Source: an uncultured Campylobacterales bacterium (lineage in GTDB: Bacteria > Campylobacterota > Campylobacteria > Campylobacterales > Arcobacteraceae). Taken from it: a DNA stretch of 64,000 nt. A program made the position numbers and the translations under genes. Positions 1 through 64,000 of this stretch are shown here, in pieces. The notes beneath the pieces were generated by a model that ran no database searches, was not told where the DNA came from, and saw nothing but the letters and a program-made list of their open reading frames with translations. Position 1 is the stretch's first letter, and each line of letters starts with the position of its first letter. Where the stretch lies: positions 1 to 64,000 of the forward strand of contig CANLWY010000006.1 in NCBI GenBank assembly GCA_947494995.1, in the 5' to 3' direction.

Positions 1-716
1 GACTCAGCATCAGTTAACTTAGTATCAAGTGCAGATGCAACAGATGTAGCACAATTTAATATCTTAGATGATGGACCAGATGCAACATTAAATGCGCAAG
101 CAGTACAAGATGCACAAGGTGCAAACATCACATTAGCAGTAGATGAGAGTGCAGGAGTAAATGCACCAGCAGATGATAATGGAGATAGATCTTCAAAAGC
201 TGACTTCTCAGGACTATTTGGAACAGTAACAGTTGGTGGAACAACAGGTGCAGATTATGGAACAGATGGAGCAGGATCAGTAGCATATGCATTAAGCATA
301 GTAGCAGTAGGTTCAACAAATCAAACATTAAGTTCAGGATTATATGCACTAGATAATACAGATACAAGTACAATAGATGGTGATGGATATGGACAAGGTT
401 CAGAGATCATCATGAGTGTAAATGCAGCAGGTGTAATTGAAGGTAAAGCAAATGGAGAGGTTTACTTTACAATAGAAGTAGATGCAAATGGTGTAGTAAC
501 ATTTACACAAACAGAAAACATTTGGCATTCAGATGCAAGTGATCATAATGATGCAGAAGGAATTGTATTATCTCAATTAAATAATGAAGATACAGCAATT
601 GTATTAACACAAACAGTAACAGATGCAGATGGAGATAAAGACTCAGCATCAGTTAACTTAGTATCAAGTGCAGATGCAACAGATGTAGCACAATTTAATA
701 TCTTAGATGATGGACC
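1..716 (+). repeat. 77-bp exact direct repeat within the adhesin gene (copies 1-77 and 640-716)
   Basis: Bases 1-77 recur without mismatch at 640-716, an offset of 639 bp or 213 codons. The copy encodes the end of one repeat domain, from 'DSASVNL' to 'ILDDGP'. The reading frame is preserved, so this looks like in-frame domain duplication. More copies probably lie upstream of the window. Confidence 0.95.
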
Positions 717-3700
717 TTCAGCGAATGTAGATGGAAATTTACCAATAGCTAAGTTAGTAGTAGATGAGTCACCTGTAAGTGAAGATGGTAAAGTATCTGC
801 AACAGCAGATTATGAATCAAATTTTGTGACAACAATAGATTATGGAACAGATGGAGAAGGAAGTGTTGCATATACATTATCATTAACAGGAACAAATGTA
901 GATAGTGGATTGGAGACATTAGCAGGTGATTCAATAGTAATGAATCTTGTAAATGGTGAGATCGTAGGTAGTGCAAATGGAGTAACATACTTTACAATTA
1001 GTAATACAGGATCACAAGTAACATTTACACAATTAGAGAATATCAAACATGGTGATGCAACAAATCATGATGATGATGAAGCATTAAATGCAGTAGCAAA
1101 CTCAATTCTGTTAACACAAATAGTAACAGATGCAGATGGAGATACAGATAGTGCAAGCTTAGATTTATCAAATAAAGTATTTAAAATCGAAGATGATGGC
1201 CCTTCAATAGATGTAAATGTATCAGGTGCAGCAGAAAAAGTATTAATTGTAGATGAAACTGTATTAAGTACTGATGATACAAAAGACTTCTCAGGAATGT
1301 TTACAGTAGTAACAAGAGATGCTGGAACAGATGGTGAAGATACATCAAAAGCAAGTACAAAATATACATTAGATGTAAAATCTTTAAATGTAGATAGCGG
1401 ATTAGTACATACAGCAACAAATGAAGCAGTACAATTATCTAAAAATGCAGCAGGTGTAATTGAAGGTAAAACAGCTTCTGGTATCTTAGTATTTACACTA
1501 TCTGTAGAAGAATCAACAGGAAAAGTTACATTAGATCAAAAAGAAGAAGTAAAACATCCTAATACTTCTAATCATAATGATGTAGTAACGTTAAATGCTG
1601 ATGATTTAATAACATTAACAAGAACAGATGTAATTGTTGATAAAGATGGTGATAAAGCAGAAGATTCAGCTACATTAGAAATTGGTAAGAACTTAAACTT
1701 TAAAGATGATGGAATTAGTATCACTGCAGATACTAAAATGGTAGATGAAGATGCATTAGTTGGTGGTAGTCCAGATGTAGATAATTATGATCCAGATGTT
1801 AAAACAGTTACAGGAGACTTGACAATTAATATTGGTGAAGATGGATTAAGCTCTTTAGAATTTGTACCTCAAACTACAGTTACAGCTTCAAATGTTATAG
1901 GAAATTTAACTTCAGAAGGTGAAGAGATAGTTGTTTCTTCTCAAGGGGCACAAAAATTAGTTGGTACGGCACATGGAGAGACTATATTTGAAATCACTTT
2001 AGATGAAAATACTCAACAATATACATTTAAATTAGTTGGAAATATTGATCATCCAACAATGAATGTTGAAGATTTAATTGAAAATATCTCATTTGTAGTA
2101 AAAGCTACAGATAAAGATGGAGATTCTGACACTGCAACAATTGAAATTGATGTTGCAGATGATATTCCAAGTGCATCTGATTCATCTGCTTCATTAGATG
2201 CAACTGCAGGTCCTGTAAACTTAGTATTTACGCTTGATATCTCAGGAAGTATGGGGTTAGATGTATCTGGTACAGGTCAAGACAGACTTGAAGTGGCTAT
2301 TGAGGCAATGAAAGATTTAGTTGCTAAATATGAGGAACAAGGAAGTGATGTATTAATTCAAGTTAATACATTTAATGCAACTGCAAGTGGAGATGGTGCT
2401 TGGATGACACCAACACAATTAGAAACTTTCTTAAATGGATTAAATCATAGTGGATTAACAAATTATGAAGATGCATTACAAGAAACAGAAATAAACTATT
2501 CACTTTCTCCAAATGGTGGAGATACATACGTTTACTTCTTATCAGATGGTAATCCAACAACAGAAATTGATGATGGAGCATCTGAAGAATCTGGATATTT
2601 AGATAGTGCAAGAGTTGATGATTGGAATGATTTTGTAAATAATCCATCAAATGAAATTGACAAAGTATTCTCTGTAGGTATTGGAACAAATGTTAGTACA
2701 ACTTATTTAGCACAAGTATCTGCTGATTACATTCCTGTTGATGATCCAGCTAAATTATCTGAAACTTTACAAGGAACAGTTATAACTGCAAGCGGTTCTT
2801 TATCTTTTGATTTTGGTGCAGATGGAGCAGCAGATGGGTCAGGTATTAAACTTGATGGTGGTAAATTAGCATTTACATGGGGAGATGCAGATACCTCTAA
2901 TAGTTTAAATGAAATCACTACAACTGGTACAAATGATCCAATTACTTGGACAATAACAGATGGTACAACTCTTGTTGGTACAATCAATGGTGAAGTTGTT
3001 ATTAAAGTTGAAGCTACAGGTATAGATACAGTTACTCCAGGATATTCTATTTCTGAATTTGATAAAAATGCAGGTATTACAGGTTTAACTATTCCATTTA
3101 CAGTTACAGATGGAGATGGAGATAGTGCTACTTCTAATCTAAATGTTAATGTTGATAGTAGTCCAACATTAATTGGTGATGATAATAGTGTATATGAAAA
3201 AGGATTAACAAGTGTTTCAGATACTACAGAAATTGCAACAGGAACGTTTACAATAACTTCTCCTGATGGAATAGCAACAGTAACAATAGGTGGAACAGCA
3301 TTTACAGAAGCACAATTAGAAGCTACAAATACAACTCCTTCAACTCCAATTAATACAGGAGAAGGAAGCTTAGTAATTACTGGATACGATAAAACAACTG
3401 GTGAAGTAAGCTATGAGTATACATTAATAGCAACTATTGATAATGATAGTAAAGTAGGTGCCACAGATACAGAGTTTGTAGATAATATTACATTAGAAAT
3501 AGAGGATACAGATGGTGATACAACTAATGGCACATTAAAAGTTACAATTGTTGATGATGTACCAGTTGCAACAGATGACTTAACACCTACTTTAGTAGAA
3601 GATTCAGCTACTACAAAAGTAGAAGGACAAGTATTAACAAATGATATCTCTGGAGCAGATACATCAGCAGAGTTTGTAAGCTGGGATATTACAAATGATC

Positions 3701-6700
3701 CAGATGTAGTAGAGTTAAATACTTATGGAACATTAGAATTAAAAGCAGATGGAACATATGAGTTTGTATTGGATAATACATTACCAAAAGTACAAGCATT
3801 AACAGATTCAGATCTAAAAACATTCACATTTAATTATACAATGAAAGATGCAGATGGTGATACAGATACAGCTGTATTAACTATTAAAATTCAAGGTAGA
3901 AATGATGGTGCTGATGTAGAAACTGCAAAAGTAACTGGTGCAGATGATGTAGTTTATGAATCTGGATTAAATCCAAATGGTACAGAGGCAGCTACAAATA
4001 AAGAGACTGCAACAAATACATTTAATATTAGTGCAACAGATGGAATTAGCAATATTATTGTAGGTACTTCTACTTTTACAATTGCACAAATTAAAGCATT
4101 AGCAACTACAAATCAAACAATTGATACAGGTGAAGGTACTCTTAAATTAACTGGATTTAGTGGAGACGATTTTGCTGGTATAGTAAATTATGAGTATACA
4201 TTAAAAGCAACAATTGACAATGACAGCAAAGTTGGAGCAACAGATTTAAGCTTTGATGATAAATTAGATATTACAGTAAATGGTATTGGTGGAACTACAG
4301 CAACTGATGAATTAATTGTAAGAATTGTAGATGATGCTCCTATTGCAAATGATGATACAACTACTACACTAGTAGAAGATGCAGCAGTTAATAAAGTAGA
4401 AGGTCAAGTATTAGTAAATGATATCTCAGGAGCAGACACTCCTAAAGCATTTGTAAGTTGGGATATTACAAATGATCCAGATGTAGCAGAGTTAAATACT
4501 TATGGAACATTAGAATTAAAAGCAGATGGAACATATGAGTTTGTATTGGATAATACATTAGCCAAAGTACAAGCATTAACAGATTCAGATCTAAAAACAT
4601 TCACATTTAATTATACAATGAAAGATGCAGATGGTGATACAGATACAGCTGTATTAACTATTAAAATTCAAGGTAAAACAGAATCTCTTCCTACGCTTGC
4701 TGTAGAAGCAGCAGAAGTAGATGAAGACTTTATTCCAAATGTAGGTAATGAAACTGATCCTGATACAGATGCAGTAGCAAATCAAGATACAGATACAGGA
4801 AATATCAATGTTACAAATGCTGATAGTGTAGTATTTGAAGCTGGACAAACTACGTCTTTAACTTCTGAAGGTAATGCTATTACTCTTGTTTATAGTAATG
4901 CAGATAAAACAATTACTGGTATGGCTAATGGCGAAGAAGTATTTGTTGCAACTATTGCAGCAGATGGTAAATCTTATTCATTTGAGTTAAAAGGACAAGT
5001 TGACCATCCTGTAATGAATTCTGAAGATACAGTAGATCTTCCATTAGTTATAGAAGCATCAAATATTGATGGAACAGTAACAAAAACGTTAAATGTAACT
5101 ATAGCAGATGACATCCCAACAGCAAATGATGCTAGTGCAACAATTGATTTAAATCCAGATCCAGTAAATTTAATCTTTACTCTAGATATTTCTGGAAGTA
5201 TGAGTACTGAAGTAGCAAATGGTGAAGATAGATTAGATATAGCAATTGATGCAATGAAAAATCTTGTTCAAACATATCAAGATCAAGGTGTTGATGTATT
5301 AGTACAAGTAAATACTTTTAGTACTTATGCTACAGGAAATAGTACTTGGATGAATGCTTTTGAACTAGATACATTCTTAAGTACATTAAATCATGCAGGT
5401 TGGACAAACTATGAAGATGCATTAGAAAAAACAGAGCAAAGTTTTGAAGCTAATATGCCAACAAATGGTGGTAAAACTTATGCATATTTCTTATCAGATG
5501 GTAATCCAACTGTTGAAATTGATGATGATAGTGCGACATTTGATGACCAAACAGCAACAAGAAGTGATGGGTCTGTTTATGCAACTGATGGTGAATATAT
5601 TGATGCTGCAAGACAAGCAGATTGGGAACAATTTATTGCTAATAATATTGAAGAAGTTTTTGCAGTAGGTATTGGTACAAGTGTAAGTACTACTTATCTG
5701 TCTCAAGTTTCATCAACTGTAATTCCAGTTGATGATCCAGCAGACTTATCAGCAGTATTACAAAATACAGCAGTGTTTGTATCAGGAAGTTTAGACTTCA
5801 ATTATGGTGCGGATGGAAAAGCAGATGGAACTGATATTAAGTTAGATGGAAATAAAATTGCATTTACATGGGGAGATGCTGATTCTACAAATGGATTAGA
5901 TGAGATTATAACAACTGGAAATACATCATCTATTACTTGGACAGTAACAAATGGCACATTATTAGTAGGAACAATTGCTGGAAATGTTGTAGTAAAAGTT
6001 GAAGCAACGGGATTAGATACAAATACTCCAGGATATAAAATCACTGAGTTAGATAAAACAGCAGGTATTGAAACAATCAAAGTTCCTTACACTGTCACAG
6101 ATGGAGATGGAGATAGTGTTACTGCTAACTTAGATGTTGATATTATTATTCCTATTGATGATACTCCAACAATTGATATTTCTGGAATAGTTCATGTTGA
6201 TGAAGATAAGTTAATTGATACACCGGATAATGATGGTTATGCAAACAATGAAGTTGTTACAAAAAGCTTTACTTATGACTTTGGAAACGATGGAGCAGGA
6301 AAAGTTGAGTTTGTTTCAGGACAAACAACGAATCTAACATCTCAAGGTAAAGCTATTGATATAGTATTAAGTAATAATGGACAAACAATGACAGGTATGT
6401 CTGAAGATGGAAGACCTGTATTTACTATTGAACTTGATGCTACAGCGAAAACTTATACATATACTTTAGTTGATGTTGTAGATCACCCTCAAATGAATGT
6501 TGAAGATAGAATAGTAGATAATGCTACTTTTGATATGCATTATGAAGTAAGAATTACTGATTCTGATGGAGATAGTGCAAGTGATTATATCGATGTAAAA
6601 ATTGCAGATGATATTGCAGAGTCTAGTGATACTTGCATGACAATTAATTCAGATTCTCTTGAAAATCCAGTAAATCTTGTATTTACTATTGATGTATCAG

Positions 6701-9700
6701 GAAGTATGGATACAGAAGTTTCTGATGGAGATTCAAGATTAGATATAGCAACTGAAGCTACGATGAAACTTATTAATGAGTATGTTAATAATAATCAAGA
6801 GGTTATGGTTCAAATTAATATATTTAGTACATCTGCACAGAGTGTGGAAATTTCAGGTAATGCTGATGGTTGGATGACTGCTTCTCAGGCAATTACTTAT
6901 TTAACTGCTTTAAATGATGGAAGTGGTTATACAAACTTTGAACATGCTTTAGCTGTAACTGAAGAGAATTATGAAACAGGAACTGTACCAAATCCAGGTG
7001 CAGAGTCATATATGTACTTTTTAACTGATGGTAATCCAAATAGAGGTATTAATTTAGATGGAGATAATGTAGAAGTTGATTCAAATGGTAATCCAATAAT
7101 TGTAAGTGAGGGGCCAATTGATGCAGAATCACAAGTTAAATGGGAATCTTTCGCAACTACATTTAATGATGTATATGCAATTGATATTGGTGGAAGTATT
7201 GATACTGATAAATTATCACCAATTACATTAACAGATGATTCAAATCATATTTTATCAGTTAGTGATATTAGTTCATTACCAGATGTATTAGTAAATACAG
7301 CTACTCCAAAAGTATTTATAGGAAACTTAGACTTTACATTTGGTGCAGATCAAGCAGCAGATGGTACAGGAGAAAAATTAGATGCTAACAAAGTTGCATT
7401 TAGATGGGGAGATGAAAATATTACAGATGCAAATGGTTTAGGTGTAGTTGTAACAGGAACTGCGACAGGTATTACTTGGGCATTAGCAAATAATGGTATG
7501 GAAATTATTGGTACAAATGCTTCAGGTGATGAAGTTGCTAAGTTAGTTGCAAAAAATATTGAATCTGGAACACCTACTTATGAGATTAGTAAGCTTTCAG
7601 CTGATTCTGGAATTGAAAGTATTGAAGTACCATTTACTGTAACTGATGGAGATGGAGATTCTTCAACTTCTGATGTAAAAGTAATAATTGAAACTCCTGC
7701 TAATACTCCTCCAGAAGCAGATCCAGTAAGAACAACTTCAAATCTTGATACTGATGATATTGCTCTTGCAAGTTTTGCTGCTTCAAATAGTACTCCAAGT
7801 GAGAATGAAATTGCATTCTTTAAAAAACTTGATATAGGAAGTGGATTAGATGGTGATTTAACTGTTATAGAAAATGACTCAAATGATCCAGCTGATTTAG
7901 GTGGAAAAGATAAAGAGACAATAGAAAGTAACTTAGTATTTGATATTACTAAACTACCTACTTATGGTGATGTATTTGTAGAAATAGGTGGAGTAATTAC
8001 AAAAGTTGATGCTTCTAACTTAGATACTGCAAGTACACTATTAAATACGGCTGATACTGTATATTGGTCAGCAACACATGTTCAAGTTCCTTCTGGAACT
8101 GAAAAAACTATTGGTGGAGTTTATGATAGTGGAATTCAAGCAAGTTGGGTTAGTTCTGATGTAACTATAATTGCAAGAGATGGTAATAATTATGATGCTG
8201 CTATCTCTTATAGTGAAACTAATGGTATTGGTGTAGTTGGACAAACAGGTGGAACTCCTGAGCAATTAGGTTTTGATGCAAGTGCTAATAAATCTGAATC
8301 AATTATTATTGATTTTGCAAAACCTGTAACTGATGCAGATGTTGCTATTACTCATTTAATCAAAGCTGAAAGTGGTGGAGAAATTGGTAAATTTGAAGCA
8401 TTCCTAGATGGAAAATCTTTAGGTGTATTTACATTCTCTAATCAAGAAGGTGTAGCTAATTATCACTTAGTAGAAGAAGAACATGGTACAAATAACCCTG
8501 TTGACTCTAATTCAGGAACATTAAATATTGATAATTTAGTATTTGACCAGTTAGTTTTCACTGCAAGAGAATATGCTGATCAAAATGGACAAATCAATGA
8601 TTCTAGTGATTATTTTATTGGTAAAGTTTCTTATCATGAAGTACCAAGTGTAGAGTTTGAATATCAAGTAATCGATGAAGATGGATTAGATAGTATAGAT
8701 GTTCCTGTTATTATTGATGTACATACTGATACTCCAATTCCTCCAGTGAATACAGATATGTACCCAAGTAGTTATAACGAAACAAATACAGTTCAATTAG
8801 GTGATACGACAACAAACCTTGTTATTACATTTGATGTTTCAGGAAGTATGGATGGAGATAAATTAACATTGGCTAAAGATGCTACTAAAAATATGATTGA
8901 TAAATATGATGAAATTGGTGATGTTAAAATCATGTTAACTTCATTTGCAGGTGAATATGAAAATGGATATCAAGGAAATGACTCTGTGACATATACTTCT
9001 AATGGTTCAGTATGGTTAACAGTAGCAGAAGCTAAAAGTTATATTGATGGATTTAGTGCAGATGGTGGAACAAATTATGATGAAGCCTTATTAGATGTTA
9101 CAACAGCAATGGCTTCAGAAACTGTACCTGCAAGTGATCAGTTAATATCTTATTTTGTATCAGATGGAGTGCCTACATATGGACTAAAAGATGATTATAC
9201 AACAAGGACTGGAAATGGTTATACAAATCAAGATCCTCTTCCTGGAGTAAATGATAATTTAGCAAATGCATTTAAAGCTTTACCATTTACTGAAACATAC
9301 TCTGTAGGAATTGGTAGTGATGCATTAATGCCTTACTTAAGTGAAATTGCTGTTGATGGAAATAATGATGTTGTTATTGTAGAAAATGCTAATGATTTAG
9401 ATGCAACACTCCAAAATACAGTTTCTGCAACAGTTTCTGGAAATGTATCTGATAATATTGATTACAATGCAGATGGACCTGGTGGAATTATTTCAATTAA
9501 AGTAGATGGTGTTGAATATACATCAAGCTTCACTGATAAAGTTACTTCAGAAGGTGGTAAATTAACATTTGATATTAATAATGGTTCATATTCATATAAA
9601 ATAGCATCAAAAGATATCAGTACAGATATTCAAGAAGTATTTGAAGTAAAAGCTCAAGATTCTGATGGAGATGTAACAAAATTTGATTTAACAATAAAAT

Positions 9701-10074
9701 CTGATGTTACTCCTCATCAAAATGATAATATTATTGATCTAGTTGATAATGATACTATTGATTTAACTTCAGCATTAACTAACCATGCAATAAACAATGT
9801 AGATGGAGTTAATATGACAGATGGCAAAGTTAATAATTTAAATATTGACTTATCTGATATTGTTACTTTAGATGATGATCCAGAGCTTGATGAATTAAAA
9901 ATCTTTGGTGAAAGTGGAGATAAAGTTACTCTTGAAGGTGGAGCTTCTAACTGGACAAATGAAGGTAAAGAAGAGATTAATGGTGAAACATTTAATGTTT
10001 ACCAAGGTTCAAATGGAACTTCAAATATCAAAGTTCTTATTGATGAAGATGTTTCAATAGACCCAGATCTTTAA
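1..10074 (+). CDS. Giant type I secreted repeat adhesin with four vWA domains (5' end outside window)
   Basis: Frame 1 is open from the first base, so the N-terminus lies upstream and 3357 residues are visible. The first ~720 residues are repeats of the T1SS-143/DUF5801 kind, each with a 'TVTDADGD' strand and an 'ILDDGP'-type linker. Four von Willebrand A domains follow, with MIDAS DxSxS motifs (DISGS or DVSGS) beginning at visible residues 746, 1729, 2231 and 2945. Each also has a TNYE/TNFE/TNYD threonine motif and an 'SDG' or 'TDG' strand. Cadherin/VCBS-like acidic repeats separate them. The C-terminus (about residues 3240-3357) is an acidic 'DLSDIVTLDDD...GESGDKVTLEGG' segment typical of type I secretion targets. 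No canonical RTX nonapeptides are seen. Family knowledge suggests a cell-surface adhesin for attachment or biofilm. The ligand is unknown and no secretion genes are in view. Confidence 0.9.
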   Translation, partial: DSASVNLVSSADATDVAQFNILDDGPDATLNAQAVQDAQGANITLAVDESAGVNAPADDNGDRSSKADFSGLFGTVTVGGTTGADYGTDGAGSVAYALSIVAVGSTNQTLSSGLYALDNTDTSTIDGDGYGQGSEIIMSVNAAGVIEGKANGEVYFTIEVDANGVVTFTQTENIWHSDASDHNDAEGIVLSQLNNEDTAIVLTQTVTDADGDKDSASVNLVSSADATDVAQFNILDDGPSANVDGNLPIAKLVVDESPVSEDGKVSATADYESNFVTTIDYGTDGEGSVAYTLSLTGTNVDSGLETLAGDSIVMNLVNGEIVGSANGVTYFTISNTGSQVTFTQLENIKHGDATNHDDDEALNAVANSILLTQIVTDADGDTDSASLDLSNKVFKIEDDGPSIDVNVSGAAEKVLIVDETVLSTDDTKDFSGMFTVVTRDAGTDGEDTSKASTKYTLDVKSLNVDSGLVHTATNEAVQLSKNAAGVIEGKTASGILVFTLSVEESTGKVTLDQKEEVKHPNTSNHNDVVTLNADDLITLTRTDVIVDKDGDKAEDSATLEIGKNLNFKDDGISITADTKMVDEDALVGGSPDVDNYDPDVKTVTGDLTINIGEDGLSSLEFVPQTTVTASNVIGNLTSEGEEIVVSSQGAQKLVGTAHGETIFEITLDENTQQYTFKLVGNIDHPTMNVEDLIENISFVVKATDKDGDSDTATIEIDVADDIPSASDSSASLDATAGPVNLVFTLDISGSMGLDVSGTGQDRLEVAIEAMKDLVAKYEEQGSDVLIQVNTFNATASGDGAWMTPTQLETFLNGLNHSGLTNYEDALQETEINYSLSPNGGDTYVYFLSDGNPTTEIDDGASEESGYLDSARVDDWNDFVNNPSNEIDKVFSVGIGTNVSTTYLAQVSADYIPVDDPAKLSETLQGTVITASGSLSFDFGADGAADGSGIKLDGGKLAFTWGDADTSNSLNEITTTGTNDPITWTITDGTTLVGTINGEVVIKVEATGIDTVTPGYSISEFDKNAGITGLTIPFTVTDGDGDSATSNLNVNVDSSPTLIGDDNSVYEKGLTSVSDTTEIATGTFTITSPDGIATVTIGGTAFTEAQLEATNTTPSTPINTGEGSLVITGYDKTTGEVSYEYTLIATIDNDSKVGATDTEFVDNITLEIEDTDGDTTNGTLKVTIVDDVPVATDDLTPTLVEDSATTKVEGQVLTNDISGADTSAEFVSWDITNDPDVVELNTYGTLELKADGTYEFVLDNTLPKVQALTDSDLKTFTFNYTMKDADGDTDTAVLTIKIQGRNDGADVETAKVTGADDVVYESGLNPNGTEAATNKETATNTFNISATDGISNIIVGTSTFTIAQIKALATTNQTIDTGEGTLKLTGFSGDDFAGIVNYEYTLKATIDNDSKVGATDLSFDDKLDITVNGIGGTTATDELIVRIVDDAPIANDDTTTTLVEDAAVNKVEGQVLVNDISGADTPKAFVSWDITNDPDVAELNTYGTLELKADGTYEFVLDNTLAKVQALTDSDLKTFTFNYTMKDADGDTDTAVLTIKIQGKTESLPTLAVEAAEVDEDFIPNVGNETDPDTDAVANQDTDTGNINVTNADSVVFEAGQTTSLTSEGNAITLVYSNADKTITGMANGEEVFVATIAADGKSYSFELKGQVDHPVMNSEDTVDLPLVIEASNIDGTVTKTLNVTIADDIPTANDASATIDLNPDPVNLIFTLDISGSMSTEVANGEDRLDIAIDAMKNLVQTYQDQGVDVLVQVNTFSTYATGNSTWMNAFELDTFLSTLNHAGWTNYEDALEKTEQSFEANMPTNGGKTYAYFLSDGNPTVEIDDDSATFDDQTATRSDGSVYATDGEYIDAARQADWEQFIANNIEEVFAVGIGTSVSTTYLSQVSSTVIPVDDPADLSAVLQNTAVFVSGSLDFNYGADGKADGTDIKLDGNKIAFTWGDADSTNGLDEIITTGNTSSITWTVTNGTLLVGTIAGNVVVKVEATGLDTNTPGYKITELDKTAGIETIKVPYTVTDGDGDSVTANLDVDIIIPIDDTPTIDISGIVHVDEDKLIDTPDNDGYANNEVVTKSFTYDFGNDGAGKVEFVSGQTTNLTSQGKAIDIVLSNNGQTMTGMSEDGRPVFTIELDATAKTYTYTLVDVVDHPQMNVEDRIVDNATFDMHYEVRITDSDGDSASDYIDVKIADDIAESSDTCMTINSDSLENPVNLVFTIDVSGSMDTEVSDGDSRLDIATEATMKLINEYVNNNQEVMVQINIFSTSAQSVEISGNADGWMTASQAITYLTALNDGSGYTNFEHALAVTEENYETGTVPNPGAESYMYFLTDGNPNRGINLDGDNVEVDSNGNPIIVSEGPIDAESQVKWESFATTFNDVYAIDIGGSIDTDKLSPITLTDDSNHILSVSDISSLPDVLVNTATPKVFIGNLDFTFGADQAADGTGEKLDANKVAFRWGDENITDANGLGVVVTGTATGITWALANNGMEIIGTNASGDEVAKLVAKNIESGTPTYEISKLSADSGIESIEVPFTVTDGDGDSSTSDVKVIIETPANTPPEADPVRTTSNLDTDDIALASFAASNSTPSENEIAFFKKLDIGSGLDGDLTVIENDSNDPADLGGKDKETIESNLVFDITKLPTYGDVFVEIGGVITKVDASNLDTASTLLNTADTVYWSATHVQVPSGTEKTIGGVYDSGIQASWVSSDVTIIARDGNNYDAAISYSETNGIGVVGQTGGTPEQLGFDASANKSESIIIDFAKPVTDADVAITHLIKAESGGEIGKFEAFLDGKSLGVFTFSNQEGVANYHLVEEEHGTNNPVDSNSGTLNIDNLVFDQLVFTAREYADQNGQINDSSDYFIGKVSYHEVPSVEFEYQVIDEDGLDSIDVPVIIDVHTDTPIPPVNTDMYPSSYNETNTVQLGDTTTNLVITFDVSGSMDGDKLTLAKDATKNMIDKYDEIGDVKIMLTSFAGEYENGYQGNDSVTYTSNGSVWLTVAEAKSYIDGFSADGGTNYDEALLDVTTAMASETVPASDQLISYFVSDGVPTYGLKDDYTTRTGNGYTNQDPLPGVNDNLANAFKALPFTETYSVGIGSDALMPYLSEIAVDGNNDVVIVENANDLDATLQNTVSATVSGNVSDNIDYNADGPGGIISIKVDGVEYTSSFTDKVTSEGGKLTFDINNGSYSYKIASKDISTDIQEVFEVKAQDSDGDVTKFDLTIKSDVTPHQNDNIIDLVDNDTIDLTSALTNHAINNVDGVNMTDGKVNNLNIDLSDIVTLDDDPELDELKIFGESGDKVTLEGGASNWTNEGKEEINGETFNVYQGSNGTSNIKVLIDEDVSIDPDL
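3682..4675 (+). repeat. 217-bp near-identical direct repeat in the adhesin gene (3682-3898 and 4459-4675)
   Basis: Two copies offset by 777 bp (259 codons) differ at about three bases, two of them in the codon pair reading Leu-Pro versus Leu-Ala. They encode a segment containing 'NTYGTLELKADGTYEF' and ending 'VLTIKIQG'. The near-identity over synonymous positions points to recent duplication or gene conversion between the two domains. Confidence 0.92.
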
Positions 10075-10085
10075 TATTTAAGATG

Positions 10086-10104
10086 AAAAGGAGATTCTCC
10101 TTTT
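10086..10104 (+). terminator. Stem-loop terminator after the adhesin gene
   Basis: An 8-bp perfect stem (AAAAGGAG / CTCCTTTT) with an ATT loop lies 12 bases after the adhesin stop. The following sequence is CTCTTAAAC, so the U tract is formed only by the 3' arm. It is probably a Rho-independent terminator separating the adhesin from tkt. Confidence 0.6.
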
Positions 10105-10156
10105 CTCTTAAACTTCTATATTTAATTACTTCAAAAACTATTTAACTATTTTTAGA

Positions 10157-10162
10157 TATAAT
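10157..10162 (+). promoter_or_regulatory. -10 box for tkt
   Basis: TATAAT lies 45 bases before the tkt start, in an AT-rich stretch without an obvious -35 box, as is usual for sigma-70 promoters of Campylobacterota. Transcription would begin near 10168, giving a leader of about 40 bases. Confidence 0.55.
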
Positions 10163-10206
10163 CGCACAAATTTATATAACGAAAAACCCCAATAATTAGG
10201 ATAATT

Positions 10207-12117
10207 ATGTCAAAACAATTACTTCAAAAGCAAGCTGATACGATTAGATTCTTAGCTGCTGATATGGTTCAGAAAGCTAACTCAGGGCACCCTGGTGCTC
10301 CAATGGGTATGGCAGATATTGCAACAGTATTAAGTTCACACTTAAATATTAACCCTGCAAATGAAAAATGGCTAAACAGAGATAGATTAGTTTTCTCAGG
10401 TGGTCATGCAACAGGACTTGTATATTCACTTCTTCACCTTTGGGGATTTGATGTAAGTTTATCAGATATGAGACAATTTAGACAGTTTGAGTCAAAAACT
10501 CCAGGTCACCCAGAATATGGTCATACTCATGGAGTTGAGATTACTACTGGACCTTTAGGTCAAGGAATTGCAAATGCAGTTGGTTTTGCAATGGCTTCAA
10601 AATACGCACAAAATACTCTTGGAAAAGATGTTATAAATCATAATGTTTATTGTTTATGTGGAGATGGAGATTTACAAGAAGGTATTTCTTATGAAGCATG
10701 TGCCACAGCAGGACATTTAAAATTAGATAATCTTGTAATTATTTATGATTCTAATGAAATCACAATTGAAGGTGATACTTCAATAGCATGGTCTGAAAAT
10801 GTAAAGAAAAGATTCCAAGCAATTGATTTTGAAGTATTAGAAATTGATGGACATAATTTTGATCAAATTGAAAAAGCAATTGTTACAGGGAAATCTTCAA
10901 GTAAACCAACACTTATTATTGCAAATACAGCAATTGGTAAAGGTGCTGCAACTATGGAAGGTTCTCATCATACACATGGTGCTCCTTTAGGTGAAGATGA
11001 AATAAAAGCTTCAAAAATAAAAGCTGGATTTGATCCTGAAGAGAGTTTTGTAGTTCCTTATGATATTAAAGGTGCTTTTGACAAATTAGTAAAAGGTGTT
11101 GAAGCAGAACAAGCTTGGAATGCCTCTTTATCAGAAGAAACAAAAGCAAAAATTCAAGAGCTTCAAAACCCTAACTTTGATGCAATTGAGTACCCAACTT
11201 TTGAAGAGGGGTCTTCAGTAGCTACAAGATCTTCTAATCATAAAATTTTAAATGCTATTGCAAAAGGATTACCTGGTTTCTTAGGTGGTTCAGCTGACCT
11301 TGCACCATCAAATAAAACAGAACTTTCTGGAATGGGTGATTTCCCTAATGGAAGAAATATTCACTTTGGTATTAAAGAACATGCAATGGCAGCAATGACA
11401 AATGCGATGAACTTATATGGTTTATTTAGAGTATATTCTGCTACATTCTTTGTATTCTCTGATTACTTAAAGCCATCTGCTAGAATTGCAGCATTATCAG
11501 ATATTCCTCATCACTTTGTATGGACTCATGATTCTATTGGTGTTGGAGAAGATGGACCAACTCACCAACCAATTGAACATTTATCTCAATTTAGAGCATT
11601 ACCAAACTTCTATACATTTAGACCTGCTGATGCAACAGAAAATGTTGAGTCTTGGAAAGTAGCTCTTAAAATGAATGCACCAACAGCATTTGTTTGTTCT
11701 AGACAAAATCTTGAAGTATTAAAAGATACAAGAGAAGTTGGAACGGTTGCTAATGGTGCTTATCTTTTAAAGAAAAGAGAGGGCGCTACAGTTACAATTA
11801 TGGCTTCAGGATCTGAAGTAATGTTAGCTCTTCAAACATCTTGTCAATTAGAAAAAGATGGAATCAAAGCAAATATAGTTTCAGTTCCTTGTTTTGATTT
11901 ACTTGTTGAACAAGATAAAGAATATATTGATTCTATTATTGATCCAAATACAAAAGTATTTGCAGTTGAGGCTGCAAGAGGAATGGAATACTATAGATTT
12001 GCAGATGTAGTTTATGGTATGGATTCATTTGGAGCTTCTGCTCCTGCAGGAAAACTTTTTGAGAAGTTTGGATTTACAATCGAAGCTTTACAAGAAAAAA
12101 TTAAAAACGATTTATAA
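10207..12117 (+). CDS. tkt: Transketolase
   Basis: A cytoplasmic thiamine-diphosphate enzyme that moves two-carbon ketol units between sugar phosphates in the non-oxidative pentose phosphate pathway. The 636 residues fit the family (about 630-670). Visible motifs are 'SGHPGAPMG' near residue 26, the ThDP/Mg motif 'GDGDLQEG' near 156, and 'GIKEHAM' with 'HDSIGVGEDGPTHQP' in the pyrimidine-binding half. The ATG is preceded by AGGA eight bases upstream. It is monocistronic, between the adhesin terminator and a bidirectional terminator. Transaldolase, which works in the same pathway, is at 49324. Confidence is high. Confidence 0.97.
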   Translation: MSKQLLQKQADTIRFLAADMVQKANSGHPGAPMGMADIATVLSSHLNINPANEKWLNRDRLVFSGGHATGLVYSLLHLWGFDVSLSDMRQFRQFESKTPGHPEYGHTHGVEITTGPLGQGIANAVGFAMASKYAQNTLGKDVINHNVYCLCGDGDLQEGISYEACATAGHLKLDNLVIIYDSNEITIEGDTSIAWSENVKKRFQAIDFEVLEIDGHNFDQIEKAIVTGKSSSKPTLIIANTAIGKGAATMEGSHHTHGAPLGEDEIKASKIKAGFDPEESFVVPYDIKGAFDKLVKGVEAEQAWNASLSEETKAKIQELQNPNFDAIEYPTFEEGSSVATRSSNHKILNAIAKGLPGFLGGSADLAPSNKTELSGMGDFPNGRNIHFGIKEHAMAAMTNAMNLYGLFRVYSATFFVFSDYLKPSARIAALSDIPHHFVWTHDSIGVGEDGPTHQPIEHLSQFRALPNFYTFRPADATENVESWKVALKMNAPTAFVCSRQNLEVLKDTREVGTVANGAYLLKKREGATVTIMASGSEVMLALQTSCQLEKDGIKANIVSVPCFDLLVEQDKEYIDSIIDPNTKVFAVEAARGMEYYRFADVVYGMDSFGASAPAGKLFEKFGFTIEALQEKIKNDL

Positions 12118-12129
12118 TATATAAATACT

Positions 12130-12156
12130 AAAAGTAGAGTTTAAAGCTCTACTTTT
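12130..12156. terminator. Bidirectional terminator between tkt and the PNPOx-like gene
   Basis: A 10-bp stem (AAAAGTAGAG / CTCTACTTTT) with a 7-base loop sits between two convergent genes. A-rich and T-rich flanks on both sides allow it to serve either strand. The right arm reaches the stop codon of the minus-strand gene. Confidence 0.75.
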
Positions 12157-12703
12157 AATCTTCAAATAGTTTTGTCTTTTTTCCATCGAAACTTATCTGG
12201 TTTTTCTCTTTCATATATTTTATATGATCTTCTTTAGTCTTATTATCATAATAATCTGTTAATTCAGTTCTTTGTTTAACAAAGTCATAAAGTGGCACAC
12301 CCATTCCGCATGAGTTGTTTACACTTAATATCTCTATTTCAAAGACTTGTCTTGCTGCTCTTTTTATAGGAAAGTTTTTTATATAATCATTCCAATTTGA
12401 ATCCTTTTCTTGAATAGCTTTAGCTTTACAATAAAGTCTTAAAATATTTGCTTCTCCTTCAAAAGAACAAAACATAATAGTCATTCTATTATCTTCAAGT
12501 AGATGAGCAGATGTTTCATTTCCACTTCCAAAATAGTTTAACCAAAGAATTTTATTTTTATTTATTATCTTAAAAGTATCATCTAAACCTTTTGGAGAAA
12601 GATTTATTTTTCCTTCCTTTGGTGCAGTTGAAATAAAAAACATTTTTTGTCTTTCTATAAATTCTATATCTTCTTTATTTAAAGAGTCTGTAATATGCGC
12701 CAT
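12155..12703 (-). CDS. Pyridoxamine 5'-phosphate oxidase-like flavin-binding protein
   Basis: A 182-residue soluble protein of the PNPOx-like split-barrel group, judged by its N-terminal layout: 'FFISTAPKEGKINLSPKG', a 'WLNYFGSGNET' strand, then 'RMTIMFCSFEG...ILRLYCKA'. Such proteins often bind FMN or F420-like cofactors, and few have a defined substrate. It resembles the small general-stress or arsenic-region flavoproteins more than true PdxH. Its start faces arsR across a shared intergenic region with an ArsR-type dyad, so it may respond to the same regulator. The ATG is preceded by AAGGAG. The family call is good; the function is not known. Confidence 0.75.
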   Translation of the reverse strand: MAHITDSLNKEDIEFIERQKMFFISTAPKEGKINLSPKGLDDTFKIINKNKILWLNYFGSGNETSAHLLEDNRMTIMFCSFEGEANILRLYCKAKAIQEKDSNWNDYIKNFPIKRAARQVFEIEILSVNNSCGMGVPLYDFVKQRTELTDYYDNKTKEDHIKYMKEKNQISFDGKKTKLFED

Positions 12704-12745
12704 GTATCTCCTTTTTTATTAAAACTATAACATAAATCAAATAGT

Positions 12746-12769
12746 TAATATATCAATATATCTTGATAT
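12746..12769. promoter_or_regulatory. ArsR-type operator dyad between the PNPOx-like gene and arsR
   Basis: The dyad ATATCAATATATCTTGATAT (12750-12769) has perfect 7-base arms around a 6-base centre. It resembles ArsR/SmtB operators (ATCAA...TTGAT). Bases 12746-12767 recur exactly at 13506-13527 before arsB. A possible -10 for arsR (TATACT) is at 12786-12791. Being between divergent genes, the site could control both. Confidence 0.7.
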
Positions 12770-12825
12770 GTTAAGATTGTTACGATATACTTACAATTAT
12801 TGAATAAGAAGAGAAGGAGTAGTTA

Positions 12826-13134
12826 GTGGATATATTTTTAAAATCAGTTTCTGCATTAAATGATGAAACAAGAATAAAAATTTTAAAATTTATTAATATT
12901 CATGGTTCATGTTGTGTATGTGACTTAGAACACTCTTTTGAGATGATTCAATCTAGGCTTTCAAGACATTTGAAAATTTTAAAAGAAGCAGGTTTTTTAA
13001 GGGTTGATAGAGAAGGTCGATGGGCTTTTTACTCTATACGATTCCCCCTTGATGAATTTAGACAAGCTGCTATTAAAGAGATTATGACTTTAGACTTAGA
13101 ATTACCAGATTTAATAAAGGCTTGCGGAAACTAA
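12826..13134 (+). CDS. arsR: ArsR-family metalloregulatory repressor
   Basis: A 102-residue winged-helix regulator. 'HGSCCVCDLEH' at residues 26-36 matches the ELCVCDL arsenite/antimonite-sensing motif, with Cys30 and Cys32 (plus Cys29) as likely ligands. The helix-turn-helix follows at 'IQSRLSRHLKILKEAGFL' and the wing at 'DREGRWAFYSI'. In this family arsenite binding releases the operator. The start is GTG at 12826, supported by AAGGAG seven bases upstream. The stop overlaps the next ATG (TAATG), so the two genes are translationally coupled. The matching dyads at 12750 and 13510 are the expected targets. Confidence 0.92.
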   Translation: MDIFLKSVSALNDETRIKILKFINIHGSCCVCDLEHSFEMIQSRLSRHLKILKEAGFLRVDREGRWAFYSIRFPLDEFRQAAIKEIMTLDLELPDLIKACGN

Positions 13135-13481
13135 TGACAGAAACACTATTTGTATATGGAACACTTATGCCAAATTGTCCAAATGGACATGTTTTAGAAG
13201 AGATTGTAGGTAAGTTTGTACCTGCTACAGTAAAAGGAAGATTGGTACCTGTTGGTTGGTCAGCTTCAATGGGTTATCCAGGGATAAAACTAGAAGGTGA
13301 TGATACAATACATGGTTATCTTTTTTATTCAAATAATCTTATAAATCATTGGGATTATCTTGATGAATTTGAGGGTGCAGAGTTTGAAAGAACAGCAGTA
13401 ACAGTTGAACGATATGATGAACTTGATGTAGATACATATATTTATACATTAAAAGCTCATGTAGAAGAAGTAGAGGAGTAA
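13134..13481 (+). CDS. Gamma-glutamylcyclotransferase-like (AIG2/GGCT fold) protein
   Basis: A 115-residue protein starting 'MTETLFVYGTLM'. The 'VYGTLM' strand with a following glycine/proline-rich loop is the substrate-binding signature of the gamma-glutamylcyclotransferase-like fold. An acidic residue within 'YLDEFEGAEFER' sits where the catalytic Glu is expected. Members release 5-oxoproline from gamma-glutamyl compounds, though many small bacterial ones lack assigned substrates. The ATG overlapping the arsR stop is chosen over an upstream TTG at 13122 because of the TAATG coupling. A link to glutathione-type thiol turnover under arsenic stress is inference. Confidence 0.75.
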   Translation: MTETLFVYGTLMPNCPNGHVLEEIVGKFVPATVKGRLVPVGWSASMGYPGIKLEGDDTIHGYLFYSNNLINHWDYLDEFEGAEFERTAVTVERYDELDVDTYIYTLKAHVEEVEE

Positions 13482-13502
13482 CCAATGGGTTACTCTTTTT
13501 TT
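13476..13502 (+). terminator. Rho-independent terminator after the arsR unit
   Basis: An 8-bp perfect stem (GAGTAACC / GGTTACTC) with an AATG loop is followed directly by seven T residues. It includes the stop codon of the cyclotransferase-like gene. It closes the arsR transcript just before the arsB promoter. Confidence 0.85.
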
Positions 13503-13503
13503 A

Positions 13504-13529
13504 TATAATATATCAATATATCTTGATGT
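13504..13529 (+). promoter_or_regulatory. arsB promoter overlapped by a second ArsR-type operator
   Basis: TATAAT at 13504-13509 is followed at once by the dyad at 13510-13529 (one half-site base changed from the arsR copy). The dyad would cover about -7 to +13, a classic repressing position. The 22 bases 13506-13527 are identical to 12746-12767. Confidence 0.75.
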
Positions 13530-13555
13530 ATTCAAATAAAAAGGAAATATAAAAT

Positions 13556-14824
13556 ATGATTTTGGCTAGTTCAATTTTTATTGTAACACTTATTTTTGTA
13601 ATTTGGCAACCTAGAGACTTACAAATAGGAACTACTGCTGTTATTGGAGCAATAGTTGCATTAGTTTTAGGTGTTGTTAGTTTTAGTGATGTTTTAATAG
13701 TTACAGATATAGTTTGGGATGCTACACTTTCATTTATTGGAATTATAATATTGTCAATGGTTTTAGATGAAATTGGATTTTTTGAGTGGTGTGCATTAAA
13801 AATGGCTAAATTTTCAAATGGAAATGGAATGAAAATGTTTATTTATTCTATTCTATTAGGAGCATTTGTTTCAGCACTATTTGCAAATGATGGTGCAGCA
13901 TTAATTCTTACACCAATTTTATTAGCTAAAATGAGAATATTAAAACTAAATATGAAATCAATTATTGCATTTTTACTTGCAGGTGGTTTTATTTCTGATA
14001 GTGCTTCTCTTCCATTAGTTTTTTCAAATCTAACAAATATTGTGACAGCAAACTATTTTAATATAGGCTTTGCAGATTATATTTCAAATATGATTATTCC
14101 ATATATAATAAGTGTATTTGCATCTATTGCTTTTTTATGGTTGATTTTAAGAAAAGATATTCCTAAAGAAGTAGATATATCACTTTTAAAAGAGCCAGAG
14201 AGTGCAATAAAAGATATGCGATTATTTAAACTATCATGGATATTTTTAGCACTTTTATTAGTGGGATATTTTATTGGAGATGCATATAATCTACCAGTTG
14301 CTGTATTTGCTTTAGGAGGAGGTGTTCTATTTTTAATTATTGGAACAGCGTTTAAAACTGTTGAGCCTGTTCATATTATAAAAGAAGCACCGTGGCAAGT
14401 TGTATGGTTTAGTATTGGTCTTTATATTGTTGTTTATGGACTTAAAAATGCTGGGCTTACAGATTATTTAACATTAATATTACAAGACTTGGCACAAAGG
14501 GGTGATACTATTGCAATTATAGGTACTGGTTTCTTATCAGCATTCTTAAGTGCAATTATGAATAATATGCCAACTGTTATGATTATGGATATAGCCTTAG
14601 ATAATATGGGTGAATCAGTAAACCATGCTTTAGCATATGCAAATATTATAGGTTGTAACTTAGGACCTAAAATGACACCATTTGGTTCTTTAGCAACACT
14701 TCTTTGGCTTCATGTTTTAGCTAAAAAAGGAGTAAATATCTCTTTTGCTCAGTATAGTAAGTTTGGTATGATAATAACACCTCCAGTATTATTAATTGTT
14801 TTATTGTCATTAGCAATATTTTAA
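13556..14824 (+). CDS. arsB: Arsenite efflux permease, ArsB type
   Basis: A 422-residue inner-membrane protein with about 11-12 hydrophobic segments and the length usual for ArsB (about 425-430). Characteristic stretches are 'IWQPRDLQIGTTAVIGA' at the N-terminus, 'SALFANDGAALILTPI' near residue 105 and 'NNMPTVMI' near 340, all typical of the ArsB/NhaD ion transporter group. It exports arsenite or antimonite using the proton gradient. It is first in a new transcription unit behind its own ArsR dyad and is followed by arsC, which fits the role. The AAGGAA ribosome site is well placed. Confidence 0.9.
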   Translation: MILASSIFIVTLIFVIWQPRDLQIGTTAVIGAIVALVLGVVSFSDVLIVTDIVWDATLSFIGIIILSMVLDEIGFFEWCALKMAKFSNGNGMKMFIYSILLGAFVSALFANDGAALILTPILLAKMRILKLNMKSIIAFLLAGGFISDSASLPLVFSNLTNIVTANYFNIGFADYISNMIIPYIISVFASIAFLWLILRKDIPKEVDISLLKEPESAIKDMRLFKLSWIFLALLLVGYFIGDAYNLPVAVFALGGGVLFLIIGTAFKTVEPVHIIKEAPWQVVWFSIGLYIVVYGLKNAGLTDYLTLILQDLAQRGDTIAIIGTGFLSAFLSAIMNNMPTVMIMDIALDNMGESVNHALAYANIIGCNLGPKMTPFGSLATLLWLHVLAKKGVNISFAQYSKFGMIITPPVLLIVLLSLAIF

Positions 14825-14851
14825 TAAATAAAAATTTAAAAAGGAAATAGT

Positions 14852-15253
14852 ATGGATAAAAAAGTTTTAATTTTATGTACAGGGAACTCTTGCCGAAGTA
14901 TTATTGCAGAAGCTTTAATAAATGCAAAATTAGAGGGAATAACAGCTGATTCTTCTGGTGTTAAAGCAAGTGGAAGAGTTAATCCAAATGCACAAGAGTT
15001 ATTAACTCAAAAAGGAATTTGGAGAGATGAATATCACTCAAAAGTTATTGAAACAGTAATTGACAATGATTATGATTTAGTTGTAACAGTATGTGGTCAT
15101 GCAAATGAAACTTGCCCAACTTTTCCAAAAGCTGTAAAAGTTATTCATGTAGGATTTGAAGACCCTGATGGAAAAGAGTTCTCTGCATTTGAAGATACTT
15201 ATTTAGAAATTGAAGAGAAATTATTACCAGAGGTTATTGAGGCTTTGAAATAA
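14852..15253 (+). CDS. arsC: Thioredoxin-coupled arsenate reductase (low-molecular-weight phosphatase type)
   Basis: A 133-residue cytoplasmic enzyme reducing arsenate to arsenite for ArsB to export. The P-loop 'CTGNSCRS' gives the CX5R catalytic motif with nucleophile Cys9 and Arg15. Cys81 and Cys88 in 'CGHANETC' match the resolving pair of the Staphylococcus-type, thioredoxin-dependent class. The 'DPDG' loop near residue 105 supplies the general acid. It lies 27 bases after arsB with an AAGGAAA ribosome site. It is unrelated in fold to the ArsC/Spx-family protein at 53011. Confidence 0.93.
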   Translation: MDKKVLILCTGNSCRSIIAEALINAKLEGITADSSGVKASGRVNPNAQELLTQKGIWRDEYHSKVIETVIDNDYDLVVTVCGHANETCPTFPKAVKVIHVGFEDPDGKEFSAFEDTYLEIEEKLLPEVIEALK

Positions 15254-15275
15254 GTTTATTATATAAAGGATAAAA

Positions 15276-15713
15276 ATGAGAACAATCTTATTTGTATTGT
15301 TAGTTAATATTTTTTCATATGCAAATGAATTTGATGTATATTTAAAATCGTTTGATTTAGAAGAACGAACAAATATGAAAATAAAAATGGTAGAGATGCT
15401 AAATTTAGTTGAAGAGAACAAAGCACAAGTTATTGATATAAGATTTAAAGAAGAATATAAAGTTTGGAGTTTAAACTTTACAAAAAATATTCCCTTAAAT
15501 GAATTACCAAATAGATTAGACGAGTTAGATAAAGATAAATTGATTATTACAGTTTGTCCTCATAATGATAGAGCAAATATTGCAAGAATGTATTTAAAGC
15601 TTAAAGGTTACAATGTTAGATATTTAAGTGATGGTCTATTAAAAGCTGTTAATTATCTACGTGGGGATAATGCTAAAGAGTTCTTAGAAGAATATAATAG
15701 TAGTTTGAAGTAA
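15276..15713 (+). CDS. Exported rhodanese-domain protein
   Basis: A 145-residue protein with a short signal peptide (residues 1-16, ending 'FSYA'), so probably periplasmic. A single rhodanese domain spans about residues 33-130. 'VIDIRFKEEY' is the conserved first half, and the active loop 'CPHNDRAN' starts at Cys94, followed by 'LKGYNVRYLSDGL'. Rhodaneses carry sulfur as a cysteine persulfide. It sits 22 bases after arsC and 17 before the permease gene, so it is very likely in the ars operon. Its part in arsenic handling is not established. Confidence 0.8.
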   Translation: MRTILFVLLVNIFSYANEFDVYLKSFDLEERTNMKIKMVEMLNLVEENKAQVIDIRFKEEYKVWSLNFTKNIPLNELPNRLDELDKDKLIITVCPHNDRANIARMYLKLKGYNVRYLSDGLLKAVNYLRGDNAKEFLEEYNSSLK

Positions 15714-15730
15714 GCAGTTAGGAGTTTAAA

Positions 15731-16690
15731 ATGTTTTCTCAATGGGAAAAGTTTGTAGATTTTTTAATATATTCTCTTTTAGGACTTGATAAAGAGGCAC
15801 ATTTATCACATGCCTTACATTTTTTTATTTATGATACAGTAAAGATTTTCATTCTATTAATAACAATCATCTTTGCAGTTTCATATCTTAGAACTTGGTT
15901 TAATGTGGAGAAAGTTAGAGCCTATTTACAAGGAAAATCAGAGTTTACAGGAAATATATTAGCAAGTCTTTTTGGAATAATAACACCTTTTTGTACCTGT
16001 TCTGCAATACCTCTTTTTTTAGGTTTTTTACAAGCAAGAATTCCTATAGGCGTTACCTTTTCTTTTTTAATATCTGCTCCATTAAACAATGAGATTGCAA
16101 TAGCAATGTTATTTGGTCTTTTTGGATGGAAAGTAACAGCCATATATATAGGTTTTGGACTATTGATTGCTATTGTTGGAGGATATATAATAGGTAAAAC
16201 AAAAGCAGAAAAATATGTTTTAATTGATGTTCCAACAATTGATGGAAATGTTGAAAACCCAGATATTGTTTTAAGTTTCAAAGAGCGTGTAAAAGAAGCA
16301 TGGTCTTATACTATGGAGATATTTAAAAAGATATATTTATATGTGATAATTGGTGTTGGAGTAGGTGCTTTTATTCATGGTTATATACCTACTGATTTTA
16401 TAGCAGAATATACAGGTGGGGATGCTTGGTATGCAGTTCCTTTAGCTGTAATTTTAGGAATTCCTATGTATGCAAGTGCTGCTGGAGTTATGCCTTTAGT
16501 TGAGGTTTTAACTTCTAAAGGAATGCTTTTAGGAAGTGCTTTATCTTTTATGATGGCTGTAACTGCACTAAGTTTGCCAGAAGCAATGATTTTAAAAAGA
16601 GTTTTACATATAAAACTTATTGCAACATTTTTTTTAATAATAGGAAGCGGTATAATTTTAATTGGTTATATCTTTAATGCAATTTTATAG
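15731..16690 (+). CDS. ArsP/COG0701-type permease
   Basis: A 319-residue membrane protein with about eight hydrophobic segments. 'TPFCTCSAIPLF' (Cys88 and Cys90) is the signature of the COG0701 permease family, and a second half-motif 'GIPMYASAAGVMPLVE' lies near residue 250. ArsP members export trivalent organoarsenicals; other members have no proven substrate. It is followed nine bases later by a thioredoxin-fold protein, a pairing common in this family. The arsenic context supports an ArsP-like role, but the exact substrate is inference. Confidence 0.8.
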   Translation: MFSQWEKFVDFLIYSLLGLDKEAHLSHALHFFIYDTVKIFILLITIIFAVSYLRTWFNVEKVRAYLQGKSEFTGNILASLFGIITPFCTCSAIPLFLGFLQARIPIGVTFSFLISAPLNNEIAIAMLFGLFGWKVTAIYIGFGLLIAIVGGYIIGKTKAEKYVLIDVPTIDGNVENPDIVLSFKERVKEAWSYTMEIFKKIYLYVIIGVGVGAFIHGYIPTDFIAEYTGGDAWYAVPLAVILGIPMYASAAGVMPLVEVLTSKGMLLGSALSFMMAVTALSLPEAMILKRVLHIKLIATFFLIIGSGIILIGYIFNAIL

Positions 16691-16699
16691 GAGAGAAAT

Positions 16700-16927
16700 A
16701 TGAAAATAGAGATTTTAGGAACAGGTTGTACAAAATGTCAAGCCTTAACAGAAAATGCAAAAAAAGCAGTTGCCGAAGCAGGAGTTTTTGCACAGGTTGA
16801 AAAAGTAGAAGATATGGTAAAGATTATGGAGTATGGAGTAATGAATACTCCAGGTTTAGTAATCAATGGAGAGGTTAAATCTACTGGAAAACTTTTAAAT
16901 TCTGAAGAGATAAAGGCATTTTTTTAA
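16700..16927 (+). CDS. Small thioredoxin-fold redox protein
   Basis: A 75-residue protein of the 'redox-active disulfide protein 2' type (TIGR00412-like). The active site 'GTGCTKC' places Cys10 and Cys13 after the first strand, and the cis-proline loop is 'MNTPGLVING'. It is soluble, without a signal peptide. It probably serves the adjacent permease as a disulfide reductant or metal(loid) carrier, as suggested by the frequent pairing. GGAGAG lies seven bases before the ATG. Confidence 0.85.
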   Translation: MKIEILGTGCTKCQALTENAKKAVAEAGVFAQVEKVEDMVKIMEYGVMNTPGLVINGEVKSTGKLLNSEEIKAFF

Positions 16928-16987
16928 GAAAAAGAGAGTTCTTTACTCAAATTTAGATATAGTTTGAAAAAATTATAAAGAGCAATT

Positions 16988-17878
16988 TTGAGTAATGAAC
17001 GTCTAGGGCAGGTATATGCCGTATTAGCTTTCCTTTTTTGGGGAGGAATTTCACCTATTTACTTTAAACAAGTAGCTAGTGTAGAGCCTTTTGAAGTATT
17101 AATATATAGGGTTGTATTCTCTTTTTTTACTCTTATTCCTTTTTTGATTTTTAAAAAAGAGATTCGAATATTTTTTGAAACTTTAAGAGATTTTAAAAAA
17201 GTAAAATATTTATTTTTCTCAACTCTTTTTGCTTCCTCAAATTGGCTTATTTTTATTTGGGCGATAACAAATGACAGAATATTAGAGGCTTCTTTAGGTT
17301 ACTATATAACCCCTTTAGTAAATGTACTTTTTGGTCTTATATTTTTTAAAGAAAGTATGACAAGAAATCAATATATAGCAATATTTATAGCAACTCTCGC
17401 AGTTTTATATCAGCTCTTTTCTTTAGGATATATTCCTCTTGTTTCAATAGCTCTTGCTTTTACTTTTGGTTTTTATGGAATGATAAGAAAGATGATAAAT
17501 ATTGGTTCTATTGTTGGTTTATCAGTTGAAATAATTATTCTTTTTCCTTTTTCTTTAGGATATATTATATATCTTCTAAATTCAGGTGGCATTGCTTTTA
17601 TTCAAAATAGTGGTACTTATGTCTCTTTTATGTTGACTTTAAGTGGATTAATTACAGTAATACCTCTTTTATTATTCAATGGAGCAGCTACAAGAATGAA
17701 ACTTGCAACTATTGGTTTTTTCCAATATATTGGACCTAGTGTTGCTTTTTTACTTGCAGTTTTTGTTTATAATGAAGAGTTTAATTTTCATAAATTAATT
17801 ACCTTTGTTCTTATATGGATTGCACTGGTCTTTTTCTCACTTGATGCTTTAAAAAAATTAGTAAAAACTAAAAAGTAA
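16988..17878 (+). CDS. rarD: RarD-type EamA transporter
   Basis: A 296-residue inner-membrane protein with ten predicted helices of the drug/metabolite transporter superfamily. The N-terminal 'GQVYAVLAFLFWGGISPIYFK' region (shown here in part) and 'SNWLIFIWAI' are typical of RarD. The substrate is unproven; the name comes from an E. coli chloramphenicol-sensitivity locus. The start is TTG at 16988 with AAAGAG upstream. The 60-base gap from the previous gene contains only a weak stem, so it may be read from the ars operon or from its own promoter. Confidence 0.8.
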   Translation: MSNERLGQVYAVLAFLFWGGISPIYFKQVASVEPFEVLIYRVVFSFFTLIPFLIFKKEIRIFFETLRDFKKVKYLFFSTLFASSNWLIFIWAITNDRILEASLGYYITPLVNVLFGLIFFKESMTRNQYIAIFIATLAVLYQLFSLGYIPLVSIALAFTFGFYGMIRKMINIGSIVGLSVEIIILFPFSLGYIIYLLNSGGIAFIQNSGTYVSFMLTLSGLITVIPLLLFNGAATRMKLATIGFFQYIGPSVAFLLAVFVYNEEFNFHKLITFVLIWIALVFFSLDALKKLVKTKK

Positions 17879-17899
17879 AGAGTTGTACTCTTGACTTTT
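17871..17899 (+). terminator. Terminator hairpin after rarD
   Basis: A 12-bp stem with one mismatch (AAAAGTAAAGAG / CTCTTGACTTTT) and loop TTGTA overlaps the rarD stop and is followed by ATTTTG. A nearly identical hairpin occurs 52 bases later at the merR promoter. Confidence 0.65.
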
Positions 17900-17913
17900 A
17901 TTTTGAATTCCTC

Positions 17914-17951
17914 TATAATTTCAAAAGTAAAGAGTTTAGCTCTTTACTTTT
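17914..17951 (+). promoter_or_regulatory. merR promoter with a 12-bp hairpin at the transcript start
   Basis: TATAAT at 17914-17919 predicts transcription from about 17925. The perfect 12-bp inverted repeat AAAAGTAAAGAG / CTCTTTACTTTT (17923-17934 and 17940-17951, loop TTTAG) would form the extreme 5' end of the merR leader. It could also be a DNA operator. The arms match the terminator just upstream. Confidence 0.6.
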
Positions 17952-17973
17952 AGTAGAAAAAGAGGAATTAAAA

Positions 17974-18615
17974 ATGAAAATTATTGATGAAAAACCTTAT
18001 TACAAAATGAGTGAATTAGTTGAAAAAACTGGACTTTCAAATCATACTATCTCTTTTTATAGTAAAAAGGGCCTACTTCCTAATACTTTAAATACTTCAA
18101 AAAATATGAAATATTATCCAGAGATTACAATTACTGTTTTAAATATGATTAAATATTTTAAAGACAATCTTAGTTTTTCTATTGATTATATAAAAGAGCT
18201 TTTTGATTATTATAATATTGATTATAATGATAGAGCAGAATTAATTTTACAATCAATACAAATGATGTCAAGTCAGATTAAAAACCCAATTTCAAAAAAA
18301 GATTTAAATAAAGAGATTTTAAATGAAGCTATAAAACTTGATCTAGTTGACAATAAAGATATTTATTTTAAAACAGAAGTTGAAGTTTTAAAAGTGTATG
18401 AGGAGCTTAGGGGTTATGACATAGCAAATGAACTTATAAACGAGTATGTAAAAACAAGTAAGAAACTTGCACTTTTAGAAAGAGACTTAAGTACAAAGGT
18501 TTTACAAAAGAATGGTGAACTTCCAGAAGTGTTAGTTCTAGATATTTTAAATTCATTTAAACCATATGTTTTTAATCGTCATACAATTGAAGAGTTTAAA
18601 AAGGATGTAAAATGA
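17974..18615 (+). CDS. MerR-family transcriptional regulator
   Basis: A 213-residue regulator. The N-terminal winged helix-turn-helix reads 'YKMSELVEKTGLSNHTISFY' then 'SKKGLLPN', a MerR layout. The long C-terminal part (about residues 80-213) is helical and lacks the cysteine pattern of metal sensors. The TGA stop overlaps the ATG of the next gene (ATGA), so it is cotranslated with the acyltransferase-synthetase fusion and probably controls it. The ligand is unknown; a lipid or acyl signal would fit the partner. Confidence 0.8.
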   Translation: MKIIDEKPYYKMSELVEKTGLSNHTISFYSKKGLLPNTLNTSKNMKYYPEITITVLNMIKYFKDNLSFSIDYIKELFDYYNIDYNDRAELILQSIQMMSSQIKNPISKKDLNKEILNEAIKLDLVDNKDIYFKTEVEVLKVYEELRGYDIANELINEYVKTSKKLALLERDLSTKVLQKNGELPEVLVLDILNSFKPYVFNRHTIEEFKKDVK

Positions 18616-21600
18616 AAAATTTAACAACAAATCTTTTAATAATTAAACTATCGTTTCTTTTTGTTGTATTTTGTAATGCAGTAGTTGATGTGGCACATAA
18701 AGTATTACTTCAAAATATTGCTTTTAAGATATTTGATAGTAGTGAACAAGTTGTTTGGATATCCATTATAAATGCTATGATAATTATCCCATTTTTACTT
18801 TTATTTACTGTAAGTGGATATTTATCTGATAAGTACAATAAAAAAGATATTTTGATTTATGGTGCGGTGTCATCTTTTACACTTTCAGTACTTATGATAT
18901 TTTCATATCTTAGTGGAAACTTTTATTTAGCAATGTTTAACCTTGTACTTCTTGCTGTCCAAAGTGCTATTTATTCTCCTGCAAAGTTTGGAATCATATT
19001 AAGTATTTGGGGTAAGAAGAATCTTGCACGTGGAAATTCTGCTTTACAGTCTGTTTCTATTGTAGCAATTTTATTTGCAATTGCAAGTGGTTCTTTTATT
19101 TTTGAGTCTTACTATAATGCAAACAATTTAGCAATTTTAACAAGTAAAGAAGCACTTCTTGATGCAATTTTACCTTTGACTTTATATATCGCTCCAGTTG
19201 GATTTTTGGAGATGATTGTTTCAATATTTATTTTAAGGAAATTAAAAACTGCATATGTAAAAAATGATTCTCTTGAACTTGATAAAAAGGCACTTTTTCA
19301 AGGAAAGCTTTTAAAGAAAAATATTAAGACTATTTTTTCTAATAATATTATTTTCTTATCTGTTATTGGACTTTCAGTTTTTTGGGGAGTTTCACAAGGT
19401 CTTATGGCGGTATTCCCTTCTTTTGCAAAACAATATTTAGGTGTTACTGATGTATTTGTAATAAATGGTGTTATTGCAGCTTCAGGTGTTGGTATTGCTA
19501 TTGGTTCATTTATTTATTCGAGACTATCAAAACACTATATAGAAGTTGGAACTATTCCTTTAGCAGCTATTGGTATGGCTTTTATGATGTATTTGTCTAC
19601 TCAAGTTACAAGTGCATTATTTTTAGGATTATCATTTTTGGCATTTGGTATTTTTGGAGGGCTTTTTGTTGTTCCATTAAATGCTTTAATACAATTCAAT
19701 GCAAAAAAGAGAAACTTAGGGACAATTCTAGCTGGAAATAATTGGTTTCATTCCTTAGCAATGTTTATGATGCTTAGTATGACTACTTTTGTTTCATTAA
19801 ATAATTTAGATCCTTTAAACACTATATATTTAATTTTATTAATAACAATTGTTGGAATGATTTATACAATTTATAAACTACCACAATCTTTGATTCTTCT
19901 TTTTATGAAGTTTGTAGTTGGTATGAAATATAAATTAGAAGTTCAAGGAATAAAAAATATTCCTTCAAGTGGAGGAGCCTTACTTTTAGGAAATCATATA
20001 TCTTGGATAGATTGGGCAGTTATTTTGATGAGTAGTCCAAGAGAAATAAAATTTGTAATGCATAAACCTATTTATGAAAAGTGGTATTTAAATTGGCTTT
20101 TTAAAGCAGTAAAAGCAATACCAATTTCAAATGCTTCAAGTAAAGAGACTATTAAAACAGTGGCACGTCAGTTAGATGAAGGAAATGTTGTAGTTCTTTT
20201 CCCTGAAGGAGGTATTACTAGAAATGGTCACTTGGGTGAATTTAAAAGAGGGTTTGAATTAATTTTAAGACATACAAAAAATGAGGTTCCTGTTATTCCT
20301 TTTTATATTAGAGGTTTATGGGAGTCTATGTTTTCAAGAGCTAATAAAAAGTATAAAAAGAGTAAAAGAGTTAATAGTGTAACGGTTTCATATGCAAGAG
20401 CTATTAAGAAAAATAAGGCAAATGTAGTAAGTGTTAAAAAAGCAGTAAAAACTTTGTCAATGTCTTCTTGGAATGAGCATACTGAAAATCTTGATACTAT
20501 TCCTGAACTTGTATTTGATAAATTAAAACAGATAAAAGGGGATATGATTTTTGCTGATTCAACAGGTGTTGAACTTTCAGGATATAAGTTTTTAACTGCT
20601 TCAATTTTATTTAAAAATATTATAAAAAGAAAAGTCAAAGGGCAAAATGTAGGTTTACTTCTTCCTTCAAGTGCAGGGGGAGCATTTTTAAATACTTCTG
20701 TACTGATGCTTGGAAAGACAGCTGTAAATCTAAACTTTACAGCTTCTATTGAAGCTTTAGTTGGAAGTGTAAAAAAAGCAGAGGTTCAAACAATTGTTAC
20801 TTCAAAAAAGTTTGTATCAAAACTAAAAGAGAGAGGAGTTGCAATTGATGAGGTATTAGAACTTTGTGATATTTTATATGTAGAGGATATGAAAAAACAG
20901 ATTTCTAAACCAAAAGGATTGATAACTTTACTAAGTGTAATTTTGTTCCCAAGTTTTTTATTGAAAGATTTACATATTAAAGTAAGAGATAGAAATGATA
21001 CAGCACTTATTATGTTTTCAAGTGGAAGTGAAGGTATACCAAAAGGAATAGAGCTTACGCATAAAAATATTGTTGGTAACTCTCAACAAATTGCTGCAAT
21101 ACTAAATGTAAGTGATGATGATGTTATTGTTGGTTCCTTACCATTTTTTCATGCATTTGGAACAGTTGTAACATTGTTTTTACCTTTAATTGAAGGTATT
21201 AGATGTGTCGCTCATCCAGATCCAACAGATGGTTTTGCTATTGGTAATTTAGTTAGAAAATATAAAGCAACTATCATGTTAGGAACGTCTACTTTTTTTA
21301 GACTATATAGTAAAAATGCCAAGGTTAAAAAAGAGATGTTTGAAAGCTTAAGGTTAATAGTTGCAGGGGCTGAGAAGTTATCTCAAAAAGTTAGAGAAGA
21401 TTTTAAAAATAAGTTTGATAAAGAGATTTTAGAAGGTTATGGAGTAACAGAAACAACGCCAGTGGCTTCTTGTAATCTTCCTTTAGTAGTAGCTTCTGAT
21501 GGAGATAAACAAATTGGCGGAAAAGTTGGAACTGTAGGTATGCCAATTCCTGGAACTACATTTAAAATAGTAGATCCAGATACATATAAAGAGCTTGAAG

Positions 21601-22088
21601 TTGGAGTTGAGGGAATGATTTTAATTTCTGGTGTTCAAGTTATGAAAGGATATTTAAAAGATGAAGCTAAAACAAAAGAGGTTTTAGTAAAACTTGATGG
21701 TAAGATATATTATATAACAGGTGATAAAGGTAGAGTTGATGAGGATGGTTTTTTAACTATTGTGGATAGATATTCTAGATTTGCAAAACTTGGTGGAGAG
21801 ATGGTAAGTCTTGGAGCAGTTGAGGAAAATATTAGAAAAGTTTTACCAAATGATGAAGTTGATATTGTAGTAAGTTCAATCAAAGATGAAAAAAAAGGTG
21901 AAAAAATAGTAGCTTTAATTTCCAATATAAATAAAGAAGAACTAAGTGAATTAAAAAGAGTTATAAAAGATAGTTTTGATAACAATCTTATGATACCAAG
22001 TGTTTATAAAATAGTTGAAAATGTTCCAAAGTTAGGAAGTGGAAAAACTGATTTTAAATTAGCACAGAAAATGGCTAAGGAAGGTTAG
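18612..22088 (+). CDS. aas: Transporter-acyltransferase-acyl-ACP synthetase fusion (LplT-Aas type)
   Basis: A 1158-residue, three-module protein for lysophospholipid uptake and re-acylation. Residues 1-415 form a 12-helix major-facilitator (LplT-like) flippase. Residues ~435-620 are a PlsC acyltransferase with the HX4D motif at His462-Asp467 and 'FPEGG' at 530-534. Residues ~640-1158 are an AMP-binding acyl-ACP synthetase with 'FSSGSEGIPKG' starting at 802 and 'EGYGVTETTP' further on. In E. coli, LplT and Aas are separate proteins for lysophosphatidylethanolamine repair. The fused form occurs in several Proteobacteria. It follows its MerR regulator with a 4-base overlap. Confidence 0.92.
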   Translation: MKNLTTNLLIIKLSFLFVVFCNAVVDVAHKVLLQNIAFKIFDSSEQVVWISIINAMIIIPFLLLFTVSGYLSDKYNKKDILIYGAVSSFTLSVLMIFSYLSGNFYLAMFNLVLLAVQSAIYSPAKFGIILSIWGKKNLARGNSALQSVSIVAILFAIASGSFIFESYYNANNLAILTSKEALLDAILPLTLYIAPVGFLEMIVSIFILRKLKTAYVKNDSLELDKKALFQGKLLKKNIKTIFSNNIIFLSVIGLSVFWGVSQGLMAVFPSFAKQYLGVTDVFVINGVIAASGVGIAIGSFIYSRLSKHYIEVGTIPLAAIGMAFMMYLSTQVTSALFLGLSFLAFGIFGGLFVVPLNALIQFNAKKRNLGTILAGNNWFHSLAMFMMLSMTTFVSLNNLDPLNTIYLILLITIVGMIYTIYKLPQSLILLFMKFVVGMKYKLEVQGIKNIPSSGGALLLGNHISWIDWAVILMSSPREIKFVMHKPIYEKWYLNWLFKAVKAIPISNASSKETIKTVARQLDEGNVVVLFPEGGITRNGHLGEFKRGFELILRHTKNEVPVIPFYIRGLWESMFSRANKKYKKSKRVNSVTVSYARAIKKNKANVVSVKKAVKTLSMSSWNEHTENLDTIPELVFDKLKQIKGDMIFADSTGVELSGYKFLTASILFKNIIKRKVKGQNVGLLLPSSAGGAFLNTSVLMLGKTAVNLNFTASIEALVGSVKKAEVQTIVTSKKFVSKLKERGVAIDEVLELCDILYVEDMKKQISKPKGLITLLSVILFPSFLLKDLHIKVRDRNDTALIMFSSGSEGIPKGIELTHKNIVGNSQQIAAILNVSDDDVIVGSLPFFHAFGTVVTLFLPLIEGIRCVAHPDPTDGFAIGNLVRKYKATIMLGTSTFFRLYSKNAKVKKEMFESLRLIVAGAEKLSQKVREDFKNKFDKEILEGYGVTETTPVASCNLPLVVASDGDKQIGGKVGTVGMPIPGTTFKIVDPDTYKELEVGVEGMILISGVQVMKGYLKDEAKTKEVLVKLDGKIYYITGDKGRVDEDGFLTIVDRYSRFAKLGGEMVSLGAVEENIRKVLPNDEVDIVVSSIKDEKKGEKIVALISNINKEELSELKRVIKDSFDNNLMIPSVYKIVENVPKLGSGKTDFKLAQKMAKEG

Positions 22089-22096
22089 GAAAGAAT

Positions 22097-22279
22097 ATGA
22101 TTTTTACTTCAGTTATAGGAATTATATTAACATTAGATATGATATTTTCTATATTAGATAATAACTTAAGTAGGGCAATTACAGATTTTAGTTTACTTAT
22201 TATTGTTTTTTTAACTTTTTTAGTTTTTAAAAAGTTAGGTAAGATAGATGAAAACAGTTTTTTTGATAATAAAAAATAA
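22097..22279 (+). CDS. Small two-helix membrane protein
   Basis: A 60-residue product with hydrophobic segments at about 2-20 and 29-46 and a charged tail ending 'FFDNKK'. It starts eight bases after the aas fusion stop, with AGGAAAG before the ATG, which suggests it is the last gene of that operon. No family is recognised. It may be a real small membrane protein; length and composition alone cannot exclude chance. Confidence 0.5.
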   Translation: MIFTSVIGIILTLDMIFSILDNNLSRAITDFSLLIIVFLTFLVFKKLGKIDENSFFDNKK

Positions 22280-22304
22280 GACTTAATTCACTTTTATTTT
22301 AAAG

Positions 22305-22310
22305 TTTAAT
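22305..22310 (+). promoter_or_regulatory. -10 box for the intergenic RNA
   Basis: TTTAAT lies six bases before the G-rich start GGGAGT at 22316, in a T/A-periodic context typical of sigma-70 promoters in this group. Its position fits a transcript whose 5' end is the first strand of the long stem described for the RNA. Confidence 0.5.
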
Positions 22311-22315
22311 AAACA

Positions 22316-22472
22316 GGGAGTGGTACAATTTGATTTTTCCGGAAAAAGAGGGAAGTTGTATTGTAGCGTAAAGAAAATATGACTGTTTGAGGAAGGTACG
22401 ACCGAGTTTCATATTTTTAGCGGAGATATAACTTAACTCCCGAAAAATATCAACTCTTGTACCGATTTTTTT
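22316..22472 (+). ncRNA. Candidate structured small RNA (6S-like architecture)
   Basis: The 233-base gap between convergent genes holds a long, interrupted rod. 22322-22328 pairs with 22457-22463 (GGTACAA/TTGTACC) and 22330-22334 with 22449-22453. 22353-22360 pairs with 22427-22434, and 22374-22382 with 22409-22417 (AAAATATGA/TCATATTTT). Between the last two stems is a large internal loop with TAGCG on both strands (22364-22368 and 22418-22422). A run of seven T's follows the closing stem at 22466-22472, and a -10 box precedes it. This open-bubble rod of about 157 nt resembles 6S RNA, but no conserved 6S sequence is recognised. SRP, tmRNA and RNase P signatures are absent. Confidence 0.5.
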
Positions 22473-22512
22473 GTTTCGTTTTTTTCTAAAAAAAATGAAA
22501 AAGAAGAAAGGT

Positions 22513-25056
22513 TTATTTCTCTTCTTTTTCAGTACAAAGCTCTTCTAAAATTTTATCTTGCTTTGAGCAGAAGTTTCCATTTTTTTCTATTAGGAATAAG
22601 TCTTTAGCCGTTCCTTTTATAGAAGATAGTTTTGCACTTTCAACTTCTATTCCAAAGTCATCAAATATTTTTGCAATATAAGCAAGTAAACCTCTTTGAT
22701 CACGTGCGGTAACTTGCATTGAAGCTAAATATGCAGAGTGATTACAATCAATAGTGATATTTTCTTTTTTTATATCAGGGATTATAAGTTTTGTTTTTTT
22801 ATTCATATCAAAAGATTGTTCGATTATATTTTTCACGTAATCTATGTCATCTTCATCTACACCTTCTTTGAATCGAATTTCAAAATATTTTTTATTATCA
22901 TATAGTTTAAAAATATTCATAGTAGAGATATCTAAAAACTCTAGTTTCCCTAACATATAACCTAAGTTAATAGGTACAGATCTAATAATCTTAATTCTTA
23001 GATTTGTTTCATTTATTACTTCATATTTAAACTTTTTCACATCATATGCTTCAAGGGCAATATTGATGATTTCCGTAGATCTTAATTGTAAGAACATTTG
23101 GTTTGATGCAATATACATAATCTTTTTCTTTTTAAGAGAAGGTAATTCTTTGAAAATAGTAGATTTTTTGATTGATTCTTCTCTTTTATTTCTTCTGGCA
23201 CTCTCTTTTAGAAGCTCTTTATTTTCAAAAGCAGGTAATGCTTGTAAATAAAGCTGTCTTAAAAGTGATGAAGTTGAACTTTTATATACAGTTTCTCCTA
23301 CAGCTGAAATATCGGCATATGTTACTACATAGAGCATTTTTAGGGTTAATTGGGTTTTTAGTAAAGCTGTAAATGCTAGAATAACTTTTTCTGAATAGAT
23401 ATCTTCATTTGACGCAACTTTGCTCATCATATTATGAAGTCTAACTAATCTTGCCCCTATATTGATATGTTCAGGTTCAAATTCAAGAGCTGTAGTCATG
23501 TTTTTAAATAGTTTTTCTCCTGCAACATGATGGTCTATTACTCTACCTTTCCCTACATCATGGAGTAAAGCAACTAACCTTACCAACGCTCTTTCTTTTT
23601 CTTCAAGATTATTGTAAATTTCTTTTACATACGGATCTTTAATATTTTCTAGTTTTTTTAACGTTTTTATTGAGTGGATATCAACTGGATGTTGATGATA
23701 GCCATCAAATTGAGGTTGGTTTATTATTTTTTTTGTAATTGGAAGAACAGATTGGAATAAATTTGCATTATATAATAGTTTTATAATAGGGTGTAAGTTT
23801 GGTTTATAAAGAAGAGTTTTTATTGTTTTTTTCAACTCTTTTGATTGTGTGTTTGGAAGTTTTGCTTTACTTGCATAATAGATATAAGATCTGTCAAAAT
23901 GTGTAACACTATTTGGTATTTCAGCTAATTCTTTTAATAAGCCATTTAATGTTTTTGTTTTTATATTAAATGAGGAAAAAAGTCGATTATTTATAATATA
24001 TAGATTTTTCTTAAATCTATTTTCCTTTAGTTTTGAAATATTCTGTTTTTCAAAGACTATTTGTCTTGTAAACTTTTTAATCATATTAGAGCAAAAGAAG
24101 TGAACTCTATGTAAAGACTCTAGTAGTTTAGCCATACATTGTCTCTCTTTTGTCATTCTTGGAGTATGTTTAAACCCAAGTTTTGAACTAAGTTCTGGAA
24201 GGACATCAAAATTTACAACATCAAGTTTTTTATTTGCAATATTATGTAATGCATTCCTAACTTGAAAAATATACTCTAAGGCAGATCTATATTTTTTATG
24301 TTCAGCTTCAGTAAACTCTTTTCCAATTAAGTATTTTATATCACTCACTCCAAAAATAACTGTAGCCATCCAAGAGATCATATTTGATTCTCTCATTCCA
24401 CCATAACCATCTTTTATATTAGGTTCCATTTTTAAAGGATATTTTAAAAGTCTTTTTTTATGTTCATCAAGTTTTTCAATTACAAACTCTTTTTGTTCTG
24501 TTTGTCTAATTTGTCTTAATATATTCTCATATCCAAACCAAAGATGTTTTGACCCATAAATCATTCTTGATTCTAGGATAGATGTTTTAATAGTAATATC
24601 TTCTTTAACTTCATTTGATATTTCTTTAAGTTCATGTACTCTTGAGCCAAGCTTTAAACCACAATCCCAAGCAAGGGTAATAAACTCTTCCATTAAAGGT
24701 TTAAGGTTATATCCTTGAATATCTTCATATAAGATCATTAAATCTACATCTGAATAAATACATAATTGCTCACGTCCATAAGAACCCAAAGCAATAAGGG
24801 TAATAGGAATAGAACTTCCCATAGGAAGGTAATTTCCAAAATGTTTTCTTAGTATATATTTATATAAAGATATTAAAAATTTATCTGTATGTTTTGTATG
24901 TTTTACGAAAAAATCTTTTCCAATAGTTGTTTCAAATGTTGTATCAATAGAGTTTACATACTTTTTAAAGTAGTTTCTAAAAACTTTTGATATTTCAAAC
25001 TCTTTTGCATCTTGAGAAATTAGCTCTTCAATTTGAATATTTAATTCACTAATCAT
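22513..25056 (-). CDS. glnD: PII uridylyltransferase / uridylyl-removing enzyme GlnD
   Basis: An 847-residue bifunctional nitrogen sensor that uridylylates PII at Tyr51 when glutamine is low and reverses it when high. The nucleotidyltransferase motif 'GSYGREQLCIYSDVDL' lies near residue 90. The HD phosphohydrolase motif 'LLHDVGKG' lies near 495, with ACT domains at the C-terminus ('VTARDQRGLLAYIAKIF' near 790). The length matches GlnD (about 850-890). The start overlaps the preceding gene by eight bases. The substrates, two GlnK proteins, are encoded at 28188 and 29922. The region to 22472 downstream is AT-only and may terminate both strands. Confidence 0.95.
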   Translation of the reverse strand: MISELNIQIEELISQDAKEFEISKVFRNYFKKYVNSIDTTFETTIGKDFFVKHTKHTDKFLISLYKYILRKHFGNYLPMGSSIPITLIALGSYGREQLCIYSDVDLMILYEDIQGYNLKPLMEEFITLAWDCGLKLGSRVHELKEISNEVKEDITIKTSILESRMIYGSKHLWFGYENILRQIRQTEQKEFVIEKLDEHKKRLLKYPLKMEPNIKDGYGGMRESNMISWMATVIFGVSDIKYLIGKEFTEAEHKKYRSALEYIFQVRNALHNIANKKLDVVNFDVLPELSSKLGFKHTPRMTKERQCMAKLLESLHRVHFFCSNMIKKFTRQIVFEKQNISKLKENRFKKNLYIINNRLFSSFNIKTKTLNGLLKELAEIPNSVTHFDRSYIYYASKAKLPNTQSKELKKTIKTLLYKPNLHPIIKLLYNANLFQSVLPITKKIINQPQFDGYHQHPVDIHSIKTLKKLENIKDPYVKEIYNNLEEKERALVRLVALLHDVGKGRVIDHHVAGEKLFKNMTTALEFEPEHINIGARLVRLHNMMSKVASNEDIYSEKVILAFTALLKTQLTLKMLYVVTYADISAVGETVYKSSTSSLLRQLYLQALPAFENKELLKESARRNKREESIKKSTIFKELPSLKKKKIMYIASNQMFLQLRSTEIINIALEAYDVKKFKYEVINETNLRIKIIRSVPINLGYMLGKLEFLDISTMNIFKLYDNKKYFEIRFKEGVDEDDIDYVKNIIEQSFDMNKKTKLIIPDIKKENITIDCNHSAYLASMQVTARDQRGLLAYIAKIFDDFGIEVESAKLSSIKGTAKDLFLIEKNGNFCSKQDKILEELCTEKEEK

Positions 25057-25807
25057 TTAAATACTCCTTATGAATCTCTAGTTTTTTTCTAAGAGTAATT
25101 CTATTTAGTCCTAGATGTTTTGCCATTTGAACTTGGGATTTATATTTTTTTGTTGCAGCTTTTAATAAAGGAACTTCAAGTAGATATAAAAAGTCTTTAT
25201 ATGAGTTTTCTCCTTGCATATTTGAATAGGTATAGTTTTCCATAAACATAAGAATTTCATCCTCTCCAATTGTTTCAAAAAGATATGAAAAATAGATAGA
25301 TTTTCTTAAACTATGTGCATTGTTTGAAATATTTACCATAAGTTTTGAAGGTGAAATTTGTTCCAAGTCCAAGGTTAAACTAGCTTCTTTAGAGAATTTG
25401 GAAGTTAATGCTTTTACATCTTCTTCTCTTTGTTTTAAAGAAGGAAGCTCAATTGTAATAGAAAAAAGTTCTGTAAGTTTACTATTTAGTTCTTCTTTTA
25501 AGGTAGTTGCAATAACTCTAATTCTATTATCATTTATCCAGTTTATTAATAAATCTATATTTGTTATATATTCAATTTTATCAATTATAATTGAGCAGTC
25601 TTGTAAATTAATGATATTATCAATAATATCTTGTTGTAAAGTTTTTGCTTTAAAAATAGGAGCTTTAGGCTCAATATATTTTGCAAGTGACTTTTTACCA
25701 ACCCCTGTTTCTCCTGAGATAAGTGCATTAATTTGAACACTTTGAAGAAGATTAGCAGAGTTTAGTATCTCTTTAGAGTTTTTAGAAATTGCTATATAAT
25801 CTTCCAT
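25049..25807 (-). CDS. Degenerate AAA/Fis-type regulator without the sigma-54 loop
   Basis: A 252-residue protein with the layout of a sigma-54 activator but reduced. Walker A is clear ('GETGVGKK', residues 32-39). Walker B is degenerate ('CSIIIDKIEYI') and the GAFTGA loop needed to contact sigma-54 is missing. The C-terminus has a Fis-type helix-turn-helix ('QVQMAKHLGLNRITLRKKL', near 228). It therefore probably binds DNA without activating sigma-54. It is sandwiched between a membrane sensor-like gene (10-base gap) and glnD (8-base overlap), pointing to nitrogen control. Targets are unknown. Confidence 0.75.
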   Translation of the reverse strand: MEDYIAISKNSKEILNSANLLQSVQINALISGETGVGKKSLAKYIEPKAPIFKAKTLQQDIIDNIINLQDCSIIIDKIEYITNIDLLINWINDNRIRVIATTLKEELNSKLTELFSITIELPSLKQREEDVKALTSKFSKEASLTLDLEQISPSKLMVNISNNAHSLRKSIYFSYLFETIGEDEILMFMENYTYSNMQGENSYKDFLYLLEVPLLKAATKKYKSQVQMAKHLGLNRITLRKKLEIHKEYLND

Positions 25808-25816
25808 AATCTATCC

Positions 25817-26674
25817 TTACTTTTTTCTTGTTAAATAAATAAATATTGATAAAGCTATTAAAATAAGAGAAATACCTGAGATTAAATACAAGGCATTTAT
25901 CATCTTATCATAATCGTTTATGGCTATTTTAAATACAACAATTAAGGCTTCAATTGATAAAGCAATAATAATTGTAATTAAAAACTTTGTAATCATTTTT
26001 GTCTCAACTCTTGAGTTTTTAGAGTAGGATTTGAAAAATACCTCTTGTTCAAGAATTGTTTTTGCTAAATCAAAGATTGCAATCCCTAAAGTTAATGCAA
26101 TAATTGGTTTAAACACTGTTTCTAGCTCTATTTCATTTTTTAGCAAGGCAAACATTATAAAATCATATAGTGAATATAAAATTATAAATGTTGACAAGGC
26201 AATCATTGAAAAGCCTGCTAAGATATAAAATAGTTTAGTTGCTTTATGAAAAGGTTTATGCAACTCTATTAAGTTTAGTCTTTCAAGTAAAACATCTATT
26301 TGGAAATCTAAGAAGATAATTTTATTATCTTCTTTAATAGTAACTGTAATACAGTTACTTCTTGTAGCACTACTTATATATGGTCTTGAAAAAGCAATGT
26401 TGTTTTCTTTAAACTCTAACCTTGAAATAAGGTAGCTTCTATCTTTATCTTTTGCTTTATTATCTACTTTGTTTTTGTAGTAGTTTGCAGAAGATTGAAC
26501 CTTGCTTTTTTTATCTACTATATATACAAGCTCTAAAGATGGAAAGATATTAAAAATCTCAGAAAAGCTATTTCTTTCATAGATATTAAGAAGACCAATA
26601 TTTTTGATACTCTCTTGGATAAAAAATTCAATTTTATCTCTATTTGTTTCGTAAACTTCAATGAATTCTTTCAT
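25817..26674 (-). CDS. Membrane protein with N-terminal sensor-like domain
   Basis: A 285-residue protein. Residues 1-145 are soluble, with 'RSYLISRLEFKENNIAFSRPYISSATR' (given here in part) resembling the PDC/Cache strand order 'S.PYIS..T..'. Four hydrophobic segments follow at about 147-170, 187-207, 228-247 and 258-280. There is no obvious signal-output domain. It is the first gene of the minus-strand unit with the AAA/Fis-type gene and glnD. No named family is recognised. A role in sensing for that unit is inference. The start ATG has AAGGG upstream. Confidence 0.6.
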   Translation of the reverse strand: MKEFIEVYETNRDKIEFFIQESIKNIGLLNIYERNSFSEIFNIFPSLELVYIVDKKSKVQSSANYYKNKVDNKAKDKDRSYLISRLEFKENNIAFSRPYISSATRSNCITVTIKEDNKIIFLDFQIDVLLERLNLIELHKPFHKATKLFYILAGFSMIALSTFIILYSLYDFIMFALLKNEIELETVFKPIIALTLGIAIFDLAKTILEQEVFFKSYSKNSRVETKMITKFLITIIIALSIEALIVVFKIAINDYDKMINALYLISGISLILIALSIFIYLTRKK

Positions 26675-26772
26675 TATAAACCCTTCTAAATATCATTATA
26701 TCATACTATAGGAGTATGTAATGTTTAAAAAATATACAATTATTTAAAAAATGACAAGGAAAAAAATTAATG

Positions 26773-26914
26773 AAAAAAAGTGATAATTTTAGGTACATTG
26801 TCTAATTTATTTCAAAGTACCATAAAATCAATTTTAGGCGTATGTTTGCTGAATAAGTTTACATCTTATCTGTATATATAATAGACAATAAAAATCAAAT
26901 TATCACTTTTTTCT
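26773..26914. promoter_or_regulatory. Long-range inverted repeat before amtB
   Basis: The 280-base gap between divergent operons contains an almost perfect 17-base inverted repeat, GAAAAAAAGTGATAATTT at 26773-26790 (one extra A) and AAATTATCACTTTTTTC at 26898-26914. They are separated by 107 bases and bracket the amtB promoter. They could be paired regulator sites with DNA looping. The 3' copy would lie in the transcribed leader. No match to a known operator is recognised. Confidence 0.5.
26877..26882 (+). promoter_or_regulatory. -10 box for the first amtB
   Basis: TATAAT within TGTATATATAATAG, 72 bases before the amtB ATG, predicts a start near 26888. Twenty-five bases upstream is a GG-N9-GC element that misses sigma-54 spacing by one base. 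Confidence 0.55.
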
Positions 26915-26954
26915 CTGATAGAATTTCAACATATCATTTCAAAAAAGGATAAAC

Positions 26955-28169
26955 ATGGAAAGTTTTACAGATGTAAAATACATATTAGATGGATTTCTTT
27001 TTGTATTTTCTGGAGTTTTAGTAATGTGGATGGCAGCAGGGTTTGCTATGCTAGAAGCAGGTCTTACAAGATCAAAAAATAATGCAACAATATTAACAAA
27101 GAATATTGCACTTTTCTCAATATCTTGTGTTATGTACTATTTTATAGGGTATAACTTAATGTATGGAGAGGGAGGCTCATTTTTAGGAAGCTTCTCAACT
27201 ATCTCTATGGAAAATGGTGCAGATGCTTCTTATCCGGCAGCTGCAGATTTCTTTTTCCAAGTAATGTTCGTAGCAACTGCTGCTTCAGTTATTTCAGGAA
27301 CTGTTGCTGAAAGAATGAAATTGTGGCCTTTTTTAATATTTGTTGTTGTTTTAAGTGGTGTTATTTATCCAATCCAAGGTCACTGGACATGGGGAGGAAG
27401 TGAATTAGGTGGTTTACTTACTGGATTCTCTGACTTTGCTGGTTCAACTATTGTTCACTCTGTTGGTGGATGGGCTGCTTTAGCTGGTGTATTAATCTTA
27501 GGTGCTAGAAAAGGTAAATATGGAAAAGATGGAAGAGTTAGACCAATTCCAGGTTCAAACTTAACTCTTGCAACACTTGGTACATTTATTTTATGGATGG
27601 GATGGTTTGGATTTAATGGTGGTTCTCAATTAGCCTTAGGTTCAAAAGCAGATATTGATGGTATTGCATTAGTTGTAGCTGATACAAATATGGCAGCATG
27701 CGCTGGTGCAATAATGGCAGCTATTTTAACTCAACTTTTATATAAAAAAGTGGATTTAACAATGGTATTAAATGGTGCTTTAGCAGGTCTTGTATCTGTT
27801 ACTGCTGGCCCTGATTTAGGTATGTTAGTTTCATTTATAGAAGGTGCAGTTGGTGGGGCAATTGTCGTGTTTGCTGTTCCTTTCTTTGATAAATTAAAGA
27901 TTGATGATCCTGTTGGAGCTCTTTCTGTTCACTTAGTTGCAGGTATTTGGGGAACATTAGCTGTTGGTATATTTAATCCTGATGTTACTATCTTTGCTCA
28001 AATAAAAGGTATCGTTGTAATTGGTGCATTTGTATTTATTATTTCATATATTTTATGGAAAACTTTAGATGTAATTGTTGGTTTAAGAGTAGATGAAGAG
28101 ACAGAAATTACAGGCTTAGATATTCATGAAACAGGGCTTGAGTGTTATCCAGAGTTCAAAAAAGCATAA
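26955..28169 (+). CDS. amtB: Ammonium transporter AmtB (first copy)
   Basis: A 404-residue inner-membrane ammonium channel with 11 helices and no cleaved signal. The twin pore histidines are in 'STIVHSVGGWAAL' (near residue 168) and 'ALSVHLVAGIWG' (near 318). 'GWFGFNGGS' marks the conserved middle. GlnK blocks this channel when nitrogen is sufficient. The glnK gene follows after 18 bases. The C-terminal tail 'DEETEITGLDIHETGLECYPEF' (shown in part) is the GlnK-contacting region. It is paralogous to the gene at 28667. Confidence 0.94.
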   Translation: MESFTDVKYILDGFLFVFSGVLVMWMAAGFAMLEAGLTRSKNNATILTKNIALFSISCVMYYFIGYNLMYGEGGSFLGSFSTISMENGADASYPAAADFFFQVMFVATAASVISGTVAERMKLWPFLIFVVVLSGVIYPIQGHWTWGGSELGGLLTGFSDFAGSTIVHSVGGWAALAGVLILGARKGKYGKDGRVRPIPGSNLTLATLGTFILWMGWFGFNGGSQLALGSKADIDGIALVVADTNMAACAGAIMAAILTQLLYKKVDLTMVLNGALAGLVSVTAGPDLGMLVSFIEGAVGGAIVVFAVPFFDKLKIDDPVGALSVHLVAGIWGTLAVGIFNPDVTIFAQIKGIVVIGAFVFIISYILWKTLDVIVGLRVDEETEITGLDIHETGLECYPEFKKA

Positions 28170-28172
28170 TAG

Positions 28173-28526
<354 letters not shown>

Positions 28527-28534
28527 CTAATATT

Positions 28535-28567
28535 GATGGCAATGAAAAGCTTTTATACATTGCCATC
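28535..28567 (+). terminator. Perfect 10-bp hairpin after the first glnK
   Basis: GATGGCAATG and CATTGCCATC form a perfect stem with a 13-base loop, nine bases after the glnK stop. No T tract follows, so it may be a weak terminator or an RNA-stabilising stem between the two amtB-glnK units. Confidence 0.45.
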
Positions 28568-28627
28568 AAAGCTTCTATCTGTATATAAAATATACAACTA
28601 ACTACTATATAAACTTTTAAAACCATA

Positions 28628-28633
28628 TATAAT
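28628..28633 (+). promoter_or_regulatory. -10 box for the second amtB
   Basis: TATAAT, 33 bases before the second amtB ATG, in an AT-rich 140-base gap. This gives the second amtB-glnK unit its own promoter. Confidence 0.5.
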
Positions 28634-28666
28634 ACTCATAGATAAAATCAAAATGAGGGTTTAAAT

Positions 28667-29854
28667 ATGGACTTACAATCAGTTTCTTATGTACTTGATA
28701 CATTTTTTGCAATCTTTGCAATGACACTAATTATTTTTATGGTTCCAGGTTTTGCTATGTTAGAAGCGGGGCTTGTTAGAACAAAGAATGTTTCGGCAGT
28801 ATTAATGGTTAATACAATGATATATGCTATTGCTTCACTTGCTTTTTTACTTTTAGGTTATTCTATAGCTTTTGGTGAGTTTGGAAGTGATACTATGTCT
28901 GGGTGGGCTGCTTTTTTATTTCAAATGGCATTTGTTGGTAAGGTAATTAATATTATGTCTGGTGGTGTTAGTGAAAGAGCTAGAGTATTACCTTTAGCAC
29001 TATTTACAATAATTATGGGTGGAATCTTATATCCTATTGTTGTAAATTGGTCTTGGGGAGCTGATATGTTAGCTGGAACTTTTTTAGATATCTCTATGTA
29101 TGACTTAGCTGGTTCAACTGTTATTCACTCAACTGGTGGATGGGCCTTATTAGCAGCAATTATTATTATAGGTGCAAGAAAGGGAAGATATCCAAAAGAG
29201 GGTGGAGTTAGAGTAATACCTGCTTCAAATATTCCATTAGTAACATTAGGTGCTTTTCTTTTATGGATTGGATGGTTTGGTTTTAATGGTGGTTCAGTAG
29301 GTTCAATAGCTTCAAAAGAAGCAGCGGATACAGTTGCTCTTACAATTATGAATACAAATACAGCAGGACTTGCAGGAGCAATAGTTGTTGGTATTTTTAT
29401 GCAATTAAGATATGGGAAGCTAGATATTACAATGGTATTAAATGGTGCTTTAGGTGGGTTAGTTGCAGTAACTGCGGGACCTGATCTTTATGATATTTAT
29501 ACACCAATTTTAATTGGTGCAGTAGGAGGAACATTAGTTGTATTTGGTGTATCTTTCTTTGATAAGCTTAAAATGGATGATCCAGTTGGTGCTCTTTCAG
29601 TTCACTTATTAAATGGTATTTGGGGAACTTTAGCAGTTGGAATTTTTGCTTCAAATGGAGATAATATAACATTTATGGGGCAATTAAAAGGAGTTGTAGT
29701 TGTTGCAATTTTTGCTTTTGTATCTTCATATATTGTTTTAACAATAATCAATAAAATAATGCCTTTAAGAGCGGACAGAGATGAAGAAATGCAAGGATTA
29801 GATGTAGAAGAGTGTGGTTTGGAAGCATACCCAGAGTTCAAACGAGCTTTCTAG
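28667..29854 (+). CDS. amtB: Ammonium transporter AmtB (second copy)
   Basis: A 395-residue paralogue of the transporter at 26955, with the same pore histidines ('STVIHSTGGWALL' and 'ALSVHLLNGIWG') and 'GWFGFNGGS'. The first 120 residues and the extracellular loops differ most. The C-terminal tail 'EEMQGLDVEECGLEAYPEF' (19 residues) keeps the GlnK-binding pattern. It has its own promoter and its own glnK 67 bases downstream, so the two units may serve different ammonium levels; that is inference. Confidence 0.93.
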   Translation: MDLQSVSYVLDTFFAIFAMTLIIFMVPGFAMLEAGLVRTKNVSAVLMVNTMIYAIASLAFLLLGYSIAFGEFGSDTMSGWAAFLFQMAFVGKVINIMSGGVSERARVLPLALFTIIMGGILYPIVVNWSWGADMLAGTFLDISMYDLAGSTVIHSTGGWALLAAIIIIGARKGRYPKEGGVRVIPASNIPLVTLGAFLLWIGWFGFNGGSVGSIASKEAADTVALTIMNTNTAGLAGAIVVGIFMQLRYGKLDITMVLNGALGGLVAVTAGPDLYDIYTPILIGAVGGTLVVFGVSFFDKLKMDDPVGALSVHLLNGIWGTLAVGIFASNGDNITFMGQLKGVVVVAIFAFVSSYIVLTIINKIMPLRADRDEEMQGLDVEECGLEAYPEFKRAF

Positions 29855-29879
29855 AAAAATTAAGATAATTTATATTTAA

Positions 29880-30260
<381 letters not shown>

Positions 30261-30261
30261 T

Positions 30262-31278
30262 ATGAAAACTTTTGAAATAAACTCTGCTTTAGATATGCAC
30301 TTACATTTACGTGATGGTGAAATGTTAAAACTTGTAGGACCTCATACTTCAAATACTTTTGTTGGTGCATTAATTATGCCAAATCTTGTTCCTCCAATCA
30401 CTACAAAAGAAGCTTTATTATCGTACAAAGATAGAATAAATGAAGCATGTATTGAAGATGATTTTGATCCACATGTAACACTTTTTTTCCAGAATGACTA
30501 CTCTTATGAATTTTTAAAAGATATTAAAGATGATATTATTGCAATAAAACTTTATCCAGCAGGAATTACAACAAACTCTGAAACAGGAGTTTCTTCTATG
30601 GATGTTGAAGTTTTAAGGCCTACTTTAGAGTCAATGAGTAAATTGGGAATTCCTTTATGTATTCATGGAGAAACTAATGGTTTTGTAATGGATAGAGAAA
30701 AAGAGTTTATGCCAATCTATGAATCAATTGCTTCATCTTTTCCAGATCTAAAAATTATAATGGAGCATATTACTACAAAAGAGGCTGTTGCTCTTTTAGA
30801 TAAGTATGATAATCTTCATGCAACTGTAACGCTTCATCACTTACTTATTACTCTTGATGATGTTGCTGGTGGTATGTTGCAACCACATCTATTTTGTAAA
30901 CCAATTGCAAAAAGACCTGAGGATAGATCTGCTTTATTAAATGCAGCATTAAAAGCTCATCCAAAACTAATGTTTGGTTCTGATTCTGCTCCTCATCCAA
31001 AACATAAAAAAGAGTGTTGTGGATGTGCCGCTGGAGTATTTACTTCTCCTATTGCATTACAAGTATTAACAGAACTTTTTGAAGAGCATGATGCTTTAGA
31101 TAATTTAAATGCTTTTGTAAGTTTAAATGCGCAAAGAGTTTATAATCTTAAGCCTATCCCTAAAACAATAAAATTAGTTAAAAAAGATTTTGTAGTTCCT
31201 GCTATTTATGAAAGAGATACTGAAAAAGTAGTTCCTATGTATGCAGGGGAAACAATAGCCTGGAGTATTGAAGAGTAG
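30262..31278 (+). CDS. pyrC: Dihydroorotase PyrC
   Basis: A 338-residue zinc enzyme that cyclises carbamoyl aspartate to dihydroorotate in pyrimidine synthesis. The metal site 'DMHLHLRDG' is at the N-terminus. The carbamylated lysine is in 'IKLYPAG' near residue 95, 'CIHGE' is near 130, and the catalytic Asp region is 'FGSDSAPH' near 240. The length fits class II PyrC (about 345). ATG at 30262 gives the family's N-terminus; a GTG at 30235 would add nine residues inside glnK. GAGGA at 30246 serves as ribosome site. Confidence 0.93.
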
Positions 31279-31288
31279 TAACTCTTCT

Positions 31289-32398
31289 TTACTTTCTTGT
31301 AGGTATAGTTCCTCTTTCTTTTAGAAGTCTTTGAATATTTTCATTTGACTCTTTTGCTTTTTGAGTTCTTTCTTCTCTCATATTTCTTAATATTTCTAAT
31401 GTTTCTTGTCTTTCATGATCTAAGTTAGCTTGCATTTGAATTGCTTTTCTATTACTTGAAATACCTGAAACTCCTAAAAACTTTTCTGTATTATTAACAT
31501 ATATTTTTGAAGAAGAAGAGGTTGCATTTTTATTAAATACGATAATATCATTCTCTTTTAGATTTAAAAGCTCAGAAACTGTAAGTTCTGTTTCAGCCAT
31601 AATAGCTTCCACATTCATTTTTGCACCAGAAATAAGGGCTGTAATATCTTTTTTTCTACTTGCTTTTTTATTTTTACCTTCGTTGAACATTTTTTCAACA
31701 ATTTTATTTAAAAGTGCTTCAATATAAGAGATTGGATAACAAATTGATAAGAATCCAGATTCCTCATCAATTGTAATTTCTAATACAACTAGAAGAACAA
31801 TTTCATGATCTGAAATAATTTGAATTGCATTTGCATTTGTATCTCTTGATTCAATTTTAAAGTTTAAGGTTGTAACTTCATCCCAAGCTTTATACATATG
31901 CTTTACAAACATTTTATAAAAATGGTCAAAAATTTCTACTTCAATTTCTGTTAGTTCTCTATCTAAATTATCACTTGCTGCTACAGCACCACTTCCTAAA
32001 AGTTCTGCAATAATTTTATGTGAAATTCCAGGGTTACACTCTATAACAATTCTTCCTTCAAGAGGTTTGATTGAAAGTGTATTTAGTGATGTTAATTGAG
32101 GAATAGAAAGAATAAACTCCCCATAAGTCATTTGTTCAATAGAGTAAAGTTTAATATCAACAATTTTTCTAAGCATTGCAGAAAGATCAGTGATTAAATC
32201 TCTAAGCATTTTGTCATGTAGAGTTGAAAAGGCTTTAAATTGCTCATTAGAGATTCTATTTGGTTTTTTAAAATCATAGATAGAATAGTTTTTCTCTTTT
32301 GATACTATTTGATCATCAGCTGCTGTATCAATTTCCTCACCAGCTTCAGCAATATCTAAAAGCGCATCAATTTCATCTTGACTTAAAAATTCTGCCAT
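31289..32398 (-). CDS. fliM: Flagellar motor switch protein FliM
   Basis: A 369-residue cytoplasmic C-ring protein that binds CheY-P and couples to FliG to reverse the motor. It opens 'MAEFLSQDEIDALLDI', the EIDALL motif being the CheY-binding peptide. A CheC-like middle domain and a C-terminal SpoA domain ('MNVEAIMAETELTVSELLNL', near 260) follow. A charged tail of about 50 residues extends beyond the usual end. It is translated just after flgI with one base between stop and start. It convergently faces pyrC with a 10-base gap. Confidence 0.93.
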   Translation of the reverse strand: MAEFLSQDEIDALLDIAEAGEEIDTAADDQIVSKEKNYSIYDFKKPNRISNEQFKAFSTLHDKMLRDLITDLSAMLRKIVDIKLYSIEQMTYGEFILSIPQLTSLNTLSIKPLEGRIVIECNPGISHKIIAELLGSGAVAASDNLDRELTEIEVEIFDHFYKMFVKHMYKAWDEVTTLNFKIESRDTNANAIQIISDHEIVLLVVLEITIDEESGFLSICYPISYIEALLNKIVEKMFNEGKNKKASRKKDITALISGAKMNVEAIMAETELTVSELLNLKENDIIVFNKNATSSSSKIYVNNTEKFLGVSGISSNRKAIQMQANLDHERQETLEILRNMREERTQKAKESNENIQRLLKERGTIPTRK

Positions 32399-32399
32399 G

Positions 32400-33452
32400 T
32401 TATCCTCTTATTTCCAGTTCTACATCAAGTGCACCCATGTCTTTTATCATTTTAAGTGTATCAATAATATCAGTCATAGGAAGTTTCATAACTTTCATTG
32501 CTCTTACTAAATCAGAAACTGTAGGTGTTCCTTTAGAGTTCATTAGGGTATTATTGATTTCAACAGCAATAGGTTTATTATCAAGTTTTACATCATCTCC
32601 AATGTTTTTTCCAGGGTTTACTCTTTTATTGTCCCATTGAAACTCTTCTAAAGGAAATTTTTTAATTCTGATTGTAAAGTTACCTTTTGCAACGGTTATA
32701 GGATCAATTGGAATATCAGCTCCTGCAATAATAGTCTCTCTTGCAATATCTATTATAATCTTCTTTTTAAAGTTTGAATCTAGTTTTATATCTTCTATTT
32801 CTGAAATAAATCGTACAATTGATATATTTGCAGGTTTTTTAACTTCTACAGTTCTTGTGTCTGTTGCCATTGCTATTGGTATTCCATAAGCATTGTTTAT
32901 TGCTTTTTCTACTTCATATGCTTGTTTTGCATCATTTTTAAAAAGGCTTAAAGTAACTGAGTTTTCATCTTTTAAAGAGTATCCCACTTCATTCTCAATT
33001 GTTGCACCTTCATAGATAAATCCTGTAGTAGCATTTTTTTTATCCGCAACTATTGTTCCTTGAGCTAGTGCATAAACTTGTCCATCAACTGCTTTTAGCT
33101 GAGTTAATAAAAGTTCGCCATGGTCAATAGATTTTGCATCTCCAATAGCTGAGATCTTAATTTTTATTTTATCTCCCTGTCTTGAAAAAGCAGGAAGTTC
33201 TGCTGTAACCATAACAGCAGCAATATTTTTTGATTTGATTGAAGAAGCTGGAATTTTAATATATGAGTTTCTAAGTAAGTTTTGTAAAGATTGCATAGTA
33301 AATTGTGATTTGTCACCAGTCCCTGCAAGTCCTACAACTAAACCATAACCTATAAGTTGGTTATCTCTAATACCTACAATATTTGAAATATCTTTTATTG
33401 TAACTGCAAAGCTAAAATTAATCATAAAAAAAAGAGTTACTAAAAATCTCAA
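32400..33452 (-). CDS. flgI: Flagellar P-ring protein FlgI
   Basis: A 350-residue periplasmic protein forming the P ring around the rod. A signal peptide covers residues 1-16 ('MRFLVTLFFMINFSFA'), followed by 'VTIKDISNIVGIRDNQLIGY', the FlgI N-terminus. The TTG at 33452 is preferred to the GTG at 33458: the AAGG ribosome site is seven bases from the TTG but only one from the GTG. The length fits the family (about 350-370). It shares an operon with fliM. The divergent promoter region to 33544 is 90 bases. Confidence 0.93.
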   Translation of the reverse strand: MRFLVTLFFMINFSFAVTIKDISNIVGIRDNQLIGYGLVVGLAGTGDKSQFTMQSLQNLLRNSYIKIPASSIKSKNIAAVMVTAELPAFSRQGDKIKIKISAIGDAKSIDHGELLLTQLKAVDGQVYALAQGTIVADKKNATTGFIYEGATIENEVGYSLKDENSVTLSLFKNDAKQAYEVEKAINNAYGIPIAMATDTRTVEVKKPANISIVRFISEIEDIKLDSNFKKKIIIDIARETIIAGADIPIDPITVAKGNFTIRIKKFPLEEFQWDNKRVNPGKNIGDDVKLDNKPIAVEINNTLMNSKGTPTVSDLVRAMKVMKLPMTDIIDTLKMIKDMGALDVELEIRG

Positions 33453-33508
33453 TTGCACACCTTGGTCATAATTGAAGATATTTTATCTAAAATTTTATAA
33501 AATAAAGG

Positions 33509-33514
33509 TATAAT
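33509..33514 (+). promoter_or_regulatory. -10 box for the plus-strand flagellar operon
   Basis: TATAAT, 29 bases before the TTG start at 33544, with T-rich upstream sequence. It would drive the run of closely spaced genes through flgH. Confidence 0.5.
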
Positions 33515-33543
33515 CTCTAAAAAAATAATTTTAAGGTTATCTT

Positions 33544-34431
33544 TTGATTATATATATTTATGGAAATGATAGTTTCAAAAAAGATATTCATAGTGTTTTA
33601 AAACATTCTAATATTAAGTTTAGATTGGACGAGCATGGTGAAATCAAGGAGTTACAAACATTAGATGCATTAAAAGGTGCAATTGAAGATAATCCAAATA
33701 ATATATATTTAATCGATGATCAAAAAATTATCAAAAAAAATTCATTAAATCAAAAAATAAAGTTTTTAAAACCTAAAGATGGCATAGAACAAGAGTATCT
33801 ATTTGATCATGGAATAGGAGACATCTCTGTTGATTCTATAGATGAATTATCTAAGCATATTATAAAAAGATTAGAAGCTGTAATTCATGAAAAAGAATCT
33901 AGTGAAATTCAAGACTCTATTGTTGAAATTGTAGAAGATGCTTACGAACAAGATGAAGAAAATGAGAAAAATTATGTTCAACTAGATGATGAATTAAGTG
34001 CTTTATTATCTCATAGGGATGATGAAGAGCCTGTAGTTGAACAGATTGATGATATTACTTCACTTATTGAAGATATGAATGTTGAAGAGAATGAAGATGA
34101 AAAATCTTCTTCTGAGAATTTGAGTTTTGAAGAAGATTTTGATAATATAGAGTTAGTTGAAAAAGAACAGATAGATCAAGGAGTTGATATGGTAGATGAG
34201 TTTTCAGAGTTTGATACATTAAATGAAGCAGATATTTTAGCTGCTTTAGATGAGATTGGCGAGAAAGAAGTATCAATTCCAGTAACAAAGAAAAACAATA
34301 CCTCTTCTATGCAGCAAACATCAAAGGAAAGTCTTGACTTAGGTAGTTCAAACGTAGATGATATAGCAAAATTAATTTCACAGCTTCTAAATAATAAGAC
34401 ACTGGAGATAACAGTAAAAGTAAAAGATTAG
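33544..34431 (+). CDS. Acidic protein of the flagellar operon, unknown function
   Basis: A 295-residue soluble protein with no recognised family. Residues 1-110 look folded ('MIIYIYGNDSFKKDI', then alternating strands and helices). Residues ~115-255 are strongly acidic and low in complexity. The last 30 residues ('VDDIAKLISQLLNNKTLEIT') form a helix and strand. The start is TTG with AAGG upstream. One base separates it from fliQ, so it is in the flagellar operon. It may be a switch- or export-associated protein specific to the group; that is inference only. Confidence 0.65.
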   Translation: MIIYIYGNDSFKKDIHSVLKHSNIKFRLDEHGEIKELQTLDALKGAIEDNPNNIYLIDDQKIIKKNSLNQKIKFLKPKDGIEQEYLFDHGIGDISVDSIDELSKHIIKRLEAVIHEKESSEIQDSIVEIVEDAYEQDEENEKNYVQLDDELSALLSHRDDEEPVVEQIDDITSLIEDMNVEENEDEKSSSENLSFEEDFDNIELVEKEQIDQGVDMVDEFSEFDTLNEADILAALDEIGEKEVSIPVTKKNNTSSMQQTSKESLDLGSSNVDDIAKLISQLLNNKTLEITVKVKD

Positions 34432-34432
34432 T

Positions 34433-34693
34433 ATGGATTTAATAGCAATTGCTGAGAATACAGTAAAAATCATTCTAATTTTGGGATTACCATCACTTAT
34501 TGTGAGTATGATAATTGGTCTAATAATTTCAATTTTTCAAGCAGTAACACAAGTATCTGATGCTTCTTTAGCTTTTGTTCCTAAGGTAATTATAGTCTCC
34601 ATTTTTATACTTATTTCTTTTCCTTGGATTGGAGACCATATAATAACCTATACAAAAGATTTATGGGATATTATTTTAGTTTTTGGACAGTAA
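34433..34693 (+). CDS. fliQ: Flagellar export apparatus protein FliQ
   Basis: An 86-residue inner-membrane protein with two hydrophobic helices (about 14-38 and 52-70). It begins 'MDLIAIAENTVKIILIL', with 'ISIFQAVTQVSDASLAFVPK', the most conserved part of FliQ, in the middle. It is part of the export gate with FliP and FliR, which are not in this window. Length and motif agree with the family (about 89). Confidence 0.93.
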   Translation: MDLIAIAENTVKIILILGLPSLIVSMIIGLIISIFQAVTQVSDASLAFVPKVIIVSIFILISFPWIGDHIITYTKDLWDIILVFGQ

Positions 34694-34695
34694 AA

Positions 34696-35100
34696 ATGAT
34701 AGAAAAACTGTATAAGTTAAAAAAAACACAAACTGATCAGAAACTAATGGAAAAAGGCCAAATTATGGCTAAAATATCTCATATAGATGATGAAATTATG
34801 TTTACTGAAAATAAAATTAATACAACAAGTGTTCAAAGGCATGGCGCAATATCTGACTTTGCTGTCCTTGCAATTCATAGAAATACAATGAAATTGCATA
34901 TTTCTAAATTAAAGAGTGAAAAAGAGGCCTTATATATAAAGCTAGAAGCACTTGTAAAAGAGATTGTAGAATTACAAAAAGAGACAGAACAGTATGGATA
35001 TATACTAGAAGAAGAAAAGCAAGAAGCTTTAAGAAAGGCTCTTCTTGTAGAAGAAGAAGCTTCAAGTGAATATATTCAAAGTAAATATATAAGTGGGTAA
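34696..35100 (+). CDS. FliJ-like coiled-coil protein
   Basis: A 134-residue, almost wholly helical, charged protein with coiled-coil stretches at about 10-60 and 75-115. Size, composition and place between fliQ and fliL suit FliJ, the stalk of the export ATPase, but sequence identity cannot be shown by eye. The ATG at 34696 is preferred to an ATG at 34624, which would lie inside fliQ. It starts two bases after the fliQ stop. Confidence 0.55.
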   Translation: MIEKLYKLKKTQTDQKLMEKGQIMAKISHIDDEIMFTENKINTTSVQRHGAISDFAVLAIHRNTMKLHISKLKSEKEALYIKLEALVKEIVELQKETEQYGYILEEEKQEALRKALLVEEEASSEYIQSKYISG

Positions 35101-35109
35101 AGGAATATT

Positions 35110-35604
35110 TTGATTAGATTATTAATTATTGCATTGTTTTTTATATTTGCAGAAGCAGCAGAAGAGAGAACAAGTAGTGCTTCTTTAATTAAGCAAAAAA
35201 TAGAGATAAAAGAGTTAAAAAAAGAGTTAAATGTTTTTTATAATAAAAAAGAAAAAGAGTATCAAAAAAGAAAAAAAGAGATTGAAACACTTCTTGCGAA
35301 AGTAGAAAAAGAGAGAAAAGAGATTGCTTCAATAAGAGATGAAAATAAAAAGTTGTTAAGTAATATAAAAGGAGAAGTAGTAAATAAAACTGCCAATATT
35401 TATAATAAAATGAAGCCTAAAATAGCAGCAGATATTTTTAATCAAATGATTAGTGAGGGTAAAATTGAAGATGTTTTTGATATAATCTTAAAATTGAAAG
35501 AGGGGAAGGTAACATCTTTAATGAAATATATAAGTCCTAAAAATGCCTCTTTAATAACTCAAATGTTACAGGACTATAGAAGAAATAATCAAAACGAAGG
35601 GTAA
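35110..35604 (+). CDS. MotE-like exported coiled-coil protein (MgtE N-domain fold)
   Basis: A 164-residue protein with a signal peptide (1-17, 'LLIIALFFIFAEAAE'). A long coiled coil covers about 25-90. The C-terminal helical domain 'IYNKMKPKIAADIFNQMI...GKVTSLMKYISPKNASLITQML' resembles the MgtE intracellular N-domain seen in MotE-like proteins, which act as periplasmic partners of flagellar stators. The start is TTG at 35110 with AAAGGAA upstream. It is located directly before fliL, another stator-associated gene, which supports the reading. Confidence 0.7.
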   Translation: MIRLLIIALFFIFAEAAEERTSSASLIKQKIEIKELKKELNVFYNKKEKEYQKRKKEIETLLAKVEKERKEIASIRDENKKLLSNIKGEVVNKTANIYNKMKPKIAADIFNQMISEGKIEDVFDIILKLKEGKVTSLMKYISPKNASLITQMLQDYRRNNQNEG

Positions 35605-35606
35605 TT

Positions 35607-36140
35607 ATGGCTGATGAAAATGAAGAAATAAAACAATCTAGTGGCGGTGGTAAAGGACTTATGATAGTTCTTATTGCCCTTGTAGTTATTTTATTAATTG
35701 CTGTTGGAGTTGGAGGTTATCTTCTTTATTCAAGTGGAGTCTTAAGTGGACAACAAGGACAGATGACAGAACAAGTAAAAAAAGAAGAATCAAATGATTC
35801 AAAAGAGACCTATAAAGCTAGTATTAATGATTTAGTATTAAATATTACAAATGCAAAGGGTAGAGAAAAATTAATGAAACTATCTTTCTCTTTAAAAAGT
35901 ACGGAATCTTCAATTGAATCAATTGTAGAAGAGTATAAACCAGAGATTGTTGATGTAGTTATTGCACAGATCTCTTCAAGAAGTTCAGAAGAACTTTTAA
36001 CTGTAGGTGGTAAAGCATTGCTTAAAGAGGAGTTATTAGAAGAAATTAATGGAATTATTAATGAAGTAACTTCAAGTAATGATGATATCAAAGAGAATAA
36101 TGTAAAGAAAATTCTATTTACAACTTTTGTAATTAAGTAA
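35607..36140 (+). CDS. fliL: Flagellar basal body-associated protein FliL
   Basis: A 177-residue inner-membrane protein with a cytoplasmic N-tail, one membrane helix (about 18-43, 'GLMIVLIALVVILLIAVGVGGY') and a periplasmic domain. The periplasmic part holds 'YKASINDLVLNITNAKGREK' and ends 'KKILFTTFVIK', typical of FliL. FliL rings surround the stator and modulate torque. It starts two bases after the MotE-like gene and ends one base before the next gene. Confidence 0.9.
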   Translation: MADENEEIKQSSGGGKGLMIVLIALVVILLIAVGVGGYLLYSSGVLSGQQGQMTEQVKKEESNDSKETYKASINDLVLNITNAKGREKLMKLSFSLKSTESSIESIVEEYKPEIVDVVIAQISSRSSEELLTVGGKALLKEELLEEINGIINEVTSSNDDIKENNVKKILFTTFVIK

Positions 36141-36141
36141 A

Positions 36142-36570
36142 ATGATTGTTGCCGTAAAAACAAATAATAGAAAAAGAGTTGTCATAAAAATACTATTGCT
36201 TTTAGCAGTAGTAGGAATGTTTGTTGCATACTACTTTTATATGAGTGAAGAGTATGCTAAAAAACAGAAGATAGAGAGTGAAAAACAGCTTCAAGAAATA
36301 AAGAAAAAGAAGAAAAAAGAAAAAGATAGAAAACTAGAAAGATTGATTTATAGAGAGATTGAAACTGCAGTTGATTTAATAGGTCAAAGAAAAGTAATTG
36401 ATGTAAAAATCATCTCTAACAAAGCTTTAATTGTAGTTGACCCAGATACAAATCTTGATGCTCTTAAAGTAAGGTATGGAACTACAGCTTTAATAAAAAG
36501 AGATATAAAAAATACTAAAATAGCTTTAGATTTAAAATATATTGTAGAGAGTAAATATAATGAAAAATAG
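36142..36570 (+). CDS. Single-helix membrane protein of the flagellar operon, unknown
   Basis: A 142-residue protein with one membrane helix (about 15-35), a very lysine-rich coiled stretch at about 40-70 ('EIKKKKKKEKDRKLERLI') and a folded C-terminus ending 'ALDLKYIVESKYNEK'. It is probably periplasmic on the C-terminal side. It overlaps flgH by 11 bases and follows fliL by one base, so it belongs to the operon. No family is recognised. Confidence 0.65.
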   Translation: MIVAVKTNNRKRVVIKILLLLAVVGMFVAYYFYMSEEYAKKQKIESEKQLQEIKKKKKKEKDRKLERLIYREIETAVDLIGQRKVIDVKIISNKALIVVDPDTNLDALKVRYGTTALIKRDIKNTKIALDLKYIVESKYNEK

Positions 36571-37252
36571 ATATATTTTAATTTTAGTTCCTTTTTTATT
36601 TGTAGGGTGTAGTCAAGAGCCAGAAATTGAGTTTAAAAAGCCTAAAGTACAAGTTCCTAAACAAGCTCCAATAGTAAGAAAAAATAAAGGCTCTTTATAT
36701 GCAGTAAAAGGGCCATCTTTATTTGCAGATAAAAAAGATTTACAAATTGGAGATATAATTCAAGTAAAAATTAGTGAATCTTTATCTTCAAATACAAATA
36801 ATAAAAGAGAAGTGGGTGCTTCAAGAAAAAATAGTTTGGGTGGAGGAGTTAGTACTGCTGGAACAACAGGTGGTATTGCTAGTAAGATTGCTGATAAGTT
36901 AAATCCAATTACGAATCTTGGTTTTAGTTCAGAAACAACTTCTCAAAATGATGGAGAAGTTAAAACAAAATTAAGTGAAACTTTCTCTACAAATGTTTCT
37001 GCAATAATTGAAGAGACTTATCAAAATGGAAACTATTTTATAAAAGGCAAAAAAGAGATGTTAATTGATGGGCAAAAACAATCATTAACTTTAACAGGAG
37101 TAATAAGACCTTATGATATCACTTCTGATAATGCAATATCCTCTTCTCAGATTGCTAATTTAAAAATTCTTTATGAAAAAGATGGTGAGGAACAAGATGT
37201 TATGCATGTCCCTTGGGGCTTAAAAGTCATACAAATGTTTTGGCCTTTTTAA
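36560..37252 (+). CDS. flgH: Flagellar L-ring lipoprotein FlgH
   Basis: A 230-residue outer-membrane lipoprotein forming the L ring. The lipobox 'LFVGC' puts the lipidated Cys at residue 17. Further on are 'GSLYAVKGPSLFADKKDLQIGD' (shown in part: 'SLFADKKDLQIGD') and the C-terminal 'GVIRPYDITSDNAISSSQIA', both hallmarks of FlgH. Its partner FlgI is encoded divergently at 32400. A 59-base gap with a possible TATTAT box (37286-37291) precedes flgK. Confidence 0.92.
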   Translation: MKNRYILILVPFLFVGCSQEPEIEFKKPKVQVPKQAPIVRKNKGSLYAVKGPSLFADKKDLQIGDIIQVKISESLSSNTNNKREVGASRKNSLGGGVSTAGTTGGIASKIADKLNPITNLGFSSETTSQNDGEVKTKLSETFSTNVSAIIEETYQNGNYFIKGKKEMLIDGQKQSLTLTGVIRPYDITSDNAISSSQIANLKILYEKDGEEQDVMHVPWGLKVIQMFWPF

Positions 37253-37311
37253 TCTAAAATTAAGAAATGTAATGCAATAATTAGGTATTATTTATCTAAA
37301 AGGAGTCTATT

Positions 37312-39195
37312 ATGCTAAAATCATTGAATGTAGCACAAAGTGGTCTTAGTGCTGCAAAAATAGCCGTTGAAAACGTATCTAATAATATAGCTAATGAAAA
37401 TACTCCTGGATATAAGAAAAGAGTAGTTCAATTAAGTGAAATGGATTTAAATGATTCTAGATTCACTGGACGTGGAGTTATGGCCACTGGAGCTTATAGG
37501 ATTACTTCTGAATATATGTTTAATAACATAATGAGAGAAAATACTAGAAACAATTATTATGAAGAAGTGTCATTTATGGTTGGAAGTATTGAACAGATGT
37601 TTCAAGAGACTGATACTTCTGGTTTTTCAAAAGATTTAAACAGATTTTTTCAAGCTGTAGAGAATTTAAGAGCAAATCCAAACTCTGAAGTTTATAAAAC
37701 AACAATGAGAAATGAAGGGATAGTATTAGTTGATTCTTTACAAAGTCTATATTCTGCAATTGAAGCACAAGAGAACATCACACATGAAAGATTAGATGAT
37801 AATGTGGACCAAATCAATAAACTTTTGCATGATATTGGTGAAGTAAATGAAAAATTATCATTACAAAATGTAGCTTCTGATGATCTTCTTGATAAAAGAG
37901 ATCAACTTGAAATGGAATTGTCTAATTTAATTGATATTGAAGTAATTAGAAATGAAAGAGACTACCAACTTAAAATTGGTGGAGAAGTTGCAGTAAGACA
38001 TAATACAAATATAAGGGATGTAAATCTTGTAGAAGAAAAGACTACACAAGTTGATAGATTCTCAACATTAAATGGTAGTGGAGTTCAAGTTGATAATATT
38101 ACTCATAGTTTGGCAAGTGAGGGCTTGGCTCTTGATGCTGATGATATTATTACGTATAAATTTGATAATAAGTATGAGGTCTCAGTTCAAATTGGTACTG
38201 ATTTAGAAGATGCAAATGGAGATCCAGTTGATTTGGACCCGAATACAGCGGGAGTTCAAAGTGAGATTACAGCTGATAACTATATAAGAGCTTTAAAATA
38301 TGAGATAAATCATCATACTTATATTTCTGAAAAAGTAGATGCTTTTAATGGAAATTATGAAACTAATGCTTCTGGTGATAAAGAAGATATAACAGATTCG
38401 GATAAGTTTTTATTAGTTGAGTCAAGGGTAGATGGAACAGATGGGGCTTTTGAAGGAAGAATTTCTGTAACAAAAATGACAGGAACAACTATAGATAATA
38501 GAGATGCTATCTTTAAAGATGATTATCAAAGTGTTGATGCTGTTGATAAAGTATATTTAGCTGTATATGATAGTGAAATAAATATAAAGTCTGGAATAGT
38601 AAAAGCTCAAGTTGATAACCTGAGTAGTGATTCTCCAAATAATAAAATTGTTGATTATAAAAATAAACTAGATGAGTTTGCCAGATCATTAAGTGATATA
38701 TATGATAAGTATGTTGAAGAGAATGGTGAGTATACATATGGGCATGTAACAACAGATAGCTATGAAGGTAGTGAAAGTATTAATCATTTAAATCTTTTTA
38801 CTGGTTCAAGTGTTATGACTTTAGAGTTTAATGAGAGTTCTGTTACAAATTTAAAACAAGTTGACTTGGATTATTTAAGTAAAATGCAGTGGAAAAGTGA
38901 TATAGATTTTGATGGTTTTGCACAAGATGGAAGTACTGAAGCTAAAACGTCATTTTCAGAGTTTTTTCAAGAATTAAGAGTAAATATTTCATCAGATAAA
39001 GAGAATAATGATTTTCTTCAAAAAACACAAGAGACAGTTGTTACATCATTGCAAAATAGTTATGATCAGTTAACGAAAGTAGATAAAGATGAAGAGATGG
39101 TAAATTTGATTCAGTTTCAAGCTGCATATACTGCAAATGCAAAAATAATTACTGTAGTAGATGAAATGTTACAAACTCTTTTAAATATAAGATAA
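37312..39195 (+). CDS. flgK: Flagellar hook-associated protein FlgK
   Basis: A 627-residue secreted protein forming the first hook-filament junction. The N-terminus 'SLNVAQSGLSAAKIAVENVS' and 'NENTPGYKKRVVQ' form the rod/hook-family signature, and the C-terminus 'VNLIQFQAAYTANAKIITVV' is the matching helix. Both ends build the coiled D0 domain. The variable centre (about 230-500) is acidic. AAGGAG stands before the ATG. fliD follows after ten bases. Confidence 0.9.
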   Translation: MLKSLNVAQSGLSAAKIAVENVSNNIANENTPGYKKRVVQLSEMDLNDSRFTGRGVMATGAYRITSEYMFNNIMRENTRNNYYEEVSFMVGSIEQMFQETDTSGFSKDLNRFFQAVENLRANPNSEVYKTTMRNEGIVLVDSLQSLYSAIEAQENITHERLDDNVDQINKLLHDIGEVNEKLSLQNVASDDLLDKRDQLEMELSNLIDIEVIRNERDYQLKIGGEVAVRHNTNIRDVNLVEEKTTQVDRFSTLNGSGVQVDNITHSLASEGLALDADDIITYKFDNKYEVSVQIGTDLEDANGDPVDLDPNTAGVQSEITADNYIRALKYEINHHTYISEKVDAFNGNYETNASGDKEDITDSDKFLLVESRVDGTDGAFEGRISVTKMTGTTIDNRDAIFKDDYQSVDAVDKVYLAVYDSEINIKSGIVKAQVDNLSSDSPNNKIVDYKNKLDEFARSLSDIYDKYVEENGEYTYGHVTTDSYEGSESINHLNLFTGSSVMTLEFNESSVTNLKQVDLDYLSKMQWKSDIDFDGFAQDGSTEAKTSFSEFFQELRVNISSDKENNDFLQKTQETVVTSLQNSYDQLTKVDKDEEMVNLIQFQAAYTANAKIITVVDEMLQTLLNIR

Positions 39196-39205
39196 GGAGG
39201 TTATT

Positions 39206-40561
39206 ATGGCTGAAGGTGTATTAGGACTAGGAAGTGGTCAGGCTGCTTCATTAAATAATGACTTAATTGAGAGATTAAAAGAAGCAGAAAGAAAATCTAC
39301 AGTAGAACCAATTGAGTCTCAAATTGAAGAGATTACAAAAGAGGGTGGAGAATCAGAAAAAATAGCAGAAATAATTGCTAAATCTAATGAACTTTTAGAA
39401 GGTATAAAACCTTTTGATCTTTATGTTTCTGGTGGAATTACTGCTTTTGAGCAAAAAAGTGCAACTACAAGTGGGACATCGGTTGTTTTTGATGCAGTAG
39501 ATGAAAGTTCATTAAATACGGGAACTACAACTGTTGACATTACTACTTTGGCAAAAAGAGATGTTTTTGAGACATTAAAGTTTACGGATAAAGATGCCAT
39601 GATAAATGGTTCTGATTCTGCTGACGATACATTAGTAATAACTCATTCGGGGACAGATTATACTTTCGAAACAAATGGAAAGACCTATCAAGAATTGGCT
39701 GATGAGATTAATTCAAATGCAAATGTAAATGCAACTATTGAAGAAGTTGCAAGTGGTGAATATAGAATTGTTATAAAAAGTGCAGAGTTAGGTTTAGATA
39801 ATGCACTTACAATACAACAAAATGGTACTTTAGATATATGGGGAGTAGATGGTGGACAAAGACAGACTGCTCTTAATATGACAGCAACGGTTGATGGGGT
39901 AGCTTATAGTTCATCATCAAATACAATTGTTGTTGACGGTGGATTAAAAATTTCTGCTGTAGAAGAAGGTGTTTCAACAATTAACATTGAGAAAGATACT
40001 TCAACAGTAACTTCAACTCTTCAAAGCTTTGCTAATACATATAATGAACTAGTTGCTTTAGTTGATTCTGAATTATATTCTTCTGATAGTCCTATTGAAG
40101 ATAAATCAACTTTAAGAACAATGATGGAAAGTATTAAAAGTCAACTTTTTGATGCGTATGGAACAGATGATTCTTTAAGTATTTTTAATTATGGTTTTGA
40201 ATTAGCTAAAGATGGAAGTTTATCTGTTAATACTGAAAAACTAAATGATGCTGTTGAGAATAATTTAGATGATTTAAAGTCTTTATTTTTAGGTTTAGCT
40301 GAAGATGAAGGTCTTGGTACTAAACTAAAAACTTATTTAGATTCTTTAGATGGTTTTGATGGTCTATTAACAGGTTATCAAGAGAATATAAGTGCGAGAA
40401 AAAGCTCTTTAGAGGAAGAAAAAGATAAAGCTATTGAAGCTTTAGATAATAAGTATTCTCTTTTAGCTCAACAATTTGCCTCTTATGGTACTATTATTAA
40501 TCAATTTGAATCTTCATTCTCTGGTCTTAAATTAATGATACAGCAGTCTACTGCTAGTTAA
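39206..40561 (+). CDS. fliD: Flagellar filament cap protein FliD
   Basis: A 451-residue secreted cap protein that folds flagellin at the filament tip. The N-terminal part has 'LGLGSGQAASLNNDLIERL' and 'STVEPIESQIEEI'. The central D2-D3 region has 'TTTVDITTLAKRDVFE', and the C-terminal helices end 'FASYGTIINQFESSFSGLKLM'. This is the usual FliD order. It is slightly short compared with many (450-690). AAGGAGG lies before the ATG. It ends just before a strong terminator. Confidence 0.88.
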   Translation: MAEGVLGLGSGQAASLNNDLIERLKEAERKSTVEPIESQIEEITKEGGESEKIAEIIAKSNELLEGIKPFDLYVSGGITAFEQKSATTSGTSVVFDAVDESSLNTGTTTVDITTLAKRDVFETLKFTDKDAMINGSDSADDTLVITHSGTDYTFETNGKTYQELADEINSNANVNATIEEVASGEYRIVIKSAELGLDNALTIQQNGTLDIWGVDGGQRQTALNMTATVDGVAYSSSSNTIVVDGGLKISAVEEGVSTINIEKDTSTVTSTLQSFANTYNELVALVDSELYSSDSPIEDKSTLRTMMESIKSQLFDAYGTDDSLSIFNYGFELAKDGSLSVNTEKLNDAVENNLDDLKSLFLGLAEDEGLGTKLKTYLDSLDGFDGLLTGYQENISARKSSLEEEKDKAIEALDNKYSLLAQQFASYGTIINQFESSFSGLKLMIQQSTAS

Positions 40562-40568
40562 AAATAAT

Positions 40569-40600
40569 AAAGCCAATGTAAGCATTTAACATTGGCTTTT
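40569..40600 (+). terminator. Rho-independent terminator after fliD
   Basis: An 11-bp perfect stem (AAAGCCAATGT / ACATTGGCTTT) with a 9-base loop, the 3' arm running into TTTT. It is eight bases after the fliD stop and separates flgK-fliD from fliS. Confidence 0.8.
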
Positions 40601-40627
40601 ACTTTCATAACTTTTTTTAAGTAAATA

Positions 40628-40633
40628 TATAAT
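40628..40633 (+). promoter_or_regulatory. -10 box for fliS
   Basis: TATAAT, 36 bases before the fliS ATG, within ATATATAATATAC. Its position after the fliD terminator gives fliS an independent promoter. Confidence 0.55.
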
Positions 40634-40669
40634 ATACTTTTTACCTAAATGATTTTTTGGAGTTAATAT

Positions 40670-41026
40670 ATGGGAATTGAAGCATATCAACAACAAAGTG
40701 CAGTATCTGATGATCCATACTTATTAGTACTTAAACTATATGAAGGATTGCTAAAATATCTTTCTTTTGTTAAAGCTGCTATGGAGAGTGGCGATGTTGA
40801 AGAGAAGTTTACTTATATAAATAAATCTGTTGCTATCTTTGATGAATTAAGAAATGTACTTGATTTTGATGGTGGAGATGTTTCTTATTATTTAGATGGT
40901 TTATATCTTTATCAAATTGAGACTCTGTTTAGTGCTGGTATTGATGACAATATAAATTCTATTAATCAGGTAATGAAAGTTGTTCAAGGTTTAATTGACG
41001 CATGGAAAGACGAAACAGGTCTTTAA
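40670..41026 (+). CDS. fliS: Flagellin chaperone FliS
   Basis: A 118-residue four-helix cytoplasmic chaperone that holds flagellin before export. 'AYQQQSAVSDDPYLLVLKLYEGLLKYL' (given in part: 'DDPYLLVLKLYEGLLKYL') corresponds to the conserved first helix, which in other FliS reads 'SPhqLihmLYdgal'. Helices 2-4 follow. The end overlaps the next gene by 25 bases in another frame. Confidence 0.85.
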   Translation: MGIEAYQQQSAVSDDPYLLVLKLYEGLLKYLSFVKAAMESGDVEEKFTYINKSVAIFDELRNVLDFDGGDVSYYLDGLYLYQIETLFSAGIDDNINSINQVMKVVQGLIDAWKDETGL

Positions 41027-41271
41027 AAGCTCTAGACGAATTAATTTATATTGATTCTCTAGATTCATACGAAAGAGCTGATGCTCTTGTAAAATGGTAT
41101 ACTAAATACTTAGATAATATAGATATCACTGAATTTGATTTAGAATTGAATGACTTAAAAAGACTTCATGAACTTTTTTATAAAAATATAAACTTTTTAA
41201 AAGAACATAAAGAACAGACAAGACAAGATATGGTAGAAAATAAAAAAATGCAAAGGTTTTTAAGCCATTAA
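41002..41271 (+). CDS. FliT-like small helical protein
   Basis: An 89-residue, wholly helical, charged protein whose start lies inside the end of fliS. This fliS-fliT order is common, and FliT is the export chaperone of FliD. Sequence alone is too short to prove the family. The stop overlaps that of the convergent tilS by four bases. The first residues are uncertain because no clear ribosome site stands before the ATG, as expected for coupling to fliS. Confidence 0.55.
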   Translation: MERRNRSLKALDELIYIDSLDSYERADALVKWYTKYLDNIDITEFDLELNDLKRLHELFYKNINFLKEHKEQTRQDMVENKKMQRFLSH

Positions 41272-42251
41272 ACTATTTTTACTATATTTTCTAAAATATT
41301 CTCTTTAAAAATATAACTTCTTATATTTTTAGGTATTTTTTTTATTCTACATTTTTCTTTGAATTTTTTATCTAATGTTATTTTTTCAAATGGTGCAATG
41401 TATATATAATCAGGAGTTATTGAAATAGATATTTTATGAGAAATTACACACTCTTTTTGTTTCAAAATCTCATCTCTTTGTAGTTTTGAAAGAAGAAAGC
41501 CTCTTTTTTTTAAAGAGATATCGATAATTCTAATATTTAAATTGTTATCATCACATATTTTAAAAACTTCTAATTTTTTCTCTTTTATAAAAGCTTCTTG
41601 AGTGATATTTAATGAATTTAAATCATTTTCAAGATATTCAAAACTTCTTTTTACTCCCTTTTCAAACTTTTCTAAAAAATGGTTTGAAAAGTTTTTTCTA
41701 AAGTAATTTCTTTTATATTTTTCATCACAGTTTGTTTCATCAATAAAATATTCTATATTTTTTTCTTCTAAGTATTTTTCAATATCTACTCTAGAAGTAT
41801 TAATAAGAGGTTTAAAGATTTGATATTTCTCTTTTTGAATAAATTCTTCAAAAGATAATAGTTCGACTAATCCCGCACCTTTGGAAAATTGCATTAAGAA
41901 CCATTCTAATTTATCATTTAATTGATGGGCTGTAATTAACGTTTCATAGCTATTTTGCGTAATAATCTCTTCAAAGAAAGAGTATCTAATATCTCTTGCT
42001 TTTTTTTCAAAATTTGAATTACTTTCAATAACAACTTCTTTAATAAAAAGTTGCTTCTCATATTGTTTTGCAAGATTTTTTGCATATTGAATCTCTTCTT
42101 TTGATTGTTCTCTTTGATTATAATTAACTATAGCAATATCAAAAGGGATTTTATTTTCTAAGAGTATAAAAAACAGAGCTGATGAATCAACACCACCAGA
42201 AAATGCTAATAGATTTTTAGTAGTATTGATTTTAGTAATTTTAGAGATCAT
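41268..42251 (-). CDS. tilS: tRNA(Ile)-lysidine synthetase TilS
   Basis: A 327-residue ATP-dependent enzyme that modifies C34 of the CAU-anticodon isoleucine tRNA to lysidine. The PP-loop 'SGGVDSS' is at residues 18-24, 'NYNQR' near 43 and 'TAHQLNDKLEWFLM' near 105, as in TilS. The C-terminal substrate domain is short, as in other Campylobacterota. One base separates it from the upstream rimO stop, so the two genes are cotranslated. Confidence 0.92.
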   Translation of the reverse strand: MISKITKINTTKNLLAFSGGVDSSALFFILLENKIPFDIAIVNYNQREQSKEEIQYAKNLAKQYEKQLFIKEVVIESNSNFEKKARDIRYSFFEEIITQNSYETLITAHQLNDKLEWFLMQFSKGAGLVELLSFEEFIQKEKYQIFKPLINTSRVDIEKYLEEKNIEYFIDETNCDEKYKRNYFRKNFSNHFLEKFEKGVKRSFEYLENDLNSLNITQEAFIKEKKLEVFKICDDNNLNIRIIDISLKKRGFLLSKLQRDEILKQKECVISHKISISITPDYIYIAPFEKITLDKKFKEKCRIKKIPKNIRSYIFKENILENIVKIV

Positions 42252-42252
42252 T

Positions 42253-43602
42253 TTACTTAATAACAGTTGCTAAAAGCTTATCTCCAACTAGCTCAGTAAC
42301 TTTTACTTTATATATTTGTCCAAATTTTAATTGTTCGGGATTGTTTTCATCATAAAGTTCATTGTCATTTATATAAATCTCTCCATCAATTTCAGGAGCC
42401 CAAGTAGTTTTTCTTGCACTTAATAAATATTCATGCTCATCACTCTCTCCATCAATAAAGACTTCAAAAGTTTTGCCAATTTCATTTTCTAAAGAATTAT
42501 TAGTAGTCTCACTAATAATATTACCTAGAATCTCTGCTCTTTGATCAATAATCTCTTGAGGAATTTTATCAACTCTATCAAAAGCAGTAGTTCCTTCTTC
42601 ATCAGAGTAAGAAAATACATTTGCTCTATCAAATCCATACTCTTTTACATATTCACAAAGTTCATTAAAGTTTTCTTGAGATTCTCCAGGGTGTCCTACT
42701 ATAAAAGTAGTTCTAACAAAGCTATTTGGAGTGTTTCTCATGGCATCCATTAGTTCTTTTAGTTTTTCTACTCCTTTTCCTCTTTTCATTATCTTTAAAA
42801 GATCAGAAGAGATATGTTGAAGTGGCATATCAAAATAGTTTTCAAAAACTGAAGAGTTTTTTATCTTTTCAATTAGGCTTAATGTAGTTGTTGATGGATA
42901 TAGATATAGAATTCTAGCTGTTTTAATTCCATCAATTTTCTCAACCTCTTCTATAAGTCTTTCAAGTCCATCATTAATATTTAAATCTCTTAAATAAGAT
43001 GAAGAGTCTTGAGATACAAAAGAGAAATCAGAATATCCATTTGCTATTAGGTTTTTAACTTCTTTAATTAAAGATTCTAATGTTCTTGAGTGAAGCTTTC
43101 CTTTAAAAGAAGGAATAGCACAAAAAGAACAAGTTTGATTACATCCTTCACTTAGTTTTACATAAGCATGATACGAAGAACCTGTAATAACTCTGTCATT
43201 CTCTTCATTTAATAAAAATACTTCATCTGTAAAGGCAGACCTTTTCTCATTTACAAGTTCATCTATTTTGTCATAATCTCCAACTCCAGTGAAAATATCA
43301 ATTTCAGGTAGTTCTTTTTGCAGTTCTTCTTTATATCTTTCACTTAAACAACCTGCCATTACAAGAACAGACTCTTCTTTTCTTTCATCATGAAGATTTA
43401 AAATAGTATTGATACTCTCTTCTTTTGCACTATCAATAAATCCACAGGTATTTACAATAATTACATCTGCTGTTGTTGTATCATCAGTTATTTCATAATC
43501 TTTTAATTTTCCTAACATAATCTCAGAATCAACAAGGTTCTTAGTGCATCCTAGAGATACTAGGTGTAGAGATTTGCTAGGTTTTGTAGTAGTAAACTTC
43601 AT
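42253..43602 (-). CDS. rimO: Ribosomal protein S12 methylthiotransferase RimO
   Basis: A 449-residue radical-SAM enzyme with two Fe-S clusters that methylthiolates an aspartate of ribosomal protein S12. The N-terminal UPF0004 domain starts 'SLGCTKNLVDSEIMLG', and the radical-SAM triad is in 'EGCNQTCSFCAIPSFKG' near residue 150. The C-terminal TRAM domain ends 'VTELVGDKLLATVIK'. The 'CAIPSFKG' form and 'GCTKNLVDSE' distinguish RimO from MiaB. It is the first gene of the rimO-tilS unit; the 63 bases upstream are AT-rich without a clear promoter. Confidence 0.93.
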   Translation of the reverse strand: MKFTTTKPSKSLHLVSLGCTKNLVDSEIMLGKLKDYEITDDTTTADVIIVNTCGFIDSAKEESINTILNLHDERKEESVLVMAGCLSERYKEELQKELPEIDIFTGVGDYDKIDELVNEKRSAFTDEVFLLNEENDRVITGSSYHAYVKLSEGCNQTCSFCAIPSFKGKLHSRTLESLIKEVKNLIANGYSDFSFVSQDSSSYLRDLNINDGLERLIEEVEKIDGIKTARILYLYPSTTTLSLIEKIKNSSVFENYFDMPLQHISSDLLKIMKRGKGVEKLKELMDAMRNTPNSFVRTTFIVGHPGESQENFNELCEYVKEYGFDRANVFSYSDEEGTTAFDRVDKIPQEIIDQRAEILGNIISETTNNSLENEIGKTFEVFIDGESDEHEYLLSARKTTWAPEIDGEIYINDNELYDENNPEQLKFGQIYKVKVTELVGDKLLATVIK

Positions 43603-43665
43603 ATATTAATTTTATCCATTTAGTTTTTCGCGAATTTTAGCATAAAAGGAAAAATATGTAAAATT

Positions 43666-44484
43666 TTATAACCAGATATTATCTAGAAGTCTTGTTTGAC
43701 CAAATCTTGCTACTACTAGTATTACTGTATTTCCTATTTCTATTTTTTCTATTTCATTAAATTCTTTATCTACAATTGCTACATATTCTACATCTAAAGA
43801 GTTCATAACTTCATAGATTTTTTCTTTGATTGTCTTTACATTTTTTTCATCTTTTGCAATAAGAGTTGCTGCTGCATAAAGTGATTTTGAAATAAGAAGA
43901 GCATCTTTTCTTTGAGTTTCATTTAGATATACATTTCTAGAGCTTAAAGCAAGTCCGTCAGATTCTCGAACAATTTCACAAGGAACAATATTAATTGGTA
44001 AGAAAAAGTCTTTTACCATTTGAGTGATAAGTGAAAGTTGTTGAGCATCTTTTTTCCCAAAGTAGGCATTTGTAGGAAGTACTAGTCCAAATAATTTCAT
44101 AACAATTTGAAGAACACCATCAAAATGTCCAGGTCTAGCTTGTCCTTCAAGTATATAGCTTTTATTAGGAGCTTTTATTAATACCTCTTCTTTTGTATAC
44201 ATTGTAGGAATTTCTGGCATAAATAGATAATCAACTTTGCACATCTCACAGATTTTTTTATCTGCTTCATCTCTACGAGGATAGGCATCTAAATCTTCTC
44301 CTGGTAGAAACTGTGTAGGGTTTACAAAAATAGATACAATTACTATTTCATTCTCTTCTCTAGCTTTTTTTATTAAAGATATATGTCCATCGTGAAGAGC
44401 TCCCATTGTTGGTACAAAACCTACTGTACTTTGTATAGTTTTTCTAATATTTTGAAGTTCTTCTTTAGTTTTTAAAATTTTCAA
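43666..44484 (-). CDS. panC: Pantothenate synthetase PanC
   Basis: A 272-residue enzyme joining pantoate and beta-alanine with ATP in the coenzyme A pathway. '[16 protein letters not shown]' near residue 23 has the HIGH-type motif of the nucleotidyltransferase fold. 'FVNPTQF', 'FGKKDAQQL' and 'LSSRNVYL' follow as in all PanC. The start is TTG with AAGGA seven bases upstream. It is transcribed with the ABC permease gene located 20 bases upstream. Confidence 0.94.
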
Positions 44485-44504
44485 TGATATTCCTTATTTA
44501 AATT

Positions 44505-45464
44505 TTATTTACCATCATAATTTGGATTTAATTTTAATAGTATTAAGTCTGCAAAAATATTTCCTAAAAGAGTTAAAAATGCTCCAATTATAAGAATTCC
44601 CATAATAACAGGATAGTCATGACTTAATGCACTTTGATAGAAAAGCAAGCCCATTCCATCAATTGAAAAGATTGATTCTAGTATTACAGAACCTCCTATA
44701 ATACCAGGTAAAGATAACCCAAGTAAAGTGATAACTGGAGGATATAGATTTGGTAATATATAGTATCTTAGTATCTTTTTATTATCTAAGCCTCTTGATT
44801 TTGCAAAGAAAATATAGTCTGACTTTAATATTTCTATCGTAAGTGACCTAATATATAAAGTAAGACTTCCAATTCCTCCAAAAACTATAATAGCAATGGG
44901 TAAAATCAAATGCCATGCAAAGTCTAAATAGTAGTGCAGACTTCCATCATCAGGAACAGAATGCAAGCCTGCAATTGGTAGTATTTCAAAGTTTATAGCA
45001 AATATTAGAACTAATAAAAGTGCTAGATAAAATGAAGGCATAGAGAAACTCAAAAGTGATAATTGACCAATTCCTCTATCAAGTTTAGAATCTTTATTTA
45101 GTGCTGCTTTTACTCCTAAAAAAAGTGAAATGACAAAGATTAAAAACATTGAGATTATATTTATTGTTAGTGTTATTGGAATTCTATTTAAAATCTCTTG
45201 TTTTACCATCTCTCCTGTTACAAATGAGATCCCAAAGTCAAGATGTAATATAGCTGTAATCCATTGGAAGAATTGAATATATAAAGGTTTATCAAGTCCA
45301 TAAATAGCCTTTAATTGTTCAATAGACTCCTCCGTAATATTTGGGTTTAATTCACCACTTGCAAAAAAAGAGTTTGGAGCCATATGAATTGCCAAGAAAG
45401 AGATAAGGCTTATGATAAATAACATTGCAATAAGGTATAATACTTTTTTAATAAACAATTTCAT
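44505..45464 (-). CDS. ABC transporter permease, oligopeptide (DppB/OppB) type
   Basis: A 319-residue inner-membrane permease with six hydrophobic segments. The N-terminal 'LIAMLFIISLISFLAIHMAP' and 'LGLDKPLYIQFFQW'-like stretch ('YGLDKPLYIQFFQW') are typical of DppB. The EAA loop is 'SRGLDNKKILRYYILPNLYP', and 'GGSVILESIFSIDGMG' lies near residue 270. No second permease, ATPase or binding protein is adjacent. The others must be elsewhere, or the gene is an orphan. It begins an operon with panC. Confidence 0.85.
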   Translation of the reverse strand: MKLFIKKVLYLIAMLFIISLISFLAIHMAPNSFFASGELNPNITEESIEQLKAIYGLDKPLYIQFFQWITAILHLDFGISFVTGEMVKQEILNRIPITLTINIISMFLIFVISLFLGVKAALNKDSKLDRGIGQLSLLSFSMPSFYLALLLVLIFAINFEILPIAGLHSVPDDGSLHYYLDFAWHLILPIAIIVFGGIGSLTLYIRSLTIEILKSDYIFFAKSRGLDNKKILRYYILPNLYPPVITLLGLSLPGIIGGSVILESIFSIDGMGLLFYQSALSHDYPVIMGILIIGAFLTLLGNIFADLILLKLNPNYDGK

Positions 45465-45494
45465 AAGTGAGATTATACAAAAAGACAGGTTAAA

Positions 45495-45839
45495 ATGATA
45501 GGTATAGATGTAACTTCAATCAATAGAATTAAAAATATGTATGAAAAGTTTGGAAGACGTGCATATGAAAGATTTTTAAGTGATGATGAAATAGCTTTAG
45601 TTAAACGTCCAGAAACAGCTGCAGGTTTTTGGGCAGCAAAAGAAGCTGCAAGTAAAGCAATTGGTACGGGTATCGGGAAAGAGTGTTCTTTTCATGATAT
45701 AAAAATTAAAAAAGATAAAAAGGGTGCTCCAAAATTGAAGTACACAAAGACTATACGGAAAAAGTATAAAATCTCCAAGACCGTTTTATCAATAACCCAC
45801 GACCAAGGAGTAGCAATTGCAGTTGTTCACAACAGTTAA
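45495..45839 (+). CDS. acpS: Holo-[acyl-carrier-protein] synthase AcpS
   Basis: A 114-residue enzyme attaching 4'-phosphopantetheine to acyl carrier protein. 'MIGIDVTSINRIKNM' with the Mg-binding Asp at residue 5, and 'FWAAKEAASKAIGTGI' near residue 47, are the two AcpS signatures. 'SITHDQGVAIAVV' closes the protein. It lies near panC, which acts in the same coenzyme A route. The end overlaps the next gene by 23 bases. Confidence 0.93.
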   Translation: MIGIDVTSINRIKNMYEKFGRRAYERFLSDDEIALVKRPETAAGFWAAKEAASKAIGTGIGKECSFHDIKIKKDKKGAPKLKYTKTIRKKYKISKTVLSITHDQGVAIAVVHNS

Positions 45840-46944
45840 AAACTATTTTACAAATCCTACTTGTAATATGACAGATAAAGAGAGTTTTTTAAGATTAATA
45901 GCTTCTATTATTTTAATAGTTCTTGCTTTTTTTAATGGATGGATGATGTTATTTATGATGGCATTAATGCTCTTTTATACTGCTATTTCAAGAGATTGTT
46001 TCATTCATAGAATATTTGATTTTAATAAAAAAATTAGATTAGAAACTTTATATTTAAAGTATCTTCCTAAATATAATCCAGAACCAGTTTTTATTTTAGA
46101 TAAAGAAGCTAAAACAGTTTTTAAAAATGAACCAGCTAAAGAGAAGCTAAGTATTGATGACTTTAGTGTTATTTTAGGAAATAATGACCCTAAAGAGATA
46201 ATAGAAAAAGAGTTAACACTTTCTTTAAAATTTGAGTGTGAAGAACATAGAACTTATATAATAAATTTTAGAGGTGTAAAAAAAATAGGGAATATTTTAG
46301 CTTATACTACGGATATAACGGATGTTTTAAAGGCAGAAGAAGAAATTATTAACACTCAAAAAGATGTTGTTTATACAATGGGTGCCATTGGCGAGACAAG
46401 ATCTAAAGAGACTGGAAACCATGTAAAAAGAGTTGCCATTTATTCTGAGATTTTAGCACTTAAATATGGACTTGCAAAAGAAGAAGCAGAGCTTTTAAAG
46501 CTAGCATCACCTATGCATGATATAGGAAAAGTTGGAATAAAAGATGAAATTTTAAATAAACCAGGAAAACTCACTAATGATGAGTTTAAGATTATGAAAA
46601 CTCACTCAACGCTTGGCTATAATATGCTTAAAAATTCTGATAAACCTATTTTAAAAGCAGCTGCAATAGTTGCACATCAACACCACGAAAAATGGGATGG
46701 AACAGGGTATCCTAAAAAACTTTCAGGTGAGGATATTCATATTTTTGGAAGAATTACTGCTGTTGCTGATGTTTTTGATGCATTGGGAAGTAATAGAGTT
46801 TATAAAAAAGCTTGGGAACTAGATAGAATTTTTGAATTATTTAAAGAAGAAAGAGGAAAACATTTTGATCCAAAACTAATTGATTTATTTTTTGAACATT
46901 TTGATGAGATAAATGAGGTCAGATTAAAATATCAAGATAAGTAG
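45817..46944 (+). CDS. Membrane-anchored HD-GYP phosphodiesterase with DUF2892-like N-terminus
   Basis: A 375-residue protein. Residues 13-72 resemble DUF2892 (YgaP-type membrane unit: 'NPTCNMTDKESFLRLI', two helices, then 'ISRDCFIHRIFDF'). A small PAS-like segment (about 80-165) and an HD-GYP domain follow. The latter has His234-Asp235 in 'HDIGKVG', 'HHEKW' and Gly297-Tyr298-Pro299. HD-GYP enzymes hydrolyse cyclic di-GMP. The TTG start at 45817 is supported by AAGGAG at 45805-45810 with six-base spacing, although it lies inside acpS. Confidence 0.85.
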   Translation: MQLFTTVKNYFTNPTCNMTDKESFLRLIASIILIVLAFFNGWMMLFMMALMLFYTAISRDCFIHRIFDFNKKIRLETLYLKYLPKYNPEPVFILDKEAKTVFKNEPAKEKLSIDDFSVILGNNDPKEIIEKELTLSLKFECEEHRTYIINFRGVKKIGNILAYTTDITDVLKAEEEIINTQKDVVYTMGAIGETRSKETGNHVKRVAIYSEILALKYGLAKEEAELLKLASPMHDIGKVGIKDEILNKPGKLTNDEFKIMKTHSTLGYNMLKNSDKPILKAAAIVAHQHHEKWDGTGYPKKLSGEDIHIFGRITAVADVFDALGSNRVYKKAWELDRIFELFKEERGKHFDPKLIDLFFEHFDEINEVRLKYQDK

Positions 46945-46956
46945 AGTATAAAAACT

Positions 46957-47823
46957 CTATTTATCTTCTAGATTGGCAATCAAAGATTGTCCTAAGCTAA
47001 TATTTGTTTGAGAACCTTCAATAGCTTTTTTAGTATCTTCTACCAAATGATGAATTTTATTTTTAATAGTATCAGAACTTTGAAGTTGTTGATTTACATT
47101 ACAAGATATGTTATTTGAGTTTTCACTATTTTGATTTGCTACTTCAATAAGACTTTTTAGTTTTTCTATAGCTTCTTTTGATATCTCAACACTATTTTTT
47201 ACTAAAACTTGTACAGCTTCATTTTTCTTTGTAACAGAGCTTGTCATTGAAGTAATTTCATCTATCTCATTTCCAATATTTACAGTTGATTGTTTTGAGG
47301 ATGCTGCTAATTTTTTTACCTCTGTGGCAACAATAGAGAAACCTCTTCCATACTCTTTTGCTTTTGAAGCTTCAATTGCTGCATTTATTGCTAAAAGATT
47401 TGTTTGCATTGAAATTTTATCATTTACTTGGACTAGTTCTGTGATTGAACTGTTTTTTTCATTTAATTCTTCAATTGTATGAGAAAATTCATCAATTGCA
47501 TTTGACATATTATTTATTAAAGTAAATAATTCTTCTATAAGTTTAATTACATGATTACTCTCATCACTTGCAAGTTTTGCAGAATTTAGTGAGTTTTCTG
47601 ACATAATTTGTATTTCGTTAGAGTGGTTTATAAAATTGTTTACTAACTCTTCAATATCCTCTATTTCAGTAAGTCTTGTTTTAGATGCAGTATTTACATT
47701 TATAGCATTGTTTGTAATATTTTGTGCTATTTGCAAAGAGTTATTTAGGTTTAGTTTATCTAAAAGATCTGCTTTCTTTTTTAATATCTCTAATTCACTT
47801 GAATCTATTTCTTCTCTTGACAC
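46957..47823 (-). CDS. Soluble methyl-accepting chemotaxis protein
   Basis: A 288-residue cytoplasmic chemoreceptor without membrane helices. The conserved hairpin tip reads 'VNDKISMQTNLLAINAAIEA' and 'YGRGFSIVATEVKKLA' (near residues 133-170), the site binding CheA and CheW. Flanking heptads form the coiled coil. The N-terminal 40 residues are too short for a known sensor. The start is GTG with AAGGA seven bases upstream, 19 bases inside the end of the NrtS-like gene. It may thus receive its input from that membrane protein. Confidence 0.87.
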   Translation of the reverse strand: MSREEIDSSELEILKKKADLLDKLNLNNSLQIAQNITNNAINVNTASKTRLTEIEDIEELVNNFINHSNEIQIMSENSLNSAKLASDESNHVIKLIEELFTLINNMSNAIDEFSHTIEELNEKNSSITELVQVNDKISMQTNLLAINAAIEASKAKEYGRGFSIVATEVKKLAASSKQSTVNIGNEIDEITSMTSSVTKKNEAVQVLVKNSVEISKEAIEKLKSLIEVANQNSENSNNISCNVNQQLQSSDTIKNKIHHLVEDTKKAIEGSQTNISLGQSLIANLEDK

Positions 47824-48197
47824 TTATTATCCTTTTTTGATGATAGTTTCCATTTTGTTTTTCCTTTACATTTTTCACAAAATGGGATGATTTGTTCTTT
47901 TTTCACTTTTAGACAACTATTGCAACCTATACATCTTAAAGTAGCATCTATCACAGCTTTCTCTCCTACATGAAAACTTAATTTCATAGTGACTGCTGTA
48001 TACATTGATACTGAAAAAGGAACAAGAAAAGTAAGAAAAAATTTATAATAATTTATATTCTCAAAAGCTAAAATTACAATTACTTCACCTTGGTTAATGA
48101 GGTTTAAAATAATTCCAACTACAAGGGCAATTTTTATAGCTCTAAATAGAAGTTGTTTTGATGAAGCAATTGAGATAATAAGTTGTAGTTTATTCAA
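47805..48197 (-). CDS. NrtS-like membrane protein with zinc-ribbon tail
   Basis: A 130-residue protein. Two helices with 'ALVVGIILNLINQGEVIVIL' and 'FFLTFLVPFSVSMYTAV' match the small NrtS nitrate/nitrite transporter family by pattern. Residues ~88-115 add 'CIGCNSC' and 'FCEKCKGK', a four-cysteine zinc-ribbon-like tail not part of the basic family. The start is TTG at 48197. The ribosome site (AGGAAAAG) and start lie inside a strong hairpin. It overlaps the chemoreceptor gene by 19 bases. Transport of nitrate or nitrite is inferred from the family only. Confidence 0.68.
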   Translation of the reverse strand: MNKLQLIISIASSKQLLFRAIKIALVVGIILNLINQGEVIVILAFENINYYKFFLTFLVPFSVSMYTAVTMKLSFHVGEKAVIDATLRCIGCNSCLKVKKEQIIPFCEKCKGKTKWKLSSKKDNKCQEKK

Positions 48198-48229
48198 ATC
48201 TTTTCCTATTGTTACAATAGAAAAGATTT
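48196..48229 (-). promoter_or_regulatory. Hairpin enclosing the NrtS-like ribosome site and start
   Basis: On the minus strand 10 bp (AAATCTTTTC / GAAAAGATTT) and 6 bp (TATTGT / ACAATA) stack with one bulged base and a one-base centre. The 3' arm contains the Shine-Dalgarno AGGAAAAG, and the last base pairs reach the TTG start. As RNA the loop must open slightly. As DNA the centre ATTGTTACAAT is a palindrome and could be an operator. Confidence 0.55.
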
Positions 48230-48247
48230 TATCATAATAATTGTTTA

Positions 48248-48625
48248 CTAAGTGTTTAGATATCTTTCTAAAATTATTTTTGCTGCAAGAGAATCAACTC
48301 TTCCATCTCTTTTGTATTTAATATCACCCTTCATAAGCTCTTCAGCTTCAATTGAACTCATATTCTCTTCTTGAAATTCATAAGGAATATTAAGTTCTAA
48401 AAGCTTTACAAAGTGAATAATTCTTTTTTGCATATCAGGACTTGCACTTGGATATCCAATAATTAACTTCTCAATTTCCCATTCTTTTAAAAATGCATTT
48501 ATGTCATTTGCTGCTTGGTTTCTATTTTTTCTTAGAATGGCATTTTGAGGGGTTACTAAATCTGCCGTAAGGCTTATAGCAACGCCAATTCGTTTAAGTC
48601 CAATATCTATACTACAAAGTTTCAA
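48248..48625 (-). CDS. ruvX: RuvX/YqgF RNase H-like protein
   Basis: A 125-residue RNase H-fold protein of the YqgF family, involved in pre-16S rRNA 5' maturation and historically called a Holliday resolvase. The first strand 'SIDIGLKRIGVAIS' carries the first catalytic Asp. 'LIIGYPSA' and 'FQEENMSSIEAEE' hold the Glu, and 'DSLAAKIILERYL' the final Asp. It is a little shorter than most (about 130-140). It is divergent from serB, with 67 bases between. Confidence 0.92.
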   Translation of the reverse strand: MKLCSIDIGLKRIGVAISLTADLVTPQNAILRKNRNQAANDINAFLKEWEIEKLIIGYPSASPDMQKRIIHFVKLLELNIPYEFQEENMSSIEAEELMKGDIKYKRDGRVDSLAAKIILERYLNT

Positions 48626-48692
48626 AGAGGTTCCTTTAGAAAAAATTCGATACTATTATATCTTTAAAAATATAAATCTAGGAAAACATAAT

Positions 48693-49313
48693 ATGAAATT
48701 AGCTGTTTTTGATTTTGATTCAACACTTATGGATGGGGAAACTATTGACTTTTTAGCTGCTCCATTAGGTTTAGAAGAAAAAGTTGCAGGAATTACTGAA
48801 AAAGCCATGGCTGGGGAGCTTGACTTTTTTGAATCTTTAATAGAAAGAGTATCTTTATTAAAAGGCTTACCTTATGCGAAAGCTGAAGAGATATGTAGAG
48901 ATTTGCCACTTATGCCCGGTGCATATGAGTTAATATCTGAGCTTAAAAAACAAGACTATAAAGTAGTTTGTTTTTCAGGTGGATTTAGAATAGGGACAAC
49001 TCCAGCAAAAGAAAAATTAGGACTTGATGCAGACTTCTCAAATATTTTGCATCAAAAAGATGGAGTTTTAACAGGGCTTGTTGGTGGAGATATGATGTTT
49101 GGCTTTTCTAAAGGTGATATGATTCAAAGAGTTCAAGCTATGCTTGGAGCAAAAGTGGAAGATACTTTAGTTGCTGGGGATGGAGCAAATGATGTGTCAA
49201 TGTTCCCATATGCAGGGAAAAGAGTAGCTTTTTGTGCAAGAGATATTTTAAAGAAAGAGGCAAATATTATAGTTGATGAGAAAGATTTAACAAAAATATT
49301 AGACCACATATAA
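48693..49313 (+). CDS. serB: Phosphoserine phosphatase SerB
   Basis: A 206-residue HAD-family enzyme for the last step of serine synthesis. The catalytic motif 'DFDSTLMDGETID' is at residues 6-18, with nucleophile and acid at the first two Asp. Motif II is in 'VCFSGGFRIGT' and motif IV in 'AGDGANDVSMF' near residue 165. It lacks the N-terminal ACT domain of longer SerB proteins, as is common in this group. The tal gene follows after 10 bases, with AAGGAG before it. Confidence 0.92.
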   Translation: MKLAVFDFDSTLMDGETIDFLAAPLGLEEKVAGITEKAMAGELDFFESLIERVSLLKGLPYAKAEEICRDLPLMPGAYELISELKKQDYKVVCFSGGFRIGTTPAKEKLGLDADFSNILHQKDGVLTGLVGGDMMFGFSKGDMIQRVQAMLGAKVEDTLVAGDGANDVSMFPYAGKRVAFCARDILKKEANIIVDEKDLTKILDHI

Positions 49314-49323
49314 GGAGAGTATT

Positions 49324-50319
49324 ATGAGCTTAAAAGAAGATATAAATTTTTCACTTTGGTGTGATTTTATTGAAAGAGATTTTTTAGAGAATAGATTTCA
49401 AGATATTATAAAAAATGAAATTATTCATGGTGCTACTTCTAATCCAGCAATTTTTGAGTCATCGATTTCAAATTCAGTTGCTTATGCACAACAACTTGAA
49501 ATGTTAAAAGCCAATGAACCAAAAACTATTTATGAAGAATTGGCAATTACAGATATTAAAAGAGCAGCAGAGCTTTTAGATGATTTACATACTGAAAACT
49601 TAGATGACGGATTTATCTCTATTGAAGTTGATCCTTTACTTTGTGATGATGCTCAAGGAACAATTGAAGAGGGTATTAGATTAAATTCTCAAATTGGAGC
49701 AGATAATGTGATGATTAAGGTTCCTGCAACTCAAGCTGGATATGAAGCTATGAAAGAGTTAACATCTCAAGGAATTCATGTAAATGCAACATTAATATTT
49801 TCACCAGAACAAGCAGTTAAATGTGCACAAGCTCTTGATGAAGGAATTAAAGCATCAAATAAAGATATTAAGGCAGTAATTTCTGTTTTTGTATCAAGGT
49901 TCGACAGAATGTGTGATAGTAAGTTTTCTTCAAAAGGTTTAGAAACTGGAAGGTTAGGAATTGTAAATGCAACTAAATGTTATCATGAAGTTGAAAAAAT
50001 AGAAAATAAAAATATAAGAACTTTATTTGCAAGTACAGGAGTAAAAGGTGACTCTTTACCAGCAAGTTATTATGTTGATACTCTTATTTTCCCTAACTCA
50101 GTAAATACTGCACCATTAGCCACTATTGAAGATTGGGTAGAAAATGGAAAGAAAGAATCAAGTGAAATTTTAAGTGAAATTGATTGTGATAAATACTTTG
50201 AAACATTAGCTTCAAACAAGATTGATATGAATGATGTATATAACAAACTATTAACTGATGGTCTTGAGGCTTTTAAAAACTCTTTTAAAGATTTACTTTC
50301 AAAACTACAAAACCGATAA
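49324..50319 (+). CDS. tal: Transaldolase
   Basis: A 331-residue enzyme transferring dihydroxyacetone units in the pentose phosphate pathway. The Schiff-base lysine is in 'DNVMIKVPATQAGYEAM' (near residue 137). 'FSLWCDFIERDFLENRF', 'GATSNPAIFE' and 'SVFVSRFDR' fit the transaldolase subfamily of Campylobacterota. It is cotranscribed with serB and complements transketolase at 10207. A hairpin terminator follows 12 bases after the stop. Confidence 0.93.
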   Translation: MSLKEDINFSLWCDFIERDFLENRFQDIIKNEIIHGATSNPAIFESSISNSVAYAQQLEMLKANEPKTIYEELAITDIKRAAELLDDLHTENLDDGFISIEVDPLLCDDAQGTIEEGIRLNSQIGADNVMIKVPATQAGYEAMKELTSQGIHVNATLIFSPEQAVKCAQALDEGIKASNKDIKAVISVFVSRFDRMCDSKFSSKGLETGRLGIVNATKCYHEVEKIENKNIRTLFASTGVKGDSLPASYYVDTLIFPNSVNTAPLATIEDWVENGKKESSEILSEIDCDKYFETLASNKIDMNDVYNKLLTDGLEAFKNSFKDLLSKLQNR

Positions 50320-50331
50320 GATATTATAAAA

Positions 50332-50362
50332 GTGTAATCTAGAAGTAATCTCTAGGTTACAT
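50332..50362 (+). terminator. Hairpin after tal
   Basis: A 12-bp stem with two G-U pairs (GTGTAATCTAGA / TCTAGGTTACAT) and a 7-base loop. The T run (TTTTTT) comes 15 bases later, so termination may be weak. Confidence 0.5.
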
Positions 50363-50424
50363 ATAAACTACTTAAGTCTTTTTTGGATAAAATTTTTCCT
50401 CAATTAAAAAATAAAGGTTATAAA

Positions 50425-51777
50425 ATGAATAACTGGAACCCAAGCTCTTGGAGAGATTTTCCAATAAAGCAACAACCAACTTATGCGGATTTAGAAAAAT
50501 TAAAAAAAGTTGAAAAAGAATTGTCTTCTTATCCTCCATTAATTTTTGCAGAAGAAGCAAGAAGATTAAAATCACAATTAGCAGATGTATCTCAAGGAAA
50601 AGCATTTTTACTTCAAGGTGGAGATTGTGCTGAGTCTTTTACAGCTTTTGATGCGAATAATATAAAAGATTTATTTAAAGTAATGATGCAAATGGCAGTT
50701 GTTTTAACTTTTTCAGGTGGGTGTCCAGTTGTAAAAGTAGGACGTGTTGCAGGACAATTTGCAAAACCAAGATCAGCTGATTTTGAAGAAGTAAATGGAA
50801 TTGCTTTACCTTCATATAGAGGGGATATTATTAATAGTGTTGGATTTACTGAGAAAGAGAGAATACCAAAAGCAAAAAGGTTATTAAAGGCATATAATCA
50901 AAGTGCATCAACATTGAACTTACTTAGAGCATTTGCAAGAGGTGGTATGGCAGATTTACAAAATGTTCATTCTTGGAATTTAGACTTTGTAAAAGATAAT
51001 ACATTAGGTGAAAAGTATGAGCAGTTAGCAGATAAGATTTCTGAAACTCTAAATTTTATGAAAGCATGTGGAATTACAAGTGAAAATACTACTCATTTAA
51101 GAGAGACTGTTTTATATACTTCTCACGAAGCATTACTTCTAAACTATGAAGAAGCTCTTACTAGAAAAGACTCATTAACTGGTGATTGGTATGATTGCTC
51201 TGCTCATATGTTATGGATCGGAGATAGAACAAGAGATTTAGATGGTGCTCACTTAGAATACTTTAGAGGAATTAATAATCCTATTGGATGTAAAGTAGGA
51301 CCTTCTATGAAAGAAGATGAACTAATTAAGCTTATTGATGCTCTGAACCCTGAAAATGAGGCTGGAAGATTAAATCTTATTGTAAGAATGGGACATGATA
51401 AAGTAGCTGATATATTTCCTAATCTATTAAAAAGAGTAGAGAGTGAAGGTAAAAAAGTTGTATGGTCGTGTGATCCAATGCATGGTAATGTAGAAAAAGC
51501 TCCAAATGGATATAAAACAAGAGATTTTGAAAATATTTTATCTGAAGTAAAACAATTTTTCCAAATCCATAAAGCACAAGGAAGTGTTGCTGGTGGTATT
51601 CATCTAGAGATGACAGGACAAAATGTAACAGAGTGTACTGGAAGTACTAGTTCAGCAATTACAGCAGAAGGTCTTGCAAGTAGATACCATACTCAATGTG
51701 ATCCAAGATTAAATGCAGATCAATCTTTAGAATTAGCATTTATGATAGCTGATACTTTAAAAGAAGCAAGAGGATAA
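50425..51777 (+). CDS. aroG: Class II 3-deoxy-7-phosphoheptulonate (DAHP) synthase
   Basis: A 450-residue first enzyme of the shikimate pathway, of the plant/Helicobacter class II. It starts '[20 protein letters not shown]'. '[11 protein letters not shown]', '[12 protein letters not shown]', '[11 protein letters not shown]' and '[10 protein letters not shown]' are typical of the class. ATG at 50425 is chosen because AAAGG lies eight bases upstream and the family starts at this tryptophan-rich sequence; a TTG at 50383 would add 14 atypical residues. The gene symbol is shared loosely with class I enzymes. Confidence 0.93.
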
Positions 51778-51790
51778 GATAAAGAAAAAA

Positions 51791-51820
51791 AAAGGGGATT
51801 ATAAATTAATAATCTCCTTT
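51791..51820. terminator. Terminator hairpin after the DAHP synthase gene
   Basis: A 12-bp stem with one G-U pair (AAAGGGGATTAT / ATAATCTCCTTT) and a 6-base loop, 13 bases after the stop. The T tract is on the minus-strand side (nine A's before it on the plus strand), so plus-strand termination may be incomplete. Confidence 0.5.
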
Positions 51821-51891
51821 AAAACCTGACTTAGGCTTATAATGATTTTATATATTAATAAACTTAAGTGAAATAAACATTTGATATACTT

Positions 51892-51897
51892 TATAAT
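51892..51897 (+). promoter_or_regulatory. -10 box for the membrane protein gene at 51929
   Basis: TATAAT within CTTTATAATTAT, 31 bases before the TTG start, with TTGATA about 11 bases upstream. Confidence 0.5.
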
Positions 51898-51928
51898 TAT
51901 TTTTTAATTTAATTATGAAGGAATTATC

Positions 51929-52969
51929 TTGTATTCACAACTTACTAAAAAAACATTTGAAACTATCTTTGAAAAAAAATATATTTTAATTAAGGCTTTA
52001 TTAATACCTTTTATTCTGTTAACAATTATTGAGTATTTCTCAACTATTGAGGTAAAAGAGAGTATTGGTAGTGCAAATTATTATATTTTAATAGGGATTT
52101 CTTTTTTTATTACAATTATAATGTCAATAACTGTACATAGGATTTTACTTTTAGATGATAAAGAAACGCCAACTTGGGGAATTTATCAATTTGGTGTAAG
52201 AGAAGTTACTTTTACTTTAAAGGCTATTGGTCTTAGTCTTCTATTAGGACTTTTAGCAATGTTATTATTTTTTATAAGCAACTTATTTTCTTTGGCTTTA
52301 GGGAGTTTTTTAGGCGAAAAGGGTTCCTTGATTTTTCAAATAGTTTTATTTAGTATAATTGGAATTTTCCTTGCTATGATTTTTTCAAGGGTTTCTTTAA
52401 TTTTTCCTGCAATAGCAATTGACAAGCCAATGGATTTTACAGATGCTTTTGAAATTTCAAAAGAGTATAAACTTTTTTTATTTGTTTTTGTTCTTATAAT
52501 ACCTATAGTTTTTGCGATATTAGTAGGTTTGGTATATGGGTTGGCAATAAATTTTTTAATGGGTTTAATCTCTCAAAATCTAAGTGTTTTATTATCTTTA
52601 TTGAATATTTTTATTACAGTTTTTACAATAGCTTTTTTATCTACAGCTTATGAATATATTATGAATAAACAGCCTGAAAAAAAAGAAGAAATTTTAGAAT
52701 TAGAAGAGATAGAGTATGAAGAAGGAAATAATAGTTATAGAATAAATATTGATGATAGGTATGAAATCACTTTTAATGAAATAAAAGAGTCTTTACAAAA
52801 ACAGTATAATCAATTAGGATTTACAAATATTAAGCTTGATAAAAAAGATACTTGGATGTTGAAAAACCCTGAAATAGAAAAAGCTTATATTTTATTAAGT
52901 CATTCACAAAATAAATATATAGTAGAGACTTTTAATATTAATCAAAAACCTATTATTGATATTGAATAA
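51929..52969 (+). CDS. Six-helix membrane protein with soluble C-terminal domain
   Basis: A 346-residue protein. Hydrophobic segments at about 20-36, 49-69, 88-112, 128-150, 178-205 and 215-240 suggest six helices. 'RVSLIFPAIAIDKPMDFTDAF' (given in part) resembles the YciC/GlpQ-type membrane-domain proteins that recur in many bacteria. Residues 250-346 are soluble and acidic, ending 'KYIVETFNINQKPIIDIE'. The start is TTG with AAGGA seven bases upstream. It is monocistronic with its own promoter. The function is unknown. Confidence 0.65.
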   Translation: MYSQLTKKTFETIFEKKYILIKALLIPFILLTIIEYFSTIEVKESIGSANYYILIGISFFITIIMSITVHRILLLDDKETPTWGIYQFGVREVTFTLKAIGLSLLLGLLAMLLFFISNLFSLALGSFLGEKGSLIFQIVLFSIIGIFLAMIFSRVSLIFPAIAIDKPMDFTDAFEISKEYKLFLFVFVLIIPIVFAILVGLVYGLAINFLMGLISQNLSVLLSLLNIFITVFTIAFLSTAYEYIMNKQPEKKEEILELEEIEYEEGNNSYRINIDDRYEITFNEIKESLQKQYNQLGFTNIKLDKKDTWMLKNPEIEKAYILLSHSQNKYIVETFNINQKPIIDIE

Positions 52970-53000
52970 AAAAAGAGTTATTAAGAGATTTAAATAGAGT

Positions 53001-53024
53001 ACAAAAAGACTTATAAAAAAGTCT
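53001..53024 (-). terminator. Terminator of the ArsC/Spx-like selenoprotein gene
   Basis: On the minus strand AGACTT / AAGTCT (6 bp, loop TTTTAT) is followed by TTTTTG. The stem includes the last codons and stop of the gene at 53011-53349. Confidence 0.65.
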
Positions 53025-53349
53025 CTTTATACTCTTGTTCTTTGAAACCAACGATTACTTTATCATCTGTTTCAACTATTGGGCGTTTTAAAAGCATTGG
53101 CTCTTTGATAAGCCATTCTATTTTACCTTGTTCATCTAGATTTAATTCTTTTAAACCTAAAGACCTATATTTTGTTCCTCTTGAATTGAAAACTAAATCA
53201 ATTCCTGCTTTTTCTACCCAAAGTCTGATAGAGTCTGAAGTTGGAGTCTCTTTTTTTGTATCAAAAAACTCTACTTCTATATTGTTTTCCTTAAAAAACT
53301 TAAGGCTATTTCTAACAGAGCTTCAGGTTTTTATTCCATAAACCTTCAT
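53011..53349 (-). CDS. ArsC/Spx/YffB-family redox protein with in-frame TGA (probable selenocysteine)
   Basis: The frame reads 112 residues if TGA at 53323-53325 is decoded: 'MKVYGIKT-U-SSVRNSLKFF...'. In the ArsC/Spx/YffB family that place is the redox cysteine ('YGIKNC'). The rest is intact: 'FNSRGTKYRSL', 'KEPMLLKRPIV', 'VIVGFKEQEYKETFL', matching the family's 'NTRGT', 'KRP' and 'GF...Y' blocks and usual length (about 113-118). AAGGA lies seven bases before the ATG, and a terminator overlaps the stop. A stem-loop suited to SECIS follows the TGA. TGA is a true stop in neighbours (18613, 56538, 58097). The alternative is a Cys-to-stop mutation or sequencing error. Confidence 0.75.
53289..53322 (-). 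promoter_or_regulatory. SECIS-like stem-loop downstream of the in-frame TGA
   Basis: Reading the minus strand, 17 bases after TGA a perfect 6-bp stem CCTTAA / TTAAGG (53305-53300 and 53294-53289) encloses the loop GTTTT. A G followed by U at the start of a small apical loop, 16-37 bases from the UGA, is the known pattern for bacterial SECIS elements bound by SelB. The stem is AU-rich and short, so support is moderate. Confidence 0.55.
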
Positions 53350-53450
53350 CTCATTCCTTATAAAATGTCCCATTTTTGAAGGGACTTAAAATATTTGTTT
53401 ACTTTTTAATAGTGGGTGTGAAATCCACTTAAAAGTAGTAAAACCTAAAG

Positions 53451-53466
53451 AGCCTCAGAAGAGGCT
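53451..53466 (-). terminator. Terminator after gatC
   Basis: AGCCTC / GAGGCT (6 bp, 4-base loop) lies seven bases beyond the gatC stop. On the minus strand it is followed by CTTTAGGTTTT. The region between it and 53349 also has a weak AGTGG/CCACT stem and no other feature. Confidence 0.55.
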
Positions 53467-53472
53467 TTGTTG

Positions 53473-53763
53473 CTATTCGATTATTTTTGGTACGATAAAG
53501 TACCCGTCTTCACTTTTTGGTGCGTGTTCTAAGATATGATTTGATAGTTCTAAATCTTGTTTTGGTTCATCTTCTCTTAAAGGTGTTCCACCTTCAATAG
53601 TACTAAATGTAGCCTCAATATTAGACACATCAATCTCATTTAAGTTTTCAACAAAGTTAATAATATCAGCTAATTCTGATTTTAGATTCTCTTTTTTTGA
53701 ATCTTCAATCTCCAAAGAAGATAACTTTGTTAATTTGTCAATTAATTTATCATCAACTGTCAT
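53473..53763 (-). CDS. gatC: Aspartyl/glutamyl-tRNA amidotransferase subunit C
   Basis: A 96-residue subunit stabilising the GatA-GatB complex that converts misacylated Glu-tRNA(Gln) and Asp-tRNA(Asn). It begins 'MTVDDKLIDKLTKLSSLEI', with 'IINFVENLNEIDVSNIEAT' and 'LREDEPK' in the middle and 'APKSEDGYFIVPKIIE' at the end, as in GatC. Length fits (about 95). gatA and gatB are not adjacent. The ATG overlaps the end of the upstream gene by 11 bases. Confidence 0.92.
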   Translation of the reverse strand: MTVDDKLIDKLTKLSSLEIEDSKKENLKSELADIINFVENLNEIDVSNIEATFSTIEGGTPLREDEPKQDLELSNHILEHAPKSEDGYFIVPKIIE

Positions 53764-54340
53764 TCTTTTCCTTCATACATTGTATGTGAGTATTTACTTC
53801 TTTTGTATAATCTTTTAACCAAAGATTTACAACAGTTCCTTTTAAAGGTGTTGAATCCCCTAAAACTCCATATATAAATACAGACATTGTAAAATAGGTA
53901 TTATTATATCTAAAAAGAGTTTGTTCTGGGGTTAATTGCATTTCATATGCATCTTCAATATAATCATTCCAAAAGTTTTCAAAGTCATCATTTACAGTGT
54001 TTGCTATATCCAAATCAGAAAATCTATAAATTTCAGTTCTTGAAAAATTCACTTCATCTACTCTATCATTTACTTTTCTATATTTCCAAACAGTTGTTTT
54101 TGTAGGGTATATGTACTCGCCTTGTTTCACAAATGAGTCTTTTTTTAAAACTTCCCCATTTATTAGAGTTTCATTTTTAAATTCTTTATTTGAAAATATG
54201 CCATTTGGAAAGTGTTCATCTAAAATTTCTGTTAATATTTCAGGTGTTTCATAAAACTTTTTAGGGTTATAGTAAGGACTACATTCATTTGCCATTAAAT
54301 AAGTTGCTAATGTTAAAATTAGTAATAATAGTTTTTTCAT
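53753..54340 (-). CDS. Exported protein of unknown function
   Basis: A 195-residue protein with a signal peptide ('MKKLLLLILTLATYLMA', cut near residue 17). The mature part begins 'NECSPYYNPKKFYETPEIL' and has mixed strands and helices with no recognised motif. ATG at 54340 is chosen because it begins the signal peptide; an upstream start at 54415 would lie within tgt and add 25 non-secretory residues. It lies between tgt and gatC on the same strand, 28 bases after tgt. Probably periplasmic. Confidence 0.7.
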   Translation of the reverse strand: MKKLLLLILTLATYLMANECSPYYNPKKFYETPEILTEILDEHFPNGIFSNKEFKNETLINGEVLKKDSFVKQGEYIYPTKTTVWKYRKVNDRVDEVNFSRTEIYRFSDLDIANTVNDDFENFWNDYIEDAYEMQLTPEQTLFRYNNTYFTMSVFIYGVLGDSTPLKGTVVNLWLKDYTKEVNTHIQCMKEKNDS

Positions 54341-54368
54341 AGGATATCTTTTAAAGAAGTTAAGATAG

Positions 54369-55556
<1,188 letters not shown>

Positions 55557-55593
55557 TTATTAGAAATAGAAACAGCTTTTAATATCAATTAAG

Positions 55594-55615
55594 TATAATG
55601 TTATTATGTTATAAT
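55594..55615 (+). promoter_or_regulatory. Two -10 boxes before the signalling operon
   Basis: TATAAT occurs at 55594-55599 and again at 55610-55615, in the 144-base divergent gap between tgt and the binding-protein gene. The second would start transcription near 55621, 23 bases before the ATG. Confidence 0.5.
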
Positions 55616-55643
55616 TTATAAATTTAAACCATGAAAGTATGTA

Positions 55644-56540
55644 ATGACGCCATTAAGATTATTATTTTTAATATTATTTTTTAGTGTGACTCTTTTTGCT
55701 AAACCTGTAAAAGAAGATAGAGCACATAAGTGGAGTTTTGGAATTTCTAAAAAGAGTAGTATGCTTACAAAGTTCAAAGATGCAAATGTTGCTTTACAAG
55801 CTTGGTTTGAAGATATGGGTGGAATATATGATGTTAATATAGAAGTTAACTTTTATGATAAAACTAAGGAATTGTATAGGAGTTTTTTAGCAAAAGAGAT
55901 TGATGTAATTGTTATAGATACTCCTTTCTTCTTTAAACATAAAGATGTTTTTTTTAAACATACAAACGGACTTTGGTCTCTTTCTATTGATAATGAAAAG
56001 TTTTCACAATATTATCTTATAGGAAATAAGTCAAAGTCTTTAAAAGGTTTTAAAAATTTTAAAAACATGACTTTATCTATAAGAGAAGATGATGAAACTG
56101 CAAAGTCTTGGCTTAATAAAAACTCTTATGAACAAAATAAAAAAAGTGCAAAAAAAGTATTAAAAAAAATAAATGAAGTAAATAGTGATAGAAGAGTTTT
56201 ATTAAATGTTTTTTTTAAAAAAACTGACTATGCAATAATTACTAAAAAAGTTTGGGAAGATATGATTCAACTAAATCCTGCCATTAAAAAAAGAGTAGAA
56301 GTTTTAGCAAAATCAAAAAAAATATTTATTCCATTTATTGGTATGCATGGAAAATGGTCAAGTCAAGAAACAAAAGAACTTTTTTATAAAGCAAGTAATG
56401 ATTTAAGAAGTTTAAAAGGTGGAGAAAAAGTGATTGATATGTTGAAGTTTAATTCTGTTTATAAACTTGAAGAGAACTCTTTGAATGATTTATCTAAGTA
56501 TTTTGAAGAGTATTATTTACTAGAGAAGAAATATAAATGA
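55644..56540 (+). CDS. PhnD-like periplasmic binding protein
   Basis: A 298-residue exported protein with a signal peptide (1-19, ending 'VTLFA'). The mature part is a type 2 periplasmic fold like PhnD/phosphonate-binding proteins: 'WSFGISKKSSMLTKF', 'FLAKEIDVIVIDTPFFF', 'MTLSIREDDETAKSWL', 'ADYAIIT'-like ('KTDYAIITKKVW'). No transport genes follow. Its stop overlaps the histidine kinase ATG by four bases. It therefore probably presents a ligand to that kinase. The ligand is unknown. Confidence 0.75.
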   Translation: MTPLRLLFLILFFSVTLFAKPVKEDRAHKWSFGISKKSSMLTKFKDANVALQAWFEDMGGIYDVNIEVNFYDKTKELYRSFLAKEIDVIVIDTPFFFKHKDVFFKHTNGLWSLSIDNEKFSQYYLIGNKSKSLKGFKNFKNMTLSIREDDETAKSWLNKNSYEQNKKSAKKVLKKINEVNSDRRVLLNVFFKKTDYAIITKKVWEDMIQLNPAIKKRVEVLAKSKKIFIPFIGMHGKWSSQETKELFYKASNDLRSLKGGEKVIDMLKFNSVYKLEENSLNDLSKYFEEYYLLEKKYK

Positions 56541-58099
56541 GAACGACACTTTTTGGAAAGATATTTTTATTAATATTCTCTACTATAACATTTATATTTA
56601 TTGTATTTATATACCAGTTTATGAAATTACAAGAAGAATCAATTTTTGATGCTCAAATAATCAAAGCTAAAAGTATTGCTCAAAATATTATTATTTCAAA
56701 TAGTGATGCAATGGTTGTTGATGATGAGATAACTCTTCTTGAATCTGTACAAGACTTTGTAAAACTTAATAGTGAAATTAAATCTTTTACTATTAGTAGA
56801 AAAAATGGAATGAGAATAGTTATTACAAAAGATAACTGGAATTTAATTGATTTTGTTGACATTCCTAATAAAAATATATTCTTGGAAAAAAGTTATAAAA
56901 TTACTACTTCTTCTATTTTAAAAGATGAGATTTTTTTATATAATTATCCTGTGTATTTTACTCATGTTTTATGGGGAGATTTTAGGATTGAACTAAATTT
57001 AAATGAGTATAAAAAACAATTAGATCAACTTTATACAAACTCTATATATTTAGGTGTCTTATTATTTATTACATCGTTTTTAGTCTCTTATATAATTGCA
57101 AAAATGATATCTAAACCAATTGTAAATTTAAGTGCAATTTCAGAAGAAGTTTCAAATGGAGACCTTTCAAAAAGAGCTAAAATAGAATCAAATGATGAAA
57201 TAGGAAGATTATCAAAAAGTTTTAATACAATGGTCTCTTCTTTGGAAGTTTCACAAAAAGAGTTAACAGATTCACATAATGTTCTTGAGCAAAGAGTTAA
57301 GCAAAGAACACAAGAGTTAAAAGAGTTAAATGCAAGTCTGGAAAAAAGAGTTCATGATGAGATTAAGGCACGACAAGAACAAGAACAGATTTTAATACAA
57401 CAATCAAAACTTGCAGCAATGGGAGAAATGATAGGAAATATTGCTCATCAGTGGAGACAACCTTTAAATGCTTTAGGGCTTGTAATGCAAAATATACAAT
57501 TCTCTTATGAAATGGATGAACTTGATGATGAATTTATGGATAGATCAGTAAAAAAAGTAAATTTATTGACAAGTAATATGTCAAAAACTATTGATGATTT
57601 TAGAAACTTCTTTAAACCAAATAAAGAAAAAGAGGGATTTGTTTTAAATAGTTTAATTGAAAAGGCTCTAGCTTTAGTTGAATCAACTTTTGAACATAAT
57701 GATATTGTAATAGAACAAAAATTAGAAGGAGAAATAAAAGTTTTTGGTTTTCCAAATGAGTTTTCTCAAACTATTTTAAATGTTATGAACAATGCAAAAG
57801 ATGCTTTAATAGAAAATGAAATTTCAGATGCAAAAGTATCTATATCTATTTCAAAAGATGATAAATATGGAATTGTAACAATCATTGACAATGCAGGGGG
57901 AATTCCTATAGATATTATTGACAAAATATTTGAACCATATTTTACAACTAAAGAAGAGGGTAAAGGAACAGGTATTGGTCTTTATATGTCAAAAATAATA
58001 GTTGAACAGAATATGGATGGAAAATTATATGCCAAAAATCTTGATAATGGAGCTGAATTTATTGTAAAAGTCCCATTATATGAGGGTTTTAATCGATGA
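56537..58099 (+). CDS. Membrane histidine kinase (first)
   Basis: A 520-residue sensor kinase. Membrane helices at about 7-28 and 172-195 flank a periplasmic domain. HAMP (about 190-245), a coiled coil and the transmitter follow. The H box '[12 protein letters not shown]' puts the phosphorylated His at 304. The N box is '[10 protein letters not shown]', G1 'IDNAGGIP' and G2 '[11 protein letters not shown]'. It is coupled to the upstream binding-protein gene and to the downstream response regulator (4-base overlaps on both sides). The transmitter is closely related to that of the kinase at 60769. Confidence 0.9.
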
Positions 58100-59898
58100 A
58101 TAAACAACAATTAGAAGAAGTAAAGAAAATTACCCTTCTTTATGTAGAAGATGACCAATCTACGAGAGAGGAATTAAGTTATTTCTTGGAAAATAGAGTT
58201 TTAAAAATATATACTGCAAAAAATGGAGAAGAAGGTTTTAATTTATATAAAAAACATAATCCTGATTTAGTTTTAACAGATGTGCAAATGCCTAAATGTG
58301 ATGGTATTTCTATGAGTAAATTAATAAAGGATTATGATAATGATGCAAAAATCATAATCCTTACAGCTTTTAATGATGCAAACTATTTATTTGAAGCCAT
58401 ACAAGTGGGAATTGATCACTATAAAACAAAGCCAGTGGATATAAAAGATTTAATAACTACTATGGCAAAAATTTCTAAAGTAATAAATCTTGAAAAAGAG
58501 AATAAAGAGATTTTTAATACTTTAAAACAGTATAAAGATATTGTAGATGAGCGTTCAATTGTTTCAAAAACTAATAAAAATGGGATTATTACTTACGTTA
58601 ATGAACCTTTTGAAAAAATCTCAGGTTTTACGAAAGAAGAGTTATTAGGAAAAACTCATGCATTAATAAAACATGAAAGTTCTACTTCTGAAACTTTTGA
58701 TGAAATGTGGAGAACGATACAAGACAAAAAAGTATGGTATGGAGTTGTAAAAAATAGAGCAAAAAATGGTGAAGAGTTTATTCTTGATACTATAATAAAA
58801 CCTATATTAGATGTAAATGGAGAAATAGTTGAGTTTATGGCCTTAAGAACAGACATTACTGAATTAGAGATGTCAAAAGAGTATTTTAAAACTAGGACTA
58901 TTAAAGCTACAACAAATTTAAAAGAATCTATAAAGAGAGAAAAAGCGTATAAAAATGCAATAGATAGTAGCAATATTATAATAACAATAACAAAGGATAG
59001 AAATATTTCTTATGTAAACGATGCTTTTTGTGAAATAAGTGGTTACACAAAAGAAGAGTTAGTGGGAAAACCTTACTCAATACTTAGAGATACTAATCTT
59101 TCAGATGATGAATATGAAAAGCAAGTGAATACGTTTATAAATCATGTTGAAAACCAGACTATTTATAAAGGTAAAGTCACAAATACAGCAAAAGATGGGA
59201 CACTTTTTCACTGTAATTTAACTATATATCCTCTTGGAGAAGATTTTGAGTATCTTGGAATAAGACATGATATTACTGAATTAGAAAATCTTAGAAAAGA
59301 GTTAGAAGAGACTCAAAAAGAGATTCTTTATAAATTAGGTGAGATTTGTGAAACAAGAAGTCAAGAAACTGGAAACCATGTAAAAAGAGTTGCTGAGTAT
59401 TCAAAATTATTAGCAATAAAAATTGGACTTAGTAAAGATGAAATTTCTATACTATTTAAAGCTTCTCCTATCCATGATATAGGAAAAGTAGGAATTCCTG
59501 ATTCAATTTTAAATAAGCCAGGAAAGTTGACAGAGCAAGAATGGGATGTAATGAGAACCCATTCTGAAATAGGTTTTAATATTTTAAAAGATTCAAAAAG
59601 ACCAGTTTTAAAAGCTGCTGCAATTATTTCTTATACTCATCATGAAAAATGGAATGGAAAAGGTTATCCACAAGGTTTAGCAGGTGAGGATATTCATGTA
59701 TTTGGAAGAATTACTGCCTTAGCTGATGTTTTTGATGCTTTAGGAAGTAAAAGATGTTATAAAGATGCTTGGCCTTTAGAAAAAATATTAGAGCTTTTTG
59801 AAAATCAAAGAGGAAAACATTTTGATCCACAATTAGTAGATATTTTTATGAAAAATTTAGATGAATTTATTGAAATCAGAGATATGTATAAGGATTAA
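58096..59898 (+). CDS. Response regulator REC-PAS-PAS-HD-GYP
   Basis: A 600-residue cytoplasmic regulator. The receiver domain spans 1-130 with phospho-acceptor Asp62 ('VLTDVQMP') and Lys112 region 'YKTKPVD'. PAS domains lie at about 150-265 ('YVNEPFEKISGFTKEEL') and 290-405 ('YVNDAFCEISGYTKEEL'). The HD-GYP domain lies at about 410-600 with His460-Asp461 ('HDIGKVG') and Gly523-Tyr-Pro. It should hydrolyse cyclic di-GMP under control of the neighbouring kinase. The two PAS units look like duplicates. An AAGGA ribosome site for the next gene lies within its last codons. Confidence 0.92.
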   Translation: MNKQQLEEVKKITLLYVEDDQSTREELSYFLENRVLKIYTAKNGEEGFNLYKKHNPDLVLTDVQMPKCDGISMSKLIKDYDNDAKIIILTAFNDANYLFEAIQVGIDHYKTKPVDIKDLITTMAKISKVINLEKENKEIFNTLKQYKDIVDERSIVSKTNKNGIITYVNEPFEKISGFTKEELLGKTHALIKHESSTSETFDEMWRTIQDKKVWYGVVKNRAKNGEEFILDTIIKPILDVNGEIVEFMALRTDITELEMSKEYFKTRTIKATTNLKESIKREKAYKNAIDSSNIIITITKDRNISYVNDAFCEISGYTKEELVGKPYSILRDTNLSDDEYEKQVNTFINHVENQTIYKGKVTNTAKDGTLFHCNLTIYPLGEDFEYLGIRHDITELENLRKELEETQKEILYKLGEICETRSQETGNHVKRVAEYSKLLAIKIGLSKDEISILFKASPIHDIGKVGIPDSILNKPGKLTEQEWDVMRTHSEIGFNILKDSKRPVLKAAAIISYTHHEKWNGKGYPQGLAGEDIHVFGRITALADVFDALGSKRCYKDAWPLEKILELFENQRGKHFDPQLVDIFMKNLDEFIEIRDMYKD

Positions 59899-59899
59899 T

Positions 59900-60766
59900 A
59901 TGAAGAAAATTGATAAAGCTATTTTTAAAGATGTGACTCTTCTTTATGTGGAAGATGATCCTATGACTTTAGAAGAGATTAGTTTCTTTTTAAAAAAATA
60001 CGTAAAAAAACTATATATTGCAAAAAATGGTAAAGAAGGTTTAGAGTTATTTAAAGAACATAGTCCTGATATGATAATTACTGATGTTCAAATGCCAATT
60101 ATGAATGGTCTTGAAATGAGTGAAAAGATTCTTGAACTAAATCCAAATATACCAATAGCAATAACAACAGCATATAGTGATGGAGATTATTTAGTAAAAG
60201 CAATAGCTTTAGGTATTGATAAATATCTTTTAAAACCTATAGACATGCTAGAGATGTTAGCTGTTATTCAAAAATCTCTCTCTTTAGATAAAGACAAAAA
60301 GATTAAAGGGATTTGTGATGATTATATTCAGTTTATATTAGATAGTAATCCTACTTTTATGTTTATTTTGCATGCAGATAAAGTTGAATATGCAAATAAA
60401 AAGTTTCTTGAGTTATTAGGGCATGAGGATATTGTTTCTTTAAAAGAACATATAGATAGTACAAAAGATGTTTTTGAGTTTGAGAATATACAAACAGATG
60501 AAAACTGGATGGATTATATATTAAATAATAGTCAGAATAGTTATTTAGTAAGATTAAATCATCCAAATTTTAGACACAGAAATAAGTTTTATGTAACATA
60601 TAAATATTTTGAAAGTACAAATAAAAGTATTTTTGTTTTTGTTGATAGTTATGAGGAAAAGCTTAATAGAATTGATGACATAGTAAAAGATATATTAGAT
60701 AAAGAGAATTTAGAAGATAGTGTTTTAGAGCAAGTAAGGAAGATCTCTACTTTAACAAGAGGGTAA
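59900..60766 (+). CDS. Response regulator with PAS-like output domain
   Basis: A 288-residue protein. The receiver domain (1-130) has Asp62 in 'IITDVQMP' and 'KYLLKPIDM'. A PAS-like domain (about 140-245, 'FMFILHADKVEYANKKFLEL') and a helical tail follow. No enzymatic or DNA-binding output is visible, so it may act by protein contact. ATG at 59900 is chosen over an upstream ATG at 59861 because AAGGA lies five bases before it and the 59861 start would be inside the preceding gene. Two bases separate it from the next kinase. Confidence 0.85.
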   Translation: MKKIDKAIFKDVTLLYVEDDPMTLEEISFFLKKYVKKLYIAKNGKEGLELFKEHSPDMIITDVQMPIMNGLEMSEKILELNPNIPIAITTAYSDGDYLVKAIALGIDKYLLKPIDMLEMLAVIQKSLSLDKDKKIKGICDDYIQFILDSNPTFMFILHADKVEYANKKFLELLGHEDIVSLKEHIDSTKDVFEFENIQTDENWMDYILNNSQNSYLVRLNHPNFRHRNKFYVTYKYFESTNKSIFVFVDSYEEKLNRIDDIVKDILDKENLEDSVLEQVRKISTLTRG

Positions 60767-60768
60767 GA

Positions 60769-63351
60769 ATGAAAGATTTTAGTATAAAAGCGAAGTTGAT
60801 TTTAATTTTTGTATTAATTAAAATTATACCTCTTATTGTAATTTCATATATTGCATATGAAGGTGTTTTAAAATTAGATAAATACTTAAATGACAGTACA
60901 ACTCTTCTTTTTTCAGAAACAAAAAAGATAATTACAAATACTGCAAATGAATCAATTGATGATAGTATTAAAAACCTTGATAAAAAATCTCAATTGTCAT
61001 TAGAAAGACTTTCTTTTGAAATTGCAAATAATATCGCTTCTTTTCTTTATCAAAGAGATGAAGATGCTCTGTTTTTATCAAAACTTGAACTAAATCAAAA
61101 GGTTTTAGAAGAGTTTTATAAGAGTAAAAAAAGAGATATTTTAATTCATGATAAATACAAATATGATGATAGTACAGACTCTTGGAAAATAGAAAAAAAA
61201 GTAAAAACTGAAAACAAAAGAGAAAAAAGGGCTCTTTTAAAAGACAATAACAATGAGTTTAATTTTACAGACCCTATAAATTTAAAGACGAAAAGGATTC
61301 CTATTTATAAAGAGGTTTCTTTCTTTGATATGGAAGGAATAGAAAAATATAAAGTATCACGAATAAATAAAGAGCTTTTAAATATTTCAGATAAAAAGAG
61401 TACATATATTGGAGTTGAGAACTATTTTGATGAGATATCTAGTTTAAAAAAGAATGAGATTTATGTATCAAGTGTGATTGGAGAGTATATTCCTTCAAAG
61501 TTAATAGGAACTTTTACAAAAGAAAAAGCTAAAAAAATGGGGCTTGCTTTTGAACCAGAAAACCATGCATACGCAGGGAAAGAGAACCCTATAGGGAAGA
61601 AGTTTAAAGGAATTATTAGATTTATAACACCTGTTTTTAAAGATGAAAATAAAATAGGTTATATCTCACTTGCTTTAGATCATGAACACATTATGCAATT
61701 TACTGATACCTCAAATCCAACAAGTTCTGAAGCAAAGCAGGAAATTTCAGATGCTAGTATTGGTAACTATGCTTTTATGTGGGACTATAAAGGAAGAAAT
61801 ATTTCTCACCCAAGAGACTATTTTATTGTGGGATATGATAAGAAAACAAGTTCTTATGCAATGCCTTGGTTAAGTAAAGATATTGCTTTGAAATTTAAAA
61901 ATTCAAATAAAAATATAAATGAATTTTTAGAGGATTATCCGATTTTTGAAGATCAATCTTTAGAAAAGAAAGCAAATTTAGAGCAGTTTAAAAAAGATGG
62001 AAATCTGGGTTTAGATTGTAGGTATTTAAACTTTGCTCCTCAATGTCAAGGTTGGATGCAAGTTACTCAAAATGGTGGATATGGTTCTTTTGTTATTTTT
62101 TGGAGTAATGTTTGGAAGTTAACAACTGCTGCTACAATTCCATATTTTACAGGACAATACTCTAATACAAAAAGAGGTTTTGGGTTTGTAACTATTGGTG
62201 CTAATGTTGACGAATTTCATGCAGCAGCCAATCAGACTAAAGAGAATGTTGATAATCTTTTAAAAGTACAAACTAAAAATATGAAAAAAGTAATAGATGA
62301 AAATGGAGTTCAAGTTGAATCTTTTATTAAAAAACTTATAAATGAATTAACTTTTGTTACTTTGATTATGATTATTTTAGTAATGGTGATAGCTTTGATG
62401 TTATCTAACTATATAAGTAAAAAAATCGAAAAGCTTTTAATAGGTACAAATAAATTTTCAAATAATGAGCTTGACTATAGAATAGAGGTTTCTTCAAATG
62501 ATGAAATAGGAAAACTTGAAAAATCTTTTAATTCAATGGCTGGAAAAATCTCTAAATTGATAAAAGAAGAAAAAGAGTTAAATGAAACCTTAGAGCAAAA
62601 AGTTCAAGATGGTATAAATAAACAAAGAGAACAAGAACAGATATTAATACAGCAAGCAAAGTTAGCTTCTATGGGAGAAATGATAGGAAATATCGCTCAT
62701 CAATGGAGACAACCTTTAAATGCCTTAAGTTTACTTATTCAAAATATACAACTTTCATATGAATTAGATGAGCTTAACGATGAGTTTGTTCAAAGGTCAG
62801 TAAAGAAAGCGAATTCTTTAACCGATAATATGTCAAAAACTATTGATGATTTTAGAAACTTTTATAGACCAAATAAAGTAAAAGAATTATTCGATATAAA
62901 TAACTCAATTAAAGATTCAGTAAGATTGCTTGAGTCCGCACTTAAGCATCATGAAATAGAAGTAATAATAAAATTAAGTGATAAAGAGCTTGATGTAATG
63001 GGTTATCCAAGTGAATTTTCACAAGCATTAGTTAATATTTTAAATAATGCAAAAGATGCTTTTCTTTCAATAGAAAGTGAAAAAGAGTATAAAATAGTAG
63101 TAAATAGCTACTTAAAGGATGACTTTGCAATCATTGAAATAATTGATAATGCTACTGGCATAGATGAAGATATTATAGAACATATTTTTGAACCTTATTT
63201 CTCTACAAAAGGAGAGACACAAGGTACAGGTATTGGATTGTATATGACAAAAACTATTTTAGAAAAAAATATGAATGGTATTTTAAGTGTTCAAAATTAT
63301 GAAGATGGGGTTATCTTTACAATAAAGATTCCCATGAGTGAAAACAGTTAA
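60769..63351 (+). CDS. Histidine kinase with large periplasmic Cache-type sensor (second)
   Basis: An 860-residue sensor kinase. A membrane helix at about 8-30, then about 490 periplasmic residues with Cache-like parts ('IGYISLALDHEHIMQFTD', 'YDKKTSSYAMPWLSK'), a second helix (about 525-547), HAMP and coiled coil. The transmitter has H box '[12 protein letters not shown]' with His644, N box 'NILNNAKDAF', and ATP loops 'IDNATGID' and 'GTGIGLYMT'. It is followed 10 bases later by another receiver gene. The transmitter closely resembles the kinase at 56537, suggesting duplication with new sensor modules. Confidence 0.9.
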   Translation: MKDFSIKAKLILIFVLIKIIPLIVISYIAYEGVLKLDKYLNDSTTLLFSETKKIITNTANESIDDSIKNLDKKSQLSLERLSFEIANNIASFLYQRDEDALFLSKLELNQKVLEEFYKSKKRDILIHDKYKYDDSTDSWKIEKKVKTENKREKRALLKDNNNEFNFTDPINLKTKRIPIYKEVSFFDMEGIEKYKVSRINKELLNISDKKSTYIGVENYFDEISSLKKNEIYVSSVIGEYIPSKLIGTFTKEKAKKMGLAFEPENHAYAGKENPIGKKFKGIIRFITPVFKDENKIGYISLALDHEHIMQFTDTSNPTSSEAKQEISDASIGNYAFMWDYKGRNISHPRDYFIVGYDKKTSSYAMPWLSKDIALKFKNSNKNINEFLEDYPIFEDQSLEKKANLEQFKKDGNLGLDCRYLNFAPQCQGWMQVTQNGGYGSFVIFWSNVWKLTTAATIPYFTGQYSNTKRGFGFVTIGANVDEFHAAANQTKENVDNLLKVQTKNMKKVIDENGVQVESFIKKLINELTFVTLIMIILVMVIALMLSNYISKKIEKLLIGTNKFSNNELDYRIEVSSNDEIGKLEKSFNSMAGKISKLIKEEKELNETLEQKVQDGINKQREQEQILIQQAKLASMGEMIGNIAHQWRQPLNALSLLIQNIQLSYELDELNDEFVQRSVKKANSLTDNMSKTIDDFRNFYRPNKVKELFDINNSIKDSVRLLESALKHHEIEVIIKLSDKELDVMGYPSEFSQALVNILNNAKDAFLSIESEKEYKIVVNSYLKDDFAIIEIIDNATGIDEDIIEHIFEPYFSTKGETQGTGIGLYMTKTILEKNMNGILSVQNYEDGVIFTIKIPMSENS

Positions 63352-63361
63352 GAGGTAAATT

Positions 63362-64000
63362 ATGAAGATAAATAAAGAATTATTAAAGAGTATAACAGTT
63401 TTATATGTAGAAGATGAAGATTTTATAAAGGAAGAGGTTTTATTCTTTTGTAAAAGATTTATTCCAAACTTTTTTACTGCAAAAAATGGAGTTGAAGGAA
63501 TAAAACTTTTTAATGAAATAGAAGCAGATGTTATTATTACTGATATTCAAATGCCTGAAATGAATGGTATTGAGATGATAAAAAATATTAATGGTGATGT
63601 TCCTATCATTATCACTACGGCATATTCTGATATAGAGTTTTTCCTACAAGCAATAGAGTTAAATGTAAATAAATTTATAATCAAACCAATTGATTTACGG
63701 GAGTTACTTTTTGAAATTCAAGAGTGTGTTTCAAATTATAGATTAAAAGACAGGCTTTATGAAAAAGAGAATTTACTTAAAATAATAGATGAAAATGTAC
63801 TTCTTTCTATTACAAATAAAGAGGGAGTTATAATAGAAGTAAGTCACTCTTTTTGTGATTTTGTAGGTTATACTAGAGAAGAGTTAGTTGGATCAACCCA
63901 CAGAATTTTAAGACATGAAGATACTCCTGAGAGTTTTTATGAAAATTTATGGAATGAGATAAAAAAAGGTAAAGTCTTTAAAACTGAGATAAGAAATAGA
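63362..64000 (+). CDS. Response regulator REC-PAS, 3' end outside window
   Basis: The first 213 residues are visible. The receiver domain (1-125) has Asp61 in 'IITDIQMP' and 'KFIIKPIDL'. A PAS domain follows from about 135 ('LLSITNKEGVIIEVSHSFCD', then 'YTREELVGSTH'). By analogy with the gene at 58096 it may continue into HD-GYP, GGDEF or another output, but that lies beyond the window. RBS GAGG is nine bases upstream. Confidence 0.85.
   Translation, partial: MKINKELLKSITVLYVEDEDFIKEEVLFFCKRFIPNFFTAKNGVEGIKLFNEIEADVIITDIQMPEMNGIEMIKNINGDVPIIITTAYSDIEFFLQAIELNVNKFIIKPIDLRELLFEIQECVSNYRLKDRLYEKENLLKIIDENVLLSITNKEGVIIEVSHSFCDFVGYTREELVGSTHRILRHEDTPESFYENLWNEIKKGKVFKTEIRNR

Follow-up and report, generated by a model that had tools for sequence, protein, structure and literature searches.

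The locus lies on the minus strand of the window, the 64,000-nt stretch of one contig of an uncultured Campylobacterales bacterium (Arcobacteraceae) that was analysed here, and its features are listed in Table 1. A reading frame runs from an ATG at 53349 to a TAA at 53013-53011 and holds a single in-frame TGA (53325-53323), its ninth codon, in the context YGIKT-TGA-SSVRNSL. Re-reading of the frame gave exactly the 112-codon gene that the preliminary description had reported, broken solely by this TGA, and the ribosome site named there was found 5 nt ahead of the ATG. The encoded protein has the motif UxxV and contains no cysteine, so the UGA position is its sole possible thiol or selenol. It scored 69 bits against the Pfam ArsC profile PF03960 (cut-off 24) and 94.8 bits against NCBIfam TIGR01617 (cut-off 75.05), which bore out the earlier statement that the conserved blocks of the family are intact.

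Table 1. Features of the predicted selenoprotein locus, in window positions.
Feature	Position	Strand	Details
Predicted selenoprotein gene, ArsC/Spx/YffB superfamily, 112 codons plus stop	53011..53349	-	Frame, profiles, orthologues
UGA codon 9, predicted selenocysteine at the catalytic position	53323..53325	-	Frame and orthologue alignment
bSECIS-like hairpin	53289..53305	-	Stem 53305-53300 with 53294-53289, loop GUUUU 53299-53295
AAGGA ribosome-binding site, 5 nt upstream of ATG	53355..53359	-	Read from the sequence
Terminator-like inverted repeat (17 bp) at the stop codon, where two convergent genes meet	52996..53035	-	
gatC-like gene, conserved upstream neighbor	53473..53763	-	
Antisense ORF, 99 aa, TTG start	53042..53341	+	Probable shadow of the sense gene

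Standard gene callers stop frames at UGA, and the gene is therefore readily overlooked. As had been pointed out, the opposite strand is open to annotation, and the antisense ORF does exist. It was rejected as a true gene: its frame has one stop across the gene span in the window and two to four in the 17 other orthologues that carry UGA at codon 9 (hereafter UGA copies). Antisense ORFs of the same length and start codon are present on the minus strand of two other UGA loci, L020 (1506-1805) and L126 (3009-3308), and in all three the ORF is probably a shadow of conserved sense codons.

At the 3' end, the inverted repeat forms an unbroken hairpin of 17 bp with two G-U pairs and an energy of -21.9 kcal/mol, which none of 200 shuffles equaled. 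The stop codon of the gene sits at the edge of its loop, and the neighbor on this side is a convergent ORF ending at 52969. A clear U tail is absent, and a terminator scan based on G+C content missed the repeat. Thus, of the terminator claimed earlier, the stable hairpin at the stop codon stands, and we treat it as a putative terminator. The promoter scan returned two sites, compared with a mean of four in shuffled sequences. The upstream neighbor, which we take to be gatC-like, is separated from the gene by 123 bp (53350-53472), and a terminator-like hairpin lies inside this gap at 53466-53451. This gap is smaller than 20 bp in, for example, the relatives L020, L034, and L126.

The genome to which the window belongs (G000; 3.17 Mb in 31 contigs) was then read for the selenocysteine machinery. 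ARAGORN called a tRNA-Sec with the anticodon TCA, which scored 46.8 bits in the Rfam model, 0.2 below the cut-off of 47. This tRNA gene shares a cluster with a selD-like gene, which has an in-frame UGA itself, on one side and a selA-like gene on the other, both named from our reading of their translations. At the end of selA starts selB, which scored 300.7 bits (cut-off 242.25). All four components whose presence had been set as a check, selA, selB, selD, and tRNA-Sec, were therefore found. A match to formate dehydrogenase alpha above the cut-off contained one UGA, as did each of two weaker matches. The UGA codons in the selD-like gene (L006, 457-1494) and in the formate dehydrogenase alpha gene (L168) are in frame, as in other selenocysteine users. 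Since these genes carry UGA and the machinery is present, UGA seems to be in ordinary use as a selenocysteine codon in this genome.

The orthologues of the gene were compared in 104 genomes of the family-level group f1, the family of the window. A match was obtained in 96 genomes; three of these had distant matches only and were left out, and the remaining 93 orthologues were all extracted and read. The catalytic codon was TGA in 18, TGT in 64, and TGC in 11 of them. The proposed alignment of homologues at this codon thus gave 18 TGA and 75 cysteine codons and nothing else. None of the 18 UGA copies had an internal stop besides codon 9. TGA at the same codon in 18 of 93 orthologues with no further internal stop is more than chance would give. 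Of the 19 genus-level groups in the set, eight include UGA copies, and both forms occur in three of these eight (g1, g2, and g19). A gatC-like gene adjoins in all 50 loci compared (L019-L068; 18 UGA and 32 Cys), which indicates that these are positional orthologues. In the Cys orthologue of G060 (L057), a TAA precedes the last eight codons of the usual frame.

Among the 153 pairs of UGA copies, 136 were of equal length and one had no defined dS. In the other 135 pairs, the median dN/dS past the UGA was 0.25 and the maximum was 0.53. The segment after the UGA is thus under purifying selection, and such low ratios indicate that it is translated and useful. The selB model matched above its cut-off in 16 of the 18 UGA genomes and in 52 of the 75 Cys genomes, a difference in the expected direction that was not significant (p 0.14), because selB is common in Cys genomes too. 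The two UGA genomes without selB above the cut-off were G095, where a match over model positions 83-579 fell below it, and G076, which is 74% complete.

Ten genomes, nine of the genus group of the window and G072, have a second, Cys-containing paralogue (L112-L121) that is 37-43% identical; none was present among the matches listed for the genome of the window. The search was also extended to 397 genomes of the class, where none of the matches listed outside f1 had an internal stop. A DNA pattern search of the same 397 genomes for the motif with TGA, which misses copies with a divergent motif (e.g., G059), hit five genomes, namely four known UGA copies of f1 and G421. The match in G421 was discarded as a chance hit, with two TGA codons in a row and no counterpart among the listed matches. 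Within what was searched, the selenocysteine form seems to be confined to f1.

Downstream of the UGA, the window copy can form a hairpin of 6 bp that begins 17 nt past the UGA, with a loop of 5 nt that is separated from the UGA by 23 nt. The published bSECIS model of bSECISearch has a loop of 3-9 nt, a stem of 4-16 bp, a G in the first two loop positions, and a distance of 16-37 nt from the UGA, with an energy of -7.5 kcal/mol or lower (PMC13188914, in part). The window hairpin lies within these limits for stem, loop, loop G, and spacing. The energy of the fold counted from the UGA was -4.6 kcal/mol with 40-45 nt, -6.8 with 50 nt, -8.5 with 55 nt, and -9.4 with 60 nt, so that the energy limit was missed with 50 nt of context and reached with at least 53 nt. 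The 60-nt fold was no better than its shuffles (z -0.73; 43 of 200 equally good), and an Rfam search of the gene region gave no match to a SECIS family.

A fixed position was also compared across the orthologues. Every one of the 18 UGA copies had all six pairs together with a G as the first base of the loop, compared with 5 of the 75 Cys copies (p 4.6e-15 by Fisher's test, uncorrected for relatedness). In the 18 UGA copies, the loop has 5 or 6 nt and comes 22-23 nt after the UGA, and, counted from the first UGA base, the stem ends at 37 nt. In 12 UGA copies examined by column, 72 of 72 cells were paired and the covariation score was 0.237, and none of 500 shuffles attained either value. Two pairs were changed on both sides (C-G to U-A and A-U to G-C) in these 12 copies, a number that 102 of 500 shuffles also attained, and the number of pair types was reached by all 500.

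In the window copy, the first loop base is +27, against +26 in the 17 other UGA copies, and the 5' arm is displaced by 1 nt compared with the relatives; the six pairs and the loop G are intact and G-U opens the loop. Sequence was apparently gained ahead of the stem and lost from the loop, which alters three residues relative to, for example, L023. Given the peptide and the codon use, the chance of the stem and loop G of the window is 0.002, and for the other 17 UGA peptides the two features appeared in 11-28% of draws. Six pairs are also possible in 22 of the 75 Cys copies, since the conserved peptide favors the stem, and the comparison indicates that the G opening the loop is what sets the UGA copies apart. 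The mean minimum free energy of the hairpin region was -7.0 in UGA copies compared to -5.0 in Cys copies. Several of these folds were a helix other than the conserved one, and we therefore relied on the fixed-position test. A first version of this test, with G at +27 alone, gave 11 of 18 UGA copies against 30 of 75 Cys copies and was not significant (p 0.12). The loop-G criterion behind the p value of 4.6e-15 was refined once the data had been inspected, and every sequence was permitted either of two registers of the 5' arm. The criterion agrees with the published model, but the test was not blind.

From these results we infer that selenium is actually inserted at codon 9, and we consider it very probable that this codon is read as selenocysteine. 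SelB with Sec-tRNA would read the UGA under the guidance of the hairpin 17 nt downstream, and selenocysteine would be placed where the relatives have the catalytic cysteine. Formally the frame is interrupted, and the gene could be a pseudogene in which a nonsense mutation hit the catalytic codon by coincidence. This explanation is very improbable in view of TGA at the same codon in 18 of 93 orthologues from eight genus-level groups with no other stop, the median dN/dS of 0.25 downstream, and the presence of the selenocysteine machinery. TGA is one base away from TGT or TGC, and a sequencing or assembly error at a cysteine codon would produce the same interruption. Such an error has the least probability of all, as the TGA recurs in 18 assemblies, including the single-contig genomes G036 and G091, and the hairpin differs between UGA and Cys copies. 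Selenocysteine at codon 9 is deduced from sequence, and the UGA might instead be read as another amino acid, such as Cys or Trp, by a suppressor tRNA. The tRNA-Sec with anticodon TCA between the selD-like and selA-like genes and the bSECIS-like hairpin after the UGA argue against this; a second tRNA with this anticodon may exist in the genome, but we hold such a reading to be about as improbable as a pseudogene.

The function of the protein was approached through profiles of the superfamily and a predicted structure. Matches below the cut-off were obtained for the arsenate reductase model TIGR00014 (ArsC; 48.2 bits, cut-off 106.05), for NF041106 (ArsC_rel_Se_1; 28.8 bits, cut-off 85), and for NF008107 (PRK10853 equivalog, YffB-type; 61.2 bits, cut-off 121), which we take to be the E. 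coli YffB model. The Spx models gave 27.9-30.1 bits against cut-offs of 123-159. Over 50 aligned members, the best E-value was 1.6e-8 for NF041106 compared to 3.7e-29 for TIGR01617. The invariant columns in this alignment of 50 sequences were G5, I6, Sec/Cys 9, V12, D30, N55, Y61, L66, K67, K88, R89, and P90. The AlphaFold model had a mean pLDDT of 96.1 and a pTM of 0.87, and residue 9 was placed immediately before a helix spanning residues 10-21. In a structure search with this model, the top PDB match was YffB of Pseudomonas aeruginosa (TM 0.92), followed by other ArsC-related proteins, with Spx at up to TM 0.86 and E. coli ArsC at TM 0.77. The predicted structure thus combines the two features that we used to define the YffB type, the YffB fold and a lone redox residue where helix 1 starts.

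Of the three arginines found in ArsC, the YffB of Brucella melitensis retains one; this protein has a lone cysteine and binds glutathione next to its active site, and its authors suggested a glutathione-dependent thiol reductase (PMC3169414, in part). The genome of the window has a GshB-like gene whose full-length match (224 bits) stays below the cut-off of 299, by which glutathione synthesis is only suggested; a separate Cys protein encoded there, L122, has a CxxS motif like that of ArsC. With no cysteine, a thioredoxin-like fold, and selenocysteine at the start of helix 1, the protein is most likely a one-center (monoselenol) thiol reductase. The single cysteine and glutathione binding of YffB, the GshB-like gene, and the separate CxxS protein favor the YffB type, and we regard a selenocysteine thiol reductase of this type as the probable function, ahead of an arsenate reductase or a Spx-type regulator. 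In such a reductase, the thioredoxin-like fold would carry selenocysteine at the start of helix 1 with no cysteine, the selenolate would attack a disulfide or a small oxidized substrate, and glutathione or another external thiol would resolve the intermediate. Both the reductase chemistry and the external thiol donor are deduced from these likenesses.

Two other functions were weighed, both of which accept selenocysteine at codon 9. A selenocysteine-containing arsenate reductase (ArsC) would agree with the common superfamily and the Pfam ArsC match, and two reviews name a selenocysteine arsenate reductase with the UxxS motif (PMC9312934 and PMC13188914, both in part). We consider it unlikely, because the score of TIGR00014 was less than half of its cut-off, the nearest structure was YffB rather than E. 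coli ArsC, and the same genome has the separate CxxS protein L122. The other candidate is a regulator of the Spx/MgsR type, which would sense redox state and control transcription by binding RNA polymerase. Its name is borne by TIGR01617, and Spx structures do match the model. Spx acts through a CxxC switch, whereas the present protein has one redox residue and no CxxC, and all Spx models remained far below their cut-offs. The same argument was made for the single-cysteine protein of B. melitensis by its authors (PMC3169414, in part), and we give the regulator the same low chance as the arsenate reductase.

The protein is like YffB of P. aeruginosa (PA3664, PDB 1rw1) and B. melitensis (2kok) in fold (TM 0.92 and 0.76), length, and place of the redox residue, but these have a cysteine where the UGA stands here, and identity in the structural alignments is 29%. 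The best sequence match among solved structures was Staphylococcus aureus SACOL0876 (PDB 2m46, "Arsenate reductase, putative"; E 1.1e-18), which has a cysteine in a CxxC motif instead of the UGA. Selenoproteins of the ArsC superfamily are known as well. An ocean survey described ArsC 1 with UxxS and ArsC 2 with UxxC (PMC2398784, in part), and two selenocysteine families of ArsC type appear in the reviews PMC9312934 and PMC13188914 (in part). The first of these proteins, the selenocysteine arsenate reductase GOS ArsC 1 (TIGR00014), shares the superfamily but differs by UxxS in place of UxxV. NF041106, entitled "ArsC family (seleno)protein", also covers a selenoprotein of the superfamily, but with UxxC where our protein has UxxV and no second cysteine; the protein called "Arsenate reductase 2" (UxxC) in GOS appears to be identical with it. 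In both cases the model score was below the cut-off, as given above. ArsC-like selenoproteins of Deltaproteobacteria (Desulfotalea and Desulfuromonas; PMC1794560, in part) form an ArsC-like family with selenocysteine and were likened to ours by description alone. A selenoprotein with UxxV, "TsoY", is represented by NF047643 (PMC13188914, in part), and this model gave no match at E 0.001 to the window protein or to any of the 50 members.

For Epsilonproteobacteria, the selenoproteins named are formate dehydrogenase, SelD, SelW, thioredoxin, DUF466, and a thiol peroxidase candidate (PMC4607533, in part), and the portion of this text considered, supplements aside, does not contain ArsC, arsenate, or Spx. 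Among papers on selenium use, ArsC, arsenate reductase, Spx, and Arcobacter are absent from the main texts of PMC9402790 and PMC5029168, and ArsC, arsenate, Spx, Arcobacter, and Campylobacter from that of PMC12013277. A literature search, mostly of records short of full text, found no earlier report of a selenocysteine form of the YffB-like branch. The preliminary description had called the gene a probable new selenoprotein. Its reading of the UGA is supported by the machinery, the orthologues, and the hairpin, but selenocysteine proteins of ArsC type had already been reported from other branches, and what seems to be new is the YffB-like UxxV branch with selenocysteine, in Campylobacterota.

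The five Cys copies that have both the stem and the loop G all belong to genus g19 (G093, G094, G096, G097, and G098; loci L035, L046, L048, L072, and L073), compared with an expectation of 1.5 among 75 from codon sampling. The UGA copy of g19, G099, falls inside a starred clade of eight rows together with these hairpin-bearing Cys copies. In the simplest reading, the g19 hairpins behind TGT or TGC are likely fossils of a former UGA copy in which selenocysteine was exchanged for cysteine; the order may also have been the reverse, from cysteine to selenocysteine. At least five changes between the two forms were counted on the best gene tree, two of them forced by starred branches; the tree is poorly resolved and no direction can be read from it. 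At codon 17, the 18 UGA copies had AGG (10), AGU (7), or AAG (1), while 66 of the 75 Cys copies had AAA (41) or AAG (25). We see the chances as evenly balanced that one positional orthologue swaps selenocysteine and cysteine repeatedly within a single bacterial family and that the recoding hairpin has steered the protein. If so, the gene would be a natural record of selenocysteine loss that can be read from sequence, and it would also record a SECIS element constraining its own coding sequence.

If the gene encodes a selenoprotein, it would add one more redox selenoprotein to Campylobacterota, and the 18 selenocysteine and 75 cysteine versions of this one gene would constitute a natural experiment on keeping or dropping selenium.
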